Shown: in pieces, positions 1 to 64,000 of the stretch
Numbering within the stretch: the stretch's first letter is position 1
How the letters are laid out: each line of letters opens with the position of its first letter
Origin: Flavobacterium enshiense DK69
GTDB taxonomy: Bacteria > Bacteroidota > Bacteroidia > Flavobacteriales > Flavobacteriaceae
Assembly: GCF_000498495.1 (NCBI RefSeq)
Contig: NZ_AVCS01000004.1
Coordinates: 62,001-126,000 of the forward strand
DNA length: 64,000 nt
Reading direction: 5' to 3'
Notes under the pieces: generated by a model
Told to the model about the DNA's origin: nothing
Databases searched by the model: none
The model's input: the letters and a program-made list of their open reading frames with translations, nothing else
Program-made: the position numbers and the translations under genes

Positions 1-73
1 GTTTTTAAAAAATTTGTTTTTGTTAAAAAAAATTGTACTTTTCCCAAAAACCAAGAAACCTATTAAACAATTT

Positions 74-667
74 ATGAAAAAGACACTTTTATTATTTGCA
101 TTAGCAATAATGACAACTGTCGGGTATAGTCAGAAAAAGAAAAAGAGCGCTTCAAAATCGAGCTCTTCTTCTGAAGTTTTGGCTAAATCCGATAATCTTA
201 CTGCAGAGATGGGAAAGAATGCATTTAATTTATATCTCAATGATGGCGGAAAAAAAGAAGCTCTTTTTACGCGCCCGGTAGATCCTAAAAGGAAATTGTC
301 GGAATGCAAGATTACGAGTTATAAAGCAAAAGATACCAAACTGTATTATATTTCCTGGGTAGAAAAAGGGACCAATAAGACCGATTTAAAAACAGAAGAA
401 GTAACAAGTACTGTGTCCGAAATCTGGGAAGTATCTACAAAAACGCAAGTTGCTGCAAACACGCACACTATAACGAATATCACTGAAAAAGTCTTTTTGG
501 ATCAGGCGAAAGAGGTTTCAGAAACCCAGCAAAGAAGACGAGTTGAAGGATCTGAGTTCAAATTATTGCCCAATGGAGATGCTATTCTAAAGGGTAAATC
601 CGGGGAAACCAAATATACATATGATCCTGCGACTAAAAAATATGTCGCGGCGGGAAAGAAAAAATAA
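74..667 (+). CDS. Secreted hypothetical protein
   Basis: Predicted exported protein of 197 residues with no recognised family. The start is placed at the ATG at 74, not the in-frame ATG at 14, because a classic signal peptide begins there: MKK, a hydrophobic stretch, and a likely cleavage after VGYSQ. The mature part opens with a lysine/serine-rich linker (KKKKSASKSSSSS), then a polar, mostly beta-looking region, and ends in a basic AAGKKK tail. A good terminator follows within 10 bases, so the gene appears to be transcribed alone or as the last gene of a unit that begins outside the window. It is probably periplasmic or surface associated; function is unknown. Confidence 0.75.
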   Translation: MKKTLLLFALAIMTTVGYSQKKKKSASKSSSSSEVLAKSDNLTAEMGKNAFNLYLNDGGKKEALFTRPVDPKRKLSECKITSYKAKDTKLYYISWVEKGTNKTDLKTEEVTSTVSEIWEVSTKTQVAANTHTITNITEKVFLDQAKEVSETQQRRRVEGSEFKLLPNGDAILKGKSGETKYTYDPATKKYVAAGKKK

Positions 668-675
668 ACCAATTA

Positions 676-703
676 AACCAGTGATAATTTCACTGGTTTT
701 TTT
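676..703 (+). terminator. Rho-independent terminator after first gene
   Basis: Arms AACCAGTGA and TCACTGGTT around a 5-base loop, followed by a T run. It sits 9 bases past the stop of the upstream secreted protein gene. Confidence 0.8.
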
Positions 704-837
704 ATTTACTATTCTTCGGTTTATTGCTTTACGTCGTTAATAGAGTAATAAAAACGATTTAACAGTAACAATTTTTCTGAAAAAAGATAAAAAAGCGATA
801 TTTGTATTACAAAAAACCAATTCTAAAAGTAGAAACT

Positions 838-1017
838 ATGATGAACAAAAATACTGTTTTAGGCTGGGCAACATTTATTATGATTGTTATGGGTTGCATA
901 TTGATAGGATTAGCGATATACCGTTATGCTGATGTGGCCGGATGGGGTTTTGCTGCTGTAGGTATCGGTTTTTTTTCCATTGCATGGGTTTTTAACGCAT
1001 TAAACGGAAGAGTGTAA
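838..1017 (+). CDS. Small two-helix membrane protein
   Basis: A 59-residue hydrophobic protein with two predicted transmembrane segments: residues about 8-25 (WATFIMIVMGCILIGLAI) and about 32-52 (GWGFAAVGIGFFSIAWVF). I chose the tandem ATG ATG at 838 over the in-frame TTG at 802, which would add a polar N-terminus and overlap a near-consensus -7 element (GATATTTG, 797-804). Its composition (glycine between bulky hydrophobics, short polar ends) looks like a genuine small membrane protein. It resembles the small CAL67264-like membrane proteins of Flavobacteriaceae in general character, but I cannot assign a family. It stands alone between a terminator and a large palindrome. Confidence 0.6.
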   Translation: MMNKNTVLGWATFIMIVMGCILIGLAIYRYADVAGWGFAAVGIGFFSIAWVFNALNGRV

Positions 1018-1091
1018 GCTAAATAATAAATGAAACGGAAAGCTATTTTATGATTTACGTTAACATTTAAAGATATTTTAAAATTATTTAA

Positions 1092-1445
1092 ATGCACTTA
1101 AATAATCCAAAAGAAAGAGCCACAGTAATATTACTGTGGCTCTTTCTTTTGGATGCATTCAATCTATTTATAAAGTACTACTTACAAAATAACATATTAA
1201 CGTTCTTGTTTGTAATATTTTACTTCTTAACGATTATAGTTGCGGTTTATCGGACAAATATGTTAATTTTTTCAAAACTATTTACTTTTAATCTACTAAA
1301 ATCTAAAAAACATAAGACTATTTTAGTTATTGTAGGGTTTTTCTTTTATGTTATGATATTGAATGTGTGGGATGAACCCGACAAAAAATGCAATGGCAAC
1401 TGTGGAGTTTCCGGTAGGGTGACCGTGCAAACTTTCATACAGTAA
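1092..1445 (+). CDS. Doubtful ORF, predicted membrane protein
   Basis: An open frame of 117 codons with three hydrophobic stretches (residues about 12-28, 35-54 and 76-92) and a short Cys-containing tail (KKCNGNCG). I do not recognise it. Its first codons run through a perfect 50-bp palindrome, which is odd for coding DNA and suggests that the real start lies later, for example at the ATG at 1260-1262 (MLIFSK), or that this is non-coding DNA rich in T. The frame ends about 120 bases before the asparaginase gene. Kept at low confidence because hydrophobic open frames arise easily in AT-rich DNA. Confidence 0.3.
   Translation: MHLNNPKERATVILLWLFLLDAFNLFIKYYLQNNILTFLFVIFYFLTIIVAVYRTNMLIFSKLFTFNLLKSKKHKTILVIVGFFFYVMILNVWDEPDKKCNGNCGVSGRVTVQTFIQ
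1105..1154. repeat. Perfect 50-bp palindrome
   Basis: Two 25-base arms with no spacer, centred between 1129 and 1130; left arm reads ATCCAAAAGAAAGAGCCACA then GTAAT, right arm is its exact reverse complement. One side is purine rich and ends the hairpin with a pyrimidine run (CTCTTTCTTTT), so it could act as a terminator for the gene ending at 1017, but the unusual length and symmetry are not explained by that alone. Confidence 0.85.
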
Positions 1446-1568
1446 ATGATCCCAATCTGAATGATGAACCATTACAGACAATCAGTTTCCCTTTAAGTAC
1501 AATTTAAATGAGATGTAATATAAAAAAATCAATAAAACATAATTAATCAACTTTTAATTCCTTATACA

Positions 1569-2645
1569 ATGAAAGCACCTATATTTTCAGCAAAAACAGC
1601 AAAAATAATGAGCCTTCTTTTAGGTTTATTTATAGGATTTAGTGTTCAGGCACAAAGTTTACCACGTGTAAAAATTCTTGCAACAGGAGGAACCATTGCC
1701 GGTGCCGGTGCTGCTGCAGATCAGGCCGGATATAAGGCTGGTGCGCTTCCTATTGACCAGTTATTAAGTGCCGTACCGCAAATTCACAAATATGCAACCG
1801 TTACCGGCGAGCAGATTTCGAGTATCGGAAGTCAGGATATGTCCATCGAAATCTGGATGAAGCTTAACAAGCGCATCAATGAAATATTCAGTAAAAACGA
1901 AGCAGATGCTGTTGTGATTACCCACGGAACCGATACTCAGGAAGAAACATCCTTTTTCCTTAATCTGACGCTTAGAAGCGACAAACCCGTTGTATTTACA
2001 GGATCAATGCGTGCAGCAACGGCTATTAGTGCAGACGGACCTAAAAACCTGTTTGATGCTGTTGTGGTTGCCGCAAGTCCGAAAAGTAAAGGCAGAGGGC
2101 CTATTGTAGTATTCTCGGAAAGTATTTTTGACGGAAGGGATATCGTGAAAACAAGTTCCACGCACATGGAAGCCTATACTGCTCCCAATGCAGGGCCGAT
2201 CGGACAAGTATATGATGCGAAACCGGTTTATTATCAGGAATCGGCACGTAAATCAGACAAAAACACGCCGTTTGATATTTCGGGAGTGACAAAATTGCCA
2301 CGTGTTGAAATCGTTTATATGTATGCCGATGCTAATCCTTCTCTAATCAATGCCTTAGTAAATGAAAAAGTAGACGGAATTATTATCGCAGGAGTTGGAA
2401 ACGGAAATTTCAATAAAGCATATTATGATGCTATCGATGCTGCCGTTAAAAAAGGAGTGGTGGTTTGTAGAGCAACAAGATGTGTTTCTGGCCGTGTGGT
2501 TCTTAAAGACGAGGTTGACGATGACAAACTGGGAACTATCGTAAGTGACGATTTGAATCCTCAAAAGGCACGTATCTTACTGATGGTGGGTTTAACCAAA
2601 ACCAAAGATAAAAAGCAATTACAACAGTATTTCTTTGAGTATTAA
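1569..2645 (+). CDS. ansB: Type II L-asparaginase, exported
   Basis: Hydrolyses L-asparagine to aspartate and ammonia, probably in the periplasm. The 358-residue product starts with a signal peptide (hydrophobic residues about 12-27, cleavage near SVQAQS). Both asparaginase signatures are present: ATGGTIAG near residue 38, with the catalytic Thr, and VVITHGTDTQEET near residue 115, with the second active-site Thr-Asp pair; FTGSMR follows as in the family. The length is right for the bacterial type II enzymes of roughly 350 residues. It is first in a same-strand set with aspartase, porin, glutaminase and a DUF481-type protein, spaced 45-80 bases, so its aspartate product is a direct substrate of the next gene. 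No clear -7 element was found upstream. Confidence 0.93.
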   Translation: MKAPIFSAKTAKIMSLLLGLFIGFSVQAQSLPRVKILATGGTIAGAGAAADQAGYKAGALPIDQLLSAVPQIHKYATVTGEQISSIGSQDMSIEIWMKLNKRINEIFSKNEADAVVITHGTDTQEETSFFLNLTLRSDKPVVFTGSMRAATAISADGPKNLFDAVVVAASPKSKGRGPIVVFSESIFDGRDIVKTSSTHMEAYTAPNAGPIGQVYDAKPVYYQESARKSDKNTPFDISGVTKLPRVEIVYMYADANPSLINALVNEKVDGIIIAGVGNGNFNKAYYDAIDAAVKKGVVVCRATRCVSGRVVLKDEVDDDKLGTIVSDDLNPQKARILLMVGLTKTKDKKQLQQYFFEY

Positions 2646-2722
2646 TCTCAGGTTGCTAAATGTCCCTTGTTAAAAACTGTCGGAAAGATTTTTAAAATTA
2701 TTTCCGGGTAAAATAAAAAGTC

Positions 2723-4183
2723 ATGAGAAAAGTAAAATATATTCCTCTTATGTTGCTGATGATTGCTTCATCACAATATTCAATTGCTCAAGTCCGAACA
2801 GAAAAAGATTTGTTAGGTGAAAAGCAAATACCCGCTGATGCTTACTATGGAGTTCAAACGCTGAGAGCTTTGGAAAACTTCCAGGTTAGCGGAGTTAAAA
2901 CTAATTTTTATCCCGACTATGTGAAAGCCTATGCCATAGTAAAGCTGGCAGCTGCCAGAGCTAACGGTGAAGTGGGCCGAATGAAAAAAGACCGACTTGC
3001 GGCCATAGAAAAAGCCTGTCAGGCAGTTATGGATGGTAAATATCACGACCAGTTTTTAACCGATTTGTATCAGGGAGGTGCAGGAACTTCGGCTAATATG
3101 AATGCCAATGAAGTACTGGCAAATATTGCCCTTGAAATGATGGGGAAAAAGAAAGGGGAGTATCAGTACATCGAACCTCATGACGATTTAAACATGGGAC
3201 AGTCCACCAATGATGTGTACCCAACTGCTATACATATCGCTTTGATTCTGCATAATGATAAAGTTATGAAGGAAGCTCAACTGTTAGCGCAGTCTTTCCA
3301 TAAAAAAGGAGATCAGTTTAATCATCTGTTAAAGATGGGGCGTACGGAAGGGCAGGATGCCGTGCCAATGACATTAGGGCAGGAGTTTCACGCCTTCGGT
3401 TATCAGCTTGATGCCGCCATTGATGCAATGCGTAAGTCGGAAGCCTACCTGTATGAAGTGAATATGGGAGCAACGGCTATCGGTACAGGACTGACAGCTA
3501 CTCCGGGTTATGCTGAAAAATGTTCGGCACAACTTGCTAAAATCACAGGAAAACCGATTCATACATCCAAAGACCTTATTGCTGCAACAAGCAGTATGCA
3601 GGCCTTTGTGATGTATTCTTCTTCAATAAAAAATTTAGCTGTTACCTTATCTAAAATCAGCAGTGATTTAATCTTCCTTGCAACTGGTCCGCGAACAGGT
3701 ATTTTCGAGATCAATTTGCCGGCTCTTCAGCCCGGATCGTCTATCATGCCTGGAAAAGTAAATCCGGTAATGCCGGAATTGATGAACCAGATCTGTTTTA
3801 AAGCGATAGGTAATGATGTAACTGTTACATTCGCATCACAGGACGGACTTTTGCAGCTGAATGCTTACGAACCGGTTGTTGCCGTGGCAATTATGGAATC
3901 TCAGGCGTTATTTTATAAATCAATGCCGTTATTCCGTAAAAATTGTATTGACGGAATCACTGCCAACGAAAAAGTGATGCAAAAATACATCGAACGAAGC
4001 GTAGGAATTGTTACGGCTCTAAATCCGGTTCTTGGTTATGAAAAAACAACCGAATTGGCCAAAGAAGCCCTTGAGAAAGATAAGGGGATCCTTGAATTGA
4101 TCCGAGAAAAGAAATTGCTTACCGAAGATCAGATTAAGAAATTGTTAGATCCGGCAGCAATGACCGGACAACAGAAAAAATAA
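2723..4183 (+). CDS. aspA: Aspartate ammonia-lyase with signal peptide
   Basis: Converts L-aspartate to fumarate and ammonia. The enzyme core is canonical: DLLGEKQIPADAYYGVQTLR at about residues 29-48, GGAGTSANMNANEV near 114-127, GQSTNDVYPTA, and the flexible catalytic loop [15 protein letters not shown]. What is unusual is the N-terminus: the short cytoplasmic leader of normal aspartases is replaced by MRKVKYIPLMLLMIASSQYSIAQ, a plausible Sec signal peptide ending in IAQ. The total of 486 residues equals a normal aspartase (about 470) plus that leader. It follows the exported asparaginase by 77 bases, so the two would act in sequence outside the cytoplasm. Family assignment is secure against fumarase C (a separate class II fumarase occurs at 20.3 kb); export is inferred from the signal only. 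Confidence 0.9.
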   Translation: MRKVKYIPLMLLMIASSQYSIAQVRTEKDLLGEKQIPADAYYGVQTLRALENFQVSGVKTNFYPDYVKAYAIVKLAAARANGEVGRMKKDRLAAIEKACQAVMDGKYHDQFLTDLYQGGAGTSANMNANEVLANIALEMMGKKKGEYQYIEPHDDLNMGQSTNDVYPTAIHIALILHNDKVMKEAQLLAQSFHKKGDQFNHLLKMGRTEGQDAVPMTLGQEFHAFGYQLDAAIDAMRKSEAYLYEVNMGATAIGTGLTATPGYAEKCSAQLAKITGKPIHTSKDLIAATSSMQAFVMYSSSIKNLAVTLSKISSDLIFLATGPRTGIFEINLPALQPGSSIMPGKVNPVMPELMNQICFKAIGNDVTVTFASQDGLLQLNAYEPVVAVAIMESQALFYKSMPLFRKNCIDGITANEKVMQKYIERSVGIVTALNPVLGYEKTTELAKEALEKDKGILELIREKKLLTEDQIKKLLDPAAMTGQQKK

Positions 4184-4228
4184 TTGTGGAATCTTTTTCG
4201 GAGAAATCCGGAAATAAAATAAGTCCCA

Positions 4229-5545
4229 ATGAAATCAAATGTAGTTGAAGGCGAAAGCCAACCAAAACTATCGATTAGGATAAAAAAAACCTTGTTATCA
4301 CTGCTTTTTGTGGTAACAGGGTTTGTTTCTTATGCGCAAGTTGAGCCAAAAGCGCCTGTTCCGGATGGTACTCAAGGAGAAGTTTTTCGTGAGAAGGAAG
4401 CAGATAGTTTGGAAGTCAAAAAGAAGTATGAACATTTTAACGAGTTTGAAAACTCGTTAACCACATTGAGATTTGGGGGAGGTTTTTTATATGAATTTGC
4501 AACATACAGTCAGGATGACGTAAGCAAAGATCAGGTAGAGCTTTCTCCTGTTTTTAAAGTAAGGGATGCCAGGGTTACAGCGTCAGGTAAATTAAAAACC
4601 AAAAGGGAAATAACTTGGAAAGTTGGTGTTATGCATGATGGGAATCAAAAAACCTGGTATATGAGGGAAACCGGAGTCATGGTAAAATTTCCCGAGATAT
4701 CCGGACATATTTTTGTAGGCAGAACAAAAGAAGGATATTCGCTAAGCAAGGTGAAAGTTGGATATTCCACATGGTTTTTGGAAAGAGCTATGGCAATTGA
4801 TATCATCCCAATCCTTGGTGATGGTATAAAGTACCTCGGATTTCTTCCCAAACAGCGTATTAACTGGAACATTGGTGCTTATACGGATTGGCTGTCCGAA
4901 GGGCAGAGCTTTTCAAAATACCAATGGCAATTTGCCTCAAGAGTAGCTTACCTGCCTATCTATACAGATGCAACAAAGCCTATGATGCATATAGGAGTCA
5001 ACTACCGGTATGGAAAAGTTAAAAACGGTGAACTGCAGGTGAGATCCAAACCAGAAGCTGATCCGGCCCCATATTTTATTGATACCGGGAAGTTTTCGGT
5101 TTACAGTTCCAATCATGTCGGGGGTGAATTTTATTATCGCAATGGTCCATTTTTGTTTGGGTCAGAGGTTAATGCCCACATGATGAATTCATCTGAAACA
5201 GGAAATCCTATATTTTACGGAGGTGAAGCATTTATGGCATATACAATCAATGCTCAAACCAGGCCTTATTTTGCCAGTACAGGGATATTTGGCTTCGTTA
5301 AAGTAAAAAAATCAGTTTTCGATGGAGGATACGGGGCATTTGAATTTACACTTCGTTATTCAAGTCTTGACCTTGATGATGGTACTTTAACCGGAGGTAA
5401 GTTCTGGAGAGTCACACCAAATGTCAATTGGTATCTTTCAGATAACATACGCCTTTATTTTACTTATGGTTATGGTGTTTTGGATAGATATAATCAGGAA
5501 GGGGTTACCAATTTTTTTCAAAGCCGAATCTTATTTATGCTATAA
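4229..5545 (+). CDS. OprO/OprP-type outer-membrane porin
   Basis: Predicted outer-membrane beta-barrel of 438 residues resembling the phosphate-selective porin O/P family. The N-terminus carries an unusually long polar n-region before the signal peptide core (residues about 22-36, ending VSYAQ). The body consists of alternating aromatic-rich strands, with WKVGVMHDG and MRETGVMVKFPEISGHIFVGRTKEGYS-like segments typical of this family, and it ends in an aromatic/hydrophobic strand (FFQSRILFML). Its place between aspartase and glutaminase suggests that it lets Asn, Asp, Gln or their products across the outer membrane; this substrate is inference, since family members carry different anions. Intergenic gaps are 45 and 64 bases, in keeping with one operon. 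Confidence 0.8.
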   Translation: MKSNVVEGESQPKLSIRIKKTLLSLLFVVTGFVSYAQVEPKAPVPDGTQGEVFREKEADSLEVKKKYEHFNEFENSLTTLRFGGGFLYEFATYSQDDVSKDQVELSPVFKVRDARVTASGKLKTKREITWKVGVMHDGNQKTWYMRETGVMVKFPEISGHIFVGRTKEGYSLSKVKVGYSTWFLERAMAIDIIPILGDGIKYLGFLPKQRINWNIGAYTDWLSEGQSFSKYQWQFASRVAYLPIYTDATKPMMHIGVNYRYGKVKNGELQVRSKPEADPAPYFIDTGKFSVYSSNHVGGEFYYRNGPFLFGSEVNAHMMNSSETGNPIFYGGEAFMAYTINAQTRPYFASTGIFGFVKVKKSVFDGGYGAFEFTLRYSSLDLDDGTLTGGKFWRVTPNVNWYLSDNIRLYFTYGYGVLDRYNQEGVTNFFQSRILFML

Positions 5546-5609
5546 CAGATTTGAAGCATTGCACTATATACATCGATTCAACTTGATGACTTAAAATAAA
5601 TACATTATC

Positions 5610-6647
5610 ATGAAAAAAAGCTATTTTAGAAAAAGGATAATGTCTTTATCGTTGTTGTTGATTACTGCTTTGATTTACGGTCAATCAAAAGAAAAAACTG
5701 CCAATGTGATGTCTAAAGAAAATATAGAGGCTGTACTGAAAGAAGCATACTCAAAATTTAAAGACGTAAAAGAAGGTAAGAACGCTGACTATATTAAAGA
5801 ATTAGCCAATGTTGATCCGAATATTTTTGGGATTGCCCTGGTAACTACTGATGGAAAAGTATATACTATTGGTGATTATAATTCTATGGTGTCCATTCAA
5901 AGCATAAGCAAGGCTTTTGTTATGGCTCAGATTATCGAGGAGGACGGTCATCAGGCCATTCAGGATAAAATTGGAGTGGATGCAACCGGTATGCGGTTTA
6001 ATTCAATCGTTGCAGTAGAAGAGCACAAAGGACAGGAAATTAATCCATTGGTAAATCCGGGAGCCATTGCAGCGACAAGTATGGTTAAAGGCAATGATTC
6101 TGTTGCCAAATGGGAAAGCATATTGGCTAAACAAAGTGAATTTGCAGGCCGGACTTTATCACTTAACAAGCCTGTGTATATCAGCGAAGCCAGCGATAAT
6201 CTGAGAAATCAGGCAATCGCCCATTTGCTTTTTTCTTATGGTAGGTTGTATTTCGACCCGATTCAGTCAACCGATATTTACACGAAGCAATGCGCCCTTA
6301 ATGTAAGCGCAAAAGATCTGGCTGTAATGTCGGCCACTTTAGCGAATGGCGGAGTTAACCCTGTCACCAAAAAGAAAGTGGTATCGCCCGAAACGGTAAT
6401 GTACACGCTTCCGGTTATGGCAACGGCCGGACTTTATGATGATTCGGGAATTTGGTTTTACAATTCCGGATTACCGGCAAAAAGCGGTGTTGGGGGAGGT
6501 ATTATAGCGGTCTGTCCGGGTAAATTCGGTATCGGAGTGGTTTCTCCGCCTTTGGATGCCGCAGGTAATAGTTTGAAATCCCAATTGGTAATTAAATATG
6601 TGGTTGAAAAGCTAAAGGCTAATCCATATTTAATTCAGCCTAAATAA
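5610..6647 (+). CDS. glsA: Glutaminase A, exported
   Basis: Hydrolyses L-glutamine to glutamate and ammonia. The serine-dependent beta-lactamase-like glutaminase fold is recognisable: SIQSISKAF (Ser-x-x-Lys nucleophile motif) near residue 95, NPLVNPGAIAA near 144, SEASDNLRNQAIAHLL near 193, and the C-terminal GVGGGIIAVCPGKFGIGV. The 345 residues exceed the roughly 310 of cytoplasmic glutaminases because of an N-terminal signal peptide (MSLSLLLITALIYGQ, starting after a basic MKKSYFRKRI). It is the fourth gene of the exported Asn/Asp/Gln set. An internal Met at residue 11 could be an alternative start and would still leave a signal peptide. Confidence 0.93.
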   Translation: MKKSYFRKRIMSLSLLLITALIYGQSKEKTANVMSKENIEAVLKEAYSKFKDVKEGKNADYIKELANVDPNIFGIALVTTDGKVYTIGDYNSMVSIQSISKAFVMAQIIEEDGHQAIQDKIGVDATGMRFNSIVAVEEHKGQEINPLVNPGAIAATSMVKGNDSVAKWESILAKQSEFAGRTLSLNKPVYISEASDNLRNQAIAHLLFSYGRLYFDPIQSTDIYTKQCALNVSAKDLAVMSATLANGGVNPVTKKKVVSPETVMYTLPVMATAGLYDDSGIWFYNSGLPAKSGVGGGIIAVCPGKFGIGVVSPPLDAAGNSLKSQLVIKYVVEKLKANPYLIQPK

Positions 6648-6660
6648 TTTAATCGTATCT

Positions 6661-6700
6661 GGCCTGTTGCGTATTTGGAAACCAGCAGGTTTTATTTTGT
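6661..6700 (+). terminator. Weak hairpin after glutaminase gene
   Basis: CCTGTTG and CAGCAGG form a 7-bp stem (one G-T pair) followed by TTTTATTTT. It may partly end the operon before the DUF481-type gene. The stem is short, so this is tentative. Confidence 0.4.
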
Positions 6701-6724
6701 GTTTAAGTTTTTAATTAAAAAGGG

Positions 6725-7951
6725 ATGTTTAGTTATTCAAAAACATTGATGGTCTTATTGCTGGTCTTTCCATTGTTTTTGTATGCCCAAATCCCTGAAA
6801 AAAAGAAAACAGATTCCATTCCTTCCGTAGAACACGATACAGTACAGAAAGTTTTAGAAGTAGAAGTAGATACCACGCTTTCCGAAAGTGAAAAAAAAGT
6901 CAGAAAAGAGGCTTTTACACCCGATATTTTACACCTGATAAACGGCGACAGGTTAACCGGTAAAATTTTATCGTTCCAACAGGGGAGATTAAGTTTTGAT
7001 GCACAGGGGCCCGGTGTTGTTTCCATAAAATGGTACAAAATATTTTCCATTGACGGCGGAAGTAAAATATATAAAGTGGAAAATATTTACGGCGAAATTT
7101 TCATCGGGAAAATAGCCAAATCTGATATGATGGGAGAAATAATTGTTTTAACAGGACCAGATGAAATAATCGAATCAAGTGTAACAGCCGAGTCCAGCGC
7201 AACAGCCGAGCTAAAAAAAAGTGTGCCGAAAGGAACAACAATTAAGTTTGAAGAAATTTTAAGAATTTTTCCTCTTGAAGAAAAATGGTATGAGGGATTT
7301 AAGGGCGATATAGGAGCAGGGGTGAGTTATACAAAGTCTTCTGAAGTACTACGTATTAGCGCGGAAAGTAACCTTTTTTACGTTATTTCACGATGGCGGT
7401 TCGTTAATAATTTCTCATATATGGCAACTTCAACGGAAAGTTCTGATTATTCGGTGAGGATACAGGAAAATCTTCAGGAGTTTTATTCGTTATACAGAAA
7501 ATGGGTGCTTTATCAGGCCAATGCGTTTAACAGGAATGACGAACTGGGTATCGATGCAAAACTATCGTTTGGTTTCGGGATAGGAAATAATCTCATAATT
7601 ACGGAACGTCAAAGGCTGTTGTTGTTCACAGGTTTTTTGCAAAATTTTGAAGACAATATAAATTCAGATAAGTTTGTTGCAAACAGTGAATGGCCTGTAA
7701 CGCTGCAACATACGGTGTACAGTTTTATAAGCCCAAATCTTTCCTCGACATTAAAAGCGGGTTCTTATGTCGGACTCACTGAAAAAGACAGATACCGTTT
7801 TGACCTGAGCGCCGATCTTACTTGGGAAATATTCAACGATTTCAAAATACAATTCTCCTTTTATTATAATTACGACAATAAAAACATAGTCGGAAAAAAC
7901 ACAAAAGAGGATAGCGGTACAGAACTGTCTTTTTTATTGGAACTGAAATAG
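6725..7951 (+). CDS. DUF481/YdiY-type outer-membrane protein
   Basis: Predicted exported protein of 408 residues: signal peptide (residues about 8-22, ending LYAQ), a charged linker to about residue 70, a small beta domain starting HLINGDRLTGKI, and a C-terminal barrel-like half rich in aromatic strands (FVNNFSYMATSTESSDYSV, YQANAFNRNDELGIDAKLSF, RLLLFTGFLQNFED) as in DUF481 proteins. E. coli YdiY of this family has been described as acid inducible. Position directly after the glutaminase gene, same strand, 77 bases away, suggests a link to the exported amidase set. A tandem 18-bp duplication (7175-7210) encodes SSVTAE-SSATAE in the linker between the two domains. Confidence 0.7.
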   Translation: MFSYSKTLMVLLLVFPLFLYAQIPEKKKTDSIPSVEHDTVQKVLEVEVDTTLSESEKKVRKEAFTPDILHLINGDRLTGKILSFQQGRLSFDAQGPGVVSIKWYKIFSIDGGSKIYKVENIYGEIFIGKIAKSDMMGEIIVLTGPDEIIESSVTAESSATAELKKSVPKGTTIKFEEILRIFPLEEKWYEGFKGDIGAGVSYTKSSEVLRISAESNLFYVISRWRFVNNFSYMATSTESSDYSVRIQENLQEFYSLYRKWVLYQANAFNRNDELGIDAKLSFGFGIGNNLIITERQRLLLFTGFLQNFEDNINSDKFVANSEWPVTLQHTVYSFISPNLSSTLKAGSYVGLTEKDRYRFDLSADLTWEIFNDFKIQFSFYYNYDNKNIVGKNTKEDSGTELSFLLELK

Positions 7952-8062
7952 AAAACTGTAGAACTTCTTCCGAATTTTATTTCTTGATTTTTTTGATTTT
8001 ACTACTCTGAAAATGCAATTACAGAATTGCAAAATCATCTTTTAAATTCTTTTATTTAACCC

Positions 8063-8070
8063 TATATTTG
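8063..8070 (+). promoter_or_regulatory. Probable -7 element of ettA
   Basis: TATATTTG fits the Bacteroidota TAnnTTTG consensus 65 bases before the ettA start. No convincing TTG at the expected upstream distance was found. Confidence 0.35.
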
Positions 8071-8134
8071 TCGGTATCTTTTTTTAGGATACATAATCAG
8101 TTCAAAAACAAACAATAAACATAAATAGTAAAGT

Positions 8135-9826
8135 ATGTCAGACGATAAGAAAGTGATATTTTCGATGTCGAAAGTAAGTAAGACTTACTCAAGCACGAAT
8201 AAGCAGGTTTTAAAAGATATTTACTTAAGTTTTTTCTACGGAGCTAAAATCGGTATCCTTGGTTTAAACGGTTCAGGTAAATCATCATTATTGAAAATTA
8301 TTGCAGGTGTAGATAAAAACTATCAGGGAGATGTGGTATTTGCACCAAATTATACGGTTGGTTATTTAGAGCAGGAGCCCCATTTAGATGAAACCAAAAC
8401 GGTTATTGATGTTGTTCGTGAAGGAGTTGCCGGAACAATGGCAATTTTGGACGAGTTCAATAAAATTAATGATATGTTCGGACTTCCGGAAGTGTATGAG
8501 GATGCCGATAAGATGCAGAAATTAATGGATCGTCAGGCCGAATTGCAGGATAAAATCGATGCGGCAGGCGCTTGGGAGATCGATACTAAACTGGAAATCG
8601 CAATGGATGCTTTACGTACTCCGGATGCCGATACGCCAATCAGCGTGTTGTCAGGAGGAGAGAAGCGTCGCGTAGCTTTATGCCGTTTACTATTACAACA
8701 ACCGGACGTTCTATTATTGGATGAGCCTACCAACCACTTGGACGCTGAGTCAGTATTGTGGTTAGAGCAACACTTGTCACAATATGCAGGAACTGTAATT
8801 GCTGTAACGCACGACCGTTATTTCCTTGATAACGTTGCGGGTTGGATTTTGGAGTTAGACAGAGGTGAAGGTATTCCATGGAAAGGAAACTATTCTTCTT
8901 GGTTAGAGCAAAAATCAAAACGTATGGAGCTTGAAGAAAAAACAGCTTCAAAACGCCGTAAGACTTTAGAGCGTGAGTTGGACTGGGTTCGTCAGGGAGC
9001 GAAAGGACGTCAGACAAAACAAAAAGCACGTTTACAGAACTATGATAAGTTGTTAAACGAAGATCAAAAAGAACTTGACGAAAAATTAGAATTATACATC
9101 CCGAACGGACCGCGTTTAGGAACAAATGTTATCGACGCGAAAAACGTTGCAAAAGGATACGGAGACAAATTGTTATATGATAATTTGAACTTCACTTTGC
9201 CGCAAGCAGGTATTGTTGGTATTATAGGTCCGAATGGTGCAGGTAAAACAACGATCTTCAAAATGATCATGGATGAATTGCAACCGGACAGTGGGGAATT
9301 CCACACTGGTGAAACAGTGAAAATTGCTTATGTAGATCAGTCGCATGCAAATATTGACCCGAACAAATCCATTTGGGAAAACTTCTGTGATGGTCAGGAA
9401 TTGATCATGATGGGAGGCCGTCAGGTAAATTCAAGAGCTTATCTGTCACGTTTTAATTTCGGAGGAAGCGAACAGAATAAAAAAGTGTCTACGCTTTCAG
9501 GAGGAGAACGTAACCGCTTACACTTAGCCATGACGCTAAAAGAAGAAGGAAACGTGTTGTTGTTGGATGAACCAACGAATGACTTGGATATCAACACGCT
9601 TCGTGCTTTAGAGGAAGGTTTGGAGAATTTTGCAGGTTGTGCTGTGGTTATTTCCCACGACCGTTGGTTCTTAGACCGAATCTGTACTCACATTTTGGCA
9701 TTTGAAGGTGATTCTCAAGTGTACTTTTTTGAAGGTGGTTTCTCCGAATATGAAGAAAACCGTAAAAAACGTTTAGGAGATGTTGCTCCAACCCGAATTA
9801 AGTACAAAAAGCTTATCAGAGGATAA
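8135..9826 (+). CDS. ettA: Energy-dependent translational throttle EttA
   Basis: ABC-F ATPase that binds the ribosomal E site and tunes translation to cellular energy; cytoplasmic, no membrane segments. Two nucleotide-binding domains are evident: Walker A GLNGSGKSS (near residue 43), signature LSGGEKRR and Walker B LLLDEPTNHLD in the first; Walker A GPNGAGKTT (near 367), signature LSGGERNR and LLLDEPTNDLD in the second. Between them lies the basic linker (KRRKTLERELDWVRQGAKGRQTKQ region), matching EttA in place. The 563 residues fit the usual 555-565. It is flanked by a -7 element upstream and a strong terminator downstream, so it appears monocistronic. Confidence 0.95.
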   Translation: MSDDKKVIFSMSKVSKTYSSTNKQVLKDIYLSFFYGAKIGILGLNGSGKSSLLKIIAGVDKNYQGDVVFAPNYTVGYLEQEPHLDETKTVIDVVREGVAGTMAILDEFNKINDMFGLPEVYEDADKMQKLMDRQAELQDKIDAAGAWEIDTKLEIAMDALRTPDADTPISVLSGGEKRRVALCRLLLQQPDVLLLDEPTNHLDAESVLWLEQHLSQYAGTVIAVTHDRYFLDNVAGWILELDRGEGIPWKGNYSSWLEQKSKRMELEEKTASKRRKTLERELDWVRQGAKGRQTKQKARLQNYDKLLNEDQKELDEKLELYIPNGPRLGTNVIDAKNVAKGYGDKLLYDNLNFTLPQAGIVGIIGPNGAGKTTIFKMIMDELQPDSGEFHTGETVKIAYVDQSHANIDPNKSIWENFCDGQELIMMGGRQVNSRAYLSRFNFGGSEQNKKVSTLSGGERNRLHLAMTLKEEGNVLLLDEPTNDLDINTLRALEEGLENFAGCAVVISHDRWFLDRICTHILAFEGDSQVYFFEGGFSEYEENRKKRLGDVAPTRIKYKKLIRG

Positions 9827-9834
9827 AGAAATTT

Positions 9835-9863
9835 AAAAGCGACCTTTTTAGGTCGCTTTTTTT
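9835..9863 (+). terminator. Strong terminator of ettA
   Basis: AAAAGCGACC and GGTCGCTTTT form a 10-bp stem with a 6-base loop, ending in TTT. It starts 8 bases after the ettA stop. Confidence 0.9.
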
Positions 9864-9944
9864 ACAACATTTTTTAAATATTTTTTGATTTTTTATATAT
9901 GATATTTGGTTTTTGTTTATTAAATTAACACTTTGAAATTTTTG

Positions 9945-12173
9945 ATGAGCAAAAACATATTAAAATTCTCACTTCTGTTTATTCTGCTGGCTTTTCAGGG
10001 GGCGCTTGCTCAATCTGAATCAGTTAGCCCTAAAAATATTTTAGATCTTTTATCAAAATCCAGAGAGCATTTTAATAATCTTGAAAATGGAAAATCATTA
10101 TTGTATGCGAAAAAGGCATTAAATGAAGCCAGTAAAATTGAAGATAATCAGTTGGTGGCCAAATCCTATAATCTGATAGGATTGAACTTTGAAGAGTTTT
10201 CAGATTACGGTAAAGCCGCTGGTTATTATTATAAGGGATTAAAATTCGCCAATCTTACAACAAATGATTCCTTAAAAGGATGGTTGCACAATAATCTCGG
10301 GAATTTATACTGTTACAGAAAAATCAATTTTGATAAAGGAATAGCTTCTTATAAGAGAGCTCTTTTCTATAAACAAAAAATAAAGGATTCAACCGAAATT
10401 ATGTTTACGAACCTGAATATTGCCTCGGCTTATTTTGCCAATGAGGATTATGTTTCAGGATTTCCCTATTTAAAACTTGCTGAACCGTTTGTTAAGAAGT
10501 TGAACATAATGGAATCGACCTTGGCGATGAATTCAATGTACGGATCCTATTTCACTTTTAAAAATGAATATGAAAAAGCGGAGTCTTCCTTCAAGGAAGC
10601 ACTAAAGGTTTGCCAAACCAACGATGTTGAAATTCTTGAAACCAATGTGGCGGAGTTGTACGGAGACATATCCAAGTATTATCTGAAAATAAAGGATTAC
10701 GAGAATGCGTACCTGTATTTAGAAAAGCACAATGCTTTAGAAGAAAAAATTTATAATGAAGCACGTGCCGATGAAGTAAAAGTAGCCGGCTCTCATATTG
10801 AATTAGACGAATATAAAAGAGAAATAGATAAAATAGAGAATGAAAAACTTGTGCAGACGACCAGGTTGCAGCATACGCGATTAATAGTCGTAATGTTTAT
10901 ATTCATCTTTTTCATTCTTTTGTTATTGGTATACACGCTTTATAAAAACAATCAACTAAGAAAGAAAACGAATAAGAAGTTAAAAGTGGCCAATGAAGAA
11001 CTTATGATTGCCAAAGAACAGGCAGAAGAAGCTTCGTTGTTAAAGTCTCAATTTATTTCGACAATTACTCATGAACTCCGAACTCCTTTATACGGAGTGG
11101 TTGGAATTACCGACATGATTGCTGATGAGCACAGAGAACTTAAAAACAGCACCTATCTTAAATCCTTAAAGTTTTCTGCCAAGTACTTACTGTCGCTAGT
11201 AAATGATATTCTACAGGTTTATAAAATTGAAGAGAAAAAAATAGTTCTGGAGAATTCTATATTTAATCTTTCCGACGAATTGAATTCAATCGTAGACAGC
11301 CTACAATTCTTAGCTGTAAAAAACAATAATCAGTTGCTATTGGAAGTAGACGATTCAATCCCGGAATTTATTATTACAGATAAAGTGCGCTTATCACAGA
11401 TTTTCATGAATTTAGTGAGTAACTCGCTGAAATTTACTAAAGATGGTGAGGTGAAAATCTGTGCGAAGTTTGAACGTTACGAGGCCTCATACTGTTTCAT
11501 TACCTTCAAAGTGATAGATGACGGAATCGGAATTGCAAAAGAGCATCAGAAAAAAATATTTGAAAAATTTGTTCAGATCGAACGAAAAGAAGACGATTAT
11601 CAGGGAACCGGTTTGGGATTGTCCATCGTTAAGCAATTGATTTCCTTGTTTGGAAGTGAAATTCATTGTGAGAGCGAAGAGAATCTAGGTACACAGATGA
11701 TTTTTACAATTGGTTTTGATACGGATGAAAATCATCGCAATGACTTACTCAAAAATCTTGAAGTTGATTTCTCAGAAGAGCATACTTATAAAGTTTTGGT
11801 TGTTGAAGATAACAAGATCAACCAAATTGTGACGAAGAAAATATTGGATATTCGCCATTTTGAAAGCGTTATCGTTGATGACGGTTATGAAGCGATCAAG
11901 ATATTGGAAAACAATACTTTTGATGTTATTCTGATGGATATCAATATGCCTAAAATTAATGGTTTTGACACATCAAAGCTTATCAGAAAAATGGGAATTA
12001 ATACTCCTATAATAGCTGTAACCGCTTTCGATAAACAGGAAATTATGGAGCAGATAGTGGCTTCTAAAATGAATGAAGTAATCGTAAAACCTTTTGATCC
12101 GAATCATTTATATAGAATGATCAAGCATCTTTCTGAAAAAAAAGACGAGATTTTAAAGACGAAACTTAATTAG
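9945..12173 (+). CDS. TPR hybrid histidine kinase/response regulator
   Basis: One-protein phosphorelay sensor of 742 residues. In order: signal peptide (to about residue 23, ALAQ), an extracytoplasmic helical region of TPR-like repeats (about 30-280), a transmembrane helix at about 305-325 (IVVMFIFIFFILLLLVYTLY), a coiled coil, the H box FISTITHELRTPLYG with phospho-acceptor His near residue 376, the N box NLVSNSLKFTKDG, the G boxes DDGIGIA and GTGLGLSIV, and a receiver domain (KVLVVEDNKINQ) whose phospho-Asp is in ILMDINMP near 665. ATG at 9945 is preferred over TTG at 9933. No DNA-binding output is attached, so the signal must pass to other proteins. No neighbouring target gene is evident. 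Confidence 0.9.
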   Translation: MSKNILKFSLLFILLAFQGALAQSESVSPKNILDLLSKSREHFNNLENGKSLLYAKKALNEASKIEDNQLVAKSYNLIGLNFEEFSDYGKAAGYYYKGLKFANLTTNDSLKGWLHNNLGNLYCYRKINFDKGIASYKRALFYKQKIKDSTEIMFTNLNIASAYFANEDYVSGFPYLKLAEPFVKKLNIMESTLAMNSMYGSYFTFKNEYEKAESSFKEALKVCQTNDVEILETNVAELYGDISKYYLKIKDYENAYLYLEKHNALEEKIYNEARADEVKVAGSHIELDEYKREIDKIENEKLVQTTRLQHTRLIVVMFIFIFFILLLLVYTLYKNNQLRKKTNKKLKVANEELMIAKEQAEEASLLKSQFISTITHELRTPLYGVVGITDMIADEHRELKNSTYLKSLKFSAKYLLSLVNDILQVYKIEEKKIVLENSIFNLSDELNSIVDSLQFLAVKNNNQLLLEVDDSIPEFIITDKVRLSQIFMNLVSNSLKFTKDGEVKICAKFERYEASYCFITFKVIDDGIGIAKEHQKKIFEKFVQIERKEDDYQGTGLGLSIVKQLISLFGSEIHCESEENLGTQMIFTIGFDTDENHRNDLLKNLEVDFSEEHTYKVLVVEDNKINQIVTKKILDIRHFESVIVDDGYEAIKILENNTFDVILMDINMPKINGFDTSKLIRKMGINTPIIAVTAFDKQEIMEQIVASKMNEVIVKPFDPNHLYRMIKHLSEKKDEILKTKLN

Positions 12174-12296
12174 AATCGGAAAGTAGTTTGAAAAAAAAGA
12201 CTTGTTAATTTTAAGGAGCCTTTTTTGGATTTTACAATGATAACTGTGTTTGCAATTGCAATGCAAGAATTAAATGATTTCGTGAACTGTGATTAT

Positions 12297-13046
12297 TTAA
12301 AACTTTAAAAGTACTCCAAGTCCGGTTTGGTTGCCATTATAAAACGGCAGTATACCTACAGATTTACTATTTTTATTATTCTTAGTAAATAATTTGTTGG
12401 TATACGGGAAAATCCAATAGGCGACTTTGGTGCTCAAAATCCCGATTCCGGCTCCGGCAGCAACGTCTGTCAGCCAATGCCGATCGTTTAGCATACGAAA
12501 GATACCGGTTCCTGTAGCAACTAAATAACCTGAAATACCATACCAAATCGAAACATCCTTGTATTCCTGAAACAAAAACTCGGCTCCGGCAAAAGCGGTT
12601 GCTGTGTGACCGGATGGGAAGGAATTTTGTCCGCCATCAGGACGTTCGACGTGGGTAATATGTTTCAAACCGGTGACGGTTGTTGCCATCAAGAGGTAAG
12701 ATGTCCCCAAAATGATACTTCTGTCTTTAAGGTTATTTTTTCCGTCTATGCCAAGATTGTTTATAACGTAAACTGACACAGCCGGAACGTGTTGTGTAAA
12801 ATCGTCTAAAGAGACCTTTTCATCAATATGTTCATTAACCTCCGTTTTTACCTGTTCATTGAATCCAAGTAATTCAGGATTATCAAAACCAACAATGCCA
12901 TATCCGATTAGAATACTCGGAATTATTAATTGTTTATAATTGAATTTCAGATTGCTTTTTGCTATCGAATCTTTCTGTACGGTATTTTGAGCTCCTACAG
13001 AACAAAAAAACAGCAGAAAAAACAATATGGAATTTTTCTGAAACAT
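12297..13046 (-). CDS. PAP2-family phosphatase, exported or membrane
   Basis: Type 2 phosphatidic acid phosphatase-like protein of 249 residues with an N-terminal signal or anchor (SILFFLLFFCSVGAQ). The PAP2 motifs are complete: KHITHVERPDG (motif 1, Lys-x6-Arg-Pro variant), FPSGHTATAF (motif 2, PSGH) and NDRHWLTDVAAG (motif 3, Arg-His-x-x-x-Asp). Members remove phosphate from undecaprenyl pyrophosphate or phospholipids at the membrane surface; the substrate here cannot be told. The gene lies 17 bases after the helicase gene on the same strand, so the two may be cotranscribed. Confidence 0.85.
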   Translation of the reverse strand: MFQKNSILFFLLFFCSVGAQNTVQKDSIAKSNLKFNYKQLIIPSILIGYGIVGFDNPELLGFNEQVKTEVNEHIDEKVSLDDFTQHVPAVSVYVINNLGIDGKNNLKDRSIILGTSYLLMATTVTGLKHITHVERPDGGQNSFPSGHTATAFAGAEFLFQEYKDVSIWYGISGYLVATGTGIFRMLNDRHWLTDVAAGAGIGILSTKVAYWIFPYTNKLFTKNNKNSKSVGILPFYNGNQTGLGVLLKF

Positions 13047-13062
13047 AGATGATTAATAGCTG

Positions 13063-14331
13063 TTAGTACCAGCGTTTTTTCTTTTTCTTGGATGCTTCCG
13101 ATTTTCGCGAATTAGAACTTTCTTTTTTATTCGAGTCCTGTGGTTTCTTTTTATTTCTGAAATCAGGTTTTGCGTTTGGATTGATTTCCTGTTCCTTCCA
13201 AGGGAAAGGATGATCTGTAACCACTTTTACTTGTTGTCGTGTAAGTTTTTCAATATCCTGCCAATAGGTTTTTTCATCTTTTCCGCAGAAAGAGATGGCT
13301 AATCCTGTGTTTCCGGCTCTACCGGTACGGCCTATTCTGTGTACATAAGTTTCTGGAATATTTGGCAAATCGAAATTGATAACATAGGGAAGTAGTTCAA
13401 TGTCAATTCCTCGCGCAGCAATATCGGTAGCAACCAAAACAGAAATTTCCTTGTTTTTAAAACCGTCTAAAACACGCTGTCTGGCCGATTGTGATTTGTC
13501 ACCGTGAATAGCTTCTGCGTGAATGTTTTGCTTTTTTAATGCTTTCACTACATTGTCAGCACCGTGTTTGGTTCTTACGAAAACCAAAACATTTTCCAGT
13601 TTTTGTTCTTCGATTATGTGATAAAGAAGTTTTCGTTTGTCTTCTTTATCGACGAAATAGATCTTTTGGTTTACTTTTTCTGCCGTACTTGAAACAGGTG
13701 TTACCGAAACATATTCGGGTTTTGTTAAAAAAGTATCTGCCAATTCACGGATAGCAAAAGGCATAGTTGCGGAAAATAATAAGGTCTGACGATTATCTGG
13801 AGTTAATTTGATGATTTTTCTAACATCGTTGATGAAACCCATATCGAGCATCAAATCTGCTTCATCTAATACCAAATGATGCAAATGATCTAAATCGATA
13901 AAGCCCTGTTTATGGAGATCCAATAGTCTTCCTGGAGTAGCAACCAAAACATCAACACCATTTTTTAACTCATTTACCTGTGGCACCTGATTTACCCCGC
14001 CAAAAATCACTAACGTTTTTACGTTTGTGTACTTTCCGTAGGTATCAAAACTTTCTCCTACTTGTATAGCCAATTCTCTTGTTGGGGTAACCACAAGTGT
14101 ACGGATGCGTTTCGCTTTTGTAGGGGAACCTACAATTCGGTGTAATAAATTTAGGATCGGAATAGCAAAAGCCGCTGTTTTTCCGGTTCCTGTTTGTGCG
14201 CAGCCTACCAAATCAGATCCGTCAAGGATAATCGGAATGGATTTTTCCTGAATAGGTGTCGGATTAGTGTATCCTTCTTCTGTAATGGCCTGTTGTATAT
14301 TTTTGAATAAATCGAGTTCGTTAAAAAGCAT
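13063..14331 (-). CDS. rhlE: DEAD-box RNA helicase, RhlE-like
   Basis: ATP-dependent RNA helicase of 422 residues acting on structured RNA in the cytoplasm. All core motifs are visible: Q motif with NPTPIQEKSIP, motif I AQTGTGKTAAF, PTRELAIQ, TPGRLLDLH, motif II VLDEADLMLDMGF, motif III FSATMP, ATDIAARGIDI, and motif VI HRIGRTGRAG. A short Lys/Ser-rich C-terminal tail ending KKKKKRWY follows, as in RhlE-type enzymes of Bacteroidota; the exact subfamily is less certain than the family. The start codon directly follows the U tract of a terminator-like hairpin (14332-14364), so translation or transcription may be tied to that structure. Confidence 0.92.
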   Translation of the reverse strand: MLFNELDLFKNIQQAITEEGYTNPTPIQEKSIPIILDGSDLVGCAQTGTGKTAAFAIPILNLLHRIVGSPTKAKRIRTLVVTPTRELAIQVGESFDTYGKYTNVKTLVIFGGVNQVPQVNELKNGVDVLVATPGRLLDLHKQGFIDLDHLHHLVLDEADLMLDMGFINDVRKIIKLTPDNRQTLLFSATMPFAIRELADTFLTKPEYVSVTPVSSTAEKVNQKIYFVDKEDKRKLLYHIIEEQKLENVLVFVRTKHGADNVVKALKKQNIHAEAIHGDKSQSARQRVLDGFKNKEISVLVATDIAARGIDIELLPYVINFDLPNIPETYVHRIGRTGRAGNTGLAISFCGKDEKTYWQDIEKLTRQQVKVVTDHPFPWKEQEINPNAKPDFRNKKKPQDSNKKESSNSRKSEASKKKKKRWY

Positions 14332-14364
14332 AAAAAAAACGATAGTGTTTAGTGACTATCGTTT
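14332..14364 (-). terminator. Terminator hairpin abutting helicase start codon
   Basis: On the minus strand, AAACGATAGT and ACTATCGTTT form a 10-bp stem with an 8-base loop, followed by eight T and then immediately the ATG of the helicase gene. It lies 28 bases after the hutG stop and would terminate hutG transcripts while forming the leader of the next gene. See findings. Confidence 0.8.
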
Positions 14365-14365
14365 G

Positions 14366-14373
14366 CAAAAATA
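14366..14373 (-). promoter_or_regulatory. Possible -7 element of helicase gene
   Basis: TATTTTTG on the minus strand fits TAnnTTTG. Initiation about 7 bases downstream would fall inside the 5' arm of the adjacent hairpin. No -33 element was seen. Confidence 0.4.
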
Positions 14374-14392
14374 CTCTAAAATTTCGAGATTG

Positions 14393-15427
14393 TTATTTAT
14401 CCGATTTGGCTTTCATGAAATCAGTTATAAGATAAGCGATTAATTTACCCACAAGGTGGTTGTTTTTGTCAAAATCCAAGTCGGGAGCGCCTTCACAAAT
14501 GTGCAGGTATGAAGCATTGGGATTTTGTCCGAAGTAATGCAGAAACTGTCGCAGTTGCTCAACCGAAAAACCACTCAATGTCATGGCGCTGCTCGGAATG
14601 TTTGGTACGGCATCCAAATCGATTTCAATACCGAAAGGTTCACTGCCAATATGTTTTTGGCCCAATTCCATTTCTGTTTCGAAGTTTTTTTCTTTTCGAA
14701 CAGCTATTTCTTCATAAGTATTGAATTTGATTTTGTCTTCCGTTCTTTTGATACTTTCGAGAATACTCTTGGAAGTGTAGCTTTCATGTAAACCGAAAAT
14801 GAAATACTTCTTCAGGAAACCTTCTTCGTAAGCATAGGAGAATCCGTTTCCGCTATGTCTTCCTTCCAATGCTCTGAAATCAGTATGAGCATCAAAATTA
14901 ATAGCATTTACCGGCTTTCCTTTTGCCAAAGCTAAGCCTTTAATATTACCGTAGGCATTATTATGTCCGCCACCGATTACAATCGGGTTTTTTCCTGCTT
15001 TGACAATCTGACAGATGATATGCGATACTTCTTTATCGATTTTATCAATAAGTTTAAAAAAAACTTTTTTATCGTCTTTATTGGTAATGTCCAGATTAGC
15101 TGCAGCTTCCATTTCTTCCTTAACGTTGAGCGTACCAAGAAGAATAACCCGGCTTCCTTTGCAGAATTTATTGTTTTGAATGTTTACAAGGCTTTTTACT
15201 GCGCTTTCCCAAGCCGAAGCTGTTCCCTGGCGCCCTAAATTAGCCCGTACTCCGATATCTTCGGGAATTCCTAAAAGAACAAATTCTGCAGGACTTGTTT
15301 TTAGAAATTCAATGATGTCCATTTCTTTCGGAACAGTTTGAATCCGTTCTCCAAACTTGATTTCTGTATTTCTATGATTGGTGATTTTTGTCAGATCACT
15401 TACTGTAAAACGGATGAGTTTCTCCAT
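14393..15427 (-). CDS. hutG: Formimidoylglutamase, arginase family
   Basis: Ureohydrolase-fold enzyme of 344 residues, expected to hydrolyse N-formimidoyl-L-glutamate to glutamate and formamide, the last step of one histidine degradation route. Metal-binding motifs are in place: GGGHNNAYGN (near residue 152), INFDAHTDFR (near 175) and GIEIDLDAVPN (near 260). The family alone could also mean arginase or agmatinase; the choice rests on imidazolonepropionase (hutI) being encoded 1 kb away on the same strand. hutH and hutU are not in the window. A -7 element (TATTTTTG, 15450-15457 on the minus strand) lies 23 bases upstream. Confidence 0.82.
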   Translation of the reverse strand: MEKLIRFTVSDLTKITNHRNTEIKFGERIQTVPKEMDIIEFLKTSPAEFVLLGIPEDIGVRANLGRQGTASAWESAVKSLVNIQNNKFCKGSRVILLGTLNVKEEMEAAANLDITNKDDKKVFFKLIDKIDKEVSHIICQIVKAGKNPIVIGGGHNNAYGNIKGLALAKGKPVNAINFDAHTDFRALEGRHSGNGFSYAYEEGFLKKYFIFGLHESYTSKSILESIKRTEDKIKFNTYEEIAVRKEKNFETEMELGQKHIGSEPFGIEIDLDAVPNIPSSAMTLSGFSVEQLRQFLHYFGQNPNASYLHICEGAPDLDFDKNNHLVGKLIAYLITDFMKAKSDK

Positions 15428-15449
15428 AAAAAAGCTAAAATGATGCTTC

Positions 15450-15457
15450 CAAAAATA
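15450..15457 (-). promoter_or_regulatory. Probable -7 element of hutG
   Basis: TATTTTTG on the minus strand, 23 bases before the hutG start, fits the Bacteroidota consensus. The -33 position is not convincing. Confidence 0.45.
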
Positions 15458-15509
15458 CTATTTTATCCAAAACTATCGTTTAGGAATTAGGTTTAAAAAA
15501 AAAAAAAAT

Positions 15510-15517
15510 TAAATTTG
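15510..15517 (+). promoter_or_regulatory. Probable -7 element of coiled-coil gene
   Basis: TAAATTTG fits TAnnTTTG, 19 bases before the ATG at 15536, immediately after a 14-base A run (15494-15508 region). Confidence 0.4.
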
Positions 15518-15535
15518 AAGAAAATCTAATTAACT

Positions 15536-16411
15536 ATGGAAAATCAAAAAAGTAATTCAAGCTTAAAAGCTATTATCGTTGTTCTAGTACTATTGTTATT
15601 GGGGAGTTTGGGGTATATGTATAAAATGAGTACTGATAATCAGACCTCTGAAAATAAAATGATGTCAGAAAAAGAAAAGTTGAGCGAAGAATTGCAGGCT
15701 TCCATTGCAAAATATGATGAAGCAATCGCTGCAAATACAGAGCTTTCTGATGAGCTGGCAGCAGAAAGAGAAAAATTAGTACAATTAAAAGCTGAACTGG
15801 AAAAATCCCAGGGCGATGTAGCTTCGTTGAGAAAATTTAAGGATAGTTATGCACGCTTAAAACGTGAAATGGACAACTTAATGAAAGAAAACGATGAATT
15901 GAAAAAACAAAATACAGTGCTTGCCACTCAGCGTGACAGTACCCAGGTTGTATTGGAAGATACTCGAAAAGTACGGGATACTTTAGTTGCTAAAAACGAC
16001 AACTTGGCTAAAACGGTGGAAAGAGGTTCAAAACTTTCTGTTTTAAATCTTCAGACTACAGCCGTGAAACAAAGAAGTTCTGGAAAACAGATCGATACAG
16101 ATAAAGCCAGCAGAGCGGATGTTTTAAAAATCAGTTTCATGATTGCAGAGAATCAGATTGCTAAATCCGGTGATAAAACATACCATATTCAGGTTATTGA
16201 CAGCAAGAATAATGTTTTAGGAGAGAAAAAGACAGAATCTTTCGGAGAAAAAACGTTAACTTACAGTTTTGAGAAAACAGTTAAATACGAAAACAAAACG
16301 GTTCAGGTATCACAAGATTTACCGGTTAAAGATATTGAAGGAGGTACTTTCTATGTAAATATCTTTGATAAAGGAGAATTGGTTTCTAAAACGAGCTTTA
16401 CTTTAAGATAG
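15536..16411 (+). CDS. Membrane-anchored coiled-coil protein
   Basis: A 291-residue protein with a short cytoplasmic N-terminus, one transmembrane helix (residues about 11-27, AIIVVLVLLLLGSLGYM), then a long coiled coil (about 35-160; heptads rich in Glu, Lys and Leu such as ELAAEREKLVQLKAELEKS), and a C-terminal beta-rich domain from about 175 (VLKISFMIAENQIAKSGDKTYHI). No enzyme motif is visible. I do not recognise a named family, although the C-terminal domain resembles that of other Flavobacteriaceae cell-envelope coiled-coil proteins in composition. It is transcribed opposite to hutG and hutI and has its own -7 element and terminator, so it is a separate unit inserted between the two hut genes. 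Confidence 0.8.
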   Translation: MENQKSNSSLKAIIVVLVLLLLGSLGYMYKMSTDNQTSENKMMSEKEKLSEELQASIAKYDEAIAANTELSDELAAEREKLVQLKAELEKSQGDVASLRKFKDSYARLKREMDNLMKENDELKKQNTVLATQRDSTQVVLEDTRKVRDTLVAKNDNLAKTVERGSKLSVLNLQTTAVKQRSSGKQIDTDKASRADVLKISFMIAENQIAKSGDKTYHIQVIDSKNNVLGEKKTESFGEKTLTYSFEKTVKYENKTVQVSQDLPVKDIEGGTFYVNIFDKGELVSKTSFTLR

Positions 16412-16430
16412 TAAATTACTATAAAAAAAT

Positions 16431-16467
16431 AAAAAAGTCCCTTTCTTTGAGTTAGGGACTTTTTTTT
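16431..16467. terminator. Bidirectional terminator
   Basis: AGTCCCT and AGGGACT with a run of A before and T after. It lies between the convergent coiled-coil gene and hutI and can serve both. Confidence 0.85.
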
Positions 16468-16468
16468 A

Positions 16469-17704
16469 TTATATCAATTTTCCTTCTATGATAACCTGTT
16501 CAATCAGATTGGTTCCAAACGCATACGGCAGCTGATAATAGGAGGTAAGCGGTTTGGTGATTATAATACTAGCAGATTTTCCTTTGGTAATACTTCCATG
16601 TGTTTCGGAAATTCCCATGGCATAGGCGCCATTTATAGTTGCTGCATTAATTGCTTCTTCTGGAGTCATTTTCATTTTAATGCAAGCTGTTGCTACCACA
16701 AAATTCATATTTCCTGAAGGAGTTGTTCCCGGATTGAAATCGGACGCCAATGCTAATGGTAGTCCAGCCGAAATCATTCTTCTTGCCGGAGTATAAGGAA
16801 TACTTATAAAGTAAGAACAGCTTGGTAAGGCAACCGGCATGGTTTTGCTGTCTTTTAAAGCTATGATATCGTCGTCGGTTACAATTTCCAAATGATCGAC
16901 CGATAAAGCATCATGTTTTACGCAGGCTTTAATTCCGTCGATTGCTGTAAACTGATTTACATGGATTTTTGCTCTTAGTCCAAATTGTTTTCCGGCTTCC
17001 ATAATCCGTTCGGTTTCTTCTATTGAGAAATAGCCTGTCTCCAGGAAAGCATCGATATAATCGGCTAAACTTTCTTTTGCAATTTTTGGAAGCATTTCGT
17101 TGATAATCAAATTAATGTAAGCTGAGTGATTTTCTTTGTATTCCATCGGAAAAGCATGTGCTCCAAGAAAAGTAGACTTGATTTTTATCGGATAGTTTTC
17201 TGAAAGCCTTTTGATAACCCTAAGCATTTTCAATTCTCCTTCAACTGTTAAACCGTAACCGGATTTAATCTCCACGGCGCCGGTTCCCTGTTGCATGACT
17301 TCTTCCAGGCGTAATTTCGACTGGTTGTAAATTTCGTCTTCTGAAGTAGCATTAAGTTTCTTAGCTGAGTTTAAAATCCCTCCACCGCGATTGGCAATTT
17401 CTTCATAACTCAATCCGTTAATGCGGTCGACAAATTCCTGTACGCGATTACCAGCGTAAACAATATGAGTATGACTGTCAACCCATGTCGGTAACACTGC
17501 TTTCCCGGTAGCGTCGATAGTTTTGTCAAAATTACCGTCTGGACAGTTGCGCATCGTTCCGAAATCGGCAATCAGGTTGTTTTCAATTAGTAAAAAAGCA
17601 TTTTCAATTTTTGGCAAAACCGCCATTTCGGCACCAGAAACTTTGTTGATATTGCTTTCCCGAACCTGTAATAGTTCTTTTATATTTTTGATCAATATTT
17701 TCAT
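16469..17704 (-). CDS. hutI: Imidazolonepropionase
   Basis: Hydrolyses 4-imidazolone-5-propanoate to N-formimidoyl-L-glutamate in histidine catabolism; its product is the substrate of the enzyme encoded by hutG nearby. The 411-residue amidohydrolase matches the usual length. Metal and active-site motifs: VDSHTHIVYAGNR (His-x-His, near residue 78), EIKSGYGLT, KIHVNQF, SVDHLEIV and LALASDFNPGT. No signal peptide. It is not directly adjacent to hutG: an opposite-strand coiled-coil gene lies between, so the two are separate transcripts. Confidence 0.95.
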   Translation of the reverse strand: MKILIKNIKELLQVRESNINKVSGAEMAVLPKIENAFLLIENNLIADFGTMRNCPDGNFDKTIDATGKAVLPTWVDSHTHIVYAGNRVQEFVDRINGLSYEEIANRGGGILNSAKKLNATSEDEIYNQSKLRLEEVMQQGTGAVEIKSGYGLTVEGELKMLRVIKRLSENYPIKIKSTFLGAHAFPMEYKENHSAYINLIINEMLPKIAKESLADYIDAFLETGYFSIEETERIMEAGKQFGLRAKIHVNQFTAIDGIKACVKHDALSVDHLEIVTDDDIIALKDSKTMPVALPSCSYFISIPYTPARRMISAGLPLALASDFNPGTTPSGNMNFVVATACIKMKMTPEEAINAATINGAYAMGISETHGSITKGKSASIIITKPLTSYYQLPYAFGTNLIEQVIIEGKLI

Positions 17705-17853
17705 GAATATTTTTTTTGTAAAAATAAGGATTAAAGTAAGTTATTTCATTTGTCTTTTAGATTGAAAAAATATTGGTATTTCAATTTCAACGATATTATT
17801 GGTTCTTTTGTGTATAAAAAATCGCAATTAACTGACAATCAATGATTAGTATA

Positions 17854-17861
17854 TAATTTTG
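17854..17861 (+). promoter_or_regulatory. Probable -7 element of DUF937-OmpA gene
   Basis: TAATTTTG fits TAnnTTTG, 36 bases before the ATG at 17897. No clear -33 partner. Confidence 0.4.
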
Positions 17862-17896
17862 TGGTGCTATTTATAGAAAATATTAAATAAAAAAAT

Positions 17897-19132
17897 ATGA
17901 CATCAAATTTATTAAATCAGTTAAAAGAGTATGTTACACCGGATGTAATATCTCAAGCGAGTGGAATTCTTGGAGAATCAGAAGGCGGAGTATCGAAATC
18001 GGTATCTGTGGCTCTTCCGACTTTATTAAGTGGATTTGTGAACAAATCGAATGATTCTGGTTTCATGAACGGTATCATGAATTTGGTTACAGAAACTAAA
18101 AGTTCAGGTAATGTTTTGCTAAACTTACCTCCAATACTTTCTGGCGGAAAAGCGAGTGAAATTGGCTCTAAATTGCTTAGTTTGCTTTTTGATGGAAAAC
18201 AATCCTCAATAACCGATTTAATTGCAAACTCCGGAGGAATAAAGAGTTCTTCTGCTGGTTCTCTTTTGACTATGCTCGGACCACTGATTTTGGGATATTT
18301 TGGTAAGTCCGGGATGTCTTCATCAGATGTAACAAATTTATTGTCATCAGAAAGAAATAATATTTTATCGGTTGCCCCTGCCGGGTTGGGTTCGCTACTA
18401 GGTTTTGCAGGCAATTACAGGGAAGATGTCAGCGATACTGTCCGACCGGTTAAAGACGATGATAGAGGAGGTGGATTTCCAAAATGGTTATTGGCGCTGC
18501 TTCTTATAGGAGGCGGAATCGTATTGTTGTATTTGCTTACAAAAGGATGTAATAAAGAAAAAACGGAAGAAAAAATGGAAGAAGTAACTGATTCCGTAAA
18601 AGTTAATATGGACTCTTTAGGTGAAGATATAAAAGATGCAGCAACTGAAGTGAAAGATGCAGCAGTTTCTTTGGGAGAATTCCTGAAAATTAAACTTCAA
18701 AATGGTGTTGAACTCAATGCACCGGAATTAGGTATCGAAAACCAATTGGTTAAATGGATAGAAGATAAAACTAAAGTGGTAGACAAAACTACTTGGTTCA
18801 ACTTCGACAGATTGTTGTTTGATACTGGAAAATCTACTTTACGTCCTGAATCTCAGGAGCAACTTAAAAATATAGCTGAAATTCTAAAAGCCTATCCGAC
18901 GGTGGAAATAAAACTGGGAGGATATACCGATAATGTTGGCGATCCGGCTCTTAATTTGAAATTATCTGATGAGAGAGCCAAATCAGTAATGGCTGAACTT
19001 GTCAAATTAGGTGTTCCGGCATCCAGAATGACTGCTGAGGGTTATGGAGAACAGCATCCTGTAGCTTCCAACGATACTGAAGAAGGAAGAGCACAAAACC
19101 GACGTATCTCCATTCGGGTAACAAAAAAATAA
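17897..19132 (+). CDS. DUF937-OmpA fusion protein
   Basis: A 411-residue protein with three parts. Residues about 1-165 form a Ser/Gly/Leu-rich helical DUF937 (YidB-like) domain without signal peptide (LLNQLKEYVTPDVISQASG, ALPTLLSGFVN). A transmembrane helix follows at about 194-215 (WLLALLLIGGGIVLLYLL), then a polar linker (to about 300), and a C-terminal OmpA-like peptidoglycan-binding domain from about 310 (FDTGKSTLRPESQEQLKNIA, GGYTDNVGDPALNLKLSDER, AQNRRISIRV). The topology would put DUF937 in the cytoplasm and OmpA in the periplasm, gripping peptidoglycan. The job is unknown, possibly cell envelope anchoring. It is monocistronic with a downstream terminator. Confidence 0.88.
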   Translation: MTSNLLNQLKEYVTPDVISQASGILGESEGGVSKSVSVALPTLLSGFVNKSNDSGFMNGIMNLVTETKSSGNVLLNLPPILSGGKASEIGSKLLSLLFDGKQSSITDLIANSGGIKSSSAGSLLTMLGPLILGYFGKSGMSSSDVTNLLSSERNNILSVAPAGLGSLLGFAGNYREDVSDTVRPVKDDDRGGGFPKWLLALLLIGGGIVLLYLLTKGCNKEKTEEKMEEVTDSVKVNMDSLGEDIKDAATEVKDAAVSLGEFLKIKLQNGVELNAPELGIENQLVKWIEDKTKVVDKTTWFNFDRLLFDTGKSTLRPESQEQLKNIAEILKAYPTVEIKLGGYTDNVGDPALNLKLSDERAKSVMAELVKLGVPASRMTAEGYGEQHPVASNDTEEGRAQNRRISIRVTKK

Positions 19133-19157
19133 ATTAACTAAATATATATAATAGATT

Positions 19158-19194
19158 AAAAGGTTGTCAGGAAATACTTGACAGCCTTTTTATT
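19158..19194 (+). terminator. Terminator of DUF937-OmpA gene
   Basis: AAGGTTGTCA and TGACAGCCTT pair over 10 bp with one wobble, followed by TTTTTATTT. Confidence 0.85.
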
Positions 19195-19239
19195 TGAAAA
19201 AATAATGTAATTTAGAAGTAAATTAAAAGATTTCATTAC

Positions 19240-20322
19240 GTGCGAAAAATTAAATACAAAAAAGGGCGCAAAACACAACCCAATTTTTACGAATATACAG
19301 GTGTTCACAGAACACATCCTGTGGAAATGCAGTTGTTTGTTTATGATGAAAATCGCTATGAAGAATACCAGAAAGTACAGTTAAAGAAGGTAGACGATGA
19401 GCTTAAAGATAAACGTCAGGTAAATGATGTTAAGTGGTTAAATATACACGGTTTGCATGATTTAGAACTGATAAAAAATGTTGGTAATCTCCTGCAGGTG
19501 GAACCCTATATAATCGGTGATATTCTGAACACCACGCGTCGTACAAAAATGGAAGAACTTAATGATACCTTGTTCTTCAGTATTAAATCGATTTTGCCGG
19601 AAGAAGACTTATACAGTGTCCGTGTAGAACAAATCAGTTTTATCCTTAAGGAAAATCTTTTGGTTTCTTTTCAGGAAAAAAAGAGTGACTTTTTTACACA
19701 TATCCGCGAGCGTATCAGAACCAATTCCGGAATAGTATGCAAAAAGAAAAACGATTACCTTTTGTATCTATTATTGGATGCAGTCATGGAAAACTTCTAT
19801 ATCACCATTGAAAATTATGAAGACCGTATTGAAGCGCTGATGGTTGAATCTAAAACAAATCATCGTCAGGATGTTTTGATACGAATAGAAAATAACCGTG
19901 AGAATCTTAATTTCCTGAAAAGGTCTATTGTTCCGCTAAGGGATGCCTTGTTTAGCCTGAAAAGTTTTAAGGACGATACGGATTATGACGGAATTGAAGT
20001 AGCTAATTATACCTTTTTCGCGCGTTTGCATCAAAAATGTCTCGAGCTTCTCGAACAGATTGATTACGATTTGAATTCGTTGGACAGTGCTTCTCATTTT
20101 CATTTTTCGGCGCAGAGCCAGCGAATGAATGAGATCATGAAAACACTGACCGTGGTTTCGGTGGTGTTCATACCATTAACCTTCATTGTTGGGGTATACG
20201 GAATGAATTTCGATTACATGCCTGAGTTGCGCTGGCAAAACGGCTATTTTTTAGTGTTATTTTTCATGTTGTTGATTGTTGTAGGGATGGTGTTTTATTT
20301 CAAGAAGAAAAGATGGTTTTAA
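19240..20322 (+). CDS. corA: CorA-type magnesium/cobalt transporter
   Basis: Inner-membrane divalent cation channel of 360 residues. A large cytoplasmic N-terminal domain is followed by two C-terminal transmembrane helices (about 298-316 and 332-350) with the diagnostic pore signature YGMNF between them and the acidic-aromatic loop DYMPELRW. A basic tail (KKKRWF) ends it. The start is a GTG at 19240 ([11 protein letters not shown]); no better ATG lies nearby. It converges on fumC, and the two stop codons overlap within TTTAAA, leaving no room for a terminator. Confidence 0.93.
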
Positions 20323-21701
20323 ACCATATCCTCCGGTTTTACCCATTCGTCAAAATCTTCAGCAGAAACATAGCCTAAGCGAGCAGCTTCTTCTTTTAGG
20401 GTTGTACCGTTTTTATGAGCTGTTTGGGCAATTTCCGCAGCTTTGTAATAGCCTATTTTTGTATTTAAAGCGGTAACCAACATTAGTGAGTTGTCAACCA
20501 GTTCTTTGATTCTTGCATAATTCGGTTCGATACCAACGGCACAATGCTCGTTAAATGAAACGCATGCGTCTCCAAGTAATCTGGCCGATTCCAAAAAATT
20601 GGCAGCTATTAATGGCTTGAAAACATTAAGTTCATAATGGCCTTGGGTCGCACCAATTGTAATGGCAACGTCATTTCCCATAACCTGAGCACAAACCATC
20701 GTTAAAGCTTCGCATTGCGTCGGATTTACTTTTCCTGGCATGATGGAAGATCCCGGTTCATTTTCAGGAATATGAATTTCTCCGATTCCGGAACGTGGAC
20801 CCGAAGCCATCATTCGAATGTCATTGGCGATTTTGTTTAATGAAACCGCAAGCTGTTTTAGGGCTCCGTGTGTTTCTACCATGGCATCATGTGCGGCGAG
20901 TGCTTCAAACTTGTTTTCGGCAGTTTTTAGAGGTAATCCCGAGAATTTTGAAATGTATTCGGCGACTTTTACATCGTAATTTTCAGGAGCGTTTAAGCCG
21001 GTTCCGACAGCAGTTCCGCCCAAAGCCAATTCGGATAGATGGGAAAGTGTGTTTTTTAGCGCTTTTAATCCGTGATTTAATTGAGATACATAACCTGAAA
21101 GTTCCTGTCCAAGGGTTAGGGGGGTAGCGTCCATTAAATGTGTTCGGCCAATTTTGACAACATTTATAAATTCTTCCGATTTGGATTTTAGCGTATCACG
21201 TAACTGTTCTATTCCTGGTATAGTGGTTTCAACGATAACTTTATAGGCAGCAATATGCATCGCCGTTGGGAAAGTATCGTTAGAGGATTGTGATTTGTTT
21301 ACATCGTCATTGGCTTTGATAAAAGATTCTTTGCCGATTTTTTTACCAGACAAAACCTGAGCCCTGTTGGCAATGACTTCATTTACGTTCATGTTGCTTT
21401 GTGTACCTGAACCGGTTTGCCAAATCACTAGAGGAAAATTATCGTTGAGTTTGCCGGACAGAATTTCATCGCATACTTGAGCAATAGCATCGCGCTTTTC
21501 GATAGGCAAGACGCCTAAATCACAATTAGTGTAAGCTGCCGCTTTTTTGAGGTAGGCGAAAGCCTCAATAATTTCTTTTGGCATGGAAGCTGGTTTACCA
21601 ATTTTAAAATTATTTCTTGATCGTTCGGTTTGTGCACCCCAGTATTTCTCTGAAGGAACGCGTACCTCACCCATAGTGTCTTTTTCTATTCGGAAGTCCA
21701 T
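20319..21701 (-). CDS. fumC: Class II fumarate hydratase
   Basis: Interconverts fumarate and malate in the TCA cycle; cytoplasmic, 460 residues as usual for FumC. Motifs: [17 protein letters not shown] at the N-terminus, [43 protein letters not shown] and the catalytic loop [15 protein letters not shown]. No signal peptide, in contrast to its aspartase relative at 2.7 kb; it could use fumarate from that pathway only after uptake. Its 3' end overlaps the corA 3' end by 4 bases in convergent orientation. Confidence 0.96.
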
Positions 21702-21778
21702 GATATGTAAATTTTTACCTAAATTTAGTGAATATCAATCGTTTAATAAGTATTGTTAAAATAAATTTAAGAGAAGTA

Positions 21779-21809
21779 TTGTCCAGCCTTAATTTTACAC
21801 GTATATTTG
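21779..21809 (+). promoter_or_regulatory. Promoter of 53-residue membrane protein gene
   Basis: TTG at 21779-21781, 20-base spacer, then TATATTTG at 21802-21809: a full match to the Bacteroidota -33/-7 promoter. Predicted initiation near 21816 supports the downstream ATG at 21837. Confidence 0.65.
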
Positions 21810-21836
21810 ACGCGAATTCATAAAATTCCGGAAAAC

Positions 21837-21998
21837 ATGTTTGAATTTAAACAGTATTTAGGCTTTTTACTTTTCTTAGGAATCTTTTTGACAGGATTTT
21901 GGCTTATGCTATTCTTAGTAAACTTCGTGTTTTACTGGGTAGGAGGAGCAATTTTCGAGCAAATTAAAGAGAAGAGAAATAAAAAGCGTGATGAATAA
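21837..21998 (+). CDS. Small membrane protein, 53 residues
   Basis: A short protein made of a polar N-terminus (MFEFKQY), one or two tightly packed hydrophobic helices (LGFLLFLGIFLTGFWLMLFLVNFVFYW) and a basic C-terminus (KEKRNKKRDE). The ATG at 21837 is chosen because a TTG start at 21807 would lie inside the promoter's -7 element. A bidirectional terminator follows. I do not recognise a family; a membrane location is the only supported inference. Its clean promoter-gene-terminator layout argues for a real gene. Confidence 0.65.
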   Translation: MFEFKQYLGFLLFLGIFLTGFWLMLFLVNFVFYWVGGAIFEQIKEKRNKKRDE

Positions 21999-22026
21999 AT
22001 TAGAAAACTAATTATTCTTACAATAA

Positions 22027-22055
22027 AAAAGTCCCGATTTATCGGGACTTTTTTT
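22027..22055. terminator. Bidirectional terminator
   Basis: AAGTCCCGAT and ATCGGGACTT pair over 10 bp with A and T runs on either side, between the small membrane protein gene and the convergent TonB-type receptor gene. Confidence 0.9.
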
Positions 22056-22058
22056 ATT

Positions 22059-24614
22059 TTAACCTCCAATGAAGTCTTCGCCTTCACCAGCGTTTTTAGG
22101 CTGTCTGTCTTTATCTGTTTTCTTTTTATTGAAACGATAAGTGAACGACAAGTTGATTTGTCTTTCACGACCCTGCATTTCTGTATGTGTTATTGCAGAT
22201 GGTAAATTACTGTCGAAAATTCTTTTTCTTGAATTAAAAAGGTCATTTACGTTTAGAGTAACAGTTCCTTTGTCTTTTAATACATCTTTACTGAATGCTA
22301 AGTTTGCAGATGCAACACCTAAACTTTTTCCCTGTGCATTTTCCTGTGGCGCATTGTAAGTCACATTGGTTTGCCATTCAATAGCATATGGTAATGTAAC
22401 TCTTGAAGTGACACGAGTAAACCAGGTAAATGCAATGTTGTTGAAATCCTGTACTACAGTTTCTCCCAAATAATTTACATAAGTGTAATCTCCTTGTGTT
22501 TCATTTCTGAAGAAGTTGAAATTTCCGTTTAATTTCCACCATTTGTACGGAGTGTAGTTTAGTGTAAATTCAAAACCACCTCTGTATTCTGTTGCCAGGT
22601 TAATAGGAGTAGTTTCGATTACAGGGATTCTGATGTCCGGACCACCTATAACAATAATTTCTCCGGTATTAGGGTCAACTATATCCGTTCCGTCAACAAC
22701 GGTAACAGCATATTTTCCTGATTCTCTTTGAACGAACTGAAATGAGTTTTCAGTATGATTTAAATAAACAGAAGTAGTAAGTGTCAATTTATCCCATTGT
22801 TTCATGTATCCAATATCAAAAGCATTCGTCATGGAAGGATCCAGATCCGGATTTCCTTTAAAATAGGCTATGTCGCTGGAATAACTTGAGAACGGATTTA
22901 TAAGACGGCCTCTCGGACGGTTGATTCTTTTGCTGTAGTTTACGCTGACACTGCTTTTTCCTCCTAATTCATATGTTAAAAACAAGCTTGGGAAAAGATT
23001 GTTGTATTTTTTGTTATTGAATTCGTTTGTTGTCAGTAAATTGATATCAATATTTGAATCTTCAAAACGAAGACCTGCCAAATAACTGAATTTTCCTATT
23101 TTCCTTCCGTACTGAGAATAAACAGCGTTTATCTTTTCCTTATAATTCAGTTTGTTTGTTAAATCTTCATTGACGATTCCTGAACCTGGTCCCACAGCAG
23201 GGTCAATATCTTCTTCTACTTTATAATCGGTTAACATATCGGAAAAATCCCCTTTGTATCCGGCTTCAAATTGCCCTTTGCCAATAGGTAAAACATAATC
23301 CGTTTGCGCAAGGGTTCGATTTTGCTTCTGAAAGTTTATAGTTCCGGTTATTTCGGGAGCAGCTGAGCTTCCTACAATAGTTTCTTTAATAATGGAAATA
23401 TCGTTGTCATGATTTCCGGAAACCGAAAAGTCAGCCGTTAATTTATGCCCTTCTTTTTTAAAGTTTTTGGTAATGTTGGAAGAGAAGTTAAGGTTGTCAT
23501 TTTCATTAGTTTGATCATTATAACGATTTCTGATGTACATTAACTCACGATTTGCATCATAATTATAATAATTTACATCTTCTGGATTTCCTCCTTCATT
23601 TTTTGAAAACCCTACAGAGTTTGTCCAGCTTAAGGATTTTGTTAAATACCATTCCAAACCAAAATTGTTGTTCTTTCCTCTCCGCTCTCTGTCATTCTCT
23701 CTTGTTTCCTCGATGTATGTTGGTGATCCGGGTGAAGGGGTGGTGTATTCAGAGTTTCTTAGGTAGTTACCCGGGCTTGTACTGTTATTGTAACCAAGAT
23801 TGGTAAAGAAATTGAAATTCTCACCTCTGAAATTAAAATTACCTGTCAGGTTATAGTTTTCAGGATAGCCCACCGTACCGGTAACACTACCATTAATTCC
23901 TTGGTTTTTTCCTTTTTTAAGAACAATGTTTACTATACCGGCACCACCTTCAGCTTCATAGCGGGATGAAGGGTTAGTGATTACTTCAACTTTTTCGATG
24001 GCATCTGCCGGAAGTTGCTTTAAGGCTTGCGCTACGTTTACACCAATCATTCCTGACGGTTTTCCGTCGATTAGTATTTTTACGTTTTCATTACCTCGTA
24101 AGCTTACATTTCCGTCAACATCTACCGAAACGGAAGGAACATTATCCAAAACATCACTGGCTGTACCGCCTTTTACGGTCATGTCTTTGCCAACATTGTA
24201 TACCTTTTTGTCTAATTTGATTTCAACTGCAGCTTTTTCGGCAACGATAACAACTTCATCCAATTGCTTGGAATCTTCCACAACGGCAATTACACCAAGA
24301 TTTGTATTGGAATCGATGGCTTTGTCTTTAAACTCTACTGTCTTAAAACCTAAAAATTCAATTTTGATATAGTAAACACCTGCAGGAACTTCAAATGAAA
24401 ATTCTCCTTTTGCATCGGTCATACCACCTGATACCGCCGAAGGATTTTTTGTGTTTTGAGCATAGACGCTCGCATATTCCAAAGGCTGATTTGTAGATTT
24501 TTCAATTACTTTTCCCGTTACTTTCACTTTTTGAGCTTGTGGTTTTTGCTGTGAAAATGAAAATAACGAGGTAATCAGTACTAAAAAAGTTACTAAAGAT
24601 TTGATATTTTTCAT
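22059..24614 (-). CDS. TonB-dependent receptor-like barrel protein
   Basis: Predicted outer-membrane protein of 851 residues: signal peptide (to about residue 22), a carboxypeptidase-regulatory-like beta domain (about 28-110; VTGKVIEKSTNQPLEYASV), a TonB plug domain (about 115-230; GGTASDVLDNVPSVSVDVDG, SLRGNENVKILIDG, IEKVEVITNPSSRYEAEG) and a long C-terminal barrel of the OMP_b-brl_3 type. It ends in an acidic-glycine tail, EGEDFIGG, and not in an aromatic residue. Substrate is unknown; no SusD partner or peptidase lies beside it, so it is not a classical polysaccharide utilisation pair. A -7 element is found 33 bases upstream, so it is transcribed separately from the arsC-like gene. Confidence 0.9.
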   Translation of the reverse strand: MKNIKSLVTFLVLITSLFSFSQQKPQAQKVKVTGKVIEKSTNQPLEYASVYAQNTKNPSAVSGGMTDAKGEFSFEVPAGVYYIKIEFLGFKTVEFKDKAIDSNTNLGVIAVVEDSKQLDEVVIVAEKAAVEIKLDKKVYNVGKDMTVKGGTASDVLDNVPSVSVDVDGNVSLRGNENVKILIDGKPSGMIGVNVAQALKQLPADAIEKVEVITNPSSRYEAEGGAGIVNIVLKKGKNQGINGSVTGTVGYPENYNLTGNFNFRGENFNFFTNLGYNNSTSPGNYLRNSEYTTPSPGSPTYIEETRENDRERRGKNNNFGLEWYLTKSLSWTNSVGFSKNEGGNPEDVNYYNYDANRELMYIRNRYNDQTNENDNLNFSSNITKNFKKEGHKLTADFSVSGNHDNDISIIKETIVGSSAAPEITGTINFQKQNRTLAQTDYVLPIGKGQFEAGYKGDFSDMLTDYKVEEDIDPAVGPGSGIVNEDLTNKLNYKEKINAVYSQYGRKIGKFSYLAGLRFEDSNIDINLLTTNEFNNKKYNNLFPSLFLTYELGGKSSVSVNYSKRINRPRGRLINPFSSYSSDIAYFKGNPDLDPSMTNAFDIGYMKQWDKLTLTTSVYLNHTENSFQFVQRESGKYAVTVVDGTDIVDPNTGEIIVIGGPDIRIPVIETTPINLATEYRGGFEFTLNYTPYKWWKLNGNFNFFRNETQGDYTYVNYLGETVVQDFNNIAFTWFTRVTSRVTLPYAIEWQTNVTYNAPQENAQGKSLGVASANLAFSKDVLKDKGTVTLNVNDLFNSRKRIFDSNLPSAITHTEMQGRERQINLSFTYRFNKKKTDKDRQPKNAGEGEDFIGG

Positions 24615-24647
24615 GTATAATTTGGTTTGATTTGCTTCCTAAGACTG

Positions 24648-24655
24648 CAAAAATA
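24648..24655 (-). promoter_or_regulatory. Probable -7 element of receptor gene
   Basis: TATTTTTG on the minus strand, 33 bases before the receptor start. A TTG 24 bases further upstream is slightly too far for the ideal -33 position. Confidence 0.45.
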
Positions 24656-24711
24656 TCCTTTGGTTTATGCATGAATTCCCAAATCTTTGTTAAAACGAAG
24701 ATTGAATAATT

Positions 24712-25053
24712 CTAAATAATCTCCAGAATCCTTTCAGTAGGTCTTCCAATTACCGCCTTATTACCATTGATAATTATAGGTCTTTCGATTAAAACCGGAT
24801 TGTCAGCCATAACTTTAATCAGTTCTTCATCAGAAAGGTTTTGGTCTTTATATGATTCTTTCCAAAGCGCTTCTTTTGTTCTGACTAATTCAATCGGTTT
24901 ACAATTTAATTTTTGAAGTATTCCAGTCAGTTCTTCTAATGAAATTTTTTCATCAAGATATTTAACGGTGTTAAACTCGATGCCATTATCTTCCAATAAG
25001 CAAACTCCTTCTCTGGATTTACTACATCTTGGGTTATGATAGATTGTAATCAT
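24712..25053 (-). CDS. arsC: ArsC/Spx-family reductase
   Basis: Thioredoxin-fold protein of 113 residues of the ArsC family (glutaredoxin-dependent arsenate reductases and relatives). It has the N-terminal active site YHNPRCSKSREG with the reactive Cys, a helical insert, and the cis-Pro region IERPIIINGNKAVIGRP. Both the Cys and the C-terminal Arg triad expected for arsenate binding appear present. There is no arsenite efflux gene nearby, so arsenic resistance is not supported by context and another thiol role is possible. It is divergent from the CPBP protease gene, with 108 bases between starts. Confidence 0.82.
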   Translation of the reverse strand: MITIYHNPRCSKSREGVCLLEDNGIEFNTVKYLDEKISLEELTGILQKLNCKPIELVRTKEALWKESYKDQNLSDEELIKVMADNPVLIERPIIINGNKAVIGRPTERILEII

Positions 25054-25160
25054 GGTTTTTATATTTTCGGCAAAAGTACTCGATAAAATTTAAAAAATGA
25101 AGTATATTGCGGTGTAACAAAAATTCTCCAAAGCCTACCTATTTTTTTAAAAGCGTACCT

Positions 25161-26075
25161 ATGTTTATTGAACAAATAAAGAACAAAGATTTTAATTTTA
25201 TACTTTATCTGCCTGTTTTACTTGGATTTACAGGATTAATGTTAGCTAATTATCTGATGACTCAGGATGTGAGTACTGATGCGCTTATGGATCAGATGAT
25301 TGAAAACTGGGGCAGCAATCTCACGTTTGTTTTTGTAATTATACCATTATCGTTAATGTGCTTCGGATTATTGTTTTGGGTTAAATTTATCCACAGGCAA
25401 AGTATCAGGAGTCTGACAACAGCAAGAAAGAAAGTAGATTGGAGCAGGATTTTTTTCTCTTTCGGGTTATGGGCTGCAGTTTCCGCATTACTGACGTTAC
25501 TTTCCTATTTATCGTCGCCTGAGAATTTTGTGTTTAATTTTGAACCAATACCTTTTTTTACTTTTTTGATTCTGGCTGTAATTTTGATTCCGTTGCAGAC
25601 CAGTTTTGAAGAGTACCTGTTTCGCGGCTATCTAATGCAGGGTTTGGGTGTAATAACTAACAGCAGATTGATTCCTTTTTTAGTTTCGTCGATTTTGTTC
25701 GGATTAATGCATATTGCCAATCCGGAAGTCGGAAAATTGGGTCTTGTTATCATGATTTACTACATAGGAACCGGTTTTTTCCTGGGAATTGTAACTTTAA
25801 TGGATGACGGATTGGAGCTTGCTTTGGGCTTTCATGCAGCCAATAACTTAGTTGGGGCTCTTTTGGTTACGGCGGACTGGACGGCTTTTCAGACGAATTC
25901 GATTTTAAAAGACATTTCAGAACCTACAGCCGGATTTGATATTATGATTCCGGTTTTTATAATTTTTCCAATGTTATTGTATATTTTTTCAAAAAGATAC
26001 GGATGGAGGGACTGGAAGGGGAAATTAACCGGGAAGTTGGTTCAGCAATCCGACTTTGAAACAAAAGAAATATAA
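25161..26075 (+). CDS. CPBP-family intramembrane protease
   Basis: Polytopic membrane protein of 304 residues with about eight hydrophobic segments. The CPBP (Abi/Rce1-like) motifs are visible: EEYLFRGYL in the first conserved helix, FGLMHIAN in the second and GFHAANN in the third, giving Glu-Glu-x3-Arg and the two His expected for the active site. Start placed at ATG 25161 (MFIEQIKN); the TTG at 25107 would add a polar segment without support. Substrate is unknown. Its stop overlaps the start of menE (TAATG), so the two are translationally coupled. Confidence 0.87.
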   Translation: MFIEQIKNKDFNFILYLPVLLGFTGLMLANYLMTQDVSTDALMDQMIENWGSNLTFVFVIIPLSLMCFGLLFWVKFIHRQSIRSLTTARKKVDWSRIFFSFGLWAAVSALLTLLSYLSSPENFVFNFEPIPFFTFLILAVILIPLQTSFEEYLFRGYLMQGLGVITNSRLIPFLVSSILFGLMHIANPEVGKLGLVIMIYYIGTGFFLGIVTLMDDGLELALGFHAANNLVGALLVTADWTAFQTNSILKDISEPTAGFDIMIPVFIIFPMLLYIFSKRYGWRDWKGKLTGKLVQQSDFETKEI

Positions 26076-27109
26076 TGGATCGTTTTCTGAAAATACATTC
26101 TGATTTTAAGTTTAACGGAAAACAATATGATTCAATCGGATTTTATTCGTTTGCCAAAGAAATAACAAATTCGGAAGAAGAGTTTGAAAGACATTTGTCC
26201 AAATTTGTTTTGGAATGGTTTGATGAAAACAACTATGTTGAAGTTACAACTTCCGGAACAACAGGAACTTCTAAAATAATCCGACTGAAGAAAGAAGCAA
26301 TGGTGAATTCGGCATTAGCTACAGCTGCTTTCTTTGATCTGAAGAGCAATTGTAAAGCTTTGCATTGTTTACCGATGCAATATATAGCCGGAAAAATGAT
26401 GTTGGTTCGTGCGATGGTTCTGGGCTGGGATTTAGATTTTGTAAAACCGGACTCCCGTCCGCTTGACGGAAATGAAAAAAACTATGATTTTGCGGCTATG
26501 GTTCCGCTTCAGGTGGAGAATTCGATTGAGCAGTTGCATTTGGTAAAGAAAGTAATTATCGGAGGAGCAAAATTGAATCCGGATTTATCCAATAAGTTGA
26601 AACAGCTTCCGGCGGATTTTTACGAAACTTACGGAATGACAGAAACCATTACGCATATAGCGGCAAAACGAATTCAGGATACTGCTTTTTCTGTATTGCC
26701 GGGTATTGTTATTTCTACAGATGAAAGAAATTGTCTGGTTATTGATGCTCCGAGGTTATCTGACATCAAAATCGTCACCAATGATGTAGTGGAGTTGCAG
26801 GATGGCAGTAAGTTTGTTTGGCTGGGTCGCTTTGATAATGTGATTAACAGCGGGGGAGTAAAGCTGTTTCCTGAAAGAATAGAGGAGAAGCTGGGACGAA
26901 AAATTCCTTATCGTTTTTTTGTCATCGGTAAACCCGATACTTCATTGGGAGAAAAACTGGTTTTGGTTATAGAGAGCAGTCCATATGAACTTGAAACATC
27001 TCTTTTTGATGATTTGGGTAAATTTGAAAAACCGAAAGAAATTTTGTTTGTACCTAAATTTTCCGAAACAGAAACCGGAAAAATAAAACGAGCAGAAACT
27101 ATAAAATAA
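26075..27109 (+). CDS. menE: o-Succinylbenzoate-CoA ligase, AMP-binding
   Basis: Short acyl-adenylate-forming enzyme of 344 residues, the length typical of Bacteroidota MenE. It activates o-succinylbenzoate to its CoA thioester in menaquinone synthesis. Motifs: TTSGTTGTSKIIRLKK (phosphate loop), YETYGMTETITH (adenylate binding), WLGRFDNVINSGGVKLFPERIE-like hinge region and a C-terminal catalytic Lys in ETGKIKR. It overlaps the upstream CPBP gene by one base. The other men genes are not in the window, so the exact substrate rests on family resemblance and size. Confidence 0.85.
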   Translation: MDRFLKIHSDFKFNGKQYDSIGFYSFAKEITNSEEEFERHLSKFVLEWFDENNYVEVTTSGTTGTSKIIRLKKEAMVNSALATAAFFDLKSNCKALHCLPMQYIAGKMMLVRAMVLGWDLDFVKPDSRPLDGNEKNYDFAAMVPLQVENSIEQLHLVKKVIIGGAKLNPDLSNKLKQLPADFYETYGMTETITHIAAKRIQDTAFSVLPGIVISTDERNCLVIDAPRLSDIKIVTNDVVELQDGSKFVWLGRFDNVINSGGVKLFPERIEEKLGRKIPYRFFVIGKPDTSLGEKLVLVIESSPYELETSLFDDLGKFEKPKEILFVPKFSETETGKIKRAETIK

Positions 27110-27112
27110 ATG

Positions 27113-27178
27113 AACCACAAAGCTGCCTTTTAATGTTCACATCGCCCACACGACGAAGGTTAAGCATGCTTTGTGGTT
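27113..27178. repeat. Long-loop inverted repeat
   Basis: AACCACAAAGC (27113-27123) and GCTTTGTGGTT (27168-27178) are perfect 11-bp arms around a 44-base loop, followed by ATTTT. It lies between convergent menE and the DoxX gene and may act as a terminator, but the long loop is atypical. Confidence 0.65.
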
Positions 27179-27213
27179 ATTTTGAAAAAAAGTAGTTTTG
27201 CTTTCGCTTTTAT

Positions 27214-27639
27214 TTATTGCTGCATTTTAAAATAATAATCTGCCGAGTGTTTGCCGCTTCCGTAGAAAAGGAAGAATATACAAACTAACAGTGAAACTGA
27301 TGCAAGAATGAAATTCTGAGTATAAAATGGTCCCATAAAGTTAACGGCAATCGCTCCGATTAAGATTGGTATTTGTGCCAAAATTGCCCATCTTGTAAGT
27401 AAACCGAAGATAATCATTATACCTCCCATCATATGTGCTGAAGCAATGTAATGAATCATTAACATCTCACTGCCAAAATTCTGCATCGAATTCAAAATAA
27501 TTTCATGTAGGTAATGTTTGTTTGTGATAAAAACACCCCCCATGACAATTAAAAAAATTCCAAGAGCCACCCGCAACACATCCAGCGGATAACTGGTATG
27601 TGAGTTTGCCCATTTATTTAAATTTTTTACAGTATCCAT
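27214..27639 (-). CDS. DoxX-family membrane protein
   Basis: A 141-residue protein with four hydrophobic helices (about 24-42, 62-84, 86-106 and 112-130) of the DoxX type: RVALGIFLIVMGGVFI, HMMGGIMIIFGLLTRWA and FILASVSLLVCIFFLFYG. DoxX-like proteins are small inner-membrane proteins, sometimes tied to redox stress, with no agreed activity. It appears monocistronic, convergent with menE and tandem with the M1 peptidase gene but separated from it by 222 bases with a terminator. No -7 element was found. Confidence 0.8.
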   Translation of the reverse strand: MDTVKNLNKWANSHTSYPLDVLRVALGIFLIVMGGVFITNKHYLHEIILNSMQNFGSEMLMIHYIASAHMMGGIMIIFGLLTRWAILAQIPILIGAIAVNFMGPFYTQNFILASVSLLVCIFFLFYGSGKHSADYYFKMQQ

Positions 27640-27803
27640 GGCTTCTCTTATTTGATTAGTTCTAAATTATTAATAACGAATTACTTATCGTAATTTTTCC
27701 GTCGAAAAGAACCTTAAAGTCGATGAAGTGTTTTTTTGTGTGGAATTGGCTATAAATAAAAATGATGCTATTAAAACCGGATAATTGGAGTAATAAAAAT
27801 AAA

Positions 27804-27829
27804 AAAAAATCCCGAAATTATCGGGATTT
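27804..27829 (-). terminator. Terminator of M1 peptidase gene
   Basis: On the minus strand AAATCCCGA and TCGGGATTT form a 9-bp stem followed by a run of T. It lies 32 bases past the stop at 27861. Confidence 0.85.
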
Positions 27830-27860
27830 AGATTTCATATAAATGGTTGTCTGAACAAGT

Positions 27861-29477
27861 TTATTGCTTGGAAATAGTGTAGAACATTTTCAGTTTGTTG
27901 AACTCTACCTTATCCATAGTTGCTTTAGGAATACTCTGCCAGTTGTTTGTAGTGTTTATTCTTGTTGTTTTTCCGTTTAGTGTATATTCTAATGGCATTA
28001 CAAAATTTGCTACATCGGTTTTCCAGCGTATTTCCACATTCTTTCCGTTTTGACGTACTTCTAATGCAGGAATGTTTTTATAACGTAAGTATTGATTAAA
28101 AACGGGAGTAAGGTTCATACCGGTTTCCTTATTGAAAAAAGTTACAACGGTTTCGGTATCGATGATTTTATGGCGATAGGTTTCAGAGTATTTCAAAATC
28201 ATTTTCCACCATTTGGCATCGTCATTTACAATGTGACGAATCGTATTCAACATTAAAGAACCTTTGTAATACATGTCACCGGAGCCTTCATTGTTTACGC
28301 CATAATGCCCAATAATCGGTTTGTCATTTCGAACGTTAGCACCTTGCCCGTTAACGTATTGTAATGCTTTTTCGTAACCCAGTGTGCATTCTACAAAAAC
28401 TGCTTCGGAGTAAGTTGTAAATCCTTCGTGGATCCACATGTCTGCAATATCCTTTGAAGTCACACTGTTTCCAAACCATTCGTGGCCCGTTTCGTGTATG
28501 GTGATGAAATCAAAAGTTAATCCTATGCTTGTGTGGCTGTTATCGCGACCTAAATAACCTTTTAGATATTTATTTCCGTAAGCAACAGCGCTTTGGTGTT
28601 CCATGCCTAAATAAGAAGTTTCAACCAATTTATAGCCGTCTTCTTTAAAAGGATAGGTGCCGAATTTCGATTGGAAGCAATCCATCATGCGTTTCACATC
28701 TGCTTCAAAATGTTTACGGGCTTTCTCTTCGTTCTCACGTAATACATAATAATCCAAATCCAATCCTTTATAATTGTCGTGAATATGAACATAATCGGCA
28801 ACATTAACAGTGATGTCATAAGTGTTTATCGGACTTTTAACTTCCCAGTCCCAACGTGTATATCCGTTTTTTAAATCTTCCGAACCTAAGAAACGTCCAT
28901 TAGAAACATTCATTAATCCGTTAGGAACAGCCACTTTAACAGAAGCTCCAAAATCTGGCTCATCACTTTGCGTATCTTTAACCGGATACCATAAACTTGC
29001 ACCGGTTCCTTGAACAGCAACACCGATCCAATCTTTACCCTGAGCATCTTTTTTGAACACAAAACCGCCATCCCACGGTGCATTTTTTGCAATCAATGGT
29101 TTTCCTGAGTAATAAAAACGGATTTTGCCTTCTTTTTTGATAGGCATAGTTCCGTTCAGGTCGATGAATACGGCGTGATTGTCTCTTTTGTATTTTAATT
29201 TCTTCTTATTGAAAACAATACTGTCCACATCCATGTTGTCGAACAGGTCGATTTGGATTTTGTTTGTCGGTTCAGCGATTTTAAATGTAATGTCATTATA
29301 ACCGACAATGGATTGAGTTTCAGGATTAATTTTGATATTTAAATCGTAACGCTGTACGTCAAAACTTGTACGTTCATGACGCAAACCGCCCTGAAGTGAA
29401 TCTTTTCTTGTGAAATTCTGAGCTGATACCTGTTGTAATCCTAAAAGGAGTAGGGAAGAGAATAGTATGTTTTTCAT
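27861..29477 (-). CDS. M1-family metallopeptidase, secreted
   Basis: Zinc aminopeptidase-like protein of 538 residues with a signal peptide (MKNILFSSLLLLGLQQVSAQ). An N-terminal beta domain (about 30-230) precedes the catalytic domain: the substrate-binding GMEHQS-type motif (SYLGMEHQSAVAYGN), the zinc site HETGHEWFGN near residue 327, and the downstream Glu in WIHEGFTTYSE. The third zinc ligand and proton-donor context are thus present. It lacks the long C-terminal ERAP-like domain, as usual for short secreted Bacteroidota M1 enzymes. Likely periplasmic or extracellular peptide trimming. A 41-codon ORF ends 3 bases upstream. Confidence 0.92.
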   Translation of the reverse strand: MKNILFSSLLLLGLQQVSAQNFTRKDSLQGGLRHERTSFDVQRYDLNIKINPETQSIVGYNDITFKIAEPTNKIQIDLFDNMDVDSIVFNKKKLKYKRDNHAVFIDLNGTMPIKKEGKIRFYYSGKPLIAKNAPWDGGFVFKKDAQGKDWIGVAVQGTGASLWYPVKDTQSDEPDFGASVKVAVPNGLMNVSNGRFLGSEDLKNGYTRWDWEVKSPINTYDITVNVADYVHIHDNYKGLDLDYYVLRENEEKARKHFEADVKRMMDCFQSKFGTYPFKEDGYKLVETSYLGMEHQSAVAYGNKYLKGYLGRDNSHTSIGLTFDFITIHETGHEWFGNSVTSKDIADMWIHEGFTTYSEAVFVECTLGYEKALQYVNGQGANVRNDKPIIGHYGVNNEGSGDMYYKGSLMLNTIRHIVNDDAKWWKMILKYSETYRHKIIDTETVVTFFNKETGMNLTPVFNQYLRYKNIPALEVRQNGKNVEIRWKTDVANFVMPLEYTLNGKTTRINTTNNWQSIPKATMDKVEFNKLKMFYTISKQ

Positions 29478-29480
29478 ATT

Positions 29481-29606
29481 TTAAAAATAAGTATAATATA
29501 GGTCTCTTAAAAAAAACATCCAAATTAATCTAATGATTATTAGTATTGTCATAATTGCACCGGGATGTGTCCAATCCCATTTGAATTTATTTTGTTTGTT
29601 TTTCAT
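29481..29606 (-). CDS. Possible 41-residue membrane protein
   Basis: A short frame starting at an ATG right after the S41 gene's terminator and ending 3 bases before the M1 peptidase start. It encodes a basic, Trp-containing N-terminus (KFKWDWTHPGA), one hydrophobic helix (IMTILIIIRLIWMFFL) and a Tyr-rich tail. The layout (leader position, intergenic distance of 3 bases) and non-random composition suggest a real small protein co-expressed with the peptidase, but at 41 codons chance cannot be excluded. Confidence 0.42.
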   Translation of the reverse strand: MKNKQNKFKWDWTHPGAIMTILIIIRLIWMFFLRDLYYTYF

Positions 29607-29613
29607 AAAATTT

Positions 29614-29647
29614 AAAAAATCTACTGAAGTATAAGTAGTAGATTTTG
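29614..29647 (-). terminator. Terminator of S41 peptidase gene
   Basis: AAATCTACT (29617-29625) and AGTAGATTT (29637-29645) pair over 9 bp; on the minus strand the stem is followed by TTTAAATTTT. It lies about 38 bases past the stop at 29684. Confidence 0.65.
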
Positions 29648-29683
29648 TTATTTTGTTACGTTTTTTGGCGTAAGATTTCCTGA

Positions 29684-31234
29684 TTAATTATTGACTTTTA
29701 ATTGCTGCAGAATCCATTCCATTTCCGGATCCCTGCCTTCAATCCGATCTTCCAAAGTAGGTATAATAACCTTATCCGGAAATATGCCGCGTCCGTCAAC
29801 AATTGTTTCATAATTTGAGGAATTGACCATTAATCCGAAACGAATATTTAATTTGGAATGTGGAAGTTTGGAAACATACATCTTGCCGGCCACCGTCCCG
29901 TTGAACGCCCCTCCTGTCTCTTCTCCCACGAAAAAAGCTCTTCCGGAACCTTTAAGGTTTGAAGAAATAAGGCTGGATGCCGAAATACTTCCGCCATTAA
30001 TCAAAACATACATTGTACCTCCAAAAGCTATAGGACTAGTAGATTCTGGTTTTGTTTCCACACTGAAATAGTAGTTTCCGTCTGATTTTTTATGAGTTTT
30101 AAAAAACATATATGGATAATAGACTGGAGCGATTAAGACTTTGACTATCTTAATTCCGAAAGGACTGTCTCTAAAATACTCACCGCTTAGCATGCTTGTT
30201 TTTGAAACTACCTGGGAATCATCCATGAAAATGAACGTACCATCCGCTAAATAGGTGTACAGATAGGCTATTTCGTCAAGCCTTCCACCGGGATTATCTC
30301 TTAAGTCAAGAATCAGTGTTTTTGTGCCGTACCGGTGCATTTTGACGAAGCTCTCATTGTAAAATTCATAGTAATCTCCTAATGAAAACTCGTTGATTTT
30401 AAGAATCGCTACGCTGCTGTCTTTCTCGATGAACCGGAGATTTCTGTTGTATGTTTCTGTAAGTGGATCATATCCACGAGTATTTTTCTTGCTCTTTTCG
30501 GCTTTGTTTCTTGTTTTTTCTTTTTTCTTTCTTTGTTTGTCGGCTGTTTTAAGCGAATCGGTTTCGCTCCATTTAATTACCGTGTTTTTTAAAGTGTCAT
30601 TGTGTTTAAAAACATATTGTATGCTGTCCTGAATACCGTTTTCCAAAGTATAATAGATTGAAAAATTTCTTGATAGCTCATTTCTCTTAAAAGTTTGGTT
30701 AAAGCCATCTGCAGTGAATCGGGTAGTGTAGGTTTTGATCAGGTCAGATGTGTTTTTGTTGTTGATGATCAGAACTTCGGTACCTGGTTTGATGCTTTTG
30801 TTCTGTGAATTATTCTTAATAACATACATTTTGTCATTTTGAATATCGAATTCAAATTGAGATAATGGCCCGATCCCTTTTTTTGCATAAGCATCTCTTT
30901 CTTTTTTTGACAAGTGTCTCGGTAAAGGATATATGGTGGTGTGTCCTTGTTTTATGGCAGCAATAACCGGACTTATTTTTGCGTAAAACTCGACACTTGT
31001 CATAGGTTTAGTAATAGTCGATTTTAGGCTGTCAAATTTATAGTCGAGGGATTCTTTGCTGATGTACCAATATAGTTTAGGGTGCAGTTTTCGGAGTTTT
31101 TTATACGAATAATCAACATCAGCTTTTAAATTTTTCTCGGATATCATTTTTTCCGAAAAAAGATTTTTATTTCTGACCGAATTGCAACCTGTCAGTACAC
31201 TAAGTGCTAAAAAAACAAGGAATGTATTTTTCAT
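29684..31234 (-). CDS. S41-family peptidase lipoprotein
   Basis: C-terminal-processing-protease-like protein of 516 residues. The N-terminus is a lipoprotein signal with lipobox LTGC (Cys at about residue 17), so it should sit in a membrane facing the periplasm or outside. A helical N-terminal domain and a PDZ-like region are followed by a Lys/Glu-rich insert (about 232-250; KKKEKTRNKAEKSKKN) and the S41 catalytic core: LILDLRDNPGGRLDEIAYL near residue 308 and GGSISASSLISSNL, containing the nucleophile Ser, near 412, then GEETGGAFNGT. The charged insert is unusual but in frame. No operon partner; its own terminator follows. Confidence 0.88.
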   Translation of the reverse strand: MKNTFLVFLALSVLTGCNSVRNKNLFSEKMISEKNLKADVDYSYKKLRKLHPKLYWYISKESLDYKFDSLKSTITKPMTSVEFYAKISPVIAAIKQGHTTIYPLPRHLSKKERDAYAKKGIGPLSQFEFDIQNDKMYVIKNNSQNKSIKPGTEVLIINNKNTSDLIKTYTTRFTADGFNQTFKRNELSRNFSIYYTLENGIQDSIQYVFKHNDTLKNTVIKWSETDSLKTADKQRKKKEKTRNKAEKSKKNTRGYDPLTETYNRNLRFIEKDSSVAILKINEFSLGDYYEFYNESFVKMHRYGTKTLILDLRDNPGGRLDEIAYLYTYLADGTFIFMDDSQVVSKTSMLSGEYFRDSPFGIKIVKVLIAPVYYPYMFFKTHKKSDGNYYFSVETKPESTSPIAFGGTMYVLINGGSISASSLISSNLKGSGRAFFVGEETGGAFNGTVAGKMYVSKLPHSKLNIRFGLMVNSSNYETIVDGRGIFPDKVIIPTLEDRIEGRDPEMEWILQQLKVNN

Positions 31235-31400
31235 TTCAGAAGGATATTGAAAATCGGTACTCCTAAAATTACGAATTATTTTAAAAACTTATGTAATAGC
31301 TTGTAAGATAAATTGTTATCGCTAAAATGCTGGCAATAGTCTTGGAAAGCATTGAAAAAATAAAATTTAAAAAACGCACATATAATTGTACTTGTAAAAA

Positions 31401-31431
31401 AAACACCCTATGAATCAGGTCATAAGGTGTT
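31401..31431 (-). terminator. Terminator of lipocalin-like gene
   Basis: AACACCCTATGA and TCATAAGGTGTT pair with one mismatch; on the minus strand the stem is followed by TTTTTT. It lies 46 bases past the stop at 31477. The arm sequence resembles that of the terminator at 54611. Confidence 0.75.
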
Positions 31432-31476
31432 AGGTATACAGTTTAAGTGTGTAAATCCGTAGTGTTTGATTTGGAT

Positions 31477-31917
31477 TTATTCATTTACTCTTGTAAAAAT
31501 ATCAATTACTTTATCCGAATCATCAACCGTTCCAAATTGACTATCATAAAACATTTCATATTTTAAAGTTGTGCTATTAAGAGTAATAATTTTTAGTTTG
31601 TAATAAACTTCGCTAGAAGTGATTGTTATTATATTTCCTTTTTTTTCGAAAGATGCTTGATTAATATGGGTACTACAAGGAGTCTCTCCATAAGAAAGAT
31701 TTCGTATTAATTCTCCATTGTTGAGATACTCAAAGATCGTTTGCGATTCGCAATAGTTCGCAGTATAAGACTCCCCGCTAGATGGCATTACAGATCCTGT
31801 TTGTCTCCATTTTCCAATTAAAAGCTGTCTAGAATCGTCACTGGCATTGTCATCTTTTGAGCAAGATACAGATATCAAAAATCCAAGTATAAATAATAGT
31901 GTTTTATTGAATTTCAT
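31477..31917 (-). CDS. Lipocalin-like lipoprotein
   Basis: A 146-residue predicted lipoprotein with signal sequence and lipobox SVSC at about residue 19 followed by SKDDNASDD, the common Bacteroidota surface-lipoprotein start. The mature domain opens with LLIGKWRQTGS, the hallmark first strand of lipocalin-like domains, and continues as short beta strands with two Cys (YCESQ and TPCSTH) that could form a disulfide. Ligand and role are unknown. It is a single-gene unit between the carboxylase and S41 genes, in the same direction as both. Confidence 0.8.
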   Translation of the reverse strand: MKFNKTLLFILGFLISVSCSKDDNASDDSRQLLIGKWRQTGSVMPSSGESYTANYCESQTIFEYLNNGELIRNLSYGETPCSTHINQASFEKKGNIITITSSEVYYKLKIITLNSTTLKYEMFYDSQFGTVDDSDKVIDIFTRVNE

Positions 31918-31949
31918 TGTATGTTTTGCAATTAAATTAATTTTGAAGA

Positions 31950-33593
31950 TTACACCTGAATCACACCCAAATTAAAAGGTTTTTCAATAGGGGCGTGGTT
32001 AGCAGCCTCGATTCCCATTGAAATCCATTTTCTTGTATCCAATGGGTCAATGATGGCGTCGGTCCACAAACGGGAAGCTGCATAATAAGGAGAAACCTGC
32101 TCGTCGTAGCGCGATTTGATTTTATTAAATAATTCGGCTTCTACTTCTGGAGTAATTTCTTCTCCTCTTGCTTTCATTGCAGATTCTTCAATCTGTAATA
32201 ATACTTTTGCAGCCTGAGCACCACCCATTACGGCTAATTCGGCACTTGGCCAGGCAAAGATTAATCGAGGGTCGTATGCTTTTCCGCACATAGCGTAATT
32301 TCCTGCTCCGTAAGAGTTTCCAACTACAACAGTAAATTTCGGTACAACTGAATTGGCTACAGCATTTACCATTTTAGCTCCGTCTTTAATGATTCCTCCG
32401 TGTTCTGATTTTGAACCCACCATGAATCCTGTAACATCGTGTACGAATACCAACGGAATTTTCTTTTGATTACAGTTAGCAATAAAACGCGTGGCTTTAT
32501 CGGCTGAATCGGAGTAAATTACACCTCCAAACTGCATTTCGCTTGGTTTTGTTTTTGCTCCGGTTGTTTTCACAATTTTACGCTGGTTAGCTACAATTCC
32601 GACTGCCCAGCCGTCAATACGTGCATAAGCAGTGATGATGGATTGACCGTAACCGGCTTTGTATTCATCAACTTCAGAATTATCAACCAAACGCTTGATG
32701 ATTTCCATCATGTCATATTGTTCCGCTCTCGATTTTGGAACTAGTCCGAAGATTTCGTTTTCGTCCAATGCCGGTTTTTCAGCTTTTACTCTGTTGAATC
32801 CGGCTTTGTCATAATCACCAATTTTTCCAACAATGTTTCTTATGGTATCCAAAGCGTCTTTATCATCTTTCGCTTTATAATCGGTTACACCTGAGATTTC
32901 GCAGTGTGTTGTTGCTCCTCCTAGAGTTTCATTGTCTATTGTTTCACCAATTGCAGCTTTCACCAAATAACTTCCGGCAAGGAAAATACTTCCGGTTTTA
33001 TCTACAATCAGTGCTTCGTCGCTCATAATAGGTAAATAAGCACCTCCGGCAACGCAACTTCCCATAACGGCTGCAATCTGAGTGATTCCCATGCTGCTCA
33101 TGATGGCATTGTTGCGGAAAATACGCCCGAAATGTTCTTTATCAGGGAAAATTTCATCCTGCAATGGAAGGTAAACTCCGGCACTGTCAACCAAATATAT
33201 AATAGGAAGTTTGTTTTCCATCGCTATTTCCTGAGCTCGTAAGTTTTTTTTAGCGGTGATAGGAAACCAGGCTCCGGCTTTTACAGTAGCATCATTGGCT
33301 ACAACCACACATTGCTTTCCGTTGATATAGCCAATCTTAACAACAACACCTCCGGACGGGCATCCTCCGTGTTCTTTGTACATGCCTTCGCCTACAAATG
33401 CTCCGATTTCTATGTTTTTGGCGCCTTTGTCTAATAAATATTCGATACGTTCGCGGGCAGTCATTTTTCCTTCGCCGTGAAGTTTTGCTATACGTTTTTC
33501 CCCGCCGCCAAGTTTTACTTTGGCTAAACGCTGTTTTAAGTCGGAAAGTAAAAGTTTGTTGTGATCTTCGTTTTTGTTGAAGTTAATATCCAT
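31950..33593 (-). CDS. Acyl-CoA carboxylase beta subunit
   Basis: Carboxyltransferase subunit of 547 residues that transfers carboxyl from biotin to an acyl-CoA; cytoplasmic. Sequence signs: KLHGEGKMTARERIEYLLD at the N-terminus, GGVVVKIGYINGK, the acyl-CoA oxyanion-hole regions around AVMGSCVAGGAYLPIMSDE and VVGNSYGAGNYAMCGKAYDP, and the C-terminal DEQVSPYYAASRLWTDAIIDP. The last region, PYYAASRLW-DAIIDP, favours a methylcrotonyl-CoA or related branched-chain-type carboxylase over propionyl-CoA carboxylase. The biotin-containing alpha subunit is not in the window, so the substrate is not settled. Divergent from the DUF47-pit operon. Confidence 0.9.
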   Translation of the reverse strand: MDINFNKNEDHNKLLLSDLKQRLAKVKLGGGEKRIAKLHGEGKMTARERIEYLLDKGAKNIEIGAFVGEGMYKEHGGCPSGGVVVKIGYINGKQCVVVANDATVKAGAWFPITAKKNLRAQEIAMENKLPIIYLVDSAGVYLPLQDEIFPDKEHFGRIFRNNAIMSSMGITQIAAVMGSCVAGGAYLPIMSDEALIVDKTGSIFLAGSYLVKAAIGETIDNETLGGATTHCEISGVTDYKAKDDKDALDTIRNIVGKIGDYDKAGFNRVKAEKPALDENEIFGLVPKSRAEQYDMMEIIKRLVDNSEVDEYKAGYGQSIITAYARIDGWAVGIVANQRKIVKTTGAKTKPSEMQFGGVIYSDSADKATRFIANCNQKKIPLVFVHDVTGFMVGSKSEHGGIIKDGAKMVNAVANSVVPKFTVVVGNSYGAGNYAMCGKAYDPRLIFAWPSAELAVMGGAQAAKVLLQIEESAMKARGEEITPEVEAELFNKIKSRYDEQVSPYYAASRLWTDAIIDPLDTRKWISMGIEAANHAPIEKPFNLGVIQV

Positions 33594-33708
33594 TGTGCTT
33601 TATTTTATTAGCTGAAAAGATGTAATTTTGGTTGGCTAAAATACGAAACTTTTTATTCTGTAAAACAATCATTTCCCATACTTTTCTGACGCCTATGTTA
33701 ATTACGAA

Positions 33709-33740
33709 TTAACGTTGACTTAACGTTAACTTAACATTGA
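33709..33740 (+). promoter_or_regulatory. Three 11-bp repeats, Pho-box-like
   Basis: TTAACGTTGAC (33709-33719), TTAACGTTAAC (33720-33730) and TTAACATTGA (33731-33740) are tandem repeats with an 11-bp period, ending 5 bases before the -7 element of the phosphate uptake operon. The period and TTAACA-like half-sites resemble PhoB/PhoP operators. See findings. Confidence 0.6.
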
Positions 33741-33745
33741 ATAGA

Positions 33746-33753
33746 TACTTTTG
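33746..33753 (+). promoter_or_regulatory. -7 element of DUF47-pit operon
   Basis: TACTTTTG fits TAnnTTTG, 20 bases before the ATG at 33773. The -33 region is occupied by the tandem repeats and has no well-spaced TTG, as expected for an activator-dependent promoter. Confidence 0.6.
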
Positions 33754-33772
33754 CAGCCAAAATTAACATAAG

Positions 33773-34417
33773 ATGTCAATAAACAGTATTTTCCAATTTT
33801 TGGTACCAAAAGACAAAAAGTTTTTCCCCTTATTTGAGCAAGCTGCAAATAATTTAACCTTGTTAGCAGAGACTTTACACGAAGCTGTAAATGCTCCTAA
33901 AAATGAAAGAGAGAGTTATTATAAAAAAATTGAGGAGTTAGAGGCTAATATAGAAGAGATTACTCATAAGACTCATTTGGAATTAAGCAGAAACTTTATC
34001 ACGCCGTTTGACAGAGAAGATATCCATGCCTTAATTAAAGCAATTGACGATGTAGCGGATTATATGCATGAGGGTGGAAGCAGAATGCGTTTATATCAGG
34101 TGGAGAAAATCACCAAGTCTATTCGTAAGTTGACAGAAATCAATCTTGAGGCTTGTAAGTTAATTAGTAAGGCAGTTCATGAATTGAGAGATTTGAAAAA
34201 TCTTAAGTCAATAACCGATGCTTGTAAACGTATCAACAAATTAGAAAGTAAAGCAGACAGTGTTTTCGATAAAGCCGTAGCGGATATTTTTGAAAACGAA
34301 ACAGATGCTAAAAACGTTATTAAATACAAAGAAGTTCTTTCTTCATTAGAAACGGCTACTGATAAGTGTAAAGGCGTTGCGAATGTTTTAGAATCAATTG
34401 TTGTTAAGCATTCTTAA
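33773..34417 (+). CDS. DUF47 family PhoU-like protein
   Basis: All-helical cytoplasmic protein of 214 residues of the DUF47 (PhoU-related, Pit accessory) family. Visible signs are the long amphipathic helices, an E-x3-D pattern (EEITHKTHLELSRNFITPFDREDIHAL), typical for binding metal clusters, and DVADYMHEGGSRMRLY. DUF47 proteins are regularly encoded just before Pit transporters and are thought to modulate them. Here the gap to the transporter gene is 23 bases. Expression is probably controlled by the repeat-containing promoter directly upstream. Confidence 0.9.
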   Translation: MSINSIFQFLVPKDKKFFPLFEQAANNLTLLAETLHEAVNAPKNERESYYKKIEELEANIEEITHKTHLELSRNFITPFDREDIHALIKAIDDVADYMHEGGSRMRLYQVEKITKSIRKLTEINLEACKLISKAVHELRDLKNLKSITDACKRINKLESKADSVFDKAVADIFENETDAKNVIKYKEVLSSLETATDKCKGVANVLESIVVKHS

Positions 34418-34440
34418 TTCTTTTCAATCAGAAAGTATTT

Positions 34441-35748
34441 ATGGATTTTACACTATTATTAATAATCATTGTATTAGCGCTAATTTTTGACTATATCAAT
34501 GGTTTTCACGATGCGGCGAACTCAATCGCGACTATAGTCGCTACTAAAGTTCTTACGCCATTTCAGGCTGTATTTTGGGCTGCATTTTTTAACTTCCTGG
34601 CTTATTGGGTTTTTGGTTTTGGAGTTGCTGATACAGTAGCTAAAACTGCGCACACCGGAAGTATTAATCTGACCGTGATTTTGGCTGGAATTATTGCGGC
34701 AATTATCTGGAACTTATTGACTTGGTGGAAAGGAATCCCCTCTTCATCCTCTCATACACTTATCGGAGGTTTTGCGGGTGCTGCCATCGCTCATGGATTA
34801 TCATCAGTCACTGATCCTGAACATGCAGGTTTTAAAATTGTTAACTGGTTTAAAGCTGCCAAAGAAGGGGAGTTGCTGCCTACAGGGGTTTTCATAGTAA
34901 TACTTTTTATTGTTTTTGCTCCGTTGTTAGGTATGATAATTTCTTATTTTATATCACTATGGATGATGTATGCTTCTAAGAAAAGTATTTATCCGAAGAT
35001 TGTAACCGTTTTAATAATGTTGCTTGGGGTTTTGTTCCTGTCTTCTGTTTTACATCCTTATGAAAAAATAAAAGATCCAAGATTTGATAGCCATTTTTGG
35101 AGCGTCGTAGCAGAGCCTCATAATATAAAGTTTCTGTTGGTAGGTTTTATCTTTTTTAGTTTGTCTGTCTTTAATTTGATATTCAGTTATTTTTCTGTAG
35201 CGAAATCTGAAGCTATCCTTAAAAAGATGCAGTTATTATCGTCAGCAGCCTTCAGTTTAGGGCACGGAGGTAACGACTCTCAGAAAGTAATGGGTATCAT
35301 TGCGGCTGCAGTTGCGGTTTATATCAAAGCAAACCCGGATATTGATTTGTCTGCAGGTTGGTTTGATTTAAATGTTGATATTGATAAAGGAACAATGCCG
35401 GGTTGGATTCCAATAACCTGTTATACCGTAATTGGTTTAGGAACTTTAAGTGGTGGATGGAAAATTGTGAAAACAATGGGATCTAAAATCACGAAAGTAA
35501 CTGCTTTTGAAGGTGTAGTTGCTGAATCTGCAGGTGCGTTGACATTATTCATGACGGAGCACTTTAAAATTCCGGTTTCTACAACTCACACTATTACCGG
35601 CTCGATTATCGGGGTGGGTTTAACGAAAAGGGTTTCGGCTGTTCGTTGGGGTGTAACCGTTAGTTTGTTATGGGCTTGGATATTAACCATTCCTGTTTCA
35701 GCGGTAATTGCAGCTATCACTTATTATTTGTTAAGCGCAATACTATAA
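34441..35748 (+). CDS. pit: PiT-family inorganic phosphate transporter
   Basis: Inner-membrane phosphate permease of 435 residues with about ten hydrophobic segments. The two PD001131-type repeats of the PiT family are evident: FDYINGFHDAANSIATIVATKVLTP near residue 13 (the GFHDAANSIAT core) and LGHGGNDSQKVMGIIAAA near 279, as well as GIPSSSSHTLIGGFAGA and KIPVSTTHTITGSIIGVG, the paired Ser-Ser/Thr-Thr-His motifs. It is second in an operon with DUF47 and ends at a strong bidirectional terminator. Confidence 0.95.
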   Translation: MDFTLLLIIIVLALIFDYINGFHDAANSIATIVATKVLTPFQAVFWAAFFNFLAYWVFGFGVADTVAKTAHTGSINLTVILAGIIAAIIWNLLTWWKGIPSSSSHTLIGGFAGAAIAHGLSSVTDPEHAGFKIVNWFKAAKEGELLPTGVFIVILFIVFAPLLGMIISYFISLWMMYASKKSIYPKIVTVLIMLLGVLFLSSVLHPYEKIKDPRFDSHFWSVVAEPHNIKFLLVGFIFFSLSVFNLIFSYFSVAKSEAILKKMQLLSSAAFSLGHGGNDSQKVMGIIAAAVAVYIKANPDIDLSAGWFDLNVDIDKGTMPGWIPITCYTVIGLGTLSGGWKIVKTMGSKITKVTAFEGVVAESAGALTLFMTEHFKIPVSTTHTITGSIIGVGLTKRVSAVRWGVTVSLLWAWILTIPVSAVIAAITYYLLSAIL

Positions 35749-35767
35749 TTATCATATAAAGGATATA

Positions 35768-35798
35768 AAAAAACCACGCAAATAGCGTGGTTTTTTTA
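35768..35798. terminator. Bidirectional terminator
   Basis: AAACCACGC and GCGTGGTTT pair over 9 bp, with A run before and T run after, between convergent pit and the NlpC/P60 gene. Confidence 0.9.
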
Positions 35799-36557
35799 TA
35801 CGATCTTTTTAATGACCCGGAGTTTGTGAGTGTGTCTTCCGCTATCAATATTGTAAATTCCCAGATGATCCAATCGGTCAATGCGTACTTTTCCGTGCGC
35901 GTGAATAATGTAATTGTCGTCCATTATTATTCCCACATGCGTAATTCGTCCTTCTTCATTATCGAAAAAAGCTAAATCGCCCGGCTCACTTTCTTCAATG
36001 AAACTCAATGCTTCTCCTTGTGTAGCCTGTTGCGAGGCATCACGAAGTAAAGAATAACCATTCAGCTTATAAACCATTTGGGTGAAGCCCGAACAGTCAA
36101 TGCCAAAAGGAGTTTTTCCTCCCCATAAATAAGGAGCATTCAAATACATGAATGCAGTTTTGATTAATTCTGATTTTGGCTTAATGCCACAAGCTTTAAT
36201 ACCTTCAAAAGAAAATTGCGAGGTATTGATTTCAGGGTTGTCCAAAAAAGACAGGGAACTTCCTATTGAAATTGGTAATAGCGAATTGTTGTGAGTCGTA
36301 ATGAATTCTATCAGGTCAGCACTCATTATCGATGCCGAATTAGAAAGAAATGCGTAATTCGCCTCAGAAATTAACTGAAATTGTTTGTTGTCAATCCAGC
36401 CTTCGTAACTGTCAAAAGCCAATTGAATTCGGGACCATTTGTCCGTTTGTTCTAAAATTTTGAAATGTTCGCCAAAGAGTACCTGAGAAACTAATTCGCT
36501 TCTGTCGCTTGGTTCTGCGCGTAATGGAACTATGGCTAAATTACAAATAGCAAACAT
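35796..36557 (-). CDS. NlpC/P60 (C40) hydrolase with SH3 domain
   Basis: Cell-wall peptide hydrolase of 253 residues, probably a gamma-D-glutamyl-diaminopimelate endopeptidase. An N-terminal SH3-like region (about 8-65; IVPLRAEPSDRSELVSQVLF) is followed by the C40 catalytic domain: Cys in GIDCSGFTQMVYK near residue 146, His in THVGIIMDD, and the polar residue in IIHAHGKVRID. No signal peptide is visible, so either export is non-classical or it acts on recycled muropeptides in the cytoplasm, as in the YkfC-type relatives. Single gene, divergent repeats upstream. Confidence 0.88.
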   Translation of the reverse strand: MFAICNLAIVPLRAEPSDRSELVSQVLFGEHFKILEQTDKWSRIQLAFDSYEGWIDNKQFQLISEANYAFLSNSASIMSADLIEFITTHNNSLLPISIGSSLSFLDNPEINTSQFSFEGIKACGIKPKSELIKTAFMYLNAPYLWGGKTPFGIDCSGFTQMVYKLNGYSLLRDASQQATQGEALSFIEESEPGDLAFFDNEEGRITHVGIIMDDNYIIHAHGKVRIDRLDHLGIYNIDSGRHTHKLRVIKKIV

Positions 36558-36564
36558 TTAAGGA

Positions 36565-36634
36565 AATTATGAGTTAATAAATTATGAGTTATAAGTCGAA
36601 CTCAAATAAGTTCTAAAACTTATAACCCATAATT
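36565..36634. repeat. Intergenic direct and inverted repeat
   Basis: AATTATGAGTTA occurs at 36565-36576 and 36580-36591; AATTATGAGTTATAAGT (36580-36596) also pairs with ACTTATAACCCATAATT (36618-36634) over 17 bases with one G-T pair. It lies between the thiolase stop and the NlpC/P60 start on the minus strand. Confidence 0.7.
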
Positions 36635-36651
36635 CTTAAATTTATAAGTGA

Positions 36652-37830
36652 TTAAGCTCTTTCGATAACAATTGCTGAAGCACCACCACCGCCATTACAG
36701 ATAGCAGCAGCTCCGATTTTAGCATTGTTTTGTTCTAAAACATTGATTAAAGTAACCACGATTCTTGCTCCGGAACATCCCAGAGGGTGACCTAAAGAAA
36801 CAGCACCACCGTTTACGTTTACTTTATCGTTGTCTAAGCCTAAGATTTTTGCATTAGCCAATCCAACTACTGAGAAAGCCTCATTGAATTCGAAGAAATC
36901 CACATCAGAAACTGAAAGACCAGCTTTGTCTAATGCTTTTGGTAATGCTTTAGCAGGTGCAGTTGTAAACCATTTAGGTTCTTGTGCAGCATCTGCGTAT
37001 GATTTGATGTAAGCCAATGGTTTTAGTCCCATTGCGTTTGCTTTTTCTTCACTCATTAAAACTACAGCAGCAGCACCATCATTGATAGTTGAAGCATTGG
37101 CAGCTGTAACTGTTCCGTCTTTTGTAAATACAGCGTTTAGCGTTGGAATTTTGTCCAATTTTACGTTTGAATATTCTTCGTCCTTAGCGAAAACGATTGG
37201 ATCGCCTTTTCTTTGAGGAATAGACACAGGAACAACCTCATTGTTGAATTTACCTGTTTCCCAAGCCTTTGCAGAACGCTCATAAGATTGGATTGCGAAC
37301 GCATCCTGCTCTTCGCGTGTAATTTTATATTCTGTTGCACATAAGTCGGCAGAAACACCCATAGCTGTGTGCTCATATGCGTCTGTTAAACCATCTTTCT
37401 GCATTCCGTCAACAAGAGTTGTTGGTCCGAATTTCGCTCCGTTTCTCATGTGTACGTAGTGAGGAATCAAGCTCATGTTTTCCATACCACCTGCAACGAT
37501 TACTTCAGCATCTCCGGCCATGATAGCCTGAGCGCCCTGCATAATCGCTTTCATTCCTGAAGCACATACTTTATTTACTGTAGTACAAGCTACTGTGTTA
37601 GGTAATCCTGCATAGATAGCTGCCTGACGGGCTGGAGCTTGACCAACACCTGCCTGAACTACGTTACCCATTATCACTTCTTCTACTAAATTCGGATCTA
37701 AATTGATTTTATTTAAAGCACCTTTAATTGCTGTTGCACCTAATTGTGGAGCTGTAACGGTTGATAAACTACCCATGAAACTTCCTATTGGAGTTCTTAC
37801 AGCTGATACAATAACTACTTTTTTATTCAT
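36652..37830 (-). CDS. Acetyl-CoA acetyltransferase (thiolase)
   Basis: Thiolase of 392 residues condensing or cleaving acyl-CoA; cytoplasmic. Motifs: VSAVRTPIGSFMG at the N-terminus, the nucleophile Cys in NKVCASGMKAIM near residue 88, GGMENMS, NVNGGAVSLGHPLGCSGARI, and the C-terminal catalytic Cys in AICNGGGGASA. The ATG at 37830 (MNKKVVIVSAV) is preferred over the in-frame ATG at 37851, because homologues begin close to the KVVIV strand. Together with the carboxylase beta subunit at 32 kb it points to acyl-CoA metabolism, but they are not in one operon. Confidence 0.92.
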   Translation of the reverse strand: MNKKVVIVSAVRTPIGSFMGSLSTVTAPQLGATAIKGALNKINLDPNLVEEVIMGNVVQAGVGQAPARQAAIYAGLPNTVACTTVNKVCASGMKAIMQGAQAIMAGDAEVIVAGGMENMSLIPHYVHMRNGAKFGPTTLVDGMQKDGLTDAYEHTAMGVSADLCATEYKITREEQDAFAIQSYERSAKAWETGKFNNEVVPVSIPQRKGDPIVFAKDEEYSNVKLDKIPTLNAVFTKDGTVTAANASTINDGAAAVVLMSEEKANAMGLKPLAYIKSYADAAQEPKWFTTAPAKALPKALDKAGLSVSDVDFFEFNEAFSVVGLANAKILGLDNDKVNVNGGAVSLGHPLGCSGARIVVTLINVLEQNNAKIGAAAICNGGGGASAIVIERA

Positions 37831-38041
37831 GACATTATGTTGTTTATTCATTCAAGATGCGAATTTAACCAAAATTGTCCACATAACTAAATTTGAATCT
37901 AAAAATATGAGGTTTTTCAACTAAAGGGATAATTTGAGGTTCAAGCTTTAAAAATGTCAAATTTTTTATATTTCTATTTATCTGACAATGAAACAGTTTT
38001 AAAATTTCTTTCAAAAAAATGAAAAATAACTTAAGAAATAG

Positions 38042-38072
38042 TTGCAGAAACAATATCGTTAACATACATTTG
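38042..38072 (+). promoter_or_regulatory. Promoter of tRNA cluster
   Basis: TTG (38042-38044), 20-base spacer, TACATTTG (38065-38072): full Bacteroidota consensus. Predicted initiation near 38079, 29 bases before tRNA-Ser. Confidence 0.7.
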
Positions 38073-38107
38073 CAACCGCAAAATAAGGATAAGTTCTTTG
38101 CAAAACA

Positions 38108-38191
38108 GGAGAGGTGCCGGAGTGGTAACGGAGCAGATTGCTAATCTGTCGACGGGTAACCGTCGCCAGGGTTCGAGTCCCTGTCTCTCCG
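38108..38191 (+). tRNA. tRNA-Ser (GCT)
   Basis: Class II tRNA with long variable arm. The acceptor GGAGAGG pairs with TCTCTCC; the anticodon loop TTGCTAA holds GCT (38140-38142); the variable arm is GACGGGTAACCGTC; T arm CAGGGTTCGAGTCCCTG. First of three tRNAs on one likely transcript. CCA is not encoded. Confidence 0.95.
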
Positions 38192-38202
38192 CTTTTTTTG
38201 CA

Positions 38203-38277
38203 CGGGGTGTAGCGTAGCCCGGTCATCGCGCCTGGTTTGGGACCAGGAGGTCGCAGGTTCGAATCCTGCCACCCCGA
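38203..38277 (+). tRNA. tRNA-Pro (TGG)
   Basis: Acceptor CGGGGTG pairs with CACCCCG; anticodon stem CCTGG/CCAGG around TTTGGGA with TGG at 38238-38240; T arm GCAGGTTCGAATCCTGC. It begins 11 bases after tRNA-Ser. CCA is not encoded. Confidence 0.95.
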
Positions 38278-38321
38278 CGAAATGTTTCAGTATTCCCAAT
38301 ACAACTGAAAAAAAGACTTAA

Positions 38322-38395
38322 GGTCCCGTAGCTCAGCTGGATAGAGCAACTGCCTTCTAAGCAGTAGGTCTCAGGTTCGAATCCTGACGGGATCA
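38322..38395 (+). tRNA. tRNA-Arg (TCT)
   Basis: Acceptor GGTCCCG pairs with CGGGATC (one G-T); anticodon loop CTTCTAA with TCT at 38356-38358; T arm TCAGGTTCGAATCCTGA. A degenerate copy of its last 67 bases occurs at 39021-39087. Confidence 0.95.
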
Positions 38396-38398
38396 CAA

Positions 38399-38436
38399 CA
38401 CAAGCCCTTTGATATCAAAGGGTTTTGTTGTTTTTA
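38399..38436 (+). terminator. Terminator of tRNA cluster
   Basis: The palindrome CCCTTTGATATCAAAGGG (38405-38422) is followed by TTTTGTTGTTTTT, just after tRNA-Arg. Confidence 0.75.
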
Positions 38437-38723
38437 GATGTTATTAGTGACCGTGAATCACGCTCCTAAATAAGTGTAAAAAGATTACTTCTTCAATTTA
38501 TTTTACACATACTTTGCACACTGTTTGGACGATACTTCAGGAGATAATCAAGTAAATTATTTTATTATCTTTAATCAATTTCATTAATTTTTGATTTTTC
38601 AATTTATCAAAGATAGGATAGTCTACTCCCAACAAACACCCCCTAATGTGTTTTTCATCAGCGATACGCTCCTCAGTTTATGTGCTTGTGCTATTTAAAG
38701 TCCATTATGTCAGAGTGTTATGG
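38437..38723. other. AT-rich spacer, no gene seen
   Basis: No convincing coding frame. It contains a small hairpin (AAACAC/GTGTTT, 38634-38654) with a T tail that may be a terminator remnant, and nothing else I can name. Confidence 0.5.
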
Positions 38724-38752
38724 TTTGTTTAAGAGTAATTTGCCTAGCTTTG
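38724..38752 (+). promoter_or_regulatory. Promoter of 58-residue membrane ORF
   Basis: TTTG (38724-38727), 17-base spacer, TAGCTTTG (38745-38752), a good -33/-7 match. Predicted initiation near 38759, 16 bases before the ATG. Confidence 0.55.
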
Positions 38753-38774
38753 CAAAAAAAATAATAAATAAAAC

Positions 38775-38951
38775 ATGAAAACAATTTTAAGATTATTTAT
38801 TTGGGGGCTGTATCTTTATTTTGTAATTAATATGTTGCTTAGTATTAATTCTTTTTGGGATTTTGTTTGGTTCATATTTATAGGAAGTATATTATTAGGT
38901 ATTGCAAATGTAGTGCTCGCTTTTGCTCTTTCTTTCATAAATGATAAATAA
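38775..38951 (+). CDS. 58-residue membrane protein between tRNA copies
   Basis: Short frame with ATG at 38775 and TAA at 38949-38951. The product is almost entirely hydrophobic: a basic start (MKTILRLFIW), helix one (GLYLYFVINMLLSI), a Trp-containing turn (NSFWDFVWF) and helix two (IFIGSILLGIANVVLAFAL), ending in NDK. No family recognised. It has a consensus promoter and lies alone between the functional tRNA-Arg and its decayed copy, so it may be the last cargo of a lost element or simply a native small gene. Confidence 0.55.
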   Translation: MKTILRLFIWGLYLYFVINMLLSINSFWDFVWFIFIGSILLGIANVVLAFALSFINDK

Positions 38952-39011
38952 GATATTTGTCAAGTATTGCACATAATTTGTACAAAGGAGTAAAAAATAC
39001 ATAATTCATAG

Positions 39012-39087
39012 GATTCACGGTAGCTCAGCTGGATAGAGGAACTGTCTTCTTAGCAGTAGATCTCAGGTTCGAATCCTGACACGATCA
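39012..39087 (+). pseudogene. Degenerate tRNA-Arg copy
   Basis: Positions 39021-39087 match 38329-38395 of tRNA-Arg at 61 of 67 bases without gaps, including the TCT anticodon and the intact T arm. The 5' acceptor strand is lost (TTCACGG cannot pair with CACGATC), one D-stem pair is broken and the 3' acceptor strand is changed, so the product should not fold or be processed. Confidence 0.8.
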
Positions 39088-39143
39088 AAAACAAAAAAAA
39101 CACTGAATTTCAGTGGTTTTTTGTTTATACTATGTTTAAATTG

Positions 39144-39713
39144 TTATTCAATACAATTTAAATAGTTGATAAAGTACTGTTCGGGCGAATAGGTTCCTTT
39201 GATTTTATCCGATTTTAGTTCTTTTTTGAATATATAATCAGCTGTTTCACTAGAAAACTTCACTTTCATTATTGTTACCGGATATTTTTTTAAATCTTCA
39301 AAACTGTTTTTTTCAAACATGAAATAGCTGTTTAAAAGTCGAATGTTGTTTTTTTCTTTTTCATTATAGTTTAACTGACCGCAAGTGTCACCCGCACTTA
39401 ACAGTGTTATGATTTTGCCGTTGGATAACTGAAGTGAGATTTTAGAAGTTCCGTCAAAACATTTCGGACTGATAAAATCTTTGCTTTTTTGCAATAATTG
39501 AAAATTGAGATACGGTATTCCGTCTGAATTAACCAAAGAGAAAAGTACAAAATCGTTTGAATTTACAAAGTCTTTTTCATGGATAAGGTAATCAGGTGTT
39601 TTCTTTATGAAAGTAGAATCTGTTTTTTCGTCTACATCGTATTCACAGTTTTTTTGTTGGGCATTAGCAATGATTCCGATAAATAAGAATAGGGCTGATA
39701 CTAAATTTTTCAT
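39144..39713 (-). CDS. Secreted hypothetical protein
   Basis: Predicted exported protein of 189 residues with no recognised family. The start is set at ATG 39713 (MKNLVSALFLFIGIIANAQQ), which gives a clean signal peptide and avoids overlap with the upstream methyltransferase gene; the in-frame ATG at 39737 would add eight polar residues. The mature part is mixed alpha/beta with three Cys (KNCEYD, PKCFDG, DTCGQL) and ends LNCIE. It is the last gene of a likely three-gene run (permease, methyltransferase, this gene), with 8 bases between it and the methyltransferase. Confidence 0.7.
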   Translation of the reverse strand: MKNLVSALFLFIGIIANAQQKNCEYDVDEKTDSTFIKKTPDYLIHEKDFVNSNDFVLFSLVNSDGIPYLNFQLLQKSKDFISPKCFDGTSKISLQLSNGKIITLLSAGDTCGQLNYNEKEKNNIRLLNSYFMFEKNSFEDLKKYPVTIMKVKFSSETADYIFKKELKSDKIKGTYSPEQYFINYLNCIE

Positions 39714-39721
39714 TTTTGTTT

Positions 39722-40900
39722 TTAAATTTTTTCGCAAAGTAAAACTATTTTATCATTATTTATGTCAGTCGTGAAAAAGCAATAGTCATTCCCTCCGTCG
39801 CTTATTTTCCATTTTTTTCTGATTTCATCAACAGACATTGGAAAATTCCGAATTGTGATATTGAATTTTTTGCCTTCCAAATGCTTCTTCAATGTCGCTT
39901 TGTCGAATGATAACTGTTCTTTTAGTGCAAATTTCCTGCCAGGAAAATCAATTTCTTTGTCTGAAGTATATAAATGTGAGTGCTGATGCAGTTTTTCAAT
40001 ATCATATGTAACTCCAATAGCTTCAAATGCACCAGTTTTCATCATTGCTGCATTAGGCTCATAGAGGTACTTTTTTGGAAGGGAATAGTTCGCTTTTATG
40101 TCGGTGTCACCATAATCGACAGAGAAAGTTTCTGTTTTGTCCTTTGTTAGGGACACCGCATTCAGGATTATATTTCCATTATAGTCTTTCTCAATTTCCC
40201 AAAGCAGTTCTTTTACTTCGTTGTCTACTGCGATACAATGGATTTTTTTGACAAATCGAAGTTCTGACAAACCTGCTGTTATGTCTAGTATAGGAGCCGT
40301 TTTTATCAGTATATGGTCAGAATACTCAAAATAGTCATCTAAATGGTAAGGAACATTGGGTAAACAGTCTTTTAGCATAAAGACTTTTCCTTTTACATCG
40401 CTTCGTCGGGAAGGGTCAATGTAAATCCAGCTCCATTTAAAATTGAGTTTCTTCAGGATTTCCAAACTGTCACCCTGAAAACATTCTATATTTCGCTGAT
40501 TTAGAATCTGATAGTTGTGTTGGACAATCTTTGATAGCTCCTCATTGATTTCGCAATGTGCCACTTTATTGAATTTTTGGGCAAAGTAATAATCATCAAT
40601 GCCAAAACCTCCAGTAAGATCTATTAATGTAACTCCATCAATAAGCGATGCTTTGTACTTTGCGGCTCTTTCCGATGAAGTTTGTTCTATTGAGATTTTT
40701 GACGGATAAATGATATATTTATGGCTAAACCAGGTTGGCAGTTTTTCTTTTGCTTTATTTTTTGAAGCTATCTGATTTAAAATATCATTCCATTTGATTT
40801 CCGGAAACGGATTTTTCATCAGTGCAATTTTAGCAAAATTTGCCTGTAACGAATCGGTTATAAAGTCCTGGACGGCTGAACTTAAAAGAGGAGAATCCAA
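39722..40900 (-). CDS. THUMP-like SAM-dependent methyltransferase
   Basis: Class I methyltransferase of 392 residues. The Rossmann motif I LIDLTGGFGIDDYYFA is near residue 92, followed by HCEINEELSKIV (motif II acid) and the catalytic-type motif YIDPSRR near 160, which points to an RNA or amino-group acceptor. The C-terminal third looks like the THUMP-like and ferredoxin-like domains found in Bacteroidota homologues (PG_1098 type). Translation appears to begin at a TTG (40900) 1 base after the stop of the permease gene, with no ATG nearby; the first internal ATG would remove 28 residues. Target RNA is unknown. Confidence 0.82.
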   Translation of the reverse strand: MDSPLLSSAVQDFITDSLQANFAKIALMKNPFPEIKWNDILNQIASKNKAKEKLPTWFSHKYIIYPSKISIEQTSSERAAKYKASLIDGVTLIDLTGGFGIDDYYFAQKFNKVAHCEINEELSKIVQHNYQILNQRNIECFQGDSLEILKKLNFKWSWIYIDPSRRSDVKGKVFMLKDCLPNVPYHLDDYFEYSDHILIKTAPILDITAGLSELRFVKKIHCIAVDNEVKELLWEIEKDYNGNIILNAVSLTKDKTETFSVDYGDTDIKANYSLPKKYLYEPNAAMMKTGAFEAIGVTYDIEKLHQHSHLYTSDKEIDFPGRKFALKEQLSFDKATLKKHLEGKKFNITIRNFPMSVDEIRKKWKISDGGNDYCFFTTDINNDKIVLLCEKI

Positions 40901-40901
40901 A

Positions 40902-41993
40902 TTAAATATTTTTAGTTAGTATCCGGATAATTTTATTTTCAGGAATAAATTCTTTACCGATCACTTTTAAAGCAGTGTAAGAGGGTACAGCGAGGATCAT
41001 TCCGGAAATTCCAAACAGGAAGCCACCTATCAGTATGATCAGAAAAATTTCTAAAGGATGGGAATAAACGCTGCTTGAAAAAATATACGGTTGACTGATG
41101 TTGTTGTCAATAAACTGAACTATCATGAATCCAATCATTATATATATAGAATTCGGAAGCATTACGGTTGCGAAATCTGCTCCAGCAAAACTAAGCATGG
41201 TAAGTATAATTGCCAAAACATTTGCGATAAGTGGGCCAATATACGGTATGATGTTTAAAATCGCACATATAAAAGCAATGGTTAGGGCATTATCTATTCC
41301 GATGATTAAAAGTACTATTAAATAGAGTATGAAAACTATCGATAGTTGCACCAAGATCCCAATAAAATAACGCGACAGCAAATGGGTAATTTTATCGATA
41401 GAGGCCAATATTTTATCTTCATGTTGATCCGGAATTACTTTAATAAAAATCATTTTGAATAAACGCCTGTCTTTCAGCATAAAAAAAGTGATAAAGAAAA
41501 CAGATGCTAAACCAATGCTGAAACTGCTCAGAAGATTAATGAATGAATTTAAAAAAGACGTTATAATACTGAAGTTTAGTCTTGATGAGATATTGAGCTT
41601 TTTATAAATATCTTGAGCATTAATATGGTGTGAATCTAAAAAAGCAGCTACTTGATTGATTAAATTAAAAAAAACTTTTTCAAATTCTTTCGTATCCAAA
41701 AGGGAGAGATTCTGTCCCTGAGAAACAAATAATGGGATGAAAAGCAGAATAAACCCCGAAATGAGCATGACATAAAAAAGCATGGTTAGTACCACGGCCA
41801 ATATGTTTTTTTTTAGTTTCAGTTTTTGTTTGATAAAATCCACAATCGGATTGCCTATCATCGCTAAAAGCAAAGAAATTAAAATATAGACAAGTACGGT
41901 TTTAATCAAATAGAGGACATAAATCAAAATAGCGATTCCGGTTAGTTTGAAAATTGCCCCAAGAATACCGTTTGAAATATCTTTTGAAGTCAT
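40902..41993 (-). CDS. AI-2E family permease-like protein
   Basis: Polytopic inner-membrane protein of 363 residues with about eight hydrophobic segments and the family layout: two N-terminal helices, a long loop of amphipathic helices (about 90-150), then five to six helices including IPYIGPLIANVLAIILTML and the conserved IGGFLFGISGMILAVPS. Members (TqsA, YdiK relatives) are implicated in export of signals or ions; substrate cannot be inferred. It begins a minus-strand run with the methyltransferase gene directly attached. Confidence 0.85.
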   Translation of the reverse strand: MTSKDISNGILGAIFKLTGIAILIYVLYLIKTVLVYILISLLLAMIGNPIVDFIKQKLKLKKNILAVVLTMLFYVMLISGFILLFIPLFVSQGQNLSLLDTKEFEKVFFNLINQVAAFLDSHHINAQDIYKKLNISSRLNFSIITSFLNSFINLLSSFSIGLASVFFITFFMLKDRRLFKMIFIKVIPDQHEDKILASIDKITHLLSRYFIGILVQLSIVFILYLIVLLIIGIDNALTIAFICAILNIIPYIGPLIANVLAIILTMLSFAGADFATVMLPNSIYIMIGFMIVQFIDNNISQPYIFSSSVYSHPLEIFLIILIGGFLFGISGMILAVPSYTALKVIGKEFIPENKIIRILTKNI

Positions 41994-42020
41994 CTGAATT
42001 AATTTGATGAATTAAAAGTA

Positions 42021-42052
42021 AAAAAAAACTCGCTTATTAAGCGAGTTTTAAT
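42021..42052 (-). terminator. Terminator of M43 gene A
   Basis: AAAACTCGC and GCGAGTTTT form a 9-bp stem, loop TTATTAA, T run on the minus strand. Nearly identical to the terminator at 43268-43297. Confidence 0.85.
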
Positions 42053-42071
42053 GATTTATTTTGGTTAGTTT

Positions 42072-43025
42072 TTATGGTTGTGCGAATGAATTTCTTGCTC
42101 CACCTGCTGCAAATATAGCTAACATTCTTTGTTTTTGTCCTTCCGAGAACATATACATTCCTCTGTCGTCTGTGTAATCCATGTAGTTCATGGTCATTTC
42201 AATAGGTGTTCCTGTACATGTACTGTAGTGAGGGTAAGCAGGAACTCCGTAGTTAGCTGCATTGTGTAATGGCGTATCAGCAACGTTGTCGTTTCCACAA
42301 GTAGCATCACCCCAAATGTGACGTAAGTTCATCCAGTGACCAACTTCGTGAGTTGCTGTTCTTCCTAAGTTGTATGGGTAAGTTGCAGTTCCCGTAGTTC
42401 CGAAATATCTAGAGTCAATTACTACACCATCAGTTGAAGACGCTCCACCAGGGAATTGTGCATATCCTAAGATACCTCCACCGATTGTACAAACCCATAA
42501 ATTAAGTTTTGTTGTTGGTGATACAGGATCCAATCCACCTTGTTTTGTTTTTTTCATTGTATCTCTTGTACCCCAAGAGGTTTTTGTTGTAGATTTTCTG
42601 ATAACCTGATCTAAGACAAATGAAATCCCAACATTTGCTTTTACTCCTGAGAAAGCAGCCGGAACTTGGTTGAAATCAGTGTTTGTTGCATTGTAATCTT
42701 TGTTTAATGCATCAATTTGGGATTGGATTTGAGCTTGAGAAATGTTTTCAGCAGCTGTTTTGTACAATACGTTTACAACTACAGGGATTTCAATTACTCC
42801 ATTCACTAAACGGCCTTCTCTGATCGCTCTTTCTGTAAATGATTCAATTTCATTCATTTTAATAGCCAATTGAGGATCTTGTTTCATTTGTTCCACAAGA
42901 ACTTCGTTTGAAGCACAGTTTCTTTTGGCAGTTGACATTTCGTTTGTGCTTGCAGTAGAATTTTCTTCTTTGTTACAAGAGATTAGTGAAATCAGCAACG
43001 CTGCTGATAAGATAATTTTTTTCAT
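42072..43025 (-). CDS. M43-type metalloprotease lipoprotein A
   Basis: Pappalysin-like zinc protease of 317 residues. The start is set at ATG 43025, where a lipoprotein signal begins (MKKIILSAALLISLISCNK, lipobox LISC); the in-frame ATG at 43076 would add 17 polar residues. The zinc site TATHEVGHWMNLRHIWGD carries the extended HExxHxxxxxH motif, followed by the Met-turn-like TMNYMDYTDD. Cys pairs around TCGNDNVAD and YSTCTGT are conserved with the paralogue. The next gene upstream (43317-44267) encodes a highly similar protein, so the two arose by tandem duplication. Likely cell-surface or secreted proteolysis. Confidence 0.9.
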   Translation of the reverse strand: MKKIILSAALLISLISCNKEENSTASTNEMSTAKRNCASNEVLVEQMKQDPQLAIKMNEIESFTERAIREGRLVNGVIEIPVVVNVLYKTAAENISQAQIQSQIDALNKDYNATNTDFNQVPAAFSGVKANVGISFVLDQVIRKSTTKTSWGTRDTMKKTKQGGLDPVSPTTKLNLWVCTIGGGILGYAQFPGGASSTDGVVIDSRYFGTTGTATYPYNLGRTATHEVGHWMNLRHIWGDATCGNDNVADTPLHNAANYGVPAYPHYSTCTGTPIEMTMNYMDYTDDRGMYMFSEGQKQRMLAIFAAGGARNSFAQP

Positions 43026-43267
43026 AAATGTAGGTTTTGATGTTAAATATTTCTTTTTATGATTAAAACATTGCAATTTTATAACAAAATTTATTGTGAA
43101 GCAAATTATTTTGTAATAAATTTAATTGTTTTGTCAAATTTTTGTTAAATAATTATTAAAATTAAATTTAACATATGGAAAATAAAATTATTGATTAAAT
43201 GTGATTTGGTTTGTTGAAAAATTCGCATTAAATCCGGGAGATTTTTTTCTATAGTACTTGTTTAAAT
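43026..43267. other. AT-rich spacer between M43 paralogues
   Basis: About 240 bases, very rich in A and T, with no coding frame. It should hold the promoter of gene A, but no exact TAnnTTTG match was found on the minus strand. Confidence 0.5.
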
Positions 43268-43297
43268 AAAAAAACTCGCTTAAATAGCGAGTTTTTA
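43268..43297 (-). terminator. Terminator of M43 gene B
   Basis: AAAACTCGCT and AGCGAGTTTT around a 5-base loop, with T run on the minus strand, 20 bases past the stop at 43317. It shares the AAAACTCGCTTA core with the gene A terminator. Confidence 0.85.
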
Positions 43298-43316
43298 AGT
43301 TTTGGAAGTGTATATC

Positions 43317-44267
43317 TTATGGTTGCGCGAATGAATTTCTTGGCCCTCCGGCTGCAAAAACGGCAAGCATTCTTGATTTTTGCGCATTTGAGAACATATA
43401 CATTGCTCGGTCGTCAGTGTAATCCATATAATTCATTGTCATTTCCACAGGAGTTCCTGTACAAGTGCTGTAATGCGGATAGGTTGGATTTCCGTAATTA
43501 GCTGTATTGTGTAATGGAGTGTCAGCAACAAAGTCGTTTCCACAAGTAGCATCTCCCCAAATATGGCGAAGATTCATCCAGTGTCCAACTTCATGAGTAG
43601 CGGTTCTTCCTAAATTAAAAGGATAAGCTGCAGTCCCAGTATTACCGAAAGCGTTGTCATCAATAACAACACCGTCAGTAGAAGAAGGTCCTCCAGGGAA
43701 TTGTGCATATCCTAAGATTCCGCCTCCCATATTGCAGCACCATAAGTTCAGTACAGTGGATGGTGTGGTAGGAGGGATTCCTTTTGGAGCTTTCTTCATG
43801 GCATCGTTAGTACTCCATGAAGTTGTATTTGTAGATTTTCTGACAACACCTTGTAATACGAAAGAGATTCCAATATTGGCTTTTACTCCGGAAAACAATG
43901 TGGGCACTTGATTAAAATCTGGGTTGGTTGCGTTAAAGTCTTGGTTAAGAACATCAATTTGCGATTGAATTTGTGCCTGAGAAATGTTTTGGGCTGCAGT
44001 TTTGTATAGAACATTGACTACAACAGGTATTTCAATTTTACCATTAACTAAACGGCCTTCTCTGATGGCTCTTTCAGTGAATGATTCAATTTCATTCATT
44101 GTAATGGCTAATTTTGGATTAGCTTTTAACTGTGCCTGTAAAACTTCGTTGGAAGCGCAATTTCTTTTTGCAGTAGTTGAAATTTGTTCAGTTTTCGTTG
44201 CTGAATCCTCGTTCATACAGGAAACCAGCATTGCCAATACCCCTGTTGCTAAAAAGATTTTTTTCAT
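43317..44267 (-). CDS. M43-type metalloprotease lipoprotein B
   Basis: Paralogue of the downstream gene, 316 residues. The signal ends in lipobox LVSC (Cys at about residue 17), followed by an acidic linker. The N-terminal propeptide-like part (KRNCASNEVL, MNEIESFTERAIREGRLVNG) and the catalytic part (RTATHEVGHWMNLRHIWGD, TMNYMDYTDD) are nearly unchanged between the two copies, while the segment after the KST motif (residues about 150-185) diverges most, probably near the substrate cleft. Both end in RNSFAQP. It is expected to be anchored to a membrane or released. Own terminator, so independent of gene A. Confidence 0.9.
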   Translation of the reverse strand: MKKIFLATGVLAMLVSCMNEDSATKTEQISTTAKRNCASNEVLQAQLKANPKLAITMNEIESFTERAIREGRLVNGKIEIPVVVNVLYKTAAQNISQAQIQSQIDVLNQDFNATNPDFNQVPTLFSGVKANIGISFVLQGVVRKSTNTTSWSTNDAMKKAPKGIPPTTPSTVLNLWCCNMGGGILGYAQFPGGPSSTDGVVIDDNAFGNTGTAAYPFNLGRTATHEVGHWMNLRHIWGDATCGNDFVADTPLHNTANYGNPTYPHYSTCTGTPVEMTMNYMDYTDDRAMYMFSNAQKSRMLAVFAAGGPRNSFAQP

Positions 44268-44456
44268 AATTAGTAAGATTAAGTTGATAATTGAAGAAAT
44301 GTTTTAAAAATTTGAAGCAATTCTAATAATAAAACAACTAATTAAGAAAAATAGTTTGTAATCGGTAAAAAAAATCGACGAAGTGTAAAATATTGCTATT
44401 TTAATAAGGTTTTAATGACAGTTTTGTTGAAAATCCACTGTATGTTTTGTGTTTTA

Positions 44457-45098
44457 CTAATTATTGAAAACATAGTAAATTAAATTGGCTCCCATTTTTA
44501 GGGCTTTTGTTCGCACATCAATCGGGTCATTGTGTACTTCCTGGTTTTCCCATCCGTCTCCTAAATCGGTTTCTACGGTATAAATCAGAACGATTCTTCC
44601 TTCGATAAAAATCGCAAATGCCTGAGGTTTTTTGTTGTCGTGTTCATGGATTTTTGGTACTCCTCCTGGAAAAACAAATGGTTTTTGAAAAACGGGGTGA
44701 GAAGAGGGTAGTTCAACTAATGGGTTGTCAGGGAATATTTTTTTTATTTCTTTTCGGATGTATTGGTCCATTCCGTAATTGTCGTCAATGTGCAAAAAAC
44801 CTCCGGAAGTAAGGTAGTTTCTTAGGTTTATGACATCACTATCGCTAAAAACAACATTTCCATGACCTGTCATGTGTACAAACGGATATGAAAATAAATC
44901 AGGGCTTCCCACTTCGACAGTAGGGATTTTTGTATTGATTTTAGTGTTGATGTTCTGATTGCAGAATTTAGCAAGATTGGGAAGTGAAGTCGGATTTGCA
45001 TACCAATCGCCGCCTCCTGAATATTTCAAAAGGGCTATTTCCTGAGAAAAACCAATTAAAGAAGAAAGTCCAAGCAGTAAAACGGCAATTTGTTTCAT
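44457..45098 (-). CDS. DUF4159 domain protein, exported
   Basis: A 213-residue protein with signal peptide (MKQIAVLLLGLSSLIGFSQE) and a DUF4159 domain resembling a ThuA-like/glutamine-amidotransferase fold: LLKYSGGGDWYANPTSLP at the start, FVHMTGHGNVVFSD, LTSGGFLHIDDNYGMDQ and AFAIFIEGRIVLIYT. The ATG at 45098 is preferred to the in-frame ATG at 45119 because it starts the signal peptide and avoids overlapping rsmE. Function is unknown; in Bacteroidota the family is often encoded near envelope or tsaD genes. It is third in the tsaD-rsmE run. Confidence 0.85.
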   Translation of the reverse strand: MKQIAVLLLGLSSLIGFSQEIALLKYSGGGDWYANPTSLPNLAKFCNQNINTKINTKIPTVEVGSPDLFSYPFVHMTGHGNVVFSDSDVINLRNYLTSGGFLHIDDNYGMDQYIRKEIKKIFPDNPLVELPSSHPVFQKPFVFPGGVPKIHEHDNKKPQAFAIFIEGRIVLIYTVETDLGDGWENQEVHNDPIDVRTKALKMGANLIYYVFNN

Positions 45099-45105
45099 AA
45101 TATAC

Positions 45106-45810
45106 TTATTCGTTTGCAAAAACTACGCTGTGGCAAGCTACAACGGCAGCAGTTTCGGTTCTTAATCTAGTATTACCCAAAGATACCGGAATGTATTTGT
45201 TTTCTAATGCTAATGCAATTTCTTTTTCAGAAAAATCACCTTCCGGACCTATTAATATGGTGTATTTCTCTTTTGCATGAACGGCTTCTTTCAATAATTT
45301 TTTATCGGTTTCCTCGCAATGGGCTATGTATAACTTGCCATCGTGTTTTTTGTTGATGAATTCTTTGAAAGTCATCGGTTCGTTCAGTTTTGGTAAATAG
45401 AACTGTAGCGATTGTTTCATGGCCGACTGAATAATCTTGTCAAAACGTTCGGTTTTAATCGTCTTTCTTTCGGAATGATCACAAATAAGTGGAGTGATTT
45501 CGTGTATTCCGATTTCAGTCGCCTTTTCTAAAAACCATTCGAATCGCTCGTTCATCTTTGTTGGCGCGACAGCTAAATGAAGATAAAAATCAGTTGGTTT
45601 TTGATTGTCGATACTGTTGATTTTTACTGTGCATTTTTTATCCGATGCTAATATGATTTCGGTAGTAAATAAAAAACCTAAACCATTGGTTACATGCAAA
45701 ATGTCACCTTCTTTTTTACGTAAAACTTTAACGATGTGTTTGCTCTCTTCTTTATCAAAAGAAAACTCATTTAAAGTAGAACTTATATCCGGAGTGTAAA
45801 ATAACTGCAT
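45106..45810 (-). CDS. rsmE: 16S rRNA m3U1498 methyltransferase
   Basis: SPOUT-class RNA methyltransferase of 234 residues that modifies U1498 of 16S rRNA. An N-terminal PUA-like domain (HIVKVLRKKEGDILHVTNG) precedes the SPOUT knot with IGPEGDFSEKEI and the final LGNTRLRTETAAV, both diagnostic for RsmE. The length is close to the usual 240. It begins 1 base after the tsaD stop and ends 7 bases before the next start, so it belongs to a tight operon with tsaD. Confidence 0.95.
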   Translation of the reverse strand: MQLFYTPDISSTLNEFSFDKEESKHIVKVLRKKEGDILHVTNGLGFLFTTEIILASDKKCTVKINSIDNQKPTDFYLHLAVAPTKMNERFEWFLEKATEIGIHEITPLICDHSERKTIKTERFDKIIQSAMKQSLQFYLPKLNEPMTFKEFINKKHDGKLYIAHCEETDKKLLKEAVHAKEKYTILIGPEGDFSEKEIALALENKYIPVSLGNTRLRTETAAVVACHSVVFANE

Positions 45811-45811
45811 A

Positions 45812-46834
45812 TTAGAATTCGATACGTGCTTTAGATACTACAGAAGCATCTTCAAACTGATGTTCCAAAAATTTATAGTAACCGACAATTCCAATCATGG
45901 CTGCATTGTCAGTAGTATATTCGAATTTAGGGATAAATGTTTTCCATCCGTATTTTGTTTCTGCTTCTTTTAATGTAGTTCGGATTCCTGAATTTGCAGA
46001 AACCCCACCGCCAATGGCAATCTGGTTAATTCCGGTTTCGGCTACGGCCAATTTCAGTTTATCCATCAAAATTTGAATAATGGTATATTGAATGGAAGCG
46101 CAGATATCATTTTTGTTCTCTTCGATGAAATTGGGATTCTCTGCAACATGCTTTTGGATGAAATACAAAATCTGAGTTTTTAACCCACTGAAACTGAAAT
46201 TCAAACCGTCGACTTTCGGTTTTGTGAACTGAAAGGCTTTCGGGTTTCCGGTTTGGGCAAATTTATCGATCAATGGCCCGCCAGGATAGGGAAGGCCTAA
46301 TATTTTAGCACTCTTATCAAAAGCTTCACCTACAGCGTCATCAGTTGTTTCGCCGATAACTTCCATTTCAAAAAAACTTTTGACTTTGATAATCTGAGTA
46401 TGTCCTCCGGAAATCGTCATGGCTAAAAAAGGAAATTCCGGTTTGTCATAACCTGCTTCATCGATAAAATGAGCCAAAACATGCGCATGCATATGATGAA
46501 CGGCTACCAGTGGAATTTTTAAAGCCTGTGCCATTGATTTGGCAAACGAACTACCAACCAAAAGCGAGCCCATTAATCCGGGACCTTGGGTAAAAGCAAT
46601 TCCTGAAAGCTGTGATTTGTCGATATTTGCCTTTTTTAAAGCTACATCAATAACCGGAACAATATTTTGTTGGTGGGCTCTTGAAGCTAATTCAGGGACA
46701 ACACCTCCGTATTCTTCGTGAATGGCCTGGCGTGCAACTATGTTTGATAAAACTTTATCGTTTTCGAGTACGGCTGCTGCGGTATCATCACAGGAACTTT
46801 CAATAGCAAGTATGTAAATCGGCTGGTTTGTCAT
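45812..46834 (-). CDS. tsaD: tRNA t6A37 synthesis protein TsaD
   Basis: Kae1/Qri7-family protein of 340 residues that transfers threonylcarbamoyl to A37 of ANN-decoding tRNAs with TsaB and TsaE. Motifs: LAIESSCDDTAAAVL at the N-terminus, the metal-binding HMHAHVLAHF (His-x3-His) near residue 114, TISGGHTQI, VGEAFDKSAKILGLPYPGGP, GGVSANSGIR and the C-terminal TDNAAMIG, whose Asp completes the metal site. Divergent from the tamB-like gene, as commonly seen in Bacteroidota. Confidence 0.97.
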   Translation of the reverse strand: MTNQPIYILAIESSCDDTAAAVLENDKVLSNIVARQAIHEEYGGVVPELASRAHQQNIVPVIDVALKKANIDKSQLSGIAFTQGPGLMGSLLVGSSFAKSMAQALKIPLVAVHHMHAHVLAHFIDEAGYDKPEFPFLAMTISGGHTQIIKVKSFFEMEVIGETTDDAVGEAFDKSAKILGLPYPGGPLIDKFAQTGNPKAFQFTKPKVDGLNFSFSGLKTQILYFIQKHVAENPNFIEENKNDICASIQYTIIQILMDKLKLAVAETGINQIAIGGGVSANSGIRTTLKEAETKYGWKTFIPKFEYTTDNAAMIGIVGYYKFLEHQFEDASVVSKARIEF

Positions 46835-46877
46835 AAAAAAGGCACGAAATTTGTATTACAATTTGTATCGACTGTAT

Positions 46878-46885
46878 TATCTTTG
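46878..46885 (+). promoter_or_regulatory. Probable -7 element of tamB-like gene
   Basis: TATCTTTG fits TAnnTTTG. Candidate upstream TTG/TTTG motifs lie 12 and 24 bases away, neither ideal. It predicts a transcript start near 46892, well upstream of the coding frame. Confidence 0.4.
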
Positions 46886-47037
46886 AATTTACGTTTCATT
46901 TGGAGCCAAAAACGCTTGTAATTGTTTGCTAAAAACGTATTTTTACCAGTCGGTTCGACAAATTTAAAACAAATTCGGGTATCAAAAAATTTAAAAAAAT
47001 AGCATTTCGAATAATTTTAGTAATTATCCTACTATTA

Positions 47038-50000
47038 TTGCTGCTTGGTATAGCGCTTTCTTTACCGGTGGTACAGACGGAAATTGCTTCTAGGGTAACC
47101 GAGAAAATCAACCACGATTTTGGAACTGATATAAAAATTGATAAAGTAGCTATTTCTGTTTTCGGGACAGTAAAACTGAAAGGGATTCTGATATCCGATC
47201 ATCATAAGGATACTTTGTTTTATGTCAATCGTTTGCAATCCAATATTTTAAGTTTTAAAGAATTGAAAAACACCCGTTTGTTTTTTGGACAGGCCAGAAT
47301 CGACGGACTGAATTTCAAACTGAAAAAATACAAAGGGGAAACCAAAGCAAATATCGATTTGTTTGTTGAAGCTTTTGACGATGGAAAGAAAGGCTCTGGA
47401 AAATTCAGATTAAAAACAGACGAATTATACATTACCAACAGCCATTTTCGTTATATTGATGAAAACCTGCAAAGGCCTAAAATACTTGATTTTACCAACC
47501 TGAATGGTGAACTGGAGGACTTTTTCATTAAAGGACCGAATATTACTGCCAACATAAAAAAAATGGCATTAAAAGACCATCGCGGTTTGATTGTTGAAAA
47601 TCTTGCTGCCGATTTTACCTACACCAAGAAAAATATCATCCTCAAAAAAATGGATTTAAAAACAGATGAATCCACTGTAATTGGGGATGTAATTTTAAAA
47701 TATCATCCTGGAGATTTTTCTGATTTCAATAACAAGGTTGTGTTTGATGTAAAAATGGAAAAAGCTTCGGTATCTTCCAACGAACTGAATTTCTTCTACA
47801 ACGAATTCGGGAAAAATCTACGCTTTTATCTCAATACACACCTTACAGGAACACTGAATGATTTTGTATTGAACGATTTACGATTACTGGATCGTAATAA
47901 AACTGAAATTATCGGAAAAGTGAACTTTAAAAATCTTTTCAACAAGAAAAAGGAGTTTTACATGAACGGTAATTTTGACAGGGTTAGTGCTAATTACGAC
48001 AATCTTAAAGGAATCTTACCTAGGGTTTTAGGAAAAAAACTTCCCGAAGTTCTTAAAAAACTCGGCAATATAGATTTAATCGGTGATGTGAAATTAACGA
48101 AAACAACTATCGATGCCGATATTCTTTTGTTATCGGCTCTTGGAAAGTTGGAATCGAAATTGGCAATGACCAACATCAATAACATCAATAATGCGACTTA
48201 TAAAGGTTATGTTTCTTTAAGTAATTTTGATTTAGGTCCATTGACAGGTCGATCAGACATTGAGCGCGCAACTGTAGATTTGAATGTCGACGGAAAAGGC
48301 TTCAACAAAAAGTACCTTAATACTTCTGTAAAAGGCCGGATTCATCAGTTCCGATATAACGGTTATACTTATCAGGACATTACGTTGGACGGAACAATGA
48401 AAATGCCTTACTTTAAAGGGTATTTCAACAGTAATGATCCGAATCTGAGAATGGATTTTAACGGACTCATCGATTTAAGTTCCAAGGTTAAAAACTATGA
48501 TTTTCAGGCTAATATCGATTATGCCGATTTACATTTGCTGAATTTCAGAAAAAAAGATTCCATCGCAATCTTCAAAGGACAGCTTAGTTTCAAGGCCAAA
48601 GGGAATACAGTTGATGATATTGAAGGGATACTTGAAGTGGCTAATGCGTCTTATCAAAACAGAAAAGATACTTACTTTTTTGATGATTTCCACGTAGAAT
48701 CAACTTTTGATGCAGATCGTGTCAGAACAATTACGGTTAATTCGCCTGATATCGTCCAGGGAAGAGTAATAGGTAAATACAAAGTGAATCAGGTCGCAAA
48801 AATTGTTGAAAATGCTCTTGGTAGTCTGTATGCAAATTATTCGCCCAATAAATTAAATCCGGGGCAGTTCCTTGATTTCGATTTTGTCATTAACAGCAAG
48901 ATTATCGAAGTGTTTGATCCGAATATTTCTTTAGCTGAAAACACCGTTTTAAAAGGAAACATCAATGCGGATGAAGGTAATTTTAAAATGAATTTCTCAT
49001 CGCCGAATGTAGTTGCCTATAACAACAAGTTTGATAATATCCGAATAAATGTTGACAACAAAAACCAGCTTTATAATGCGTTTATTGAGTTGGACAGCAT
49101 TAAAATGAAGAATTATAAAGTTTCTGATTTCAGTCTGATAAACGTTACGATGAATGACACCATGTTTGTTCGTTCCGAGTTTAAGGGAGGAAATAAGAAT
49201 CAGGATTTTTATAACCTGAATTTATATCACACAATCGATAAGGATAATAAATCGGTAGTCGGTTTTAAAAAATCAGAGGTAAACTTTAAAAATTATCTAT
49301 GGTTTTTAAATGAAAACGATACAGAAGACAATAAAGTGGTTTTCAATAAAAAACTAACTGATTTTTCCATTGAAAAGATTGCATTGACACACAATGGCCA
49401 GAAAATGGAATTATCCGGAATGTTGCAGGGTAAAGATCATAAAGATATTCAGCTTTCCTTTGACAAAGTTGATTTGGCAAAAGTAACGCCATCACTCACC
49501 AATTTATCTTTTGGAGGGAATTTAAACGGTAACGTCAGTCTAAAACAGGATAAAAATATATACCAACCTGCTTCGGCTTTAACTGTTGATTCACTTAAAA
49601 TCAATAATTATGCTTTGGGAGACCTCGATTTACAAGTTACCGGTGATAATTCGTTCAGGAAATTCAATGTGAATTCAACCATCAAAAATGATGATGTCGA
49701 GAATTTTTATCTCAGAGGTAATGTTGAAGTTGTAAACCGACAAAGTTTACTGTCTCTCGATACCGGTTTTTCCAGATTTAATATTGGGGCTTTCGGACCG
49801 TTGTTAGGTAGTATTTTTTCAGATGTTCGCGGATTTGCTTCCGGTCAGGCAGCCATTGTGGGAACAGTCAGCGATCCAGAAATTGACGGGCGTCTTTATC
49901 TGAACGAAGCGGGAATGCGTGTGCCATATTTGGGCGTGGATTTCAACATGGAACCCAATGCTGTTGTTGATGTTACAGAGCATGAGTTTCTTTTCCGTCA

Positions 50001-51468
50001 TATCGAACTTACCGATACAAAATACAAAACATCCGGAATATTAGACGGTAGCGTGCGTCATAATAAATTGGCGGATTGGAGCTTGGATTTAGATATTGAA
50101 TCGGATAATATGCTGATATTGGATACCAAAGACAGTGAAGATGCAGCTTATTACGGAACAGCATTTATTGATGGAAAAGCAAGTATCAAAGGGCCGACAA
50201 ATGCACTGGTCGTTAAGGTAGATGCAAAATCGAATAAGGGAACTTCAATAAAAATCCCTGTAAATGATTCTCAGGGTCAGTCAAGTAACTCGTTTATTCA
50301 TTTCATTACTGAAAAGGAGAAATTAAATAAAGAAAAAGGAACTCCGATTGCCGAAAATAAGTATAAAGGCATGGAGTTGGATTTTAATCTGAACATAAAC
50401 CAGAATGCGGAAATCGAAATAATTTTGGACAGAGCGACCGGACATGCCATGAAAGGAAGAGGTGAAGGAACCATTACCATGGAAATGAACACGCTTGGAA
50501 AATTCAACATGTTTGGGGATTATCAGGTTTATCAGGGGGAATATAACTATAAATACGGCGGAATAGTTGATAAAAAATTTCAGGTTAAAAAGTTCAGTAC
50601 GATTCGCTGGTATGGAGAACCGCTTAATGCTGTTCTTGATCTTGAGGCCGTATATAAAACCGAAGCTAATCCGGCTGTAATTCTGGATAATGCTTCCTTT
50701 AATAAAAAAGTTCCAACGGAAGTGGTTATTTCAGTTAATGGAAATTTAAGCGCTCCCGAACCGGATTTCAGAATTGAATTTCCAACTGTAAGTTCAGTTT
50801 TGAAATCTGAAATAGATTATAAATTAAGCGATAAAGATGTGCGTCAAACCCAGGCTATCGCATTGTTGTCCGGAGGAGGATTCCTTTCTCCTGAAAATGC
50901 TTCAAGTTCAGTTACCGGAACACTGATTGAGAAAGCTAGTTCAGTAGTAAATGATTTGATAACCGGAAGTGACGACAAGTTCAAGGTGGGTGTAAATTAT
51001 AGCCAAAGAGATAAAGATCCGATGCTGCAAACCCAAAGTACGGTGGGTGTTACCATGTCGACACAAATCAATGACCGAATTACAATTAACGGAAAACTGG
51101 GTGTTCCTGTTGGAGGAACTGAGCAATCGTCTATTGTTGGTAACGTGGAATTGCAAATGCTCCTTAATGACGAAGGAAGTTTGAAAGCCAGAGTGTTTAA
51201 CCGTGAAAACGATATTAATTATGTCGGAGAAGGGGTTGGGTATACACAAGGGGTAGGAATATCATATCAGGTCGATTTTAACAATATGCGAGAATTGTGG
51301 CAAAAAGTATTCTCCAAAAAGGAAAAAGACGATAAACCTAAGAATGCTTCAGACCAGATTCCGGACTCCGATTTATCTCCTGAATTTATTAAATACATAG
51401 AAAATCAGAAAAAAAAGAAAACTTCGGAACCTAAACAGGAACCCCAAAAAATTCCTGAAATAGAATAA
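47038..51468 (+). CDS. tamB: TamB-like (DUF490) translocation/assembly protein
   Basis: Giant envelope protein (at least 1476 residues) of the TamB/AsmA-like type, spanning from an inner-membrane anchor through a long beta-taco to a conserved C-terminal DUF490 domain (GKFNMFGDYQVYQGEYNYKY, then PTEVVISVNGNLSAPEPDFRI, SDKDVRQTQAIALLSGGGF). Such proteins move lipids or help barrel assembly between the membranes. The coordinate given is the first canonical start (TTG), but it falls inside the transmembrane helix: the frame stays open upstream to 46933 and encodes the rest of the anchor (IKKFKKIAFRIILVIILL) without ATG, GTG or TTG. Initiation at ATT 46939 or ATC 46981 is therefore likely. The C-terminus is Lys/Pro/Glu rich. 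Confidence 0.88.
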   Translation: MLLGIALSLPVVQTEIASRVTEKINHDFGTDIKIDKVAISVFGTVKLKGILISDHHKDTLFYVNRLQSNILSFKELKNTRLFFGQARIDGLNFKLKKYKGETKANIDLFVEAFDDGKKGSGKFRLKTDELYITNSHFRYIDENLQRPKILDFTNLNGELEDFFIKGPNITANIKKMALKDHRGLIVENLAADFTYTKKNIILKKMDLKTDESTVIGDVILKYHPGDFSDFNNKVVFDVKMEKASVSSNELNFFYNEFGKNLRFYLNTHLTGTLNDFVLNDLRLLDRNKTEIIGKVNFKNLFNKKKEFYMNGNFDRVSANYDNLKGILPRVLGKKLPEVLKKLGNIDLIGDVKLTKTTIDADILLLSALGKLESKLAMTNINNINNATYKGYVSLSNFDLGPLTGRSDIERATVDLNVDGKGFNKKYLNTSVKGRIHQFRYNGYTYQDITLDGTMKMPYFKGYFNSNDPNLRMDFNGLIDLSSKVKNYDFQANIDYADLHLLNFRKKDSIAIFKGQLSFKAKGNTVDDIEGILEVANASYQNRKDTYFFDDFHVESTFDADRVRTITVNSPDIVQGRVIGKYKVNQVAKIVENALGSLYANYSPNKLNPGQFLDFDFVINSKIIEVFDPNISLAENTVLKGNINADEGNFKMNFSSPNVVAYNNKFDNIRINVDNKNQLYNAFIELDSIKMKNYKVSDFSLINVTMNDTMFVRSEFKGGNKNQDFYNLNLYHTIDKDNKSVVGFKKSEVNFKNYLWFLNENDTEDNKVVFNKKLTDFSIEKIALTHNGQKMELSGMLQGKDHKDIQLSFDKVDLAKVTPSLTNLSFGGNLNGNVSLKQDKNIYQPASALTVDSLKINNYALGDLDLQVTGDNSFRKFNVNSTIKNDDVENFYLRGNVEVVNRQSLLSLDTGFSRFNIGAFGPLLGSIFSDVRGFASGQAAIVGTVSDPEIDGRLYLNEAGMRVPYLGVDFNMEPNAVVDVTEHEFLFRHIELTDTKYKTSGILDGSVRHNKLADWSLDLDIESDNMLILDTKDSEDAAYYGTAFIDGKASIKGPTNALVVKVDAKSNKGTSIKIPVNDSQGQSSNSFIHFITEKEKLNKEKGTPIAENKYKGMELDFNLNINQNAEIEIILDRATGHAMKGRGEGTITMEMNTLGKFNMFGDYQVYQGEYNYKYGGIVDKKFQVKKFSTIRWYGEPLNAVLDLEAVYKTEANPAVILDNASFNKKVPTEVVISVNGNLSAPEPDFRIEFPTVSSVLKSEIDYKLSDKDVRQTQAIALLSGGGFLSPENASSSVTGTLIEKASSVVNDLITGSDDKFKVGVNYSQRDKDPMLQTQSTVGVTMSTQINDRITINGKLGVPVGGTEQSSIVGNVELQMLLNDEGSLKARVFNRENDINYVGEGVGYTQGVGISYQVDFNNMRELWQKVFSKKEKDDKPKNASDQIPDSDLSPEFIKYIENQKKKKTSEPKQEPQKIPEIE

Positions 51469-51595
51469 CTTACCAATAATACTAATTCTGATCTTACGGC
51501 GAAATATGTAAGGAAAACCTTTTTTTAGCAGAAATTGGTTATTCTTTAAGCTATCGTATGTTTTATTTACTAAATTTATTAAAAACAAATTTGTA

Positions 51596-52582
51596 ATGTC
51601 AGCAAGTATCAAAAGGATAGGAGTACTTACATCGGGAGGTGACGCTCCGGGGATGAATGCCGCCATTCGTTCCGTAGTCCGAACCTGTGCTTATCACAAA
51701 ATTGAATGTATGGGAATTTACCGAGGATTCCAAGGCATGATCGAAGGAGATATACTCGAAATGGGGCCAAGAGCCGTTAAAAACATAGTTAACAAAGGAG
51801 GTACTGTTTTAAAATCGGCACGATCTAAGGATTTTATGAATCCTGAAGGCCGTCAGAGAGCTTATCAAAATCTTAAGAAATATGAAATCGATGCTTTGGT
51901 AATTATCGGTGGAGACGGAAGTTTTACTGGTGGATTGGTTTTTAACAATGAATTCGGTTTCCCGATTATGGGGATTCCGGGTACTATTGACAATGATATT
52001 TTCGGAACAAAATACACTCTTGGCTATGACACAGCACTGAATACTGTTGTTGAAGCAATCGACAAAATAAGGGACACGGCCAACTCTCACAACCGATTAT
52101 TTTTTGTAGAAGTCATGGGGCGTGATGCAGGACATATTGCATTAAACGCCGGAATTGGGGCAGGTGCTGAGGAAATCCTCATTCCTGAAGAAGATTTAGG
52201 TTTAGAGCGTTTATTGGAATCCTTGAAAAAAAGTAAGGCTTCCGGAAAAACATCCAGTATTGTTGTTGTTTCCGAAGGAGATAAAATCGGGAAAAACGTA
52301 TTTGAATTAAAAGATTACGTGGAAGAAAATCTGCCCGAATATGAAGTACGTGTTTCTGTTTTGGGACACATACAGCGTGGTGGATCACCTTCGTGTTTCG
52401 ATAGGGTTTTAGCATCTCGATTAGGAGTGAAGGCCGTAGAATCATTGTTAGAAGGGAAAACCAATTTTATGGTCGGAATTCAAGGCGATAAGATAGAACT
52501 GACACCTTTGGAACAAGCAGTTAAAGGGAAATCCAAAATCGACGAAGAATTACTAAGGGTTTCCGATATTATGTCTACATAA
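51596..52582 (+). CDS. pfkA: ATP-dependent 6-phosphofructokinase
   Basis: Phosphorylates fructose 6-phosphate to the 1,6-bisphosphate; cytoplasmic, 328 residues. Signatures: GVLTSGGDAPGMNAAIRSVV (ATP site), IGGDGSFTGG, GIPGTIDNDIFGTKYTLGYD with the catalytic Asp, EVMGRDAGHIAL and the C-terminal LGHIQRGGSPS. The Gly-Gly-Asp-Gly pattern (not Gly-Gly-Asp-Asp) favours ATP over pyrophosphate as phosphate donor. It is followed by gap on the same strand after 89 bases with no promoter or terminator seen, so a glycolytic two-gene operon is likely. Confidence 0.97.
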   Translation: MSASIKRIGVLTSGGDAPGMNAAIRSVVRTCAYHKIECMGIYRGFQGMIEGDILEMGPRAVKNIVNKGGTVLKSARSKDFMNPEGRQRAYQNLKKYEIDALVIIGGDGSFTGGLVFNNEFGFPIMGIPGTIDNDIFGTKYTLGYDTALNTVVEAIDKIRDTANSHNRLFFVEVMGRDAGHIALNAGIGAGAEEILIPEEDLGLERLLESLKKSKASGKTSSIVVVSEGDKIGKNVFELKDYVEENLPEYEVRVSVLGHIQRGGSPSCFDRVLASRLGVKAVESLLEGKTNFMVGIQGDKIELTPLEQAVKGKSKIDEELLRVSDIMST

Positions 52583-52629
52583 ATAGAAAAAGATTATAAA
52601 AAATCAATTGTTAAATGAGGCAATCATAG

Positions 52630-53673
<1,044 letters not shown>

Positions 53674-53690
53674 AAAAATAGTATTTTTAC

Positions 53691-53719
53691 TGAATCCCGT
53701 TAAAGCGGGATTTTTTTAT
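53691..53719 (+). terminator. Terminator of pfkA-gap
   Basis: AATCCCG and CGGGATT with a 6-base loop and a T run, 20 bases after the gap stop. Confidence 0.85.
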
Positions 53720-53730
53720 ACACGACACAT

Positions 53731-54585
53731 ATGAAATTAGTAGTAGATAGCGGCTCCACAAAGGCCGATTGGATTGCCTTAGACGACAACGGCGATATTC
53801 AGTTTACAACGAGTACTTTAGGGTTAAATCCTGAAGTTTTGACAAAAGAAGAAGTTATCAATAGAATTAATAATCGATTCGATATTGCTCAAAACGCTTC
53901 CATTGTAAAAGAAGTCTATTTTTACGGAGCCGGTTGCGGAACTGATCGAATGAAAAATCACTTAACCGATATTCTTCACGAATATTTTCCAAATGCCCAT
54001 ATCGAAGTTAAAGAAGATACTTATGCAGCTGTATTTGCCACGACACCAAGAGGAGAGAAGGCTATCGTTTGTATTTTAGGAACTGGTTCCAATTGCAGTT
54101 ATTATGACGGAACCGAACTGCATCAGAAAGTTCAGTCTTTGGGCTATCTTGCCATGGACGATTGCAGCGGAAACCAGTTTGGGCGTCATCTAATCCGTGC
54201 TTATTATTTCAACAAAATGCCAAAGTCTTTGGCTGAAATTTTTGAAAAAGAATACGATTTGGATGCAGATGCTATCAAACACAATTTATACAAAGTACCT
54301 AATCCCAATGCTTATCTGGCTACTTTTGCCAAGTTTTTGATTCAGCATAAAGACCATGAATTCCTTCAGAAAATAATTTTGAATGACATGCAGAATTTCG
54401 TGGATTTTTACATCACGCAATACGAAAACTGTAGAGAAGTTCCGGTACATTTTATTGGTTCGATAGCTTATTATTTAAGAAGTGAACTGGAATCCGTTCT
54501 GTCCAAAAACGGACTGAAACTCGGAAATGTGTTCCGTAAACCAATCGACGGACTGATAAACTATCATTCAGTTCCCCTGCAATAG
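53731..54585 (+). CDS. BadF/BadG-type ATPase, N-acetylglucosamine kinase-like
   Basis: Sugar-kinase-fold (ASKHA) protein of 284 residues. The phosphate-1 motif VVDSGSTKADWI is at the N-terminus, the phosphate-2 motif CILGTGSNCSYYDG near residue 110, and a later adenosine-region motif FIGSIAYYLRSEL near 245. The family includes N-acetylglucosamine kinase (NagK), the most usual annotation for Bacteroidota members of this size with no extra FeS Cys. It may recycle amino sugars released from peptidoglycan or chitin. It starts 12 bases after the pfkA-gap terminator and is followed by another. Confidence 0.8.
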   Translation: MKLVVDSGSTKADWIALDDNGDIQFTTSTLGLNPEVLTKEEVINRINNRFDIAQNASIVKEVYFYGAGCGTDRMKNHLTDILHEYFPNAHIEVKEDTYAAVFATTPRGEKAIVCILGTGSNCSYYDGTELHQKVQSLGYLAMDDCSGNQFGRHLIRAYYFNKMPKSLAEIFEKEYDLDADAIKHNLYKVPNPNAYLATFAKFLIQHKDHEFLQKIILNDMQNFVDFYITQYENCREVPVHFIGSIAYYLRSELESVLSKNGLKLGNVFRKPIDGLINYHSVPLQ

Positions 54586-54610
54586 AATTAGATGTAAAGG
54601 TACTATAGCA

Positions 54611-54661
54611 AAACACCCTTATGAGTCGATGAAAATCTTTTCATAAGGGTGTTTTTTTATG
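54611..54661. terminator. Bidirectional terminator
   Basis: AAACACCCTTATGA (54611-54624) and TCATAAGGGTGTTT (54641-54654) are perfect 14-bp arms, T run after. It separates the kinase gene and the convergent ridA. Confidence 0.9.
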
Positions 54662-54703
54662 TTTCGTCGGCAGCTAATAAACCAACGGTTCAATATTGCA
54701 GAA

Positions 54704-55084
54704 TTATTTTATTGCAATCATCGAGATTTCCACATTTACGTTTTTCGGAAGGCATGCCACTTGAATTGTTTCACGAGCCGGTGCGGTTTTCTCGTCAAAA
54801 TAGCTTCCGTAAACAGTATTTATTTTTGCGAAATCGTTCATGTCGCTAATAAAAATGGAAGTTTTGATAACATTTTCGAAGGTCATTTCTGCTGCTTCCA
54901 AAACAGCTTTCATGTTCTCCATAACCTGTTTGGTCTCTGTTTCGATTTTATCCAAAACTAATTCACCACTGGTAGGGTTAATGGCGATCTGGCCTGAAGT
55001 ATAAAGTGTGTTTCCAACTAAAACAGCCTGGTTGTAAGGGCCGATTGGAGCAGGTGCTTTCTCTGTAAAAATTATTTTTTTCAT
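54704..55084 (-). CDS. ridA: RidA-family enamine/imine deaminase
   Basis: Small trimeric cytoplasmic enzyme of 126 residues that hydrolyses reactive enamine or imine intermediates, for example from threonine dehydratase. Signs: APAPIGPYNQAVLVGNTLYTSGQ at the N-terminus, NMKAVLEAAEMTFENVIKT, and the C-terminal PARETIQVACLPKNVNVEI containing the conserved Arg that binds the carboxylate. Length and motifs match the archetypal RidA subgroup. It lies 50 bases upstream-to-downstream of lptD on the same strand (lptD stop at 55134) and may be read from the lptD transcript. Confidence 0.95.
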   Translation of the reverse strand: MKKIIFTEKAPAPIGPYNQAVLVGNTLYTSGQIAINPTSGELVLDKIETETKQVMENMKAVLEAAEMTFENVIKTSIFISDMNDFAKINTVYGSYFDEKTAPARETIQVACLPKNVNVEISMIAIK

Positions 55085-55133
55085 GTTTTTAAGTGAACTA
55101 AAATTTTAATCTGCACTAATTCATTTCCTGATT

Positions 55134-57857
55134 CTATCTTAAAGTTCTGTCTGGTAAGCTACGTTTATCATACTTGATGTCGCTCAGCACAGAAGATTTG
55201 ATACCTATGAAAAAGCCCCAGTTTGTATAAGGTGCGATCGGTACCCAGTTGAAACTCATCCTCCAGCTCAATAAGTCCCTTTCAAAACGAAGCTGGGTAA
55301 ATGATATTCCTTTTTGAACAAAATCATATCCCGATGAGAATCCCATTTTCCATCTAGGTGTTAAATCGATGTTTCCTGACATCATGAGGGAATTTCCAAC
55401 GATTTCATTTTCGCGATTTACATTGGAATAGGTCAAGGTATAAGCCATTGTCAAATTCCACGGTATTTTTAATTTATAAAATTCAGAGTCTTTTTTCTCT
55501 TTATTTTTTTCATCCTCCTTCTTGAAAAGGCTCTGTCTGTTGTCGCTAAGGTCTGTACCTCGGCCAAATAAATCGTCTGTACGTCCTCCGTTTAAAACAG
55601 TCTGCTGTGAAGATTCGCCTTTTGTTTTTCCATCTTCACTTGAAAGAACATAATTAATTGTCATGTTTGCAGATGTCATTCTGAAAAGACTACCGCCATT
55701 ATCAATGTTGAATTTATCGATTCGTCTGCCTGAATTATCAACCGCATATGGATCCAGTGAAGCTCCGAAATTCAAATTCATTTTGTTGTCAAAAAATTGT
55801 GTTCCCCCGCTTATCGCTAATGGTGACCAGGCTAATGAATCGGCAGCAACATCATATGTTGTAGAAAAGTTTAAATTGTTAAGCAACATAACCTTTTTAG
55901 GCTCTGTTTTAGTTTCGTCTTTGTCTCGCATTTTTGCTTCAAAAGTATTGCTTAAAGACATTCCTATTCTATTGGATGTTCTATTGCTGGGACCACCATA
56001 AATTCCCTCTTCAAAACGTGTGTATTCAGAATATCTGGTTCCAGTGTTGTCCAAAGCATATGTATCGTAATACTGATCAAAACTTGGCAAATAAGTATAA
56101 CCAACAGACGGACGCATTACGTGTCGGATAGCCTGGATTTTTTTATCATTGCCAAAATTAAAGGTTCCGTAAATCGTTGTTCCGATACTGGAAGAAAAGT
56201 TGTAGGTTCTGTATGCGTCAAAACCGTTTACAGGAGTAGTTTCAACCTTGTTGGAATCAGGGTTGAATTCTTTTTGTATTGTTTTAAAATACCATACTTC
56301 ATTGTAGGCGGTAGCCGCCGTTACACTAAAATATTTGAAGACTTTAAAATTCGTGCTGATCGGAATAGAGTGCTGAATACCATTTTTCGCAGTATCAAAC
56401 ATTCCGGGTTTAAAGAAAAGAGAATCCGTAGTGTGAATTCTGTTTTCTCCTCTGAAGTTGTACTGAAAGTTAATGTTTTTTATTATTCCTTTTTTGATGC
56501 CGTTTTTAGGTGCAAAAGGGAAAACACGATCAACACTTGCCTGAACTGTCGGCAATGTCATGTCAATTTCTTCTGTATTGGTATTTTGAGAATGAGTTGC
56601 CGTAACAGAAAAGTTAACCAGAGGAACGGTTTGGAATGTCTTAGAATACGAAACAGAAGAACTCAAGTTGTTATTTAATGAAGAACCGATGTTTGCCTGA
56701 TTTAAAGACTGTCTGAAATACTGGCTGCTTCCCAAATTGACGGAAGCTGAAAATCTGGAATTAGGGTTTGCTTTTGTGTCCTGGGCGTGAAACCATTGAA
56801 TGTTGTATTGTTTTGACCTGGCATAGTCCGGAAACCCTTTTTCGCTATTTATTTGATTTTCAAATCGAAAGTTCACTCTACCATTAAAGTTATATCGTTT
56901 GGCATAAGCGCTTTCAAATCGGAACGCATAACTTCCGTTGGTATAATAATCTCCTAAAACCTGTAAATCATAATAATCACTCAGGGCAAAATAATACCCT
57001 CCATTCTGAAAATAATATCCTTTTTGTGCTGAATCTCCAAAGGTCGGAATTACGAATCCCGATACAGCCTTTTCACTCATGGGAAAATAAGCAAAAGGTA
57101 AGGCGATTGGAGTAGGAACATCTGCAATTACCATATTGGTAAAACCGGTAACGACTTTCTTCTTGGGAACGAATTTAATTTTTCGTGCAAGGAAATAGTA
57201 TTCAGGGTCGTCGATATTTTCAGAAGTGGTAAATCGGGCGTTTCTCATGAAATAAACCGAATCATTTTCTCTTTTGCTTACTTCGGCCTTTACCCTGAAT
57301 TCACCTTGTTGTGTTCTCGAGTTCCAGACTAATGCTTTTTTTGTTTTGGTGTTAAAACGGATCGAATCGGGTTCAATCACATTCTGGCCTTGTTTGAAAA
57401 CTGGGTTTTGTGTGTAATTTCCTAAGCTGTCTTTGATTCGACCGGCATACACTTCGTCTTTTTCATAGTTAAAAACGATAATCCCGGCTTTAAGTTCGAT
57501 GTCTTTATAAGTTAATTCGGCTTCATCATAAAGTGTCAGCTCTTTCTTTTTCTGATCGATTTTTTCGTACTTTTTCGCTTTACGTTTTACAATTCCTTCC
57601 AGTAAAGTTTTCTTTTTTTTGATGGTATCATTTTTAACAGTATCTGCTGGTTTGATAACGTCTTTCAGGCCTAAATTTAGGCTATCTTTCTGTTTTGCAG
57701 CAGGTATGGAAATTGATTTGGAAGGGTTTTCCTGAGCTTGAAGTTCAAAATTTCCAAGTGTTAGGAAAATTGATAATAAAACGATATGAAATAAGTTTGT
57801 ACGCAACGCTTTTAATACTATTTTTGTAAAAATGTGGCTTAATTTTTGACGGGTCAA
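55134..57857 (-). CDS. lptD: LptD-like LPS assembly outer-membrane protein
   Basis: Outer-membrane barrel of 907 residues that would insert lipopolysaccharide with LptE. After a long signal region (hydrophobic residues about 24-41, ending LQAQ) come a Lys-rich linker and the N-terminal OstA/LptA-like beta-jellyroll (ELTYKDIELKAGIIVFNYEKDEVYAG), then a long barrel with the LptD hallmark ALPFAYFPMSEKAVSGFVIP. The frame has no ATG: translation starts at TTG 57857, or at TTG 57806 (MRTNLFHIVLLSI), which would give a more typical signal peptide. A -7 element at 57877-57884 favours the first. Divergent from the amidase genes. Confidence 0.88.
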   Translation of the reverse strand: MTRQKLSHIFTKIVLKALRTNLFHIVLLSIFLTLGNFELQAQENPSKSISIPAAKQKDSLNLGLKDVIKPADTVKNDTIKKKKTLLEGIVKRKAKKYEKIDQKKKELTLYDEAELTYKDIELKAGIIVFNYEKDEVYAGRIKDSLGNYTQNPVFKQGQNVIEPDSIRFNTKTKKALVWNSRTQQGEFRVKAEVSKRENDSVYFMRNARFTTSENIDDPEYYFLARKIKFVPKKKVVTGFTNMVIADVPTPIALPFAYFPMSEKAVSGFVIPTFGDSAQKGYYFQNGGYYFALSDYYDLQVLGDYYTNGSYAFRFESAYAKRYNFNGRVNFRFENQINSEKGFPDYARSKQYNIQWFHAQDTKANPNSRFSASVNLGSSQYFRQSLNQANIGSSLNNNLSSSVSYSKTFQTVPLVNFSVTATHSQNTNTEEIDMTLPTVQASVDRVFPFAPKNGIKKGIIKNINFQYNFRGENRIHTTDSLFFKPGMFDTAKNGIQHSIPISTNFKVFKYFSVTAATAYNEVWYFKTIQKEFNPDSNKVETTPVNGFDAYRTYNFSSSIGTTIYGTFNFGNDKKIQAIRHVMRPSVGYTYLPSFDQYYDTYALDNTGTRYSEYTRFEEGIYGGPSNRTSNRIGMSLSNTFEAKMRDKDETKTEPKKVMLLNNLNFSTTYDVAADSLAWSPLAISGGTQFFDNKMNLNFGASLDPYAVDNSGRRIDKFNIDNGGSLFRMTSANMTINYVLSSEDGKTKGESSQQTVLNGGRTDDLFGRGTDLSDNRQSLFKKEDEKNKEKKDSEFYKLKIPWNLTMAYTLTYSNVNRENEIVGNSLMMSGNIDLTPRWKMGFSSGYDFVQKGISFTQLRFERDLLSWRMSFNWVPIAPYTNWGFFIGIKSSVLSDIKYDKRSLPDRTLR

Positions 57858-57876
57858 ACTTACATATATTTTTCGT

Positions 57877-57884
57877 CAAAATTA
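57877..57884 (-). promoter_or_regulatory. Probable -7 element of lptD
   Basis: TAATTTTG on the minus strand, 20 bases before the TTG start. No clear -33 element. Confidence 0.4.
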
Positions 57885-57928
57885 AGCATTTAATAAAATT
57901 ATAATCATTCGGAATTATTAGTTCGTAT

Positions 57929-58999
57929 ATGCCAAATAAAGTTAGACTATATTTATTTTTATTTGTCCTGCTTGTGCCCAGTTTTCTATTCTCGCAATCG
58001 AGGTTTAAGGTTGTATTGGATGCTGGCCACGGGGGCAAGGATCACGGAGCTATAAAAAACGGATTAAGAGAAAAGGATGTGGCTTTGGATGTGGTAATGC
58101 GCATCGGTAAAATTTTAAATAATAATGATGATATTGCTGTTCTGTATTCAAGAAAGACAGATGTTTTTGTTGAATTAAGAGAAAGGGCGGATAAAGCGAA
58201 CAAAGCAAAAGCGGATTTATTTGTGTCTGTCCATTGTAATTCCAATAATTCATCGACCCCTTACGGATCTTTGACTTTGGTTATGGGGCTTTCAAGGAAA
58301 TCAAAAAACTTGGAGATTGCCAAAACAGAAAATGCCGTAATTTTTCAGGAAGCCAATTATAAGAAAAACTATAAAGGATTTGATCCGAATAAGCCTGAAA
58401 CATTTATAGGACTTAAGCTTTTACAGGAAGAATCATTGAAATCAAGCATACACTTAGCAAGTTCTATTCAGAATAAATTTGAACATAAGTTAAACAGAAA
58501 AAATAAAGGCGTGCATCAGCAGCCATTATGGGTTTTAGATGCTACTTGTATGCCTGGTGTTTTGATTGAGCTTGGTTTTATTTCCAATAAGAAGGAAGCA
58601 AAGTATTTAGGTTCTGAAGAAGGTAAGAATGAAATGGCAAGAGCAATTGCTCAGGCGATTGTTCAGTATAAGGAAGAATATTTCTTAGGTTCTGAATTGG
58701 GTGTAAGTGCACAAAACATTTCAGTAAAAGATGACGTCAAGTCGGATGAAACTGCTTCTGTAAAAACAACAAAAGGGAAAGTATACAAAGTTCAGATAGG
58801 AAGTAGTAAAACAAAGCTGGCAACAACGCCTTCTAATTTTAAAGGACTTAAAAATGTTTCCAGAATATTTGAAAAAGGGTATTACAAATATTTTTACGGA
58901 AGTGTTGATACCATTTCCGATTGTGAAAAATTATTAGCTGAGGCTAAAAAGAAAGGTTATGATTCGGCTTTTATTGTTTCCGACAATGAGAATAAATAA
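57929..58999 (+). CDS. N-acetylmuramoyl-L-alanine amidase, copy 1
   Basis: Zinc amidase of the AmiC family (Amidase_3), 356 residues, cleaving the muramoyl-alanine bond of peptidoglycan in the periplasm. Signal peptide (to about residue 22, PSFLFSQ), catalytic domain with VVLDAGHGGKDHGA (zinc His), LREKDVALDVV (zinc Glu), VSVHCNSNNSS (zinc His) and LIELGFISNKKEA (catalytic Glu). A C-terminal SPOR-like beta domain (about 285-350; KVYKVQIGSSKTKL) likely targets it to septal peptidoglycan. The second copy follows 13 bases later, so both come from tandem duplication and are probably co-translated. Confidence 0.92.
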   Translation: MPNKVRLYLFLFVLLVPSFLFSQSRFKVVLDAGHGGKDHGAIKNGLREKDVALDVVMRIGKILNNNDDIAVLYSRKTDVFVELRERADKANKAKADLFVSVHCNSNNSSTPYGSLTLVMGLSRKSKNLEIAKTENAVIFQEANYKKNYKGFDPNKPETFIGLKLLQEESLKSSIHLASSIQNKFEHKLNRKNKGVHQQPLWVLDATCMPGVLIELGFISNKKEAKYLGSEEGKNEMARAIAQAIVQYKEEYFLGSELGVSAQNISVKDDVKSDETASVKTTKGKVYKVQIGSSKTKLATTPSNFKGLKNVSRIFEKGYYKYFYGSVDTISDCEKLLAEAKKKGYDSAFIVSDNENK

Positions 59000-59012
59000 T
59001 ATATAAAGGAGT

Positions 59013-60140
59013 ATGAAAATGAATGCGTTTTTTAAAATGACTATGTTGGCTTTTGTACTTGGAACAAGTGTAGGCCAGGCTCAAAATAGTGCAAAATTCA
59101 AAGTTGTCCTTGATGCAGGGCACGGTGGAAACGATTTTGGCGCTACCTATCACGGGTATGTGGAAAAAAACAATGCGCTGAATGTTGTTCTGAAAGTAGG
59201 TAGAATTCTTGAAGCGGATCAAGCGACACAAGTAATTTATACCCGCAAAACTGATGTTTTTATCCCTTTGGATGAGCGTGCAGACATTGCTAATAAGTCG
59301 AAAGCCGATATTTTTGTTTCCATCCACTGTAATGCCAATAAAAATTTGGCGGCGAGCGGTACCGAAACCTATGTAATGGGGGTAACGCGAAACGCGGCCA
59401 ATTTGGAAGTGGCAAGAAAAGAGAACGAGGTGGTTACTATGGAGAAGGATTATAAAATCAAATATGATGGTTATGATCCCAACTCGCCGGAATCTGTAAT
59501 TGGAATGACCGTAATCCAGGAAGAATATCTTGATCAGAGTATTGAATTGGCTGCAGGTATCCAGGAAGGTTTCGAAGAAGGACTAAGTAGAAAAAGCAGA
59601 GGTGTTAAGCAGGCAGGATTCCTTGTTTTAAGAAAAATATACATGCCTCGCGTACTGATAGAAATGGGGTTTGTTTCCAATAAAGAAGAAGGTGCTTTTT
59701 TGAGTTCCGATGAGGGTCAGGAGCAAATTGCCCAAGCTATAGCAAAAGCGATTTTGGATTACAGAAAAGAATATTTTGTTCAGGGAACAGAAGAATACGT
59801 TCCGGTTGAAAGACCAAATATTCCGGAAAAAGAAATTCAGAAAATCGATACGCCTAAAGTTAAAGAAGTAAAACCGGCTGCAATAAACGGTACGGTTTTT
59901 AAGATTCAGATTTCGGCCAGTACTAAAAAAATGGACTTGGTTCCAAGTAACTTTAATGGCCTGAATACTATCTCTATGGAAGATGATGGAACAATCATCA
60001 AGTACTTCTATGGAAATACAAATGATTACAACGAATCAAAAAAATTATTGGAAGAGGCCAAAGCCAAAGGATATGGTTCGGCTTTTATCGTAGCCTATAA
60101 AAATGGTCAGAAAGTTACGTTAAATGAAGCTTTGCGTTAA
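59013..60140 (+). CDS. N-acetylmuramoyl-L-alanine amidase, copy 2
   Basis: Second AmiC-type amidase, 375 residues, parallel to copy 1: signal peptide (ending VGQAQ), FKVVLDAGHGGNDFGA, Glu in VEKNNALNVVL, VSIHCNANKN and LIEMGFVSNKEEG, then a Pro/Lys/Glu-rich linker (about 270-295) and a SPOR-like end (FKIQISASTKKMDLVPSNF). An AAAGGAG sequence lies 5 bases before the ATG, a rare Shine-Dalgarno-like element in this genome. It precedes the MCE gene by about 50 bases. Two copies may differ in timing or substrate; the linker lengths differ. Confidence 0.92.
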   Translation: MKMNAFFKMTMLAFVLGTSVGQAQNSAKFKVVLDAGHGGNDFGATYHGYVEKNNALNVVLKVGRILEADQATQVIYTRKTDVFIPLDERADIANKSKADIFVSIHCNANKNLAASGTETYVMGVTRNAANLEVARKENEVVTMEKDYKIKYDGYDPNSPESVIGMTVIQEEYLDQSIELAAGIQEGFEEGLSRKSRGVKQAGFLVLRKIYMPRVLIEMGFVSNKEEGAFLSSDEGQEQIAQAIAKAILDYRKEYFVQGTEEYVPVERPNIPEKEIQKIDTPKVKEVKPAAINGTVFKIQISASTKKMDLVPSNFNGLNTISMEDDGTIIKYFYGNTNDYNESKKLLEEAKAKGYGSAFIVAYKNGQKVTLNEALR

Positions 60141-60194
60141 TATAAAACCATTCTAAACTATTTTGTTTTAATTTTGTTAAAAAAATAATTGATT

Positions 60195-61151
60195 TTGAAA
60201 ATTTCTAGAGAAGTAAAAACCGCAATTTTAGTCATTGGTTCCATATTGTTATTCTTTTGGGGATACAGTTTTTTAAAAGGGAAAAACTTATTTGACACAT
60301 CCAGAAAATTTTATGTTGTATATGATAATGTTGAAGGATTAGTTCCTGCGGCAGCTGTTACTATTAATGGCCTTACAGTTGGAAAGGTTAGTGCCATAAC
60401 AATTCAGGATAAAACAGGGAAATTGTTGGTGGAAATTCAAATGGACAACGATCTTCCAATATCAAAATCAAGTACAGCAAGTATTTATGAGCCTGGGTTT
60501 ATCGGTGGGAAACAGATTGCCATCAATCCTAATTTCCAGGATAGCAATTTTGCGCAATCTGGTGATTATCTGAAACCTGCTGTAATATTAGGTTTGACAG
60601 CTTCTTTGGAGAAAAATTTAGCCCCAATTCAGGAAAAATTGAATAATGTTCTTGAAAACGCTGATAAATTGATGATTAACATCAATGAAATTCTTGATGC
60701 GAGAACAAAATCAAATCTTAGACAAACTGTTACCCAATTAAATGAAACGATGGCTAATTTCAACTCCGTTTCAGGAAACCTGGATAAAATGTTAGCTGAT
60801 AACAAAGATAAACTTGGAACTGCAGTAACCAATCTTGATAAGACAACAGGCAATTTCGCTAAAATTTCAGAAGATCTAGAAAAAGCTAAATTGGGTGAAA
60901 CGGTTGAAAATCTTGAAAAAACTTTGGCTAGCGTCAATAAAATGGTTGCCGATATGGAGTCCGGTAAAGGAACGATGGGTAAATTAATGAAAGACGATGC
61001 AATGTATAATAACCTTTCAAAAGCTTCAAAAGAGTTGGAATTATTGTTACAGGATGTACGTCTGCACCCAACACGTTATGTAAATGTTTCGATGTTCGGT
61101 AAGAAAGAGAAACCGTATGTGGCACCAAAAGAAGAACAACCTAAAAAATAG
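60195..61151 (+). CDS. MCE/MlaD-family lipid transport protein
   Basis: Membrane-anchored MCE-domain protein of 318 residues, the substrate-binding part of a phospholipid ABC transport system between membranes. One N-terminal transmembrane helix (KTAILVIGSILLFFWGYSF), the MCE domain (about 36-115; FYVVYDNVEGLVPAAAVTINGLTVGKV, YEPGFIGGKQIAI), then a long coiled coil (about 140-260) and a Pro/Lys tail. Translation uses TTG: 60195 gives MKISREVKTAILVIG, the usual family start; 60189 is the alternative. The MlaE/MlaF permease and ATPase genes are not in the window. Directly follows the two amidase genes. Confidence 0.87.
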   Translation: MKISREVKTAILVIGSILLFFWGYSFLKGKNLFDTSRKFYVVYDNVEGLVPAAAVTINGLTVGKVSAITIQDKTGKLLVEIQMDNDLPISKSSTASIYEPGFIGGKQIAINPNFQDSNFAQSGDYLKPAVILGLTASLEKNLAPIQEKLNNVLENADKLMININEILDARTKSNLRQTVTQLNETMANFNSVSGNLDKMLADNKDKLGTAVTNLDKTTGNFAKISEDLEKAKLGETVENLEKTLASVNKMVADMESGKGTMGKLMKDDAMYNNLSKASKELELLLQDVRLHPTRYVNVSMFGKKEKPYVAPKEEQPKK

Positions 61152-61170
61152 AACTATATAAACTAAGCCT

Positions 61171-62505
61171 ATGAGTTATTTAGACAATATATTGTTTGCA
61201 GTACTTCTTGTTTTAGGAGGTGGATATTTTGCTGGAAATGTAAAGAAACTTATCAGAAATATTAAACTTGGACAAGATGTAGACCGAACTGATAATCCTT
61301 CTGCTAGATGGAAAAACATGGCGATGATTGCTTTAGGTCAGTCTAAAATGGTTAGAAGGCCTGTAGCCGGTTTTCTTCACATATTAGTTTATCTAGGATT
61401 TATCATCATCAATATTGAAGTGCTTGAAATTGTAATTGATGGTCTTTTCGGTACGCACCGTGTATTTTCATTCATGGGTGGCTTTTACAGCTTTTTAATC
61501 GGTTCATTCGAAGTATTGGCACTGTTGGTGATTATTGCCGTGGTTACTTTCTGGATGAGACGTAATGTGGTAAGGCTTAAACGTTTTGTTCACGGCGATT
61601 TAAATGGATGGCCAAGAAATGATGCCAATTATATTTTGTATTTTGAAACCGTGTTGATGTGTTTGTTCTTGTTCATGAACGCCGCTGATTTGCATTTGCA
61701 GACATTAGGCGCTCCGGGATATGAAAGCATTGGATCTTCAGCATTTCCAATCTCTCAGAATATAACTCCGATGTTCAACGGAATGTCTGAAAGCTTGGTT
61801 CACTTACTTGAAAAAGGAGCATGGTGGCTTCATATTGCAGGGATTTTAGTTTTCTTGAACTACTTATATTTCTCGAAGCATTTACACATTTTATTGGCAT
61901 TCCCAAATACTTATTTCGCGAATTTAAAACCTCAGGGACAATTTGATAATCTTGAATCAGTAACCAACGAAGTTAAACTGATGATGGATCCGAATGCCGA
62001 CCCGTTTGCAGCTCCAGCTCCGGATGCTGATGCGGCGCATACTAAATTTGGTGCAAGTGATGTTCAGGATTTGAACTGGGTTCAGTTGCTAAACGCATAC
62101 ACTTGTACGGAATGTGGTAGATGTACTTCTTCTTGTCCTGCTAATCAGACTGGGAAGAAACTATCGCCTCGTAAGATTATGATGGATACCCGCGACCGTT
62201 TGGAAGAAGTTGGCAGAAATATAGATAGTAATAAAGGTGTTTTTGTACCGGACGGAAAATCATTACTGAATGATTATATTACTCCGGAAGAACTATGGGC
62301 TTGTACGTCTTGTAATGCTTGTGTTGAAGAATGTCCTGTTAATATCAGTCCGCTTTCCATTATTATGGACATGAGACGTTATCTTGTAATGGAACAGAGT
62401 GCTGCTCCGACAGAATTGAACGCTATGATGACCAATATAGAAAATAATGGAGCACCATGGCAGTACAACCAGATGGATCGTTTGAACTGGAAAGACGAAG
62501 CATAA
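61171..62505 (+). CDS. Membrane FeS protein, HdrC/NarI-like
   Basis: A 444-residue inner-membrane redox protein: about five hydrophobic helices in residues 1-235 resembling the heme b membrane domain of nitrate reductase gamma or HdrE (several His, e.g. FLHILVYLGF and WWLHIAGILVFLNYLYFSKHLHILLAF), then a cytoplasmic 4Fe-4S dicluster domain with CTECGRCTSSCPANQTGKKLSP near residue 311 and CTSCNACVEECPVNI near 373. It forms a pair with the next gene (65 bases downstream), and would pass electrons between the quinone pool and an unknown partner. This pair is common in Bacteroidota but has no settled function. Confidence 0.85.
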   Translation: MSYLDNILFAVLLVLGGGYFAGNVKKLIRNIKLGQDVDRTDNPSARWKNMAMIALGQSKMVRRPVAGFLHILVYLGFIIINIEVLEIVIDGLFGTHRVFSFMGGFYSFLIGSFEVLALLVIIAVVTFWMRRNVVRLKRFVHGDLNGWPRNDANYILYFETVLMCLFLFMNAADLHLQTLGAPGYESIGSSAFPISQNITPMFNGMSESLVHLLEKGAWWLHIAGILVFLNYLYFSKHLHILLAFPNTYFANLKPQGQFDNLESVTNEVKLMMDPNADPFAAPAPDADAAHTKFGASDVQDLNWVQLLNAYTCTECGRCTSSCPANQTGKKLSPRKIMMDTRDRLEEVGRNIDSNKGVFVPDGKSLLNDYITPEELWACTSCNACVEECPVNISPLSIIMDMRRYLVMEQSAAPTELNAMMTNIENNGAPWQYNQMDRLNWKDEA

Positions 62506-62570
62506 TAAATTAAAAGCAAAACCTTGCTATTTTGCACATTGCAACTTAGCAACTAAAAAATAAATTACAT

Positions 62571-63362
62571 ATGTCAGCAAATTTAGTAGTACCTACAATG
62601 GCCGAAATGATGGCTCAAGGCAAACAACCGGATGTGTTATTTTGGGTTGGTTGTTCAGGTAGTTTTGATGATAGAGCTAAAAAGATCACAAAAGCATTTG
62701 TAAAACTTTTAAATCAGGCCAACGTTTCGTTTGCGGTTTTGGGCACTGAAGAAAGCTGTACAGGAGACCCCGCTAAAAGAGCAGGTAACGAGTTTTTGTT
62801 TCAGATGCAGGCGATGACTAATATTGAGGTGATGAATGCTTATGAGGTGAAAAAAATCGTTACAGCTTGTCCACATTGCTTTAATACCATTAAAAATGAA
62901 TATCCTGAATTGGGTGGGAAATATGAAGTGGTTCACCATACTGAATTTTTAAAATCATTGTTAGACGAAGGACGTTTATCAATTGAAGGAGGCCAGTTCA
63001 AAGGTAAAAGAATCACATTCCATGATCCTTGTTATTTAGGCCGTGCTAATAATGTGTATGAAGCTCCACGTGATTTAATCCAAAAATTGGACGCCGAATT
63101 GGTGGAAATGAAACGTTCAAAAAGAAACGGTTTATGTTGTGGAGCAGGAGGTGCTCAAATGTTCAAAGAGCCTGAAAAAGGTGACAAGGATATAAATGTA
63201 GAGCGTACAGAAGATGCATTGGAAACCCAACCAGATATTATTGCCGCAGGTTGTCCGTTCTGTAATACGATGTTAACCGACGGTATCAAGTTTAAGGAAA
63301 AAGAAGGTTCAATTAAAGTAATGGACGTTGCTGAATTGATTGCCAACGCTCAGGATTTATAA
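62571..63362 (+). CDS. HdrB-like FeS (CCG-domain) protein
   Basis: Cytoplasmic protein of 263 residues with two cysteine-rich CCG-type domains like heterodisulfide reductase B, LutA or GlpC: WVGCSGSFDDRAK near residue 26, SCTGDPAKRAG, ACPHCFNTIKNEYP near 95, then FHDPCYLGRANN, GLCCGAGGAQM near 190 and GCPFCNTML. These Cys sets bind a non-cubane or 4Fe-4S cluster. It is the expected catalytic partner of the membrane FeS protein upstream; substrate is unknown. A terminator follows 22 bases downstream and ends the run that began with the amidases. Confidence 0.87.
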   Translation: MSANLVVPTMAEMMAQGKQPDVLFWVGCSGSFDDRAKKITKAFVKLLNQANVSFAVLGTEESCTGDPAKRAGNEFLFQMQAMTNIEVMNAYEVKKIVTACPHCFNTIKNEYPELGGKYEVVHHTEFLKSLLDEGRLSIEGGQFKGKRITFHDPCYLGRANNVYEAPRDLIQKLDAELVEMKRSKRNGLCCGAGGAQMFKEPEKGDKDINVERTEDALETQPDIIAAGCPFCNTMLTDGIKFKEKEGSIKVMDVAELIANAQDL

Positions 63363-63383
63363 GATTTTATCTTTTTAAATTAT

Positions 63384-63416
63384 AGAAAGCCACAATTATT
63401 TTGTGGCTTTTTTTTT
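63384..63416 (+). terminator. Terminator of amidase-FeS cluster
   Basis: AAAGCCACAA and TTGTGGCTTT form a 10-bp stem with a 5-base loop and a T run. Confidence 0.9.
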
Positions 63417-63443
63417 GTGATTTTTTTTGTCGGTATATTTTTG
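63414..63443 (+). promoter_or_regulatory. Promoter of last, partial gene
   Basis: TTTG (63414-63417), 18-base spacer, TATTTTTG (63436-63443). Predicted initiation near 63450 leaves a leader of about 105 bases before the ATG at 63555. Confidence 0.55.
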
Positions 63444-63554
63444 TTTTTTGTCGATTCGGGTGTTTTTTATCAGTTTTTATATCATTTAATCGGAATAATT
63501 CATTTGTAATGATTTCAAAAACTAACTTAGTTATACAATTAGAAACAAGGGGTC

Positions 63555-64000
63555 ATGAAACAAAATTACATAACAAAAACAGTATATGTGGCTACATTAC
63601 TGTTTATCCAGGTGGGGTATGCCCAAGTGGGAATAGGAACCACAAATCCATTATCAACATTGCATGTACAGGGTACGATGCGGGTGACAGATACGAATAA
63701 TACAACCGCTACGACAAAATTAACGGGAACTGATGCTTCCGGTATTTTGTGCGATATCAAAGTGGGACAGAATTTATACCTTGTTGGCAATGAGTTAAAT
63801 GGCAAAGATGGTGATAATTCTGTCTTTAAAGTTGCTTCTAAGACAATGGCACATACTACATCAAATTTTGAGTATAATGATTGGGATTTGAAGCTGACAA
63901 GTGACAATGCAGGTGTAGTTATAATGAGATTAGCCGCTACCGGTCCTATAAATGGTTTTGAAATTAGTGGAATTTCAGGGGGAACAAACGGAAGACATAT
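63555..64000 (+). CDS. Secreted protein, partial (window edge)
   Basis: The gene begins with ATG 63555 and is cut by the window end after 148 codons. The product has a signal peptide (TKTVYVATLLFIQVGYAQ) followed by VGIGTTNPLSTLHVQGTMRV, the start of many large Bacteroidota secreted or adhesin-type proteins that contain repetitive beta structure, sometimes with a tail-spike or type IX sorting end. The remaining part is rich in Thr, Asn and Gly. Function cannot be assigned from this part. Confidence 0.8.
   Translation, partial: MKQNYITKTVYVATLLFIQVGYAQVGIGTTNPLSTLHVQGTMRVTDTNNTTATTKLTGTDASGILCDIKVGQNLYLVGNELNGKDGDNSVFKVASKTMAHTTSNFEYNDWDLKLTSDNAGVVIMRLAATGPINGFEISGISGGTNGRH

Follow-up and report, generated by a model that had tools for sequence, protein, structure and literature searches.

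Gene content and layout of the locus

The window, the whole stretch of 64,000 nucleotides analysed here from Flavobacterium enshiense DK69, carries five consecutive genes on the forward strand, for a type II asparaginase (ansB), an aspartase (aspA), a Porin_O_P porin, a glutaminase A and a DUF481-type protein, with gaps of 77, 45, 64 and 77 bases between them (Table 1). An earlier note on this DNA had described the five genes as running in one direction and all encoding signal peptides; the ORF coordinates, the profile matches and the signal-peptide-like N-termini predicted for all five window proteins agree with this description.

Table 1. Features of the asparaginase-aspartase locus, in window coordinates.
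Feature	Position	Strand	Basis
3'-terminal relic of a DcaP-type (PF19577) channel gene	1376..1535	+	blastn, 71% over 162 bases, E 1e-15, to the F. limnosediminis (L007) gene
Type II L-asparaginase (AnsB), predicted N-terminal signal peptide; putative reaction Asn -> Asp + NH3	1569..2645	+	TIGR00520, hydrophobic N-terminus
Aspartate ammonia-lyase (AspA), predicted signal peptide at about residues 1-22, Glu209; putative reaction Asp -> fumarate + NH3	2723..4183	+	NF008909, structure relatives, clade
Glu209 codon, clade-diagnostic, at the position of AspB His188	3347..3349	+	Alignment to 1j3u, row counts
Porin_O_P-family outer-membrane porin	4229..5545	+	PF07396, 75.9 bits, gathering cut-off 20.9, passed
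Glutaminase A, predicted signal peptide; putative reaction Gln -> Glu + NH3	5610..6647	+	NF009020, TIGR03814, solved relative 1u60
Terminator-like hairpin and U-rich tract, 5' of the DUF481 gene	6661..6706	+	MFE -12.4 (z -1.87), stretch chosen around the hairpin
DUF481-type beta-barrel, predicted signal peptide, extra N-terminal beta region	6725..7951	+	PF04338 weak match, AlphaFold2, Foldseek

The asparaginase passed the type II model TIGR00520 (417.3 bits, cut-off 314.3), has 5k4g, 1wsa and 3eca as solved relatives, and its hydrophobic N-terminus ends in QAQ/S. The glutaminase passed both NF009020 (435.4 bits, cut-off 395) and TIGR03814 (333.6 bits, cut-off 255.4); it is the only match to itself in its own genome, and the copy of the locus in Flavobacterium limnosediminis (L007) has no glutaminase. 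The DUF481-type protein matched PF04338 weakly, over residues 209-403 (37.3 bits, cut-off 21.1). Its AlphaFold2 model has 12 predicted strands (mean pLDDT 71, pTM 0.56), and the Foldseek matches of this model are outer-membrane barrels.

A single transcript of all five genes is doubtful, since the terminator-like hairpin precedes the DUF481 gene. L007 has a counterpart within 10872-10922 (MFE -17.3, z -3.54; this stretch too was chosen around the hairpin), and the whole gap before the DUF481 gene folds no better than shuffles (z -0.42). No Rfam riboswitch match was found in positions 1-12000 of the window. The Bacteroidota-type promoter motif TTTG/TANNTTTG matched at 6 places in the window, where chance would give 3.5, and at none just upstream of 1569. 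The histidine kinase encoded at 9948-12173 was considered as a regulator and rejected: the kinase at the same site in L007 is 83% alike, and those near loci L033 and L040 are probably paralogues, as they are only 35-36% alike to it. Plasmid carriage was likewise rejected, as no record among 243 plasmid matches reached 60% identity.

Conservation of the five-gene order, which the earlier note had proposed to look for, did not emerge: the exact order occurs in none of the 55 other loci, some of which are cut by contig ends, and a conserved five-gene operon was therefore rejected. What recurs across Bacteroidota is the ansB-aspA pair. The nearest order to that of the window is in L007, without the glutaminase, and locus L011 has ansB-aspA-porin-porin-glsA. 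In L007 a DcaP-type gene lies intact (L007:5624-6829) at the place of the window relic; the relic aligns to bases 1046-1206 of this 1206-base gene, about 1 kb being gone, and the channel gene beside the operon has been lost in F. enshiense. DcaP is presumably a dicarboxylate-transporting channel; our search of the open-access literature found nothing on it.

An aspartase clade with a predicted signal peptide and a fixed glutamate

The window aspartase scored 659.8 bits against NF008909 (cut-off 510), a pass that is not decisive because the fumarase of the same genome (L005) passes too (533.4). Against the strict aspA model TIGR00839 it reached 615.7 bits, below the cut-off of 681.2; all four exported-type enzymes scanned (window, L046, L069 and L083) fall below it, at 598-628 bits, whereas the cytoplasmic aspartases L020 (695) and L119 (729) pass. 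Against the class II fumarase model TIGR00979 (cut-off 664.75) the window enzyme scored 448.8 bits and L005 782.9. The aspA score exceeds the fumarase score in the window enzyme (616 vs 449 bits) and the three other exported-type enzymes, with the reverse in L005. The best solved relatives are the aspartases 6wng, 1j3u and 1jsw.

Every one of the 54 relatives whose N-terminus is intact, the window among them, has a hydrophobic N-terminal extension, and 53 of the 54 extensions have a cleavage-like site of the [AGSC]/Q type, a permissive pattern of our own. Seven exported-type enzymes found later, two of which repeat L011 and L056, also carry a signal-peptide-like extension. Pairwise identity among exported-type enzymes is 27% in the extension against 81% in the core, and their cores hold fewer cysteines (mean 4.2, range 2-6) than those of other aspartases (mean 6.9, range 4-10).

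Residue 209 separates the two sets. It is Glu in 55/55 exported-type rows with letters there; in the tree set Glu is found in 59/59 exported-type enzymes and Gln in 34/34 other aspartases. The exported-type enzymes form one clade (SH-aLRT 99) in a tree built without column 209, and fifteen further positions, including I for R at 317, divide them from the other aspartases. In the outgroup, which has two rows, the fumarase cut-off is passed by L005 alone; the second copy of L048 is fumarase-like, with His. Because the signal-peptide labels of L069-L106 in the tree were assigned by Glu, and the N-termini read afterwards, the two traits are not independent for these rows; the counts of 54/54 extensions and 55/55 Glu are independent. 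Among the 34 Gln-type rows, 13 start no more than 6 residues from the core, 16 have an extension of 157-180 residues, and five can also be read further upstream, by 10-34 residues that are hydrophobic in L099 and L101, though in each a Met stands 3-4 residues ahead of the core.

His188 of AspB, the residue aligned with Glu209, contacts the substrate amine, according to a study of AspB (PMC11744663). Gln or His at this position is absent in the exported-type aspartases, neither being a known defining requirement of the family. The pocket and SS-loop positions T122, S161, T162, N163, T208 and a run of 11 residues are invariant in the 53-55 exported-type rows with letters there, and the loop GSSIMPxKVNP together with the carboxylate-pocket residues is invariant in 53/53. 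These match the AspB residues named in PMC11744663, where Thr187, Met321, Lys324 and Asn326 form the alpha-carboxylate pocket. The loop is not specific to aspartases, since the fumarase control has the same one. Judged by N-terminus, clade and residue 209, the putative exported aspartase is a distinct family spread through Bacteroidota.

Genomic neighbourhood of the exported-type aspartases

We surveyed 62 loci (60 distinct, L112 being identical to L011 and L113 to L056; L009/L012 and L030/L050 share MAGs), counting same-strand genes no more than 6 kb away; L058 was left out of the linkage count, as its contig ends inside aspA. The loci came from a search with six short peptides, which finds close relatives only, from a family survey (matches in 92 of 299 genomes, best 10 loci fetched) and from a phylum survey (41 of 395, 30 loci fetched). 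"Same genus" and "same family" genomes were taken, from L007, as Flavobacterium and Flavobacteriaceae.

An ansB gene lies near the aspartase in 57/62 loci, and a chance neighbourhood was rejected on this linkage. Four of the five loci without it (L027, L053, L055 and L057) are on contigs that stop within aspA or shortly behind it; the fifth, L046, has no asparaginase in the 3 kb downstream, and its upstream part covers only 443 bases. Any of the tested outer-membrane channels occurs in 50/62 loci, with porins homologous to the window Porin_O_P in 29 and DcaP (PF19577) in 15. The C4-dicarboxylate carrier Dcu is found in 34/62, DASS in 11/62, and one or the other in 37/62; a glutaminase accompanies 7/62. 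At 21 cytoplasmic-aspartase control loci there were four ansB matches, one of them GatD (L123), leaving true asparaginase at 3/21, and three Dcu; the tested channels gave none, with models that favour the exported-type loci because they were built from them. The 34 Gln-type aspartases supplied these 21 controls, and the 13 left out include L020 and L044, which lie beside AnsB and Dcu in tandem clusters. DUF481-type genes occur in the examined stretch of 10/56 loci, the window and L007 included; those outside L007 are only 22-26% alike, and most of them lie on the opposite strand.

Neither the window genome nor F. limnosediminis has a C4 carrier beside the operon. The F. enshiense genome encodes Dcu, AspT and Porin_O_P together on a separate contig (C12), and one DASS carrier. 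F. aquariorum and F. taihuense each have one cluster that contains AnsB, Dcu and a tandem of a cytoplasmic and an exported-type aspartase. Three of the control clusters, from same-family genomes (L117, L119 and L133), begin with Dcu-AspA-AnsB and continue with a fumarate reductase/succinate dehydrogenase set, scanned in L119 and read by length and N-terminus in the other two, and, further downstream, a porin of the PF13609 family.

Comparison with known systems

Aspartase is generally regarded as cytoplasmic, and among the open-access papers listed by our searches we recognised no report of an exported or periplasmic aspartase. One Candida paper (PMC12016522) is listed with the phrase "secreted aspartase"; passages of PMC10924467 and PMC3543383 are irrelevant to such an enzyme.

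The window glutaminase belongs to the same family as YbaS (1u60), to which it aligns over residues 38-338, the window copy having an added predicted signal peptide. The glutaminase-asparaginases (e.g. 4pga), which are periplasmic and related to the window asparaginase, are Asn/Gln amidohydrolases in which one enzyme serves both amides; these systems are not known to include an exported aspartase step. The aspartase shares sequence family, SS loop and carboxylate-pocket residues with 1j3u and 1jsw (AspB of Bacillus sp. YM55-1 and AspA of E. coli), but the alignment to these chains starts at their residue 4, in the catalytic core, and they have His or Gln where the window has Glu209.

The closest described arrangement is the AnsB-AspA-DcuA cluster of Actinobacillus succinogenes (Asuc_0140-0142), which is described as taking Asn by way of Asp to fumarate, to serve fumarate respiration and nitrogen needs (PMC10634366). 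Both systems have asparaginase II, there called periplasmic, and aspartase; in the authors' scheme DcuA, encoded in the cluster, imports aspartate for a cytoplasmic aspartase (PMC10634366). In the window, by contrast, the aspartase has a signal-peptide-like extension and Glu209, outer-membrane channels join the operon, and Dcu is encoded elsewhere. The L117, L119 and L133 clusters likewise share the three-gene core and a predicted exported AnsB, but add the reductase set, have a Gln-type AspA that lacks a signal peptide, and differ in porin family. The predicted layout of the operon is thus a topological rearrangement of the AnsB-AspA-Dcu module, deamination being placed outside instead of inside.

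Proposed pathway and alternatives

The locus is probably an acquired catabolic operon for the periplasmic degradation of Asn, Asp and Gln, which would supply C4 acids for uptake and set ammonia free. Amino acids may enter through the Porin_O_P porin; the type II asparaginase, judged by its family and N-terminus, would convert Asn to aspartate; the aspartase, by family, N-terminus and catalytic-loop residues, would yield fumarate and ammonia; and the glutaminase would release glutamate and ammonia. Fumarate would then cross the inner membrane by a C4-dicarboxylate carrier, here probably the Dcu of contig C12 or the single DASS, and feed the TCA cycle or fumarate respiration, ammonia serving as a nitrogen source. 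The Asn-to-Asp-to-fumarate route of the earlier note is thereby upheld in its main part by the conserved predicted signal peptides, the clade and the linkage; its acid purpose is not. The active-site Glu, the Dcu link, the lost channel gene and the insertion were out of sight for that note. Among the purposes it named, the supply of fumarate is favoured by Dcu or DASS at 37/62 loci and the DcaP channel at 15, and by the three same-family clusters with a reductase set; nitrogen supply is compatible with it and not separable from it.

If the widespread exported aspartase is real, fumarate would be produced in the periplasm and the carrier would move fumarate rather than aspartate, which would give some Bacteroidota a way of using Asn and Asp by means of their C4-dicarboxylate carriers. 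With confidence a little short of even, we further suggest a distinct exported lyase family, defined by signal peptide and Glu209, whose site is retuned for the periplasm, either as a kinetically altered aspartase or as a lyase for another amine; fumarate made outside would replace aspartate uptake, and the gene would move between Bacteroidota in a cassette that also brings asparaginase, outer-membrane channels and C4 carriers.

In another reading nitrogen scavenging is the main purpose: outside the inner membrane Asn, Asp and Gln would be stripped of ammonia, their carbon skeletons mattering less. This overlaps the explanation above and seems a rather less probable emphasis. Three ammonia-releasing enzymes with predicted signal peptides are clustered here, and a glutaminase recurs in the seven loci noted above, but Dcu or DASS carriers are near the aspartase in 37/62, and no ammonium transporter or nitrogen regulator appeared among the recurrent neighbour clusters identified, which are a part of all clusters.

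We consider it unlikely that the exported lyase is chiefly something other than an aspartase, with Glu209 altering the substrate (e.g. to another C4-acid amine or amide) or favouring hydration, and the asparaginase link reflecting a wider amino-acid pathway. The sub-cut-off TIGR00839 scores, the fumarase that passes NF008909 and a Glu fixed where AspB His188 meets the amine, with fifteen other positions splitting the sets, do give room for another substrate. However, the AspB-named alpha-carboxylate pocket and the SS loop are conserved, the scores are nearer aspA than fumarase, the partner genes would produce aspartate and carry C4-dicarboxylates, and a Glu might do no more than bind the ammonium group.

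A role in acid resistance, exerted through released ammonia and with the DUF481 protein as an acid-related, YdiY-like part, is very improbable. Ammonia-releasing enzymes are present, the best solved relative of the glutaminase is the "probable glutaminase ybaS", presumably acid-related, and DUF481-type genes do recur; against this, the DUF481 match is weak, the predicted 12-strand barrel is of outer-membrane type and lies behind the terminator-like hairpin, the DUF481 genes beyond L007 are divergent, and no acid-stress gene was among the recurrent neighbours identified. Least probable of all is a cytoplasmic aspartase with an unused extension: Met does occur inside the window protein, at residues 10 and 13, but the extension stays hydrophobic in every intact relative at 27% identity, nearly always has a cleavage-like site, goes with fewer cysteines and agrees with the clade and Glu209. 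The fixed Glu at the amine-contacting position lends itself to testing how the substrate is tuned and could be of interest to enzyme engineers who work with aspartases.

A five-gene run with signal-peptide-like N-termini

The window carries five genes on one strand, separated by 77, 45, 64 and 77 bases, whose products were assigned by family scan to type II asparaginase (AnsB), aspartate ammonia-lyase (AspA), Porin_O_P and glutaminase A, with a weak match to DUF481 for the last. Each of the five products has a hydrophobic N-terminal segment of the kind seen in signal peptides; the ORFs, gaps and N-termini bear out the five same-direction genes with signal peptides described in the earlier note. 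The same genome has a second aspartase-like gene on another contig (C11; 52% identical to the window aspartase, without signal peptide), a class II fumarase (37% identical to the window aspartase, with a TIGR00979 score over the cut-off) and one further PF00710 asparaginase (25% identical). No second glutaminase match was found in this genome.

Coordinates of the features discussed
Feature	Locus	Position	Remark
CAL67264-family gene	window	841-1017	flanks operon
Palindrome	window	1106-1153	20 counted pairs, loop 4-8; inside doubtful ORF 1092-1445; between CAL67264-family gene and DcaP relic
Channel gene relic (PF19577, DcaP)	window	1376-1535	last 160 bases
Five-gene run	window	1569-7951
Hairpin, then U-rich sequence	window	6661-6706	ahead of DUF481 gene
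ABC-F gene	window	8135-9826	flanks operon
GC-rich stretch unlike surroundings	F. limnosediminis (L007)	10960-11090	between porin and DUF481; perhaps a mobile or repeated element
AspT, Dcu, Porin_O_P	own contig C12 (L064)	3853-8178
Dcu to PF13609 porin	control locus L119	6885-15332	cytoplasmic AspA

A clade of putatively exported aspartases

Relatives were sought with six short peptides in genome contigs from a collection described as comprising one genome for each of 84,980 species. Close relatives of the window aspartase were found at 55 loci, by record title nearly all from Bacteroidota, the others being one Pyrinomonadaceae and one Krumholzibacteriia MAG (L046 and L048). Each of the 54 rows whose N-terminus is intact, window included, has an extension ahead of the catalytic core that includes a hydrophobic stretch (highest mean Kyte-Doolittle value over 9 residues 1.63-3.8), and 53 of them have a cleavage-like [AGSC]|Q pair. 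The five control rows in the same alignment have 3-5 residues ahead of the core. Pairwise identity among the exported rows is 27% in the extension versus 81% in the core, as expected if the extension is a signal peptide. Cysteines average 4.2 per core in exported enzymes versus 6.9 in other aspartases, with overlapping ranges.

The carboxylate-pocket residues and SS loop of the exported enzymes are those of aspartase. Residue 209 is the exception: all exported enzymes have Glu there (55/55 alignment rows, 59/59 in the tree set), the 34 other aspartases have Gln, and the two outgroup rows, one fumarase and one fumarase-like, have His. The counterpart in AspB, His188, contacts the substrate amine (PMC11744663). 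Fifteen further positions separate the exported from the Gln-type set. L069 (56%) and L083 (68%), which diverge most among the exported enzymes, keep both signal peptide and Glu. When column 209 is left out, the tree still places the exported enzymes in one clade (SH-aLRT 99, by a quick method), whose stem is 0.53 changes per site long. The enzymes of the window, L046, L069 and L083 score 598-628 with TIGR00839 (aspA), below the cut-off of 681, and pass only NF008909, as does the fumarase of the window's genome; these class scores count against a plain aspartase label. All four are nevertheless nearer to aspA, their fumarase scores being 430-483 bits against a cut-off of 665. Our search of the open-access literature for exported or periplasmic aspartase revealed no previous account of such a clade.

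Of a set of 34 Gln-type aspartases collected afterwards, 13 begin at most 6 residues from the core and 16 have a long N-terminal extension; the remaining five allow a start 10-34 residues further upstream, yet each has a Met 3-4 residues ahead of the core, and the upstream reading is hydrophobic in two (L099 and L101). L084 and 15 like loci (L085-L088, L090-L094, L097, L098, L102-L104, L106) encode Bacteroidota aspartases of 617-647 residues with extensions of 157-180 residues. The L084 extension, the only one of the 16 scanned, is a cyclic-nucleotide-binding domain (PF00027); such an aspartase would be of interest if it senses cNMP.

Distribution and history of the locus

The exported type occurs in at least 7 of 395 genomes in an even sample of the phylum (30 loci examined; 41 genomes matched at E <= 1e-140), in at least 2 of 299 in a family sample (ten best loci examined) and in 13 of 121 in a genus sample, where it was called by identity of at least 78%. 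Named Flavobacterium sequences occupy four separate places in the tree (F. limnosediminis with the window; F. aquariorum with F. taihuense; F. saccharophilum with LC2016-12; isolate WM.006), a pattern indicative of horizontal transfer.

The corresponding site in F. limnosediminis (L007) has genes for DnaK, a 200-residue protein, a PF19577-type channel, ansB, aspA, a porin, DUF481, an ABC-F-type ATPase and a histidine kinase. The glutaminase gene is present in the window and absent there. Of the channel gene the window has lost about 1 kb and retains the final 160 bases. In two congeneric regions (L169, L170) the small CAL67264-family gene and the ABC-F gene that flank the operon adjoin, 57 and 51 bases apart; this arrangement is probably the empty insertion site. 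Two of the other seven fetched same-genus regions have other genes between the flanks, and five have no CAL67264 match.

Neither an Rfam element nor a clear promoter pattern was found at the window locus, and whole intergenic gaps fold no better than shuffles. In the window as in L007, a hairpin and then a U-rich tract lie ahead of the DUF481 gene (z -1.87 and -3.54, for stretches picked around the hairpin), so this gene may form a separate or partly terminated transcript. The model of its product (pLDDT 71, pTM 0.56) has a signal peptide, a small beta region and 12 long strands. Foldseek matched it to outer-membrane barrels, the best target TM-scores noted being 0.69 (NanC), 0.61 (Tsx) and 0.58 (PcoB), with query TM-scores of only 0.33-0.39. 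This suggests an outer-membrane protein; the acid-response link proposed earlier for DUF481 found no counterpart in the model or its matches.

Gene neighbours and a proposed periplasmic route

Same-strand neighbours within 6 kb were counted at 62 exported-type and 21 cytoplasmic-aspartase control loci, with neighbour models derived from the exported loci and hence biased in their favour. An outer-membrane channel of any of the types counted is present at 50 of the 62 exported loci, and Dcu or DASS at 37.

Gene neighbours of aspartase genes (count biased towards exported loci)
Neighbour	Exported	Controls
Asparaginase	57/62	4/21 (one being GatD)
Dcu	34/62	3/21
Window-like porin	29/62	0/21
Second Porin_O_P type	28/62	0/21
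PF19577 (DcaP) channel	15/62	0/21
DASS carrier	11/62	0/21
Glutaminase	7/62	0/21

The most likely reading is a periplasmic AnsB/AspA route with carrier-borne fumarate uptake, for which we infer export, activity and carrier coupling from sequence. Outer-membrane channels would admit Asn and Asp, with Gln as an add-on in this genome; AnsB and exported AspA would produce periplasmic fumarate and ammonia; and a Dcu or DASS carrier would take up fumarate, to enter the TCA cycle or serve as electron acceptor. The equilibrium constant of aspartase is in the millimolar range, and at low outside concentrations the reaction should go towards fumarate. In the closest known cluster aspartase acts inside the cell (PMC10634366), whereas we propose deamination in the periplasm.

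Three control loci (L117, L119, L133) have Dcu, cytoplasmic AspA, exported AnsB, cytochrome b558 (SdhC), a flavoprotein of fumarate reductase/succinate dehydrogenase type (FrdA), an iron-sulfur protein (FrdB) and a PF13609 porin in one run of genes. This is apparently an operon for fumarate respiration, in effect the classical version of the system with exported aspartase. Cytoplasmic and exported aspartases adjoin in F. aquariorum (L020) and F. taihuense (L044), with malic enzyme, an AspT-like gene, AnsB, Dcu and a porin.

Contig C12 of the window's genome has the order DUF2490, AspT (TIGR03802), Dcu, Porin_O_P and genes that we take, from the N-termini of their products, to be of rplT/infC/thrS type. 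Since the equivalent site in F. aquariorum holds malic enzyme, AspT, two aspartases, AnsB, Dcu and porin, the window's genome has the transporter part at this site, while asparaginase and exported aspartase stand elsewhere. Single genes for a DASS carrier and for a fumarate reductase/succinate dehydrogenase flavoprotein are present in this genome as well. At five loci (L011, L021, L025, L026, L038) two genes follow that of glutaminase: one for a protein of about 443 residues that looks exported, the other for a PF04909 amidohydrolase whose N-terminus is hydrophobic.
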